A program made the translations under genes and the position numbers. A stretch of 24,888 nucleotides of DNA from positions 1 to 24,888 of the IMG/VR virus record IMGVR_UViG_3300030118_003244. One strand, 5' to 3'. Of the stretch, positions 1-24,888 are shown piece after piece. This DNA is from a virus. The notes under the pieces are model-generated. The model was not told where the DNA came from and did no database searches. It saw nothing but the letters and a program-made list of their open reading frames with translations. Within the stretch, counting starts at the first letter, position 1. The number at the start of each line of letters is the position of its first letter.

Positions 1-93
1 TCAATAGATCAAGACCCACAATTAAAATCTAAGTATTTTGATTTCTATGAAGCTATAAAAGCAGTCAAGGTAAAGTATCCTAAGAATGGCTAA
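1..93 (+). CDS. 3' end of a phage gene, function not recognisable
   Basis: Frame 1 is open from the window edge to a TAA at 91-93. The 30 visible residues end in KVKYPKNG. The last eight bases, ATGGCTAA, also contain the start of the next gene at 86, so the two are translationally linked. Too little is present to assign a family. From its neighbours it is probably a virion structural gene. Confidence 0.7.
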   Translation, partial: SIDQDPQLKSKYFDFYEAIKAVKVKYPKNG

Positions 94-424
94 TATTTAT
101 AAAAATGCAGGATTTGCTTTAAGCACAACTAATTTAACTACGGTTTATACCGTACCAACTAATAGAACCGGTATTGTTAAAAGCATACAAATAAACAATG
201 ATGACGCTTCTGCGATACAAACAGAAATATTTGTAACGGACACTTCCGCTAGTACCACATATAAAATTTATCACAAAGATTTAGCGGCAGATACTACCGA
301 TAATGGTGTTGTTGCACCTTTGGTTTTAGAATCAGGGGACATATTAAAAATACAAGTTGCAACGGCTAATAAAATTGAAGGTGTAGTAAGTTACTTAGAA
401 ATATTTGATGAGAAGAGTGCTTAA
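86..424 (+). CDS. small beta-rich protein, probable virion component
   Basis: This 112-residue protein has no signal peptide or membrane segment. It is rich in Thr, Val and Ile in alternating patterns (for example TTVYTVPTN near the N-terminus, then IVKSIQINN), which suggests a beta-sandwich like small head or tail decoration proteins. It overlaps the preceding gene by eight bases and heads the block of structural genes. I know no specific function. The virion role is inferred from position and composition. Confidence 0.7.
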   Translation: MANIYKNAGFALSTTNLTTVYTVPTNRTGIVKSIQINNDDASAIQTEIFVTDTSASTTYKIYHKDLAADTTDNGVVAPLVLESGDILKIQVATANKIEGVVSYLEIFDEKSA

Positions 425-454
425 TTATATTGTTGTTTTAGGCAATAATATAAT
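424..454 (+). repeat. 12-bp AT-rich hairpin between two virion genes
   Basis: Arms ATTATATTGTTG (424-435) and CAATAATATAAT (443-454) pair over 12 positions with one G-U wobble and a 7-base loop. The hairpin fills the 36-base gap between the genes at 86 and 461. It is followed by ATATTT rather than a clean T-run, so it could be a weak terminator, an RNA-processing site or an mRNA stabiliser. Confidence 0.5.
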
Positions 455-460
455 ATATTT

Positions 461-904
461 ATGGAATTAGTAAGAATACCAATATCAGAACTTGAAAAAG
501 TCTGGCCTATTGTAGATAAAGACATAAAGAACGCTTTAGCTTATTCAAGTCAACTAACAGATTCTAGTTTTGTTTATGAAACAGCAAAACAAGGCAAGTT
601 TCAAGTTTGGGTTCTTTGGGAAAAAAACAAAGAACAAGCAAACGAAAAATATTTTGGTGTTGTTGTTACCGAACTAATTAAAAGAAAATTAGGTAAAGTT
701 TGTCATATTTACATTATGACAGGTAGGCAACGTCATAAATGGCAGTATCTTATTAAAGATATTGAAGACTTTGCTAAACAAGAGGATTGCACAATGATGG
801 AGTTGATTGCAAGACCTGGTTGGCAAAGAGTTTTAAATAATTTTGGGTACGATAGAACCCATGTTGTTTTAGAAAAAAAAATAGAACAAGAGGAGAAAAA
901 ATGA
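461..904 (+). CDS. GNAT-fold phage protein (possible internal virion protein)
   Basis: This is a 147-residue protein of acetyltransferase-like fold. The C-terminal part shows the usual late-GNAT pattern: GRQRHKW at about 88-94, then an alpha-helix, then ARPGWQRVLNNFGY at 117-130. The acetyl-CoA loop, normally R/Q-x-x-G-x-G/A, is not convincing because only GRQRHKW stands there, so enzymatic activity is doubtful. Proteins of this size and fold occur beside structural genes in many podoviruses, and T7 gp13 is a GNAT-like internal virion protein. It overlaps the next gene by four bases (ATGA). Confidence 0.65.
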   Translation: MELVRIPISELEKVWPIVDKDIKNALAYSSQLTDSSFVYETAKQGKFQVWVLWEKNKEQANEKYFGVVVTELIKRKLGKVCHIYIMTGRQRHKWQYLIKDIEDFAKQEDCTMMELIARPGWQRVLNNFGYDRTHVVLEKKIEQEEKK

Positions 905-1605
905 GTTTTGGCGGAGGAAGTTCAGGCGGAAGCACAACAAACACAGGTGTTCAACCTTATGCACCTGCAGAACCGGCGTTACAACAAATCATAAGTGAAG
1001 CCGGAACATTATATAATCAAGGCGTTGGGGCTTCTGGTTATGTTGCACCTACACAGCAAACATTAACAGGCCTTGCACAACAAGAGGCTATGGCCGGTGC
1101 AGCTAATCAACAACTTGCAGATACTTTATCCGGTAAATTCTTAAATCCTTTCTTATCGCCGTTATTACAAAAGTCAGCGGCAGATATTGCAACAAGTGTT
1201 AATCAACAATTTTCGGCTGCCGGACGTACACCTGGTTCGCCAATGTCCCAACAACAAATCGCATCACAAGTAGCACAAGCTGCTTTACCTTTAGCTTTTG
1301 GCGAATACGGACAAGAAAGAAATAGACAATTAAATATTGCTTCAAGAGCTCCGTCATTATTTACAACCGGACAACAATTAGAAAATTTAACAAGACAACA
1401 AAATCTGGCACCTTTACAATCCTTGCAACAATACGCAGGGTTAGTATCGCCGATAGCGGCAGGTTTTCCTGTAACAACTAATCAAGTAACAACAAGAGCT
1501 AATCCATTGTCAACAGCGTTAGGTGGTGCCGTAATGGGTTCTGCAATTCCTGGAATTGGACCTCTTTTGGGTGGTGGTATTGGTTTCTTAGGGGGATTAT
1601 TATAA
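901..1605 (+). CDS. Gly/Ala/Gln-rich virion protein with glycine-zipper C-terminus
   Basis: This 234-residue protein starts with a flexible Gly/Ser stretch (MSFGGGSSGGS), continues with a Gln/Ala-rich helical middle (residues about 25-190) and ends with a glycine-rich hydrophobic segment (about 206-234, ending in GGGIGFLGGLL) that could insert in a membrane. This architecture recalls small DNA-ejection proteins. Its place just before the three large internal-type proteins supports that role. The function is inferred, and no catalytic motif is seen. It is joined to its neighbours by ATGA and TAATG overlaps. Confidence 0.65.
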   Translation: MSFGGGSSGGSTTNTGVQPYAPAEPALQQIISEAGTLYNQGVGASGYVAPTQQTLTGLAQQEAMAGAANQQLADTLSGKFLNPFLSPLLQKSAADIATSVNQQFSAAGRTPGSPMSQQQIASQVAQAALPLAFGEYGQERNRQLNIASRAPSLFTTGQQLENLTRQQNLAPLQSLQQYAGLVSPIAAGFPVTTNQVTTRANPLSTALGGAVMGSAIPGIGPLLGGGIGFLGGLL

Positions 1606-1715
1606 TGGATAAAATTAAAAAAATAATTTTTGATATTGAAACAAAGATTAATACTAAACCTAGTAAATGGATTTTTGGTTTAGCTATTCTTTTTGTTCTT
1701 TCAATATATATGTAA
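1605..1715 (+). CDS. 36-residue single-helix membrane peptide
   Basis: The ATG overlaps the previous stop (TAATG) and the frame runs to a TAA at 1713-1715. The first 21 residues are basic and polar. Residues 22-36 (WIFGLAILFVLSIYM) form one hydrophobic helix. It fills the gap between two structural genes exactly, and a good AAGGAG for the next gene follows at once, so it is probably real. Function unknown. Confidence 0.5.
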   Translation: MDKIKKIIFDIETKINTKPSKWIFGLAILFVLSIYM

Positions 1716-1724
1716 GGAGTTTTC

Positions 1725-2714
1725 ATGGGTTCAAGATCAGGTTCAGATTCTGGTGGCGGCGGTAATGATATGCAAGTTTCCGGAATGGAAGCTGCTTTAT
1801 CTACCGAAAAAGGAATAAGCACAGCGGCTGATACTAGAGTTTCAAATACTTCTTTTAGCAGATCAAATGATGAAATAGTTGGTAGAAATGAAATTGATTA
1901 TGTTGATAATCAAGGCAATCTAAGAACAACTACTATTGGTTATGGGGAAGGTCAAGTTGATCCAAATTTAGCACAAGCAAGACTAGGTGCAGATACTTCT
2001 ACCGTAGGTATGGCAGCACCGGAAGCATATTCTGATTCGGAAATAGAAAAAGGCTACACAGATGACGGCCAAATTTTGGCAAATGTCAATGGTACTTACA
2101 TGACCAAATCGGAAATGTATAACAAAGGTATTATTGAAAAAGACCCTGTTACCGGTAGAGATGTAATGGGTAGAAATACGGTTGACCCTGATACTGGGGA
2201 ACTTGTAAGAACCGATTTATCTTTCAAAGAACATTTGGCTAATAGCCCTGTTAAATTTAGCCCATTGTTATCTGCGTTGTATGCTGGTGCTAAAAACCTA
2301 CAAGAATATAACGCTAGAAAAAATTTTATGGGTTTTAACGAAGCCGGACAAAGAGGAAAGTTAGGTAACGCAAGTTTAGGTTATGGAACTTCAAATGATA
2401 GTGATAGAATTACCCCTATAAATACCGGCGATAGTGATAGGGATAATATGAACTTTGTAACCCCTGCTTTATCGTATGCTGTTGGTGGTTCACAACCACA
2501 AGCATCTATGGTAAGTAACTATCAATTTGCTAATACAAATATGTCAGATGTGCAAAAGGCGTATGATCAGGCTAAGAATAACTTAAATATGATACTTACT
2601 CCCACAAATCAGCAGTTTGGCTATTCTGACCCCCCATACGGCGGTTATACAATGGCAGATTTGACTAATAACCCTTTTAATATAGATTATTTGAAAACAA
2701 GAGGATTGATATAA
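1725..2714 (+). CDS. probable virion/ejection protein
   Basis: This is a 329-residue protein. A strong ribosome site (AAGGAGTTTTC) sets the start. The N-terminus is Gly/Ser/Asp-rich and looks disordered. The middle is acidic and polar with many Asn and Thr. No enzyme motif or membrane segment was found. It ends by sharing one base with the next ATG (TAATG), and it lies in a run of co-oriented genes that all look like internal virion components. Exact role unknown. Confidence 0.65.
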   Translation: MGSRSGSDSGGGGNDMQVSGMEAALSTEKGISTAADTRVSNTSFSRSNDEIVGRNEIDYVDNQGNLRTTTIGYGEGQVDPNLAQARLGADTSTVGMAAPEAYSDSEIEKGYTDDGQILANVNGTYMTKSEMYNKGIIEKDPVTGRDVMGRNTVDPDTGELVRTDLSFKEHLANSPVKFSPLLSALYAGAKNLQEYNARKNFMGFNEAGQRGKLGNASLGYGTSNDSDRITPINTGDSDRDNMNFVTPALSYAVGGSQPQASMVSNYQFANTNMSDVQKAYDQAKNNLNMILTPTNQQFGYSDPPYGGYTMADLTNNPFNIDYLKTRGLI

Positions 2715-3787
2715 TGTTTGATAAAAGATTTAGAGAAATGTTGATGATGGACTTCGCAACCAAGAATCAAGGTAGCGGATTGTTAAATAATAATACTAAT
2801 GCAACTAGCGGATTATTAAGTAATAATAATGCAGGTTTATTTAGTAGTTTATCAAATATAAATCCCAATTTGATGATTGGTGCTTTTACAGCAGGAGCTG
2901 GTTTAGAGGGAAAAAATCCATTTTCTGCTTTTGGTGATGCAACTACAAAAACAGCACAATTTCAAAAATTAGTAACCCCTAAAACAAAAAGTTCTTTTAG
3001 ACAACTTACAAATGAAGAAAAATCATTAAGAGGTTTGCCACAAGATAAAGAATTTCAAATAGATACAAAAACTAACAAAGTTTCACAAATAGGAGGTTCT
3101 GGAACAAATGTAACTGTTAATAATCCAAGACCTGAAACACAAGAAGAAAAAGAAATAGGTAAGGTTTTTGCTGATGAATTTAAAAATATTAATGAAGCAG
3201 GTAATGCTGCAATAATTAACGATCAAAAAGTAAATACAATGTTAGAACTTACACAAATGGAAAATTTAAATACAGGTGCTTTTGGTCCGATTAGAACAGA
3301 AGTTCAAAAGTTTGCAGAAGAATTTGGTTTTGATCCAGGTCTTCAAGACACAACTATTGCGGAAGTTGTTCAAGGTGTTTCAGGCGGAATGGTATTAGAT
3401 GGATTACAAAAATTTAAAGGTGCAATATCTGATGGAGAAAGAAAATTTACACAGTCTATAACTGCCGGTTTATCTATGACAAAAGAGGGAAACAAGATTT
3501 TATTAGATATTAGTAAAAGACAAAATCAATTAGCAAAAGCATTTAGCGAAGAAGCAAATAATTGGGTAAGTGAAAACGGTGGTTTATCAAAAAAAAATGC
3601 AGATGGTATGTCATGGGGACAATATAAAGCTGCATGGCAAAAAGCAAATCCTCTTATAAATCCAGAAATGAAAAAACAATTAACTGATTTATCAAAAACT
3701 GTTGATACAGACTTTAACGAAACAATTATTGAAAGAAACGGTAAAAAGTTTGTATATATAAATGGCACATATCATAGGTTAAACTAA
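2714..3787 (+). CDS. probable internal virion (ejection) protein
   Basis: This is a 357-residue protein. After a low-complexity Asn/Gly N-terminus (to about 70) comes a segment containing LTNEEKSLRGLP, then a long helical domain (about 140-300). The helical domain includes GAISDGERKFTQSITAGLS followed by a T-K-E-G-N-K segment. The pattern G-A-x-S-D-x-E-R, then T-x-E-G-N, recurs in uncharacterised ejection-type proteins of short-tailed phages. No lytic-transglycosylase catalytic motif is evident. It lies directly before the 803-residue partner and shares one base with it. The ejection role is an inference. Confidence 0.6.
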   Translation: MFDKRFREMLMMDFATKNQGSGLLNNNTNATSGLLSNNNAGLFSSLSNINPNLMIGAFTAGAGLEGKNPFSAFGDATTKTAQFQKLVTPKTKSSFRQLTNEEKSLRGLPQDKEFQIDTKTNKVSQIGGSGTNVTVNNPRPETQEEKEIGKVFADEFKNINEAGNAAIINDQKVNTMLELTQMENLNTGAFGPIRTEVQKFAEEFGFDPGLQDTTIAEVVQGVSGGMVLDGLQKFKGAISDGERKFTQSITAGLSMTKEGNKILLDISKRQNQLAKAFSEEANNWVSENGGLSKKNADGMSWGQYKAAWQKANPLINPEMKKQLTDLSKTVDTDFNETIIERNGKKFVYINGTYHRLN

Positions 3788-6198
3788 TGACTATTGTTAC
3801 AAATCCTAAATTAATTGAAGATTTAGATAAATTAAGACTAGAAAAAAAACCTCAAAAAGTTGGTGATGTTGAAATATCTGATGAAACTTTAGTTACGGAC
3901 GAAAAAGAAATAGCAGCATTAGACGAAATTAGAGAGGGCAATACAGTTACCGGTAAAATTAAAAAATTTGCAGGGGCAACTAAAGATTTCTTTACAGGCA
4001 CAAAAAAAACAGAGTTTGTAGATATGCCGGAAATAGGAGAATATACACCGGAAGATTTTAAAACTACCGCAGCTATTTCTGCCGGACTTTTAATAAATCC
4101 TAATCAAAAAGCACAAGCACAAATAATTCAATCACAAATACCTGATGCTAAAATATTTAAAGATAAATTTGATAATCTTATTGTAACTATGCCTGACGGA
4201 AAATCTTTTTATTTAAATAAACCAGGTGTTTCGGAACAAGATATATTACAAACAACGGCACAAATTTTACAATATATACCAGGTTATTCTTGGGCTATGA
4301 AAAAAGCTGGAAAAAATATTTTTGGTAAAATGTTATATTCTGGAGCAGCAGGTGGTGGTACTTCAATAGCACAGGATATAGCAACAATGCCGTTAGGAAG
4401 TGAAGAAATTGATAAAACAAAAGCAGTAATTTCTACAATAGTTCCAATAGCATTTGAAGGTGTTGTCAGCCCTGTAGCAACTGGAGTTTATAAAAAAATA
4501 ATGGGCAATCCTACATTTACAAAAACAATAAAAGTAACGGAAGATGGAGTTGAAAAAACAAGAGTTGTTTTAAATAAAAGAGGTGAAGAAGCTGCAAAAG
4601 CGGCAGGTTTAGATACTACAAAAATGAATGAAAAATTTATAAAAGATTTTACAGAAAAATTATCACAAGGAGAAACTTCTACAATAGCAGCTTCACAAGC
4701 AGGTGCAGGTAAATTTGATTTTAATTTAGCAAGAGCACAAGCACAAGGTAATGAAGAAGGTGTTGCTTTGTTGTTTGAAGCCGCTAAAGGAAGCTATGGA
4801 AAACAACCTCAAATACAAGCACAAAATTTTTTAAAAAAACAAAATATAGATATAGAAAATTCAGCAAAAAATATAATTCAAAGATTTAATAGGGGGGAAT
4901 TTAATATAGAAACTATTGAAGATGCCGGACAACAAATAATTCAAGGTTTAGAAAAAAGATATACGGCAGCTTCAAATGAGGTAAAAACAGCATACAATCT
5001 TGTTGACAAAGACGGTACGTTTCAAGCGGCTAATAGTAATATAGATACTCTTGTTGCATCTGTAAAAAAAGCAATAGATGATGCTACGGCCGTAATTGAT
5101 AAAGAACTTACACCTGCAACAATAAAAGCACAAAAAATTATTAGAGAATTTGTTAATAAATATAAACCAAAAAAACCACCAAAAAATACAAAATCTTCAA
5201 GAAAAATAAAAGAAGCTACGTTTAATGATTTTATAGTTTTTAAAAGAAGATTAAATAGTATTTACAACGCTACTAAAAATAACACAGATAAAAGAAACGT
5301 AAAAGCTGTAATCTCAGAATGGGAAAAATTTGTTGATGATAATGTTGACAACATGCTTTTTAGTGGAAGTGAAAACGGTGTAAAATTATTAAAAAAAGCA
5401 AATGCGTTGTTTAAAAAGAAAAAAGATTTATTTGAAATTAATAATAAAAAAATAAATGGACTATCGGTTAATGATAAATCTGGTAAAGTAATTATGAAAA
5501 TTTTAAACGAACCAGATGTTACTCCAAATAAAGCAATAGATTATATTTTTGGAAGAGCAAACATAGGAAGACTAGATGAATCATTATCAATTATTAGAAG
5601 ATTAAAAAAAGTATTTGGTGTAGAGGGTAAAGATTTATCAAAAGCAGCCGCAAAAAATAAAGATTTTCAAGCATTAAGAACAGGTTTTTGGGAAAAATTA
5701 GTTAGAGACTCTAGTAAAAATGCTAAATTTAATGCACAAACTTTTTATAATAATTGGAAAACAATATCACAAAAAAACAAAGATTTATTAAAAGAACTTT
5801 TTGATGGAGATGAAATAAAACTAATAGATGAATTTACGGACGAAGTTTATAAAACCTTTCCTAAAGGTTTCGTTAATGCTTCAAATACAGCTTCCGCTTT
5901 ATCAAGAATAATACAACAAGTAGGAAGAGGATTATTTGGTATATTTGGTTTTAAATTTGCTAATATTCAAGGTTTATTGGTAGCTAGAGGTGGATTTGAT
6001 AGAGCTAGAGATATAATATCTGAAAAATCAGCCGCAAAATTAGTTAATAAAGAACTTGCACCTTTATTTGGTACAACCGCAAATCCAAGAATAAATACTG
6101 CCGCTACAATAGGTGCGAATGCTGCTTTAGAAGATATGAGAATTAGAAATGCAAGACAACTTCCGCCGTCTTTAGCCGCTTTGTATCAAAGGTATTAA
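3787..6198 (+). CDS. large internal virion protein, probable DNA-ejection protein
   Basis: At 803 residues this is the longest gene in the window. An acidic N-terminal region is followed by FYLNKPGVSEQDI at about residues 137-149, an element I associate with phage ejection proteins. Glycine-rich amphipathic or hydrophobic stretches follow (about 160-235), then a very Lys-rich helical body (about 330-680), and near the C-terminus another amphipathic stretch (VGRGLFGIFGFKFANIQGLL). Membrane-active helices plus a large helical core fit a protein that leaves the capsid with the DNA and spans the cell envelope. No enzymatic domain is visible. Confidence 0.65.
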   Translation: MTIVTNPKLIEDLDKLRLEKKPQKVGDVEISDETLVTDEKEIAALDEIREGNTVTGKIKKFAGATKDFFTGTKKTEFVDMPEIGEYTPEDFKTTAAISAGLLINPNQKAQAQIIQSQIPDAKIFKDKFDNLIVTMPDGKSFYLNKPGVSEQDILQTTAQILQYIPGYSWAMKKAGKNIFGKMLYSGAAGGGTSIAQDIATMPLGSEEIDKTKAVISTIVPIAFEGVVSPVATGVYKKIMGNPTFTKTIKVTEDGVEKTRVVLNKRGEEAAKAAGLDTTKMNEKFIKDFTEKLSQGETSTIAASQAGAGKFDFNLARAQAQGNEEGVALLFEAAKGSYGKQPQIQAQNFLKKQNIDIENSAKNIIQRFNRGEFNIETIEDAGQQIIQGLEKRYTAASNEVKTAYNLVDKDGTFQAANSNIDTLVASVKKAIDDATAVIDKELTPATIKAQKIIREFVNKYKPKKPPKNTKSSRKIKEATFNDFIVFKRRLNSIYNATKNNTDKRNVKAVISEWEKFVDDNVDNMLFSGSENGVKLLKKANALFKKKKDLFEINNKKINGLSVNDKSGKVIMKILNEPDVTPNKAIDYIFGRANIGRLDESLSIIRRLKKVFGVEGKDLSKAAAKNKDFQALRTGFWEKLVRDSSKNAKFNAQTFYNNWKTISQKNKDLLKELFDGDEIKLIDEFTDEVYKTFPKGFVNASNTASALSRIIQQVGRGLFGIFGFKFANIQGLLVARGGFDRARDIISEKSAAKLVNKELAPLFGTTANPRINTAATIGANAALEDMRIRNARQLPPSLAALYQRY

Positions 6199-6199
6199 G

Positions 6200-6409
6200 A
6201 TGTCAACGCAATCACAAAAAAACGAAAAAGAAATTATCAAACTTCAAGGCGAATTAAAATTAATACATAACAAGATAGACACTATAAAGAATAACCACCT
6301 ACTACATATTGATTACAAAATTAATAACATTTATAAATTAATATGGCTGATTCTAACAATAAGCGTAAGTGGACTTGTGAACTTAGTAATTACCCTAATA
6401 TCGCCTTAA
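6200..6409 (+). CDS. XhlA-like holin-associated membrane protein
   Basis: This 69-residue protein has an N-terminal amphipathic coiled coil (residues about 5-40, with DTIKNNHLLHIDYKINNI) and one C-terminal transmembrane helix (about 48-67). The arrangement and the HL-x-H-I element match the haemolysin XhlA family, which works with holins in phage lysis. It opens the lysis region. Its 3' end overlaps the next gene by 67 bases. Confidence 0.65.
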   Translation: MSTQSQKNEKEIIKLQGELKLIHNKIDTIKNNHLLHIDYKINNIYKLIWLILTISVSGLVNLVITLISP

Positions 6410-6693
6410 AAACTTCAAAATCTGTAAAAGGTTTTACCAACGAATATAAAATAATTAACGCATTATCAAAAAAAGGCTATTGGGTTGCAAAATCAATAGA
6501 CCCACAATGTCCGTTTGATATTGTGGTTACAGATAGAAATGGTAAAGTAACGCTTTTAGATATTAAAACAAATAGTTATAGAGATATAAATAATCCGAAA
6601 TGGGAAAAAAAATCTAAAAAAATATATAGAACCCCTACGGATATACAAAAAAAATTAAATATAAAATTATTAATGTTAGACTATGAAGATTAA
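6343..6693 (+). CDS. PD-(D/E)XK superfamily small nuclease-like protein
   Basis: This is a 116-residue protein. A helix carries GFTNEYKI (E34), followed by GYWVAKSIDPQCPFDIVV (D59) and LLDIKT (D73-x-K75). The order E...D...DxK is that of the PD-(D/E)XK nuclease fold, close to the small resolvase/endonuclease-like families. The only in-frame ATG lies 67 bases inside the XhlA-like gene, so the first 25 or so residues may not be part of the fold. A nuclease inside a lysis cassette is unusual. It could be a resolvase or a homing or exclusion nuclease. Confidence 0.6.
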   Translation: MADSNNKRKWTCELSNYPNIALKTSKSVKGFTNEYKIINALSKKGYWVAKSIDPQCPFDIVVTDRNGKVTLLDIKTNSYRDINNPKWEKKSKKIYRTPTDIQKKLNIKLLMLDYED

Positions 6694-7045
6694 TGAGAAT
6701 ACAGCGGTGGCCATGCCTATCAAGAACATGGTAGGAATCATCATCGCAGTCAGTATGGGAATATTCGCTTATACTGAAATTACAGCAAGATTGACTTCTT
6801 TGGAGACATCTAGGGAATTGATGAATGCTGATTTATTAAAAGCTAGTGAACAAACAACGGTTGATAAAGAGCAATTTTTATTATTAGAGGATTTATACGA
6901 AACAATAGAAAAACATCAAGAATTGTTAGATAAAAATATTCACAATCAAGTTATGCTTAACCATGTTGAAACACAATTAGATAAAGCATTACAAGATATT
7001 GAGAAACTAAAAGATAAAGTTAGAGAAAACGGAAAGAATTATTAA
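6683..7045 (+). CDS. membrane-anchored coiled-coil protein of the lysis region
   Basis: This 120-residue protein has a short polar N-terminus (MKINENTAVAMPIKN), a transmembrane helix at about 15-31 and a long coiled coil (about 35-118). A very similar N-terminus occurs, to my recollection, in small proteins of marine cyanophages and pelagiphages. The topology is that of an inner-membrane spanin or a holin partner, but no function is established. The first 150 or so bases use C/G-ending codons (gcggtggcc, atcatcatc) far more than the rest of the gene and its neighbours, which suggests recombination. Confidence 0.65.
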   Translation: MKINENTAVAMPIKNMVGIIIAVSMGIFAYTEITARLTSLETSRELMNADLLKASEQTTVDKEQFLLLEDLYETIEKHQELLDKNIHNQVMLNHVETQLDKALQDIEKLKDKVRENGKNY

Positions 7046-7255
7046 ATGCAGGAAGTTGTTATTGCTTTACTATTAATTATAAACGGTGAAATAAAAGAGC
7101 ACCGTATTCAAGATTCAATGTCCCAATGTCTTAAAGGCAAAAGGGTGGCTTCCAGAGGTGCATCTAAATCAATAGAGTACCAATGCATCAAATCCCTTGC
7201 CGAAACAGAAATATACATGGGGGAAAAATCAATTAAAAAATTAATATTAGAATGA
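7046..7255 (+). CDS. small conserved marine-phage protein, possibly exported
   Basis: This 69-residue protein has a hydrophobic N-terminus (VVIALLLII) and two cysteines (C28, C47) that could form a disulfide. The motif NGEIKEHRIQ and the pairing with the preceding gene are familiar from marine phages. It may be membrane-bound or periplasmic, such as a lysis accessory. It starts directly after the upstream stop and overlaps the next gene by four bases. Confidence 0.6.
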   Translation: MQEVVIALLLIINGEIKEHRIQDSMSQCLKGKRVASRGASKSIEYQCIKSLAETEIYMGEKSIKKLILE

Positions 7256-7449
7256 TAGATAAATTTATATATAGTTTTTTTGGTTTATTAGATAAATTTT
7301 CGGAACATTTAGATAAAGTATTTTTTCCTAAACCGAAAAAAAGAAAAAAGAAATGCAAAGATTGTAAATGCGAATGTCATTGTGAAGATACTTTACATGC
7401 ACATTGGTACGATGGCGATCTTTGTGTTTGTGAAAACTGTAAACATTAA
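7252..7449 (+). CDS. cysteine-rich small protein, probable metal-binding
   Basis: This is a 65-residue protein. An amphipathic N-terminal helix (about 1-25) and a Lys/Arg run (KPKKRKKK) precede a cluster of eight cysteines at 35, 38, 40, 42, 44, 58, 60 and 63, with histidines at 43, 49, 51 and 65. The CxxCxCxCxC and CxCxxC pattern fits one or two zinc sites. Overlap with the gene before (ATGA) supports expression. Its role among lysis genes is unknown. Confidence 0.6.
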   Translation: MIDKFIYSFFGLLDKFSEHLDKVFFPKPKKRKKKCKDCKCECHCEDTLHAHWYDGDLCVCENCKH

Positions 7450-7469
7450 GGATTTTATGAGGCGATACT

Positions 7470-7577
7470 ATGGAATATTTACTTATAAAACTAGAATGTT
7501 TATTGAGAAAGTTATATGGTTTTGTTTGGCGTCAAAGAATAAAATTTACTTTGAAACATCTTAAAAAAAGGAGATAG
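7470..7577 (+). CDS. 35-residue basic amphipathic peptide (tentative)
   Basis: An ATG follows GAGG with seven-base spacing. The peptide begins MEYLLIKLECLLRK and ends KHLKKRR. Its end overlaps the AAAGGAG ribosome site of the next gene. A competing frame (ATG 7457 to TAA 7562-7564, also 35 residues, preceded by AAGGA) covers the same bases, and I cannot decide between them with certainty. The basic amphipathic composition favours this one. Confidence 0.4.
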   Translation: MEYLLIKLECLLRKLYGFVWRQRIKFTLKHLKKRR

Positions 7578-7579
7578 TT

Positions 7580-7972
7580 ATGTGGTTAAGTGCAATCAAA
7601 TTAGCTGTAAATGCCGGTTCACATATTTATAAAAAGAAAAAAGAAACACAAATGCGTATGGCAGACGCACAAATGCTTCATGCCGAAAAAATGGCAAAAG
7701 GTGAGTTAGAATACTCAGGTAAATTACTTGAAGCAAGACAATCGGACTGGAAAGATGAGTTTGTTTTAATAGTACTCACTTTGCCAATTTTAGTAATTGC
7801 TTATGGTGTTTTTTCAGATGATCCAGGTGCTTCTGCTAAGATAAAAGAATTTTTTGAACAATTTCAACAACTACCATCATGGTTCACTAATTTGTGGATT
7901 TTGGTCGTAGCATCAATTTACGGAATAAAAGGCACACAGATTTTTAAAGGCGGAATGTCTAATAAAAAATAA
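7580..7972 (+). CDS. two-helix membrane protein, candidate holin
   Basis: This is a 130-residue protein with an AAAGGAG ribosome site just upstream. The N-terminal half is a charged amphipathic region (ADAQMLHAEKMAKGELEYSG, about 29-47). Two transmembrane helices lie at about 61-78 and 101-117, separated by a short acidic loop, with a basic C-terminus. The sequence around WKDEFVLIVLTLPI recurs in marine phages. Size, topology and location before the endolysin make it the best holin candidate, but this is an inference. Confidence 0.6.
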   Translation: MWLSAIKLAVNAGSHIYKKKKETQMRMADAQMLHAEKMAKGELEYSGKLLEARQSDWKDEFVLIVLTLPILVIAYGVFSDDPGASAKIKEFFEQFQQLPSWFTNLWILVVASIYGIKGTQIFKGGMSNKK

Positions 7973-8181
7973 TGTCAGACAATCTTGAACTGATTAACGA
8001 ATATAAAGAACAAGTTCGTATTCTAAAAGGCGAAGTGGCAGAGTTACAAGATGCCGGTAAGTCAAAAGATTCGGCTAATAAAAGATGTTTACAAAAACTA
8101 GAACATTCACAACAAGATTTGGCAGAAGCCAATAAAAGAATAAAAGAACTAGAAGAAGAAATAAAAAAAATAAAAGATTAA
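7972..8181 (+). CDS. small coiled-coil protein of the lysis region
   Basis: These 69 residues are almost entirely heptad-like and charged (LAEANKRIKELEEEIKKIKD at the end), with one cysteine and no membrane segment. It shares one base with the previous gene and may pair with the candidate holin or with the membrane-anchored coiled-coil protein at 6683. Confidence 0.6.
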   Translation: MSDNLELINEYKEQVRILKGEVAELQDAGKSKDSANKRCLQKLEHSQQDLAEANKRIKELEEEIKKIKD

Positions 8182-8183
8182 TT

Positions 8184-8423
8184 ATGAATTTTGTTTTAAA
8201 TTTAATTATGTGTTCTGCCGTATCAAATAGCTGTTTGCCGCCACATAGATACCCAGATTTATTTGTTGACGGTTATTCTTGCATGATAGCAGGTAATTAT
8301 GAATCAATCGCAAAATTAGAAGAAATAGGCTACGAAGACGTTAATAAAAATAAAATATTCATTAAGTTTTTATGTACGGAAGAAGTAGTAGTACCGCCAA
8401 AAAAACCAAAAATAATTAGTTAA
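8184..8423 (+). CDS. small secreted or lipoprotein-like protein
   Basis: This 79-residue protein has a hydrophobic N-terminus (FVLNLIMCSAVS), cysteines at 10, 17, 33 and 64, and a proline-rich C-terminus (VVVPPKKPK). Export by a signal peptide is likely, and an outer-membrane spanin-like role is possible but unproven. Proteins with this CLPPH arrangement occur in marine phages. It overlaps the next start (TAATG). Confidence 0.55.
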   Translation: MNFVLNLIMCSAVSNSCLPPHRYPDLFVDGYSCMIAGNYESIAKLEEIGYEDVNKNKIFIKFLCTEEVVVPPKKPKIIS

Positions 8424-8611
8424 TGTGGTGTGTGATATGGAAAAAAGACGATATTTATAGTATATTTACAAACCAAATTTTTGAATCTAATAAAAAAGCA
8501 TTAGAATTTAAAAACAAACAAACATCATTTAGAAAAAAACATGATGCAAAAGTAGTACCATACGATTATAAATATTTTAAAGGAGTAAAAGAACATGAAC
8601 TTGACAAATAA
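8423..8611 (+). CDS. small hypothetical protein
   Basis: This 62-residue protein starts MWCVIWKKDD and is rich in Lys, Phe and aromatic residues. No motif is recognised. It overlaps its upstream neighbour by one base and the endolysin gene by 17 bases. Its 3' end holds the AAAGGAG ribosome site for the endolysin, so the two are probably co-expressed. Confidence 0.55.
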   Translation: MWCVIWKKDDIYSIFTNQIFESNKKALEFKNKQTSFRKKHDAKVVPYDYKYFKGVKEHELDK

Positions 8612-9053
8612 TTTTTCTTTAAAAGAAATGACACAAAGCCAAACTGCTTTAAGAAACAATTTAGATAATACCCCTGACGAAAAACAAATAGAAAACCTAC
8701 AAAACCTATGCGAAAAAATACTTCAACCTTTAAGGGAACATTATAATTTACCTATAAAAGTTACTAGCGGATATAGAAGCGAAGAATTAGCAACCATGAT
8801 AGGCTCAAAGCCAACAAGTCAGCATTGTAAAGGCGAAGCGGTCGATTTTGAGATACCAGGTGTTGACAATAAAGAAGTTGCTACAAAAATAAAAAATGAA
8901 TTTACTTTTGATCAGCTAATTTTGGAGTACTATAATGATACCGATATTAACTCAGGTTGGATTCATGTAAGTTTAAAAAATACTACATTTGAAAATGATA
9001 ATAGGCAAATGGCATTAATCAAAGACGAACAAGGCTATAAAGAATGGCAATAG
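8595..9053 (+). CDS. M15-family peptidoglycan peptidase (endolysin)
   Basis: This 152-residue protein cleaves peptide cross-links of the cell wall. The Peptidase_M15 zinc site is visible: SQHCKGEAVDF gives H77 and D84, and WIHVS gives H124. The conserved VTSGYRS (about 56-62) precedes it. No signal peptide is present, so release probably depends on the neighbouring holin-type proteins. AAAGGAG nine bases upstream fixes the start. It ends the lysis region and overlaps the next gene by ten bases. Confidence 0.88.
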   Translation: MNLTNNFSLKEMTQSQTALRNNLDNTPDEKQIENLQNLCEKILQPLREHYNLPIKVTSGYRSEELATMIGSKPTSQHCKGEAVDFEIPGVDNKEVATKIKNEFTFDQLILEYYNDTDINSGWIHVSLKNTTFENDNRQMALIKDEQGYKEWQ

Positions 9054-9283
9054 ACAAGTCTAAAATGAAATGCAATAGCCCCAAAAGGCAAATATCTGGC
9101 GGCAAAAAATTTGTAGTAAAAGCATGTAAGAATGGTAAAGAAAAAATTATAAGATTTGGTGATGCAAATATGACTATTAAAAAGAACAATCCGGCTAGAA
9201 GACGAAGTTTTAGAGCCAGACATAGATGCGATACAGCAAATGATAAATTTTCTGCAAGATATTGGTCTTGCAAAAAATGGTAA
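9044..9283 (+). CDS. small basic marine-phage protein, possible DNA-binding
   Basis: This is a 79-residue, very basic protein with three cysteines. It has the pattern KEKIIRFGDANMTIKKN, then ARRRSFRARHRCD, then ARYWSCKKW at the C-terminus. This combination is common in marine phages as a short uncharacterised protein. High charge and abundance of such genes suggest nucleic-acid binding or packaging inside the head, which is inference. Its ATG overlaps the endolysin stop. Confidence 0.7.
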   Translation: MAIDKSKMKCNSPKRQISGGKKFVVKACKNGKEKIIRFGDANMTIKKNNPARRRSFRARHRCDTANDKFSARYWSCKKW

Positions 9284-9309
9284 ATAACAAACAACAATAG
9301 GAGAAAACT

Positions 9310-9399
9310 ATGCCAATGGGAAAAGGAACTTACGGTTCAAAAAAAGGTAGACCACCTAAAAAAAATAAAAAAAAAGATAAAAAGAAAAAGAGAAAATAA
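9310..9399 (+). CDS. 29-residue lysine-rich peptide
   Basis: An ATG with an AGGAG upstream opens a 29-residue peptide starting MPMGKGTYGSKKGRPPKK and ending in a Lys run. The N-terminal motif recurs in marine phages, and the GRP segment resembles an AT-hook core. The stop overlaps the next ATG (TAATG). It is probably a small DNA-binding or DNA-condensing peptide. Confidence 0.6.
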   Translation: MPMGKGTYGSKKGRPPKKNKKKDKKKKRK

Positions 9400-9494
9400 T
9401 GTTGACGTCTAAACAAAAAACACTTCCGCCTGCATTAAAAAAAAAAATTATTGCGGCGAAGATGAAAAAGAAAAAAAATAAAAAGAAAAAGTAA
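9399..9494 (+). CDS. 31-residue lysine-rich peptide
   Basis: The peptide starts MLTSKQKTLPPALKKKIIAA and ends with a run of ten residues that are all Lys except one Asn. It is linked to both neighbours by TAATG junctions, which is good evidence of co-translation. Several A-runs of seven or more bases make slippage possible. Function unknown, likely the same role as its basic neighbours. Confidence 0.55.
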   Translation: MLTSKQKTLPPALKKKIIAAKMKKKKNKKKK

Positions 9495-9640
9495 TGGCCA
9501 AACTATGTGCTAGAGGCAAAGCTGCCGCAAAACGTAAATTTAAGGTGTACCCATCAGCGTATGCTAATATGTACGCTAGTGGCGTTTGTTCCGGCAAAAT
9601 TACACCTGGCGGTAAGAAGAAAAAGAAGAAAAAAAGGTAA
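9494..9640 (+). CDS. 48-residue basic protein with VYPSAYAN motif
   Basis: The peptide begins MAKLCARGKAAAKRKFK, then VYPSAYANMYASGVCSGK, and ends in a Lys/Arg run. The VYPSAYAN...CxG arrangement is a recurrent short domain of marine phage proteins with unknown function. Two cysteines (C5, C32) could bind metal or cross-link. TAATG junctions lie on both sides. Confidence 0.65.
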   Translation: MAKLCARGKAAAKRKFKVYPSAYANMYASGVCSGKITPGGKKKKKKKR

Positions 9641-9888
9641 TGGCTAAAAAGGGACTAAGAAGCTGGGTTTCCGAAAAATGGGTGGATATAGCTAACAAAA
9701 GATCAGACGGTAGCTTTCCACCTTGCGGAAGAAGTAAAGGGGAAAAAAGACGAAACTATCCTAAATGCGTTCCCCTAGCTAAAGCAAGATCAATGTCTCC
9801 TTCTCAAAGAAGATCCGCAGTATCAAGAAAACAATCTGCCGAACGTAAAGCAAGAAAAGGCAAGAAACCGAATTATGCAAGAACATAA
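9640..9888 (+). CDS. 82-residue basic protein of marine phages
   Basis: The sequence KGLRSWVSEKWVDIANKRSDG, then FPPCGRSKGEKRRNYPKCVPLAKA, then SPSQRRSAVSRKQ, resembles a family of short basic phage proteins. Two cysteines (C29, C43) flank a basic loop. Nearly a third of residues are Lys or Arg. It closes the TAATG-linked chain of basic genes. A virion-DNA role is possible but inferred. Confidence 0.7.
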   Translation: MAKKGLRSWVSEKWVDIANKRSDGSFPPCGRSKGEKRRNYPKCVPLAKARSMSPSQRRSAVSRKQSAERKARKGKKPNYART

Positions 9889-9929
9889 ACAAGTTAGGCG
9901 TAGCTTTCGTTGTAAAGCTGGGATAGTAG

Positions 9930-10103
9930 GTGGGTAAAAAAAAGAAGATACAACAAATAGTTGATGTAGGAAAATGCAGATATTGTAAAAAAAATATTGT
10001 TAATACTGATTCTTTTGTATCTTTTTATAAAAGCGGACATGCACATTATAACTGCATGAAAGAAGATGATGAAAAGAAAGAAAAAAATAATTTTGATTGG
10101 TAA
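9930..10103 (+). CDS. small zinc-finger protein, GTG start
   Basis: The frame opens with GTG directly after a TAG and encodes 57 residues. C16-x2-C19 (KCRYCK) and H39-x2-C42 (AHYNC) make a C2HC zinc-binding site, as in small phage zinc proteins. The C-terminus is acidic and basic. No ATG start is available. It ends at 10103, and the minus-strand exonuclease ends at 10104, so the two convergent genes have no gap and no separate terminator. Confidence 0.55.
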   Translation: MGKKKKIQQIVDVGKCRYCKKNIVNTDSFVSFYKSGHAHYNCMKEDDEKKEKNNFDW

Positions 10104-10748
10104 TTAAGATTTCCAAAAATTCATAGCGTTAATCAAGTAATCAGGGTCTAGTTCACTCTTCCATTTAAAATTTTCAAAATCCGGTTGAATGTAATCTTTG
10201 ATTACTTTAGCTTCATTACTTATAGATAATAAATTTTGCCTTACCTTACACCTTTGAATAAAGTTTGGTAGCCTAGACATAATACTTTCCGGCTTTAAAT
10301 ATTCGTAATTATCGGCATGAAAAACTTTAAAACTTTCTTCATTTATATAACAAATATAAATTGGTAATCCGGTAGCGTAATGGTAAAAATCCGTTTGCAA
10401 TAAATGGTCGCTTGTTGGTGCATCAGGAAGTTTAGAAGTAAGCCATGATCTAGTACCGTCTTTCTTTACCCTACCTCTTTTAGGAAACTTACATTTATCC
10501 TCTATAATCATTTTACCTTTTAAATCGGCGTAGCCATGAACCGGAATTTCAATACCGTCAAATACTTTAAAGGTTTCTATTTCCGGCTTACATTCTTCAA
10601 AGTTAGGTATAGTTTTGTGTGCTTCATGTCCGTTAATAATCATTCTTTCAACAATTTCGCAAAAATGATTATAAGCGTCTAGTTCTATTGGATCAGGTAT
10701 TAAGGCTTTTAGCTTATCATTAACCGGTACAAAATTACTGTTGGACAT
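10104..10748 (-). CDS. RecB-like PD-(D/E)XK exonuclease, catalytic part
   Basis: This is a 214-residue protein. GYADLKG (D75), IIEDK (E83-x-K85) and LLQTDFYHYATG (Q118-x3-Y122) are the D, ExK and QxxxY motifs of RecB/lambda-exonuclease-type nucleases. The C-terminal half (YLKPES, then RCKVRQNLL) matches phage exonucleases of about 300 residues that start with LSPSQLTKP. That N-terminal part is missing here but is encoded by the separate gene near 13600. It probably resects DNA ends for annealing by the protein at 12652. It overlaps the XRE gene by 14 bases. GGAAG upstream gives its own weak ribosome site. Confidence 0.75.
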   Translation of the reverse strand: MSNSNFVPVNDKLKALIPDPIELDAYNHFCEIVERMIINGHEAHKTIPNFEECKPEIETFKVFDGIEIPVHGYADLKGKMIIEDKCKFPKRGRVKKDGTRSWLTSKLPDAPTSDHLLQTDFYHYATGLPIYICYINEESFKVFHADNYEYLKPESIMSRLPNFIQRCKVRQNLLSISNEAKVIKDYIQPDFENFKWKSELDPDYLINAMNFWKS

Positions 10749-11079
10749 TTTTAACTTCCCATTCCGGCTTTAGTATTAATGGTTCTTCTAATTGTGGTAT
10801 AAAAAAAGACAATGGTTTTTTTAAATATCTAGCTACAGAAACTAATTTATCTAGAGGTATTTTATTTTGTGCTTTTTCGTATTTTTGAATTTGCTGGAAT
10901 GTAATCCCTATTGCTTTACCTAGTTCCGTTTGGGTTACAAATTTACATGGTATTTTTCTAGTAGGATTCATTGGGTAAATATTTCGGCTAACATTAGTTC
11001 TAGCTTCTAATATTTTTTTTCCAATGTGTTTATAAAGTTCTAAATCGTCTTCTACGGTATGTTTTCTATGATTGTTCAT
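10735..11079 (-). CDS. XRE-family transcriptional regulator
   Basis: This 114-residue protein has a Cro/C1-type helix-turn-helix at about 49-79 (TQTELGKAIGITFQQIQKYE) followed by LDKLVSVARYLKKPLSFF, a pattern typical of alphaproteobacterial XRE proteins. GAAAGGAAAC before the ATG sets the start. A perfect 10-bp inverted repeat lies 58 bases upstream and may be its operator. It could be a repressor controlling early genes. No integrase is in view, so lysogeny cannot be claimed. Confidence 0.8.
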   Translation of the reverse strand: MNNHRKHTVEDDLELYKHIGKKILEARTNVSRNIYPMNPTRKIPCKFVTQTELGKAIGITFQQIQKYEKAQNKIPLDKLVSVARYLKKPLSFFIPQLEEPLILKPEWEVKNVQQ

Positions 11080-11136
11080 GTTTCCTTTCTTTTAAGAGAT
11101 AAATTCCCTACACCCTAAATTCAACTTTCAATTTGT

Positions 11137-11161
11137 ATAGTATTTTAAGTAAAAATACTAT
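11137..11161. promoter_or_regulatory. perfect 10-bp inverted repeat, candidate XRE operator
   Basis: Arms ATAGTATTTT (11137-11146) and AAAATACTAT (11152-11161) are exact complements around AAGTA. The repeat lies upstream of the XRE gene (start 11079) and covers the stop of the 34-residue gene at 11145. No T-run follows on the minus strand, so a terminator is unlikely. The core AGTATT-N9-AATACT recurs with the same spacing at 19672-19692. Confidence 0.5.
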
Positions 11162-11249
11162 CTTGTTTTTGTTCCATATCAGCAATCTTTTCATGCAAGA
11201 CAGGTAATTTTTCTTGGTACTTACGAATCATTCTTTTATGCTTATTCAT
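11145..11249 (-). CDS. 34-residue basic peptide
   Basis: The ATG overlaps the stop of the upstream gene (ATGAATAA, eight bases). The peptide begins MNKHKRMIRKYQEK and looks like one amphipathic helix with a short polar tail. Nothing is recognised. The tight coupling and the lack of any other gene here favour expression. Confidence 0.45.
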   Translation of the reverse strand: MNKHKRMIRKYQEKLPVLHEKIADMEQKQDSIFT

Positions 11250-11502
11250 TAGAAGCACCCATCTGTCTTTCTTTGCTTTCAGATCCCTGATTTGTTTGGG
11301 ATTTATCGTCATCATTATCCTTACTGACTATTTTTATATTTGCCCCAAGAAAACGCTTGTCAGTAATATTTATTATAGCGTCATCTTTAGGTGTTTTTTG
11401 TTGATATGCTTTTTCCGTAGCTTCTTCTACGGTTTTGCCAACAAAAAATTCTTTAAAATTAACAACTAATTCTTGTAAACTGTTTTTTTCTACTTTAGCC
11501 AT
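11242..11502 (-). CDS. hypothetical protein of the early minus-strand operon
   Basis: This 86-residue protein has an ordered-looking first 60 residues (LVVNFKEFFVGKTVEEATEK, then ITDKRFLGANIKIV) and a polar Asp/Ser/Gln-rich tail. It overlaps both neighbours by eight bases. Function unknown. Confidence 0.6.
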   Translation of the reverse strand: MAKVEKNSLQELVVNFKEFFVGKTVEEATEKAYQQKTPKDDAIINITDKRFLGANIKIVSKDNDDDKSQTNQGSESKERQMGASNE

Positions 11503-11725
11503 TTAATTCTATGTTTCGTCTATATCCTTTTAAACGCTTTATTTCTTTTCTTTGTTCTAACTTATTAATTAATACCGTTACCGAATTTTTACTTTTAAAT
11601 TCTAATGCATCAGCCATTTCTTGATAAGTTGGATAATACTTGTTCTTTTTGACATATTTTTTAATAAAATTCAATAGTTTCATCATTAAAGGAGTCATTG
11701 GAACTTTTATTGTATCATTAGCCAT
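11495..11725 (-). CDS. LexA-like winged-helix DNA-binding protein
   Basis: This 76-residue protein consists of the LexA N-terminal type winged helix only: TPLMMKLLNFIKKYVKKN, then YPTYQEMADAL, then SKNSVTVLINKLEQR and the wing. The LexA autocleavage domain is absent, so it cannot self-cleave. It is probably a small transcription regulator of the phage. It overlaps both neighbours by eight bases. Confidence 0.7.
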   Translation of the reverse strand: MANDTIKVPMTPLMMKLLNFIKKYVKKNKYYPTYQEMADALEFKSKNSVTVLINKLEQRKEIKRLKGYRRNIELNG

Positions 11726-12023
11726 CTTTTTCTTCCATTTTAAGATTTCTATTTAATTCGTTATACCCATTGATGTCATCATAGGTATCTTTTTTATATT
11801 TTTTATTAGTTATTGAACGCCATAATTTAACAATAGTCATGCAAACGCCGAAGATATTGTTGGGACAACGAACTTGATAACCATTAAAAGCCGAAAGAAT
11901 ATTTTCTAACATGCCTTTAAAAACATAGCTTGTAGAACTAAAACTTCCGTATTGTTCTTGTTTTTCTTTCAAAAGTTTTTCAAGTTCTTTTGATATTTGA
12001 TTTATATTTTTAATATTACTCAT
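11718..12023 (-). CDS. DUF6378-like small protein
   Basis: This is a 101-residue helical protein with the pattern EKQEQYGSF, a middle helix, CMTIVKLWRSI and a final DTYDDINGYNEL. It resembles the phage domain DUF6378 (YG near the start, K-x-x-R in the middle, D-x-x-D-x-x-x-Y at the end). That family is uncharacterised, and its shape recalls all-alpha nucleotide pyrophosphohydrolases, but this is only a hint. It overlaps its neighbours by eight bases. Confidence 0.55.
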   Translation of the reverse strand: MSNIKNINQISKELEKLLKEKQEQYGSFSSTSYVFKGMLENILSAFNGYQVRCPNNIFGVCMTIVKLWRSITNKKYKKDTYDDINGYNELNRNLKMEEKDG

Positions 12024-12291
12024 GTCCTAAATCATAATTAAGTTGTTCTTCATATCCCCAATAATAATTACCATTAATATCTTTACAATAATGACCGAAC
12101 ACATGATATTTTTTGTAAGTAACATAGGTTAAAGGTTCATAAAGTTTATGGTTTTTATTATCTACAAATTTAACATTACTATAAAATGCTTCTTCACAAG
12201 TTATAGGCCTTAATGTAAATCCAATAGGTATTTTAATTGCAGCATAACTATCGCCAACAATTACCAATAAATACAAAAAGAATATTTTCAC
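12016..12291 (-). CDS. small secreted protein, GTG start
   Basis: This 91-residue protein has a signal peptide (MKIFFLYLLVIVGDSYA, with a likely cleavage after SYA). The mature part holds two cysteines and many aromatic residues (YWGYEEQLNYD). The GTG start overlaps the previous TAG by one base and has no ribosome site, so it probably depends on translational coupling. An exported protein in an early operon may act on the envelope, for instance in exclusion, but this is speculation. Confidence 0.55.
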   Translation of the reverse strand: MKIFFLYLLVIVGDSYAAIKIPIGFTLRPITCEEAFYSNVKFVDNKNHKLYEPLTYVTYKKYHVFGHYCKDINGNYYWGYEEQLNYDLGHE

Positions 12292-12671
12292 TAAAAGTCA
12301 AAATCATTATCGTTTTGTTTTGGTTGTTGTTGTGGTTTATCTTGGGGGTCATTTTGATAACCGGATATATTAGGTTTTTCCGATTTATCATTTAACCAAC
12401 CAATTAAACTTTTTTGATTAGGGGCAACTTCCGGTGCATGTAAATTTCCGGTAAATTTATTATCATCGCCTTTAAATAATACACCTACTTGTGCAAATAT
12501 TCTTATAAATTTAGTTCCCTTTTGCGAAGTACCTTTTGAACCTAGTATAGTTCCTTTTTCGCCATTCGCTAATTTTGTATTACCGGAAAAATCTATTTTT
12601 ACCGCTTTAGGGTTATTAGCGTCATAAGGAAATAACACCCAGTCTTTTTGCTTACCAACCTGATTTGACAT
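12291..12671 (-). CDS. SSB-like protein with acidic C-terminal tip
   Basis: The ATG at 12671 follows GGAGG by five bases. A longer frame opening at 12683 would merely translate that ribosome site. The 126-residue product has a beta-rich N-terminal domain (to about 100), a Gln/Pro-rich linker (QDKPQQQPKQ) and a tip NDNDFDF. A flexible linker with an acidic, Phe-ending tip is the hallmark of single-stranded DNA-binding proteins, which use it to recruit partners. No OB-fold motif is provable by eye. It lies next to the annealing-type protein. Confidence 0.5.
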   Translation of the reverse strand: MSNQVGKQKDWVLFPYDANNPKAVKIDFSGNTKLANGEKGTILGSKGTSQKGTKFIRIFAQVGVLFKGDDNKFTGNLHAPEVAPNQKSLIGWLNDKSEKPNISGYQNDPQDKPQQQPKQNDNDFDF

Positions 12672-13239
12672 TTTGTCCTCCATTTTGTTTGATTGATTCT
12701 TCTTTCTTTTTAAACAATACTTCTATTTCTTCCTGTCTTGTTTTAAATTTAGAATATAAAGAATTTAGTTTGGTTTGTGTTTTTTGTTCGTCTATTTGTT
12801 TTTCTAAATTATCGCTACTACCTTGTTTTTGATTTAACAACGCATTAGCTAATTCTTCCGCCGAAGCAAATTCCGTACCATGCAGACCAAAACTTGCCAA
12901 GCATCTACCTAAACTTGAAGTAAAAGCATTTTCTAAAGCCGAAGTTTTGTTTATAAAAGTGGCGTTCCTTTTTTCTTCTGCATGTCCGGTACTAAAAGGA
13001 GTATCGCCAATATACAAAGTTGTTTTAGTAATAACTTTATTATCGTCTTGGTAAATTAATTGTTCGTCAATTTTAGATTCCGGAAAAAATTTTAATAAAT
13101 GATTATGTCTTTTTGCAACGGTTAAATATTCTTTACCTTTAAAATCCATTCCTTTTACACTTGTGGCCAATTTATCTATACATTCCTTTCTTCTGTCTTT
13201 AAATGAGCCTTTACTTTTTTCTTCCGTCTTTTGTGTCAT
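12652..13239 (-). CDS. phage single-strand annealing-type recombination protein
   Basis: This is a 195-residue protein. The start at 13239 follows GAAAGGAAAC, the same ribosome site as the XRE gene. The fold-typical motifs are FKGKEYLTVAKRHN, then YIGDTPFSTGHAEE, then NKTSALENAFTSSLGRCLAS, then EFASAEELANAL. These match phage proteins of the Rad52/Erf-like annealing group, in which a TSAxGRxLA helix and ASAEE follow a beta sheet. A coiled, Lys-rich tail follows. With the exonuclease and SSB-like protein it forms a Red-like recombination set. The exact subfamily is uncertain. Confidence 0.6.
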   Translation of the reverse strand: MTQKTEEKSKGSFKDRRKECIDKLATSVKGMDFKGKEYLTVAKRHNHLLKFFPESKIDEQLIYQDDNKVITKTTLYIGDTPFSTGHAEEKRNATFINKTSALENAFTSSLGRCLASFGLHGTEFASAEELANALLNQKQGSSDNLEKQIDEQKTQTKLNSLYSKFKTRQEEIEVLFKKKEESIKQNGGQNVKSGW

Positions 13240-13462
13240 GTTTCCTTTCATTTTGATTTTTTTGATCTATTTCTTTTAATGCTTTTGCATGAATGTAACT
13301 TTGATTTTTTGCAACTTCTTTTTCTTTTTTTTCGTATTTATCTAATTTCTTTCTTAGTTCGGTAATTTCTTCGTCCCTTTGTCTTAATAAACTATCTTGT
13401 TTCTTTTGTTGCTTTTGGTAGTTTCTATTTTCGGTTTGTAACTTAGCTATCTCTTTTAGCAT
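13211..13462 (-). CDS. small coiled-coil protein
   Basis: These 83 residues are nearly all heptad-like and charged (ITELRKKLDKYEKKEKEVAK). AAAGGA upstream gives a good start. It overlaps the upstream gene by 20 bases. No family is recognised. It may be an adaptor between recombination proteins. Confidence 0.6.
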   Translation of the reverse strand: MLKEIAKLQTENRNYQKQQKKQDSLLRQRDEEITELRKKLDKYEKKEKEVAKNQSYIHAKALKEIDQKNQNERKHDTKDGRKK

Positions 13463-13694
13463 CTTTTTTTCCTTTCATAACTTCGCTTATAGATAACTTA
13501 TGAACTATCATGTCTTGCATAGCCCTACCTACAATACCACCAAAAATCATTCGCATATTAGGGGGTCGCTTTTTCCTATCTTTTTCGTCAAGAACGCAAT
13601 AGTCGTTAAACCATTGGTCTATCGGTTTAGTTAATTGAGAGGGAGAAAGATGATCTGCCGAAAAGCAACCCCCATCTTTCTTATGCAGCCACAT
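13443..13694 (-). CDS. N-terminal part of a RecB-like phage exonuclease, separate gene
   Basis: These 83 residues from ATG 13694 (after AGGTAAA) hold DHLSPSQLTKPIDQWFNDY, then RMIFGGIVGRAMQDMIV. An upstream ATG at 13757 would add 21 hydrophobic residues. LSPSQL, W...Y and a G-x-x-x-x-x-x-x-Q helix normally begin phage PD-(D/E)XK exonucleases. All catalytic motifs are absent here and occur in the protein at 10104-10748. It heads the minus-strand operon. Its last codons double as the ribosome site of the next gene. Confidence 0.6.
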   Translation of the reverse strand: MWLHKKDGGCFSADHLSPSQLTKPIDQWFNDYCVLDEKDRKKRPPNMRMIFGGIVGRAMQDMIVHKLSISEVMKGKKDAKRDS

Positions 13695-13757
13695 TTTACC
13701 TATTTTTATAAGCATTGATTCGGACACTAATACAAATATTGTAAAAAAACAATACAT

Positions 13758-13798
13758 TATTTAATTGATTTATACATTAATTTTTATAAATCTAGGTT
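13758..13798. promoter_or_regulatory. divergent promoter region
   Basis: This 41-base, almost pure AT gap separates the leftward recombination operon from the rightward gene at 13799. A TATAAA at 13785-13790 lies eight bases before the plus-strand ATG, which would give a leaderless mRNA. On the other strand TATAAA (13774-13769) lies 11 bases before ATG 13757. No convincing -35 boxes are seen. Confidence 0.35.
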
Positions 13799-14098
13799 AT
13801 GGACTTGCGATTCATTAATTATAAAAAAAAACGAATCAAAGTTAGTTGGGAAAATTGCGGAGACTGTCATGCAATATTTTACCCTAGTACACTTGAACTT
13901 CGAATCAATCCTAAATTATCAAAACAAATGTTGGCTAAAACTTTATTCCATGAACTTTGGCATATCATTTGTTGGGTAAATAAAATTAACATTAATAAGA
14001 TTGGCGAAGAAAAAACAGCGTTATTAGCAGAAGAATTTATTCCAATATTAAAAAGGAATAACAAGCTAAAGAAACTAATTAATGAATATTTACGGTGA
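13799..14098 (+). CDS. HEXXH metallopeptidase-like protein
   Basis: This is a 99-residue protein. LFHELWHIICW gives the zinc-binding H51-E52-x-x-H55, and a following helix with GEEKTALLAEEF can supply the third ligand (E70/E71), as in IrrE/ImmA-type gluzincins. It has no DNA-binding or membrane domain. ImmA-type enzymes cleave phage or mobile-element repressors. The XRE and LexA-like regulators here are possible targets, but no link is proven. The start probably lacks a leader. Confidence 0.65.
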   Translation: MDLRFINYKKKRIKVSWENCGDCHAIFYPSTLELRINPKLSKQMLAKTLFHELWHIICWVNKININKIGEEKTALLAEEFIPILKRNNKLKKLINEYLR

Positions 14099-14099
14099 T

Positions 14100-14297
14100 A
14101 TGAGGATTTGCGTAAAATGTAAGAACCATGCAGACGTAGTTGAAAATGGTAAAGACTATTGCGCTGAATGTTGGTGGGATAGTTTTTCAAATACCGGCGT
14201 TAAATTAGAAGACTACCACAAACAAGAAGACAAAACAAAGGAGCAAGATAATGATTTTAAAAGAAAAACCGATATTAAAAGATTCGAAGAAGTATAA
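14100..14297 (+). CDS. zinc-ribbon small protein
   Basis: The first half carries two CxxC knuckles (RICVKC and YCAEC), a classic four-Cys zinc ribbon, and the second half is charged and disordered. ATG 14100 follows the upstream stop. An in-frame ATG at 14082 would add six residues and overlap that gene. Its 3' end overlaps the methyltransferase gene by 47 bases and contains that gene's AAGGAG. Function unknown. Confidence 0.6.
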   Translation: MRICVKCKNHADVVENGKDYCAECWWDSFSNTGVKLEDYHKQEDKTKEQDNDFKRKTDIKRFEEV

Positions 14298-14808
14298 AAT
14301 AATTTATGCTGACCCACCTTGGTACTTTAAAAGCTATTCTAAAAAAGGCGAAGATAGAAACGCAACCAATCATTACCCTTGTATGGAGTTCAATGATTTA
14401 TTGGCTCTTAATATCAATGATATTGCTGATGTGGATTGTTGTTTGTTTATGTGGGTTACTGATCCTTTTTTGGAAAAATCTTTTGAACTACTTAAACAAT
14501 GGGGATTTAAATATAAAACAATCGCTTTTACTTGGGCTAAAAAAAATAAAACAAATGATAATTTCTTTATGGGATTAGGTTATTGGACTAGGGCTAACCC
14601 TGAAATTTGTTTGTTAGCTACAAAAGGAAAACCAAAAAGATTTTATAAAAATGTAAAACAATTAGTTATTGATAGCCGTAGGGAACATTCAAGAAAACCG
14701 GATATTATTAGAACTAACATTGTAAATCTTTGCGGCGATTTACCTAGAATTGAATTGTTTGCTAGGCAAAAGGTTCAAGGTTGGGATTGTTGGGGTAACG
14801 AAGTTTGA
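14251..14808 (+). CDS. MT-A70 family adenine-N6 DNA methyltransferase
   Basis: This 185-residue protein transfers methyl from S-adenosylmethionine to adenine. The catalytic motif YADPPW is at 19-24. YWTRANPEICLLATKG, REHSRKPD and PRIELFAR with a final GWDCWGNE are the signature of phage and bacterial MT-A70 enzymes. AAGGAG ten bases upstream fixes the start. Length is normal for the phage type. It may protect phage DNA from host restriction or mark it for regulation. Confidence 0.88.
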   Translation: MILKEKPILKDSKKYKIIYADPPWYFKSYSKKGEDRNATNHYPCMEFNDLLALNINDIADVDCCLFMWVTDPFLEKSFELLKQWGFKYKTIAFTWAKKNKTNDNFFMGLGYWTRANPEICLLATKGKPKRFYKNVKQLVIDSRREHSRKPDIIRTNIVNLCGDLPRIELFARQKVQGWDCWGNEV

Positions 14809-15287
14809 TTGTAAAACTAGAACCTTACGAAATAGAGATGGCTTCGCAAGTTGCCAATAAAAGATACGTTGAAAATATAAAAATGAAAAAAACCTTTGGA
14901 CATGGTTTTAAAGGTACGGAAGAAAAAACATTATCTTTAGGAATTTTAGGGGCTATGGGCGAAGTTGCTTATTGTAAAGCTAAGAATGTTTTTTTTAACG
15001 GAAGTTATAGCGATACTTATAACCGGTATGATAAAGCGGACGTTGGGGAAGATATAGAAATAAGAACCCAACAAAAAAAATATAACAATACATTAATCAT
15101 TAGGCCGGTTGAAAAAAAAGCAAAGTATGTTTTGATTACTTATGAGGGTAATCATACATATACATTACAAGGTTGGTTTCCTTATCATAGTAAAATAGAA
15201 GATAAATACCTTACGGACTTTGGCCTTGATAGGCCTAAATGCTGGAGTATTCCTATAAAAGATTTATATAACATTAACGATTTATGA
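14805..15287 (+). CDS. restriction-endonuclease-like fold protein, TTG start
   Basis: This is a 160-residue protein. The pattern GAMGEVAYCK (E53), KADVGEDIEIRT (D79, E85-x-R87), YVLITYEG and LQGWFPYHS follows PD-(D/E)XK proteins, but Arg replaces the catalytic Lys, so activity is uncertain. It begins with TTG overlapping the methyltransferase stop (TTGA), so the two are coupled. It may be a DNA-binding partner of the methyltransferase or a reduced nuclease. Related proteins occur in many phages without known function. Confidence 0.5.
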   Translation: MIVKLEPYEIEMASQVANKRYVENIKMKKTFGHGFKGTEEKTLSLGILGAMGEVAYCKAKNVFFNGSYSDTYNRYDKADVGEDIEIRTQQKKYNNTLIIRPVEKKAKYVLITYEGNHTYTLQGWFPYHSKIEDKYLTDFGLDRPKCWSIPIKDLYNINDL

Positions 15288-15949
15288 CGGACAAAATAAA
15301 TTTTAAAATTTTTAAGCCATTCGGTTCTACTTTAGCAAAAGCAACATTACCCCTAGACTTAATTAAAGATTTCAAAGAAGATTTGCAAAAGATAAGACAA
15401 GACAAACAAAAGCAAAAAGACCATGATTGGGGTAAAAGACTTGTTGGCCATGTTGCCGAAGAATATCTTATAACGCCGGAAGTAATGTTGAAATGGAAAA
15501 GACAATTTTTTGACCCTATTATTGCTTCTTATACTAATGCCCATTACAAAGAAGACAAGATTAAAAGCATTTTAATTAATTCAGCCTGGTATGTGGTGTC
15601 AAAACCAAACGATTACAACCCAGCACATAGACATACGGAATATTCAAAATCAAAAAATTATCATTTATCTTGTGTTGGATATTTACAAATACCAAAATCA
15701 ATGATTCCTACGGACAATGCCAAACAACATAATGATTTTTCAGGAAATACTGAATTTTTAGAGGGTTCGGAGGGTATGTTCACAGACGTTAATTATAGAA
15801 TTATGCCAAACGAAATGGAGCGTACTTGGATTTTATTCCCTAACAATCTTACGCATGTTGTTTATCCATTTAATTCAAGCGATAAAAATGATGAAAGAAT
15901 ATCTTTTAGCTTTAACGCAACTATTAATTTTGAAGAAAGTATAAACTAA
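15284..15949 (+). CDS. 2-oxoglutarate/Fe(II) oxygenase-like phage protein
   Basis: This is a 221-residue protein. PAHRHTEYS gives H117-x-E119, WILFPNNLTHVVYPF gives H191, and ERISFSFN gives R205, the iron and 2-oxoglutarate ligands of the double-stranded beta-helix oxygenases commonly encoded by marine phages. The substrate is unknown. Prolyl or other protein residues and modified DNA bases are both possible, and its place after a methyltransferase makes DNA worth considering. ATGA overlap upstream. Its stop overlaps a convergent minus-strand gene by four bases. Confidence 0.7.
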   Translation: MTDKINFKIFKPFGSTLAKATLPLDLIKDFKEDLQKIRQDKQKQKDHDWGKRLVGHVAEEYLITPEVMLKWKRQFFDPIIASYTNAHYKEDKIKSILINSAWYVVSKPNDYNPAHRHTEYSKSKNYHLSCVGYLQIPKSMIPTDNAKQHNDFSGNTEFLEGSEGMFTDVNYRIMPNEMERTWILFPNNLTHVVYPFNSSDKNDERISFSFNATINFEESIN

Positions 15950-16083
15950 TCGCTAATACTTCTAGTATTATAATTGTTTCTAACATAGCTACCTTTACCC
16001 TTTTTGGGTTTGATTATTCGTAATTTGTAATATGCTTTTGTCAAAATCTTTGCAAAAGGATTTTTTTTTAATTTTGTTTTCAT
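15946..16083 (-). CDS. 45-residue basic protein
   Basis: The peptide begins MKTKLKKNPFAKILTKAYYK and contains KPKKGKGSYVR, a motif I have seen in short basic phage proteins. Its first 89 bases overlap the 59-residue gene at 15995-16174 in another frame, and it lacks a clear ribosome site. The final four bases overlap the convergent oxygenase gene. The motif favours it being real. Confidence 0.45.
   Translation of the reverse strand: MKTKLKKNPFAKILTKAYYKLRIIKPKKGKGSYVRNNYNTRSISD
15954..15970. repeat. 7-bp inverted repeat at the convergent junction
   Basis: TAATACT and AGTATTA are exact complements around TCT. It sits where plus- and minus-strand operons meet. No T-run follows on either side, so it is a weak terminator at best. 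It has the AATACT half-site seen at 11137 and 19672 but in the opposite order and with other spacing. Confidence 0.35.
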
Positions 16084-16174
16084 AATGTTTATAAATAATA
16101 CCTTTTGAAGATAATATATTTCTTAATGTTAATTTAGCTACTTCTTCAATATTTATTTTTTGTTGTAGTTTCAT
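15995..16174 (-). CDS. 59-residue hypothetical protein
   Basis: AAAGG seven bases before the ATG supports this start, which lies 29 bases inside the preceding methyltransferase gene. The product begins MKLQQKINIEEVAKLTLRNI, continues SSKGIIYKHYENK, and has a Lys-rich, less structured end where it overlaps the 45-residue gene. Function unknown. Confidence 0.45.
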   Translation of the reverse strand: MKLQQKINIEEVAKLTLRNILSSKGIIYKHYENKIKKKSFCKDFDKSILQITNNQTQKG

Positions 16175-16787
16175 TCTTTAACCTTTCTTTTATTACATGC
16201 GATACTTCTTCTTGTATTTCCGAACCAACCCAATTACGATTATTATTACTACAAGCTATCGCCGTTGTTCCGCTACCCAAAAACGGATCATAAACTAAAT
16301 CTTTTTCTTCGGTAAAACTTTTTATAAATGTTTCGCAAATTTCTACCGGCATAGAATTTTTATAGCCGCTACCTTTTACCATAAATAAATCTTGTAATAT
16401 TTTTTTATTTTGTGGTTGCTTTCTTTTACCTTGTGAAAAAGTAATTAAATGTTGATAAGGTAATTTATATAAATCAATCTTTGTTGTTTTTATCCATAAC
16501 TTATAACTATAAACATTCCAATCAAGGCTAGTAAAAGCGTCAATAACCGCTTTATGTTTTGGAATGATACCGCCGTTTGCTTTCCTATCGGTAATGCAAA
16601 TAGTTACAAAGCCGCTAATAGGATTAAAATTTTCAATAAAAGGTTTTATCCATGTATAATAACTATCATTTAAAACTAAACCTATTTCGCTAAAGTCTGG
16701 CGGCGAAGTAATAATATAATTATATTTAAAATCTTTATTTGTTAAGCGTTCGTAACAATCTTCTATATAAAATTTATTAATTGTCAT
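16146..16787 (-). CDS. N4/N6 DNA methyltransferase, beta-class order
   Basis: This is a 213-residue protein. The catalytic motif comes first (IITSPPDF, 25-32) and the S-adenosylmethionine site last (DPFLGSGTTAIACSNNNRNWVGSEI, from 167, shown here in part as DPFLGSGTTA), the order of the N6_N4_Mtase family. The catalytic motif is normally (D/N/S)PP(Y/F/W), and here Asp follows PP with Phe one later, which may be a clade feature or a loss of function. ATGA overlap with the methyltransferase upstream suggests they act as a pair. Confidence 0.75.
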   Translation of the reverse strand: MTINKFYIEDCYERLTNKDFKYNYIITSPPDFSEIGLVLNDSYYTWIKPFIENFNPISGFVTICITDRKANGGIIPKHKAVIDAFTSLDWNVYSYKLWIKTTKIDLYKLPYQHLITFSQGKRKQPQNKKILQDLFMVKGSGYKNSMPVEICETFIKSFTEEKDLVYDPFLGSGTTAIACSNNNRNWVGSEIQEEVSHVIKERLKNETTTKNKY

Positions 16788-17740
16788 ATTTTTTGAAAAA
16801 CTAATACGTTTTGATGTATCTTAACAACCTTTCTATTTTTCATAGACGTTGAAGCCCTTACACTAGCCGAACCGATAGCATTTAATAAAATGATTTCATT
16901 GTAGAACTTCATTCCACATTTAGTAAAAGCCCTAATGGTGTCCGGCACAAAGCCGTAAAAATGGCCTTTCTTGTCCCTAAATTCACCCACAACAAAACAA
17001 GCTAGTTCTCCTTGTTTTAATAAATTGCATGATTTCGCAATTATTGATTCGTAAATTTTTAAAAATTGTGGGTATTCCATGTTGGAAATATCGTCTTGCA
17101 TATCGCTATAAATTTCTAAATTACCATAAGGCGGACAACTAAAAATAAAATCGTAGCTTTCTATTTGGTTACTTGTTACGCCGTCTTTTAAATTATCTAA
17201 AATTTTATTACTATCGCCAACAATCCAATTTGGCTTTTTATCTTTTTCTTCAAAAATTTTGTCCGCTTGTAGTTTATTGCTTTCAACTTGTTCCGGCCGT
17301 AATTCAATACCGGTATAATCATGGCCTAAAGTAGCCGCAACAATACCCCTAACCGAACCACCTGCGAATGGGTCTAATATCCTAGAATTTTCTTTGGGAC
17401 AAAACCAAGTATAGGCCAATTCACAAACAACAGGGTCAAATATACTATGTTCGCCAACGTCTAATATTCTTTGCGTAGATTCGGCCGGTTTCTTTCCGCT
17501 TCGTTCGGCTTGTCTATGCCTACCGGCAAAGTGAGCACCGTCAACTTTCCGCCCTAATTCGCTTTCTATACCTAACGCTTTCCATTTATTACGTCTTCTT
17601 TGCCAAGAACCTTGTTTGGTATCAAATACCGAAAATGGCGGTTCTATGTATTTGTCCCTTAATTCAAATTTTTTTGTTACTTCATTACCAAATAAATCTA
17701 CTTGAATAGTTGGTTCTTCTTGTTTAAAATTATCCGCCAT
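16784..17740 (-). CDS. phage DNA methyltransferase
   Basis: This is a 318-residue protein. The N-terminus has EPPFSVFDTKQGSWQRRRNKW and then LGIESELGRK, an element of a phage methyltransferase group. The S-adenosylmethionine site LDPFAGGSVRG (122-132), GIELRPEQ and the catalytic SCPPYG (201-206) are intact, with SAM site before catalytic motif. The start follows AAAGGGTGAAAC. It overlaps the second methyltransferase by four bases. No cognate restriction enzyme is adjacent, so it is probably a protective or regulatory enzyme. Confidence 0.82.
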   Translation of the reverse strand: MADNFKQEEPTIQVDLFGNEVTKKFELRDKYIEPPFSVFDTKQGSWQRRRNKWKALGIESELGRKVDGAHFAGRHRQAERSGKKPAESTQRILDVGEHSIFDPVVCELAYTWFCPKENSRILDPFAGGSVRGIVAATLGHDYTGIELRPEQVESNKLQADKIFEEKDKKPNWIVGDSNKILDNLKDGVTSNQIESYDFIFSCPPYGNLEIYSDMQDDISNMEYPQFLKIYESIIAKSCNLLKQGELACFVVGEFRDKKGHFYGFVPDTIRAFTKCGMKFYNEIILLNAIGSASVRASTSMKNRKVVKIHQNVLVFQKI

Positions 17741-17948
17741 GTTTCACCCTTTCTTCGTAGGCCTTGTCCTCTTCTTGTTGCTTCTTAATTTGTTTTACTT
17801 CTTCTTTGCGAATCCATTCTTTCAAATCTTTTAATGGGACGTAATCTTTAGCTTTCAAAATATATTTCCAATATTGTACGCCTTGAATATAATAATTTTT
17901 ATTGCAAACTTCTTTTAATTTATTCCAGAGTTTGTCCCTTGCGTTCAT
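17730..17948 (-). CDS. hypothetical protein, helical and charged
   Basis: ATG 17948 follows AAAGG by eight bases. An in-frame ATG at 17957 lacks such a site. The 72-residue product has GVQYWKYILKAKDYVPLKDL, then a Lys/Glu coiled stretch. It overlaps the methyltransferase by 11 bases and the upstream gene by 29. No family recognised. Confidence 0.6.
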   Translation of the reverse strand: MNARDKLWNKLKEVCNKNYYIQGVQYWKYILKAKDYVPLKDLKEWIRKEEVKQIKKQQEEDKAYEERVKHGG

Positions 17949-18168
17949 CAAATGCACCTTTCATATTATTATAAAGTTTATTTGCGGAAATTATTTTTTC
18001 TTTTGCTTTATCTTCTATACTTACATTAACTTTTACTTTTTCTAATTCATTATTATAAAAAGTTTGTATTTTTCTATAAAGATGAGTTATTTCAAATTTA
18101 GGAAATGTTTTTTTGTGAATATATAAAGCCGCTTTTATATGTTCTAATTCTTTTAATGATAATTGCAT
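17920..18168 (-). CDS. hypothetical helical protein
   Basis: These 82 residues begin MQLSLKELEHIKAALYIHKK and are predicted helical throughout, with a Lys-rich middle. Its 3' end carries the ribosome site of the next gene. It probably belongs to the methyltransferase operon. Function unknown. Confidence 0.6.
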   Translation of the reverse strand: MQLSLKELEHIKAALYIHKKTFPKFEITHLYRKIQTFYNNELEKVKVNVSIEDKAKEKIISANKLYNNMKGAFDERKGQTLE

Positions 18169-18177
18169 AATTTTATT

Positions 18178-18282
18178 TTAAACTAAAAGCATTAATAAAA
18201 GATAACAACTACAAAAAAAAATAATAAAAAAAGTTAAAACCACCTTAATTGTGCTTTTAACTAAACCTTTTACTACTTCCAT
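18178..18282 (-). CDS. 34-residue membrane peptide
   Basis: AAGGG six bases before the ATG and a ten-base overlap with the upstream gene support it. After a short basic N-terminus (MEVVKGLVKSTIK) the rest is one hydrophobic helix with two cysteines. Function unknown. Confidence 0.5.
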   Translation of the reverse strand: MEVVKGLVKSTIKVVLTFFIIFFCSCYLLLMLLV

Positions 18283-18518
18283 GCCGAACCCTTGAAGCTA
18301 TCAACTAAAGCCATATTTGAACCATTAACGGCATAAATCATTATTTTAGCTTTATCGTCTTGCTTAACAATGTTTTTACCTTTTGTAATAGCTTCTTGTT
18401 TGCTAGGGTATTCGTATCGTTGCCTATCCCCTAAAGGCTTCCAATTAATACAAGTAAAGTATTCCGGATTGTCAACCGCTAGTATTTCCCTTTGGTTGAA
18501 TTGCATTTTTTTAGACAT
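18273..18518 (-). CDS. hypothetical protein
   Basis: An 81-residue protein preceded by GAAAGGAATC. It contains FTCINWKPLGDRQRYEYPSK and then AKIMIYAVNGSNMALV, an alpha/beta pattern without membrane segments. It is rich in aromatics and basic residues. No family recognised. Confidence 0.6.
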   Translation of the reverse strand: MSKKMQFNQREILAVDNPEYFTCINWKPLGDRQRYEYPSKQEAITKGKNIVKQDDKAKIMIYAVNGSNMALVDSFKGSAWK

Positions 18519-18542
18519 AATATTGATTCCTTTCTAAGTAAG

Positions 18543-18764
18543 TTATATCAAAAGCCATAAGATATACAACACTAATACAAATAAAATATAATAGTTGGTT
18601 GTTTTCTTGGGTTTTTGGTAATGTTGTTGTATTGGATATTGGTAGATTTTAGGGTAGTCAATCCTTGCTTGTGTATCTTCAAAATCCATAAAAATAAAAA
18701 ACCGTTTATTTGGGTTCTTTTGTTCTAATAGGCTAGTTATACCTTTGTAATCTTTTGCTTTCAT
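18543..18764 (-). CDS. small protein with C-terminal membrane anchor
   Basis: ATG 18764 is preceded by GAAAGG. A longer frame from 18794 would overlap the upstream gene and only translate the ribosome site. The 73 residues have KNPNKRFFIFMDFEDTQARI in the first half and a single transmembrane helix at the end (NYYILFVLVLYILWLLI). Probably a tail-anchored inner-membrane protein. Function unknown. Confidence 0.6.
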   Translation of the reverse strand: MKAKDYKGITSLLEQKNPNKRFFIFMDFEDTQARIDYPKIYQYPIQQHYQKPKKTTNYYILFVLVLYILWLLI

Positions 18765-18765
18765 A

Positions 18766-19197
18766 TTACAACCTTTCGCATTTGATAAGTTCAAACCAAG
18801 TAGAACCCAGCAAATTTTTTAGTTTTTTGCTATTGTTCTTACATGCTTCATAAACTTTTTTAGCTTTTATTGAGTCTTCGTCATAACCAAATTCTGAACA
18901 AAAATCCTCAAAAATAACGCCGTCAACCCCTATTGAATCCGTCAATAAGCAATCTAGTACAGTATCTAGTTTAGGGCTTTCGGTATGTGCCAAGCCTTGA
19001 CTAAATGGAATCGTCATTTGTTTAAAGCCGTACCTTGTATCTAAATGGTTGCCGTTAAGTTTAAACTTTCTTTTTATAGTAACTTTGTAATGGTTCATAT
19101 TTTCCGAATTTGCCATATTAGGGTTACTATCGGCGTAGTCGCTTGTTATTGATAATTTATTTTTATTAATAAATTGTTTTATTGTTTGTAGATTCAT
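18766..19197 (-). CDS. phage hypothetical protein, first gene of the methyltransferase operon
   Basis: A strong AAAGGAGG six bases upstream of ATG 19197 sets the start, giving 143 residues. A frame opening at 19269 adds 24 unlikely residues. The second half has LDCLLTDSIGVDG, then FEDFCSEFGYDEDSIKAKKV and YEACKNNSKKL, a recognisable block shared by short phage proteins of unknown function. It lies first in the leftward operon behind the divergent promoter region. Confidence 0.65.
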   Translation of the reverse strand: MNLQTIKQFINKNKLSITSDYADSNPNMANSENMNHYKVTIKRKFKLNGNHLDTRYGFKQMTIPFSQGLAHTESPKLDTVLDCLLTDSIGVDGVIFEDFCSEFGYDEDSIKAKKVYEACKNNSKKLKNLLGSTWFELIKCERL

Positions 19198-19341
19198 AGT
19201 TCCCTCCTTTTGTTTAATTTGTAAATTACGAATCATAAATAAAATTAACATAATACAAAACTTATACAAGATATTAATATTGATGTTCTTGCTTTGTTCT
19301 TAATTTTTTTTTCTTTGATTACCCTATATTTGGGTATATAG
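19198..19341. promoter_or_regulatory. divergent promoter/operator region
   Basis: This 144-base AT-rich gap separates the leftward operon (start 19197) and the rightward initiator-like gene (start 19342). It has a poly-T stretch at 19304-19312 and an operator-like inverted repeat at 19320-19336. A TATATT at 19325-19330, inside that repeat, could be a -10 box for a leaderless mRNA. Its -35 is poor. Nothing else is recognisable. Confidence 0.5.
19320..19336. promoter_or_regulatory. operator-like inverted repeat TACCC-N7-GGGTA, copy 1
   Basis: TACCC and GGGTA flank TATATTT, five bases before the ATG of the initiator-like gene. Two further copies with the same spacing lie at the end of that gene, which suggests binding of its own product or of a phage regulator. 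Confidence 0.5.
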
Positions 19342-19752
19342 ATGTCCGGCAAAGGGTTTATGAAAAATAAAGGGTTTTCAATGATTCCGAATCAAGTTAT
19401 TTGGGACGAAGATATATCAAATGATGCGAAGCTATTGTTTTGCTATTTGCGTAGCCTTTCCGAAAAATACCGAACTTTAAGAAATAAGACTTTATTGTAT
19501 AAACTGGGGATAAGTTTGAATACTTTACAAAATTGCAAAGCCGAACTTATTAAAAACGGCTATTTAAAGGTAATTAGAAAGACTTCCGCCAATAAGTACG
19601 AACTAGCTATTCCTAATAAGGTTGTTTTGCCCTACCCAGAATTTGGGCAACAGACTACCCAAAATTTGGGTAGTATTAAGAAGAGTAATACTAATATATA
19701 TAATAATAAAGGGTTGAAAGGTTTTAAAAGATTAAAGGGTTTTAAACCTTAA
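19342..19752 (+). CDS. helix-turn-helix replication-initiator-like protein
   Basis: This is a 136-residue protein. MIPNQVIWDEDISNDAKLLF, then LRSLSEKYRTLRNKTLLYKL, then GISLNTLQNCKAELIKNGYL, form the HTH_36-type winged helix found in plasmid and phage replication initiators. The C-terminus is Asn/Lys-rich, ends LKGFKRLKGFKP and is encoded by repeats. ATGs at 19342, 19360 and 19381 are all possible; the last has AAAGGG six bases upstream. It likely binds the inverted repeats around and inside its gene. Confidence 0.6.
   Translation: MSGKGFMKNKGFSMIPNQVIWDEDISNDAKLLFCYLRSLSEKYRTLRNKTLLYKLGISLNTLQNCKAELIKNGYLKVIRKTSANKYELAIPNKVVLPYPEFGQQTTQNLGSIKKSNTNIYNNKGLKGFKRLKGFKP
19632..19673. repeat. two inverted repeats TACCC-N7-GGG(T/C)A, copies 2 and 3
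   Basis: Copy 2 has CTACCC (19632-19637), AGAATTT, GGGCA. Copy 3 has CTACCC (19655-19660), AAAATTT, GGGTAG (19668-19673), a perfect 6-bp inverted repeat. They start 23 bases apart and share the ATTTGGG part with copy 1. They lie inside the coding region. Confidence 0.6.
19672..19752. other. candidate replication origin
   Basis: This stretch follows the two inverted repeats. It contains AGTATTA (19672-19678) and TAATACT (19686-19692), seven bases apart, an AT-only run (TAATATATATAATAATAAA), and two 15-base direct repeats (TTGAAAGGTTTTAAA and TTAAAGGGTTTTAAA) with an 18-base period. Iterons plus AT-rich DNA inside the initiator gene resemble the lambda O arrangement. No functional proof. Confidence 0.45.
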
Positions 19753-19757
19753 TATTA

Positions 19758-20063
19758 ATGTCAAACTATTTGAAGACAACCCCCCTGCCTTACTACTTTA
19801 AAGGTAAGCTATTACAATCTTTTAGAAAAAACGATTACACAAAAGAAGAGAAGCTAGAAATAGTAATAAAACTTAACCAAGAATACGCTGCCGGAATGTT
19901 GCCGGTTTCAAAATTAATATGGATTTACGAAAATGATTGTTTTGGTAAATATACCGTTCAATTAATAATTGACGATATGCTAGAAAAAGGAATTATTAAG
20001 ATAAATCCTATTACCCTTGATAAGCGAACATTTAGAAAGAAAAAAACAATATTTGACTGGTAA
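19758..20063 (+). CDS. hypothetical protein following the initiator-like gene
   Basis: This is a 101-residue basic protein (LPYYFKGKLLQSFRKNDYTK, then a helix-rich middle with EEKLEIVIKLNQEYAAG). It may form a helical domain with a winged-helix-like end (VQLIIDDMLEKGIIKINP). Its place after the initiator-like gene suggests a replication accessory such as a helicase loader, but no motif supports that. Confidence 0.6.
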   Translation: MSNYLKTTPLPYYFKGKLLQSFRKNDYTKEEKLEIVIKLNQEYAAGMLPVSKLIWIYENDCFGKYTVQLIIDDMLEKGIIKINPITLDKRTFRKKKTIFDW

Positions 20064-20094
20064 TGATGCAACACTGTGATAATTATGTTACTCT

Positions 20095-20123
20095 ACTAGC
20101 AACAACCCTTTCAGCTAGTTTTT
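20095..20123 (+). terminator. probable Rho-independent terminator of the initiator operon
   Basis: ACTAGC (20095-20100) and GCTAGT (20114-20119) form a 6-bp stem with a 13-base loop, followed by TTTT. It lies 32 bases after the stop at 20063 and before the packaging genes. Confidence 0.5.
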
Positions 20124-20139
20124 ATAAAGTTGCAACTTC

Positions 20140-20177
20140 GCTTGAGGGCGGTTCTTCCTTTCTTTACCGCCCCAAGC
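20140..20177 (+). other. GC-rich hairpin before the small terminase
   Basis: GCTTG plus GGGCGGT (20140-20144, 20146-20152, bulged A at 20145) pairs with ACCGCCC plus CAAGC (20166-20177), giving 12 bp around a 13-base pyrimidine-rich loop (TCTTCCTTTCTTT). No T-run follows. It ends six bases before the AAAGG ribosome site of the small terminase, so it may control translation or be a packaging site or structured RNA. An 8-bp palindrome GTTGCAAC lies just upstream. Confidence 0.55.
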
Positions 20178-20195
20178 CCTAAGAAAGGTAAAACT

Positions 20196-20627
20196 ATGGC
20201 CGGAAGAAAAAGAAAATTAACCGATAAATTAGCAGATAAAATTCTTGATTTGATAGCCGATGGTTTAACCATTAGACAAATATTTGAAAGGGAAGATATT
20301 AATTATACTTGGACAAGTTTTAGGAAAGAATTAGTTTCCAATCCTAATTTAATGGATAGATACCAAAAGTCAAAAGAACTTGCTATTGATTTAGAATTGT
20401 CAAACTTGAAAGACAAAAGACTAGAACTAGAGGCAAAAATAGAATCCGGTGAAATAGACGGCAAGGCCGGACAAAATTTAGTTAATCTTTATAAAATTAT
20501 TGTAGCTTCAAGCCAATGGTCGGCTAGTAAGTTAGCAAGTAAAAAATATGGAAAACAAGCGGAAGTTTTAACGCTTAAAGGTTCACAAAACGAACCAATT
20601 AACATTAGTTGGGACTTAAAAGGGTAA
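20196..20627 (+). CDS. terS: terminase small subunit
   Basis: This 143-residue protein recognises phage DNA for packaging. AAAGG seven bases upstream fixes ATG 20196. A longer frame from 20130 would run through the hairpin and is unlikely. The N-terminus is a helix-turn-helix (LADKILDLIADGLTIRQIFE, then TWTSFRKEL), and helices for oligomerisation follow (LELSNLKDKRLELEAKIE), the usual small-terminase layout. It lies upstream of the large terminase, separated by a noncoding stretch and a small gene. Confidence 0.75.
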   Translation: MAGRKRKLTDKLADKILDLIADGLTIRQIFEREDINYTWTSFRKELVSNPNLMDRYQKSKELAIDLELSNLKDKRLELEAKIESGEIDGKAGQNLVNLYKIIVASSQWSASKLASKKYGKQAEVLTLKGSQNEPINISWDLKG

Positions 20628-20715
20628 TTATATGCCGATATATTAGTATTAAATTTATATTTTTATTACTTGCGTTGGTTTAAAAGTATTGAATTTATTG
20701 AATGTTTGCCATTTC

Positions 20716-20744
20716 TTGCACAAATAAAAAAGGTTTATTATATG
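20716..20744 (+). promoter_or_regulatory. promoter-like sequence before the large-terminase genes
   Basis: TTGCAC (20716-20721) and TATATG (20739-20744) are separated by 17 bases, a sigma70-like arrangement facing the packaging genes. A palindrome lies just downstream at 20753-20769 where a repressor could block it. Confidence 0.4.
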
Positions 20745-20752
20745 TGAGATAA

Positions 20753-20769
20753 TTTAGAATCATTCTAAA
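20753..20769. promoter_or_regulatory. palindrome TTTAGAA-TCA-TTCTAAA
   Basis: Exact 7-bp arms around three bases, placed just after the promoter-like sequence. A short loop and no T-run make it more like an operator than a terminator. Confidence 0.4.
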
Positions 20770-20890
20770 CAATGGCCAAATTTCCAGTAATGCAATATTA
20801 TCGGAAAATCAGTATCAATAATTCATAAGTTATCATTAGTAATAATTTAACGGTTTTTGGTTCTTGCTAAAAAATCTGGGGGGTTTTGAG

Positions 20891-20921
20891 CGACCGGCGT
20901 CCCTTTTTTGCCGACCGGCGT
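20891..20921. repeat. GC-rich direct repeat CGACCGGCGT, 21-bp period
   Basis: Exact 10-base copies at 20891-20900 and 20912-20921, two helical turns apart, lie on the same face of the helix. They are separated by CCCTTTTTTGC. Each has CCGG at its centre. They resemble paired binding sites for a protein such as small terminase. Confidence 0.6.
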
Positions 20922-20956
20922 TTGATAAAAATAAATGGGTGGTATATACAAATAAA

Positions 20957-21139
20957 ATGGACGATTACATATTAAAAACAATAATCTTTATTATGAAAGA
21001 CACTAAAACCAATCAACCGGTTGTAGTTTCACACTTTCAAGGTTTCAAAGACGATTCGGAAGCTAAAGATTTTTCGGAATTTTTAAAAGATCAATTTATG
21101 CAACAAGAAGACTTTTACCCTAATACAACATTACATTAG
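20957..21139 (+). CDS. small hypothetical protein between terminase genes
   Basis: From ATG 20957 the product has 60 residues (DDYILKTIIFIMKDTKTNQP, then VVSHFQGFKDDSEAKDFSEF), an alpha/beta pattern with acidic tail. It lacks a good ribosome site. Upstream TTG and GTG codons exist in frame but would reach into the repeats. No family recognised. Confidence 0.55.
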   Translation: MDDYILKTIIFIMKDTKTNQPVVVSHFQGFKDDSEAKDFSEFLKDQFMQQEDFYPNTTLH

Positions 21140-21153
21140 GGGGGTTTTGTTTT
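21118..21153 (+). terminator. weak terminator- or attenuator-like hairpin before the large terminase
   Basis: CCCTAAT (21118-21124) pairs with ATTAGGG (21135-21141) around ten bases, followed by GGGTTTTGTTTT. It overlaps the stop of the small gene and ends three bases before the large-terminase ATG. It could reduce terminase transcription or expose a ribosome site. Confidence 0.35.
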
Positions 21154-21156
21154 AAA

Positions 21157-22428
21157 ATGAAACAAATTGTAATCCCATACTCACCTAGGGAAATCCAAAA
21201 ATTTTTGCATCAAAAATGCGATATGAACCGATTTAATGTTGTGATTGTTCATAGAAGAGGCGGTAAGACCGTTTTTGCTATAAACCATTTAATCAAGGCG
21301 GCCTTGACAAACAAAAACCCCTATCCAAGATACGCCTTTATTTCGCCATATAGATTGCAAGGAAAAAGTACTGCTTGGGACTATCTAAAACAATTTTCTT
21401 CTGCGATTCCAGGTACTAAGTTTAACGAATCAGAACTAAGGGTAGATTTTTCGGTCAACAATAGCCGTATTCAAATTATTGGGGCGGAAAATAGTTCGGC
21501 TATCAGGGGACAATACTTTGACGGTATTATTGTGGACGAAACACAAAATATTAGCCCTGATTTATTTGATACAATATTAAGGCCTTGCTTATCCGACCGT
21601 AGGGGCTTTGCTATTTTTATCGGTACGCCAATGGGTCGTAATTGGTTTTTTGATTTGCATGAGAAAGCTAAGACACAAAAGGATTGGTTCACATGCGTAT
21701 TTAAAGCTAGTCAAACAAAGATAATACCAAAGGAAGAATTAGAGGCAGCCAAACTTGCGATGTCGCCGGAATCCTACGAACAAGAATTTGAATGTTCATT
21801 CCAAGCCGGAATTAGCGGTTCTTATTTTGGCAATATAATTGAAGAACTTGAAAAGGAAGATAAGATAAAAGACTTTGAAATAGACGAAAATTTACCGGTC
21901 GAAACTTGGTGGGATTTGGGCATGAATGACTCCACCGTAATTATATTTGCCCAAAGGCGTAGCAACGGTGAAATTAGGATTGTGGATTGTTACGAAAATT
22001 CTAGTGAGGGATTAGAGCATTATTTTAATGTTATAGACGATAAACCCTACACTTATTCAAAACATATCGCCCCCCATGATATTAGGGTAAGGGAAATAGG
22101 AACTAATAAATCAAGATGGGAAACCGCAAGGGAGATGGGAATGGAATTTGAAATAGCACCTAAACTATCTATTGAAGACGGTATTGAACAAGTTAGACGT
22201 CTTTTGCCAAAATGTTATTTTCATAAAAGTAATTGCAAAAAATTAGTAGAAGCGTTAAAAAGCTACTGTAAACGATGGGATGAAAAAAATAATTGTTTTA
22301 GGAACAAACCCCTACACAACTGGGCATCACATTTTTGCGATAGTTTCAGATACGGTGCTATAACCGAACCGATTGAAAGAAGTAATTGGCAAAAACCAAT
22401 TAGCGTCAATACAAGTTACATAGTTTAA
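21157..22428 (+). CDS. terL: terminase large subunit
   Basis: This 423-residue protein is the ATP-driven packaging motor with nuclease. Walker A is HRRGGKT (32-38), Walker B IIVDE (124-128) and motif III IGTP (155-158). The C-terminal RNase H-like nuclease has WWDLG (D253), APHD (D308) and NWASHFCDSFRYG (D395). Length is typical. No strong ribosome site lies at normal distance, so expression may be modest. It is followed by portal after one base. Confidence 0.93.
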   Translation: MKQIVIPYSPREIQKFLHQKCDMNRFNVVIVHRRGGKTVFAINHLIKAALTNKNPYPRYAFISPYRLQGKSTAWDYLKQFSSAIPGTKFNESELRVDFSVNNSRIQIIGAENSSAIRGQYFDGIIVDETQNISPDLFDTILRPCLSDRRGFAIFIGTPMGRNWFFDLHEKAKTQKDWFTCVFKASQTKIIPKEELEAAKLAMSPESYEQEFECSFQAGISGSYFGNIIEELEKEDKIKDFEIDENLPVETWWDLGMNDSTVIIFAQRRSNGEIRIVDCYENSSEGLEHYFNVIDDKPYTYSKHIAPHDIRVREIGTNKSRWETAREMGMEFEIAPKLSIEDGIEQVRRLLPKCYFHKSNCKKLVEALKSYCKRWDEKNNCFRNKPLHNWASHFCDSFRYGAITEPIERSNWQKPISVNTSYIV

Positions 22429-22429
22429 T

Positions 22430-24661
22430 ATGGCAAAAAAAGATAAAGAAATTCAAGACATAGAATTACAAGGTATATTAGGAAGTCAAATAAGAAATTC
22501 CATAGGCTACTTAGGTGGCGAACTTTCTTCGCAAAGAAGAAAATCTATTGAATATTATTTAGGCGATAAACTTGGAACGGAAATAGACGGACGTTCACAA
22601 GTAGTATCAACGGACGTTTCCGATACGGTAGAAAGTATCTTGCCAAACCTACTTAGGGTTTTTACCGCTTCCGATAAAGTTGTGCGTTGCGATCCGGTTA
22701 CGGCCGAAGACGTTGCGTTAAGCGAACAAGCTACCGCATATTTAAATCATGTGTTCTACAAACAAAATGATGGTTTTTCATTGTTATATAATTTTTTCAA
22801 AGATGCCTTAATTGAAAAAAATGGTTTCTTAAAAGTTTATTGGGACGAAAGCGAAACAATAGAACATGAAACTTATAGAAATTTAACACCGGCTGAAAAA
22901 GAAGCGTTAAACGATACCAAAGATGAAATAGAAGTTGTTGAAGAAGAAGTATTGGTTGACGAAGTTGTTAAAGAACAACAAAAAATGGCAAAGGAACAAG
23001 CCGAAGCACAAGGTATAGATATTTCAAATGTAGAGTTTCCAGATCCGGTTTTATATAATTGCAAAATTAAAAGAATTAGAAAGAAAGGCCAAGTAAAAAT
23101 TGAAAGTGTTCCGCCGGAAGAATTTTTAATTGAAAGAAAAGCTAAAACTATAAAAGATTCTGATTTTGTTGCCCACAAAGTTTATATGTCAAGAAGCCAA
23201 TTAATTGAAATGGGTTTTGACGAAGAAACAATAAATAATTTACCGGCTTCACAAGACCAAAATTTTAATACCGAAGACGTAGCAAGAACAAGAAACATAG
23301 AAAGTTATAATTTAGATACGCCTACGGACAAATCTACGGAAAAAATCCAAGTATTTGAAACTTACATTAGATACGATTATGATAATGACGGTATTGCCGA
23401 ACTTAGAAAAGTAATTTGTGCCGGAGAAGACGGACATTTTATTTTAGAAAATATGCCATGCGATAATGTTCCGTTTGTTACGATAACACCAATACCAATG
23501 CCGCATAGATTTTACGGAAGAAGTATTTCGGAATTAGTAGAAGACATTCAATTAATGAAATCTACCGTTATGCGTCAACTTTTAGATAATATGTATCTTA
23601 CAAATAATAATAGGGTTGCCATAATGGACGGAATGGTCAACATGGACGATTTATTGACTACTAGACCAGGCGGTGTTGTTAGAACTAAACAACCACCAAA
23701 CCAAGTTATGCAGGCATTACAAGCTCAACCAATTTCACAACAAGCCTTTCCTTTATTGTCATACCTTGATAGTGTTAGAGAAGTAAGGACAGGGATTTCT
23801 AAACAAGTTCAAGGATTAGACCCCAATACCTTAAATGCTAAAACCGCAACAGGTGTTAATGCGTTAATGACACAAACGCAAATGAGGTCGGAATTGATAG
23901 CAAGAGTATTTGCTGAAACCGGCGTAAAAGATTTATTTAGAAAAATTTTTGAATTGATGGTTAAATATCAAGACAAACAACAAATCGTTGAAATGAATAA
24001 TACTTATATTCCGGTAAAACCTACGGAATGGAAAGATAAATTTAATATAAATATTGTTGTTGGGCTTGGTACAGGTTCAAAAGAACAACAAATAATGATG
24101 TTAAACAACATTTTAGAAAGACAATTACAAGCATTTAATCTTCAAGGCGGTAAAGAAATGCCAATGGTGACTTTGAAGAATATGTATAACACATTATCTA
24201 ACATAATTGAAAACGCAGGACTTAAAAATGTGGACGCTTACTTCGTAAATCCTGATATTGGCAAACAACAAATGCCACCACCACAACCACCACCGTTGAC
24301 ACCTATTGAAAAAATAGAATTTACTAGAATTGAATCGGAAGAAAAACGTAAAATTGCCGAACTTGAATTAGAAAGACAAGAATTAATGCAAAAAAATCAA
24401 GAAATGCAATTAGATTTTGAAACTAAAATGAAAGAAATGGCATTGAAGTACAATACACAAATTGATACGGCAAAAATAAAAGCAGATGCCGATTTAGATA
24501 AATTAATGGTAGCCGGAAATAGCAAGATACTTGAACAAGCCCAAAAATCTGCTAAAGTGCTATCGCAGCAAGTACAAGGATTAAATGGAAACGAAAGACC
24601 AGTCGCTCAGGGAAGAGGAAGTCAGCCGATCCCACCAAGCGAAGCAAATACTGGAGAATAA
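22430..24661 (+). CDS. portal protein, P22-like
   Basis: This 743-residue protein forms the dodecameric ring at the capsid vertex through which DNA passes. The N-terminal RRKSIEYYLGDKLGTE, then VVSTDVSDTVESILPNLLRVF, and the middle PHRFYGRSISELVEDIQLMK are characteristic of podovirus P22-type portals. An acidic insertion lies at about 160-200. The C-terminus has a proline-rich stretch (PPPQPPPLTP) and a long coiled coil (about 625-690), then a Gly/Pro/Ser tail. It overlaps the next gene by 77 bases. Confidence 0.88.
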   Translation: MAKKDKEIQDIELQGILGSQIRNSIGYLGGELSSQRRKSIEYYLGDKLGTEIDGRSQVVSTDVSDTVESILPNLLRVFTASDKVVRCDPVTAEDVALSEQATAYLNHVFYKQNDGFSLLYNFFKDALIEKNGFLKVYWDESETIEHETYRNLTPAEKEALNDTKDEIEVVEEEVLVDEVVKEQQKMAKEQAEAQGIDISNVEFPDPVLYNCKIKRIRKKGQVKIESVPPEEFLIERKAKTIKDSDFVAHKVYMSRSQLIEMGFDEETINNLPASQDQNFNTEDVARTRNIESYNLDTPTDKSTEKIQVFETYIRYDYDNDGIAELRKVICAGEDGHFILENMPCDNVPFVTITPIPMPHRFYGRSISELVEDIQLMKSTVMRQLLDNMYLTNNNRVAIMDGMVNMDDLLTTRPGGVVRTKQPPNQVMQALQAQPISQQAFPLLSYLDSVREVRTGISKQVQGLDPNTLNAKTATGVNALMTQTQMRSELIARVFAETGVKDLFRKIFELMVKYQDKQQIVEMNNTYIPVKPTEWKDKFNINIVVGLGTGSKEQQIMMLNNILERQLQAFNLQGGKEMPMVTLKNMYNTLSNIIENAGLKNVDAYFVNPDIGKQQMPPPQPPPLTPIEKIEFTRIESEEKRKIAELELERQELMQKNQEMQLDFETKMKEMALKYNTQIDTAKIKADADLDKLMVAGNSKILEQAQKSAKVLSQQVQGLNGNERPVAQGRGSQPIPPSEANTGE

Positions 24662-24881
24662 ACTTTTTCAAGAGTCAATAGACGAACTTAAAAAAATTTA
24701 TTCTGAAGCATTGTTGGATAAAACAGGTGCTAAAGAAAGCGATACTAGGGAAAAACTCTGGATTGCTTATAATGTTGTTAGCAAAGTAGAACAACATTTA
24801 AAAACTATTCTTGAAACCGGTAAATTGGCGGAAAAACAATTAGAAATTTTTCGCAAAACCGAAAAAGAAAAAAAATTTTAA
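24585..24881 (+). CDS. small helical protein after portal, possible head-assembly factor
   Basis: This is a 98-residue, mostly helical and charged protein (NKLFQESIDELKKIYSEALL, then AYNVVSKVEQHLKTILETGK). It starts 77 bases inside the portal gene in another frame. Such small proteins between portal and scaffold or capsid genes occur in P22-portal phages, but no function is established. Confidence 0.65.
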   Translation: METKDQSLREEEVSRSHQAKQILENKLFQESIDELKKIYSEALLDKTGAKESDTREKLWIAYNVVSKVEQHLKTILETGKLAEKQLEIFRKTEKEKKF

Positions 24882-24888
24882 CCAAATA

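Follow-up and report, generated by a model that had tools for sequence, protein, structure and literature searches.

Two genes placed nine genes apart encode the N-terminal and the C-terminal part of a single PD-(D/E)XK phage nuclease

Split phage enzymes described to date include the NrdA protein of Aeh1, the DNA polymerase 43A/43B of Aeromonas phages, and the large subunit of the T4 topoisomerase, with pieces parted either by the insertion of a homing endonuclease or by a short intercistronic stretch; Aeh1 NrdA and Aeromonas 43A/43B reassemble, and two of these split enzymes have been shown to be functional (PMC2988022). The nuclease considered here has relatives among single-chain phage proteins of 270 to 360 residues, SAR11 phage isolates included. 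C72C1 (CDS0045) carries a member of the same family with the same motifs, as do HTVC028P (gp07), HTVC034P (gp15), Lederberg (Lederberg_44), Skadi, HTVC010P, and further SAR11 phages, the SAR11 members being annotated as "putative nuclease" or as hypothetical. Where gene order was inspected, the single-chain gene lies just before an annealing-type gene, with one small ORF between the two in HTVC028P. In the virus DNA analyzed here, a 214-residue protein and a small protein are shown by homology to be the C- and N-terminal parts, respectively, of one such PD-(D/E)XK phage nuclease.

The window, by which we mean the whole stretch of virus DNA that was analyzed (24,888 nucleotides; a 24.9-kb record), has a SAR11-phage-like gene content. 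Eleven small genes, all on the minus strand, form a module running from 13757 down to 10104. It begins with the N-half of the nuclease (13443..13715; 90 aa), identified by profile matches to single-chain nucleases, which is followed by a variable, lysine-rich coiled-coil protein (13211..13462; 83 aa); a coiled-coil ORF occupies this position in every inspected split locus and is lacking in C72C1. The annealing-like protein (12652..13251; 199 aa) is labeled by synteny: it matches phrog_11717, of unknown function (E 3e-23), and is homologous to gp09 of HTVC028P (E 3e-11), which sits just 3' of that phage's single-chain nuclease, and the counterpart gene encodes a Sak annealing protein in C72C1 and an ERF protein in HTVC034P. 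The SSB-like protein (12291..12683; 130 aa) is labeled by position alone; it had no family match in profile library searches (Pfam, PHROGs), and the C72C1 gene at the equivalent position matches phage SSB. There follow a small, fast-evolving protein of unknown function (12016..12291; 91 aa), a DUF6378-like protein (11718..12023; 101 aa; PF19905, E 4e-5) common to the single-chain phages HTVC028P, HTVC034P, and Lederberg, a LexA-type winged-helix regulator (11495..11725; 76 aa; PF01726, LexA DNA-binding, E 1e-9), a small conserved protein of unknown function (11242..11502; 86 aa), a small lysine-rich protein of conserved position (11145..11315; 56 aa), and an HTH_3 (Cro/CI-type) regulator (10735..11079; 114 aa; PF01381, E 4e-9), the last 14 bases of whose gene are shared with the start of the C-half gene. 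The C-half (10104..10748; 214 aa), identified by its nuclease motifs and profile matches, closes the module. The original prediction had placed nine genes between the halves, two regulators among them, and both statements held, with nine ORFs from 13211..13462 to 10735..11079; its annealing-type and SSB-like labels held only in part, since what supports them is gene position and one PHROG of unassigned function rather than a direct family match.

Neither half is readily recognized on its own: against Pfam, PHROGs, and NCBIfam, the N-half had no usable family match and the C-half gave nothing usable, so that profiles from relatives were needed. Among annotated phages, both halves match two records, HTVC106P and C72C1. 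One 270-aa protein of C72C1 holds the N match and then the C match, and in HTVC106P the nuclease is split as in the window, into gp12 and gp22. With a single-chain query, an uninterrupted match covering 91% or more of the query was obtained in 19 of 20 records; the exception was HTVC106P, whose match began only at residue 82. Separate N-half (15 sequences) and C-half (19 sequences) profiles were run against all reading frames of the collected loci, and the N match lay directly before the C match in 87 of 89 single-chain ORFs, the N matches falling mostly between E 1e-11 and 1e-5; in the C72C1 protein, the C match (E 1e-33) comes immediately after the N match. On the ancestral single chain, the two halves occupy separate, nonoverlapping stretches. 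That the two proteins are unrelated and that the small protein resembles a nuclease N terminus by chance could be argued from the fact that no database family recognizes it. Against this, the N profile matched nothing beyond true N-halves and single-chain nucleases among 29,939 ORFs and none of 1,780 shuffled controls, while the reciprocal profile, built from single-chain N termini, found 149 of 150 split N-halves. We rejected chance similarity, which is all but excluded, on this profile specificity and the reciprocal search. In the profile search against full-length nucleases, the small protein thus aligned to the N terminus of the same nuclease family and not to another, as expected if both parts belong to what is one chain in full-length exonucleases.

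The N-half ORF is open up to 13757, and an ATG at 13715 gives 90 residues; this is the likely start, since relatives share a common start, MLxKIGKxW, and an earlier reading of an 83-residue protein beginning at 13694 is therefore probably wrong. The protein is small and basic and carries an H-[LF]-SPSQ...W...Y...R segment together with the motif-I helix, G59-x2-V-x4-Q67. H22, S24, Q27, W35, Y39, R47, G59, and Q67 are 98 to 100% conserved in a set of 61 split and 59 single-chain sequences; when P25, S26, and L42 are added, conservation is 95% or more in each of the two forms. The small protein had been said to contain no catalytic residues, which held in part: the D, E, and K are absent, but the helix at the motif-I position of RecB/Cas4 nucleases is present. 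The motif-I His (GxxxH) is Gly in all split N-halves and His in 98% of single-chain forms; HTVC028P, though single-chain, also has Gly here. Because of this replacement, activity may be altered, and we did not assign the split form to a RecB, RecE, or Cas4 subtype. The C-half is an open 214-residue frame in which D75, E83-x-K85, and Q118-x3-Y122 sit just where the original prediction had put them, and C-terminal helices come after them; D75, E83, K85, Q118, and Y122 do not vary among 23 aligned sequences, of which 17 are split C-halves and 6 are single-chain relatives.

When the combined profile was searched against PDB sequences, only chance matches came back. PHROG 1706, labeled CRISPR/Cas associated and in our reading Cas4-like, covers both parts of a single-chain member, aligning to its residues 14 to 218 (E 5.5e-9). 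An AlphaFold model of a single-chain member (mean pLDDT 93.6, pTM 0.88) gave Foldseek matches to the putative exonuclease 3l0a, AdnAB, Cas4 (SSO0001), RecE, and RecBCD, the first three being the best in the PDB, as well as to dozens of viral PD-(D/E)XK exonucleases. The predicted fold, obtained for a single-chain homologue and not for a two-chain complex, matches RecB/RecE/Cas4-type PD-(D/E)XK exonucleases. In this model the N-part supplies the first helices, including a long helix at 46 to 64 (G-x2-V-x4-Q), which precede the catalytic strands. Modeled alone, the C-half reached pLDDT 74 and pTM 0.67; its pLDDT fell to about 60 around the strands of the active site and to near 45 in the C-terminal tail. 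The difference in pLDDT is only suggestive, because the two models used different alignments of unequal depth (28 rows for the C-half against 42). Support for an interface between the two chains is indirect, there being no co-fold: the single-chain homologue models confidently over both parts, and the C-half alone models poorly.

Loci were collected from seven IMG/VR scans, one genome-collection scan, and isolate records. Both halves were present in 140 loci (90 distinct DNA sequences), in all of which the N-half lies upstream of the C-half across a gap of 2,479 to 3,047 bases. The gene order is invariant (N-half, coiled coil, annealing-like, SSB-like, 12016..12291, DUF6378, LexA-type, 11242..11502, 11145..11315, HTH_3, C-half), the coiled coil and the 11145..11315 protein being undetected by profile in some loci. 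The genome-collection scan yielded one metagenome-assembled contig, probably viral and also split. Among contigs with clearly enough flank, none carried only the C-half or only the N-half; one-half contigs were cut by an edge, and in the converse search each N-only contig ended within about 2.7 kb. Two contigs, L250 and L279, have 3.1 to 3.2 kb upstream of the C-half without a detected N-half. This is near the limit, the gap in the clade of L250 being about 3.05 kb; in L279 a PAPS-reductase-like gene lies at the contig edge upstream of the C-half. Relatives with the large protein alone, which would have spoken against the original prediction, were thus not clearly found, L250 and L279 being borderline. 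The viruses carrying the split nuclease form a large marine group whose hosts are likely SAR11 bacteria.

In a tree of 57 C-parts, a single branch (SH-aLRT 96) has all split forms on the same side, corresponding to a single state change, and the split is derived, because the most distant members (HTVC034P and Lederberg; outgroups) are single-chain. A single gene fission with a single origin is thereby shown, and the predicted fission held. In the single-chain phage HTVC028P, the nuclease gene is still followed by annealing-like, DUF6378, and HTH regulator genes, in that order; the module order therefore looks ancestral, with the nuclease gene broken around it. The route can only be inferred: the module may have been duplicated in tandem and complementary parts then lost, or the C-part may have moved; both routes fit, and we cannot choose between them. 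Alternatively, the block of nine genes could be an insertion that is excised during the life cycle to restore one gene, and the outline of the locus does resemble known interrupted genes. However, there are no direct repeats at both edges, the nine genes include no recombinase, homing endonuclease, or transposase, and they include recombination genes themselves; moreover, no joined form occurs in split-clade contigs, where the smallest gap is the 2,479 bases given above, and both halves have conserved starts and ends of their own. Excision was rejected for want of edge repeats and of a joined form, and we regard it as all but excluded.

Among ten module genes, dN/dS was lowest for the C-half (0.19) and second lowest for the N-half (0.26), showing purifying selection. 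Pairwise distances of the N- and C-halves gave the highest partial rank correlation of 36 gene pairs (0.51; 27 nonredundant loci), a value reached in 0 of 999 permutations, and this correlation exceeded every other correlation involving the N-half in 87% of bootstrap samples over loci. The two are the farthest-apart genes of the module, yet their divergence is the most tightly coupled, which is the pattern expected for two chains of one enzyme. The split gene could be held to be a relic, decaying or already inactive, given the loss of the motif-I His and a C-half frame broken into two pieces in one contig (L016). Against this stand the dN/dS values, the catalytic residues invariant across the split clade, and the occurrence of the split form in 90 distinct loci and in a cultivated phage, HTVC106P, which has no second match to the nuclease family. 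We rejected the relic reading, which is very unlikely, on the selection data. It is also unlikely, though less firmly so, that the C-half is a complete nuclease alone and the N-half a reused segment, for example, a regulator or decoy. This reading is favored by the D, ExK, and QxxxY motifs of the C-half and by its model, which still gives weak matches to Cas4 and to the putative exonuclease named above (E 7e-3 to 9e-3). It is opposed by the poor modeling of the C-half alone, catalytic strands included, by the retention in the N-half, without drift, of the residues conserved in single-chain forms, and by the co-occurrence and codivergence of the two halves above any other module pair.

Our results make it very likely that the two proteins are parts of one RecB/RecE/Cas4-type recombination nuclease, separated by an ancient single fission, and that their chains come together as an active nuclease. 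The data show homology, the tiling of the halves along one chain, a single origin, co-occurrence, purifying selection, and coupled divergence; the strong conservation of both halves and their joint evolution make it probable that they form one enzyme, although physical assembly and nuclease activity remain inferred in the absence of biochemistry or a co-fold. In the mechanism we propose, the N-part kept its place at the head of the recombination module while the C-part now closes it nine genes downstream; the chains would join after translation into one active nuclease, with the first helices and motif-I helix of the N-half packing against the C-half's catalytic sheet, and the nuclease would resect DNA ends for the neighboring annealing protein. 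The claim that the halves still work as a two-chain enzyme is thus strongly supported by selection and codivergence but not shown biochemically, and the proposed coregulation by operon order, also an inference, fits the compact, overlapping, and invariant gene arrangement. A promoter scan of the module gave counts the same as in shuffles, and no internal terminator was found within it. We speculate that the fission may possibly have been kept as an AND gate, with the halves at opposite ends of the operon: end-to-end placement in a compact module without a detected internal terminator would allow the enzyme only after expression of the whole module. If this were true, resection would have to wait until the whole module, with its annealing and single-strand-binding proteins and both regulators, had been transcribed and translated.

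The identification supplies the missing recombination-module nuclease of a widespread marine phage group, in which both genes are annotated as hypothetical and in which annotation pipelines would take the large half for the whole gene. It also offers a clean test case for why phages split enzymes, whether as an accident kept by drift or as a timing device. We found no earlier description of the split in the literature searched, which is weak evidence, since subscription journals were mostly uncovered; within that literature, a PD-(D/E)XK nuclease split by nine ordinary genes and broken within its catalytic domain is new. The nearest case is that of Pelagibacter phage HTVC106P, the only cultivated split member found, whose gp12 and gp22 (annotated as hypothetical, with no link noted between them) show the same split in the same order at about 60% identity and without substantive difference. 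Relative to the single-chain nucleases of the C72C1/HTVC028P type, what is one chain there is two chains here, from genes about 2.7 kb apart. The RecB/RecE/Cas4-type structures (3l0a, 6ppu, 4ic1, 3h4r, and 1w36) resemble the single-chain homologue in fold and in the order of D, ExK, and QxxxY, but they are single chains, whereas the split clade has two chains and Gly in place of the motif-I His. Like Aeh1 nrdA, 43A/43B, and the T4 topoisomerase, this is a phage enzyme in two pieces; unlike them, it is a PD-(D/E)XK nuclease, and the mobile element found in Aeh1 nrdA and T4 gene 60 has no counterpart among the nine ordinary genes or in repeats at their edges. Here the break parts the motif-I helix from the catalytic strands, giving a natural nuclease whose active-site domain lies on two separate chains, encoded nine genes apart and stably inherited.

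Residue 63 of the N-half (13443-13715), the upstream-encoded part of the split PD-(D/E)XK nuclease, lies at the motif-I position and is glycine in all split N-halves, whereas 98% of single-chain relatives have histidine there. Because the single-chain enzyme of the SAR11 phage HTVC028P also has glycine at this position, the histidine-to-glycine change may predate the fission.

Just outside the module, on the opposite strand, lie a small SprT/IrrE-like metalloprotease gene (13799-14098) and an MT-A70-type methyltransferase gene (14251-14808). Two overlapping DNA-methyltransferase-like genes occupy 16146-17740 on the minus strand; one encodes an SPP motif with DPFLGSGTT late, and the other has the reversed motif order, with DPFAGG first and SCPPY later. 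On L279, a contig that carries the C-half and on which no N-half was detected, a PAPS-reductase-like gene (positions 1-738 of that contig) stands immediately ahead of the annealing-like gene, in the slot expected for the N-half or the coiled-coil gene, and the contig stops there.

The fast-evolving coiled-coil gene (13211-13462) lies between the N-half and the annealing-like gene, and was present in this interval in all split loci inspected. Its product may act as an accessory to the two-chain enzyme, whose assembly is itself inferred. Among phages with single-chain nucleases, C72C1 has no coiled-coil gene at the corresponding place, and HTVC028P has a different ORF there, encoding 52 amino acids with a hydrophobic C terminus.
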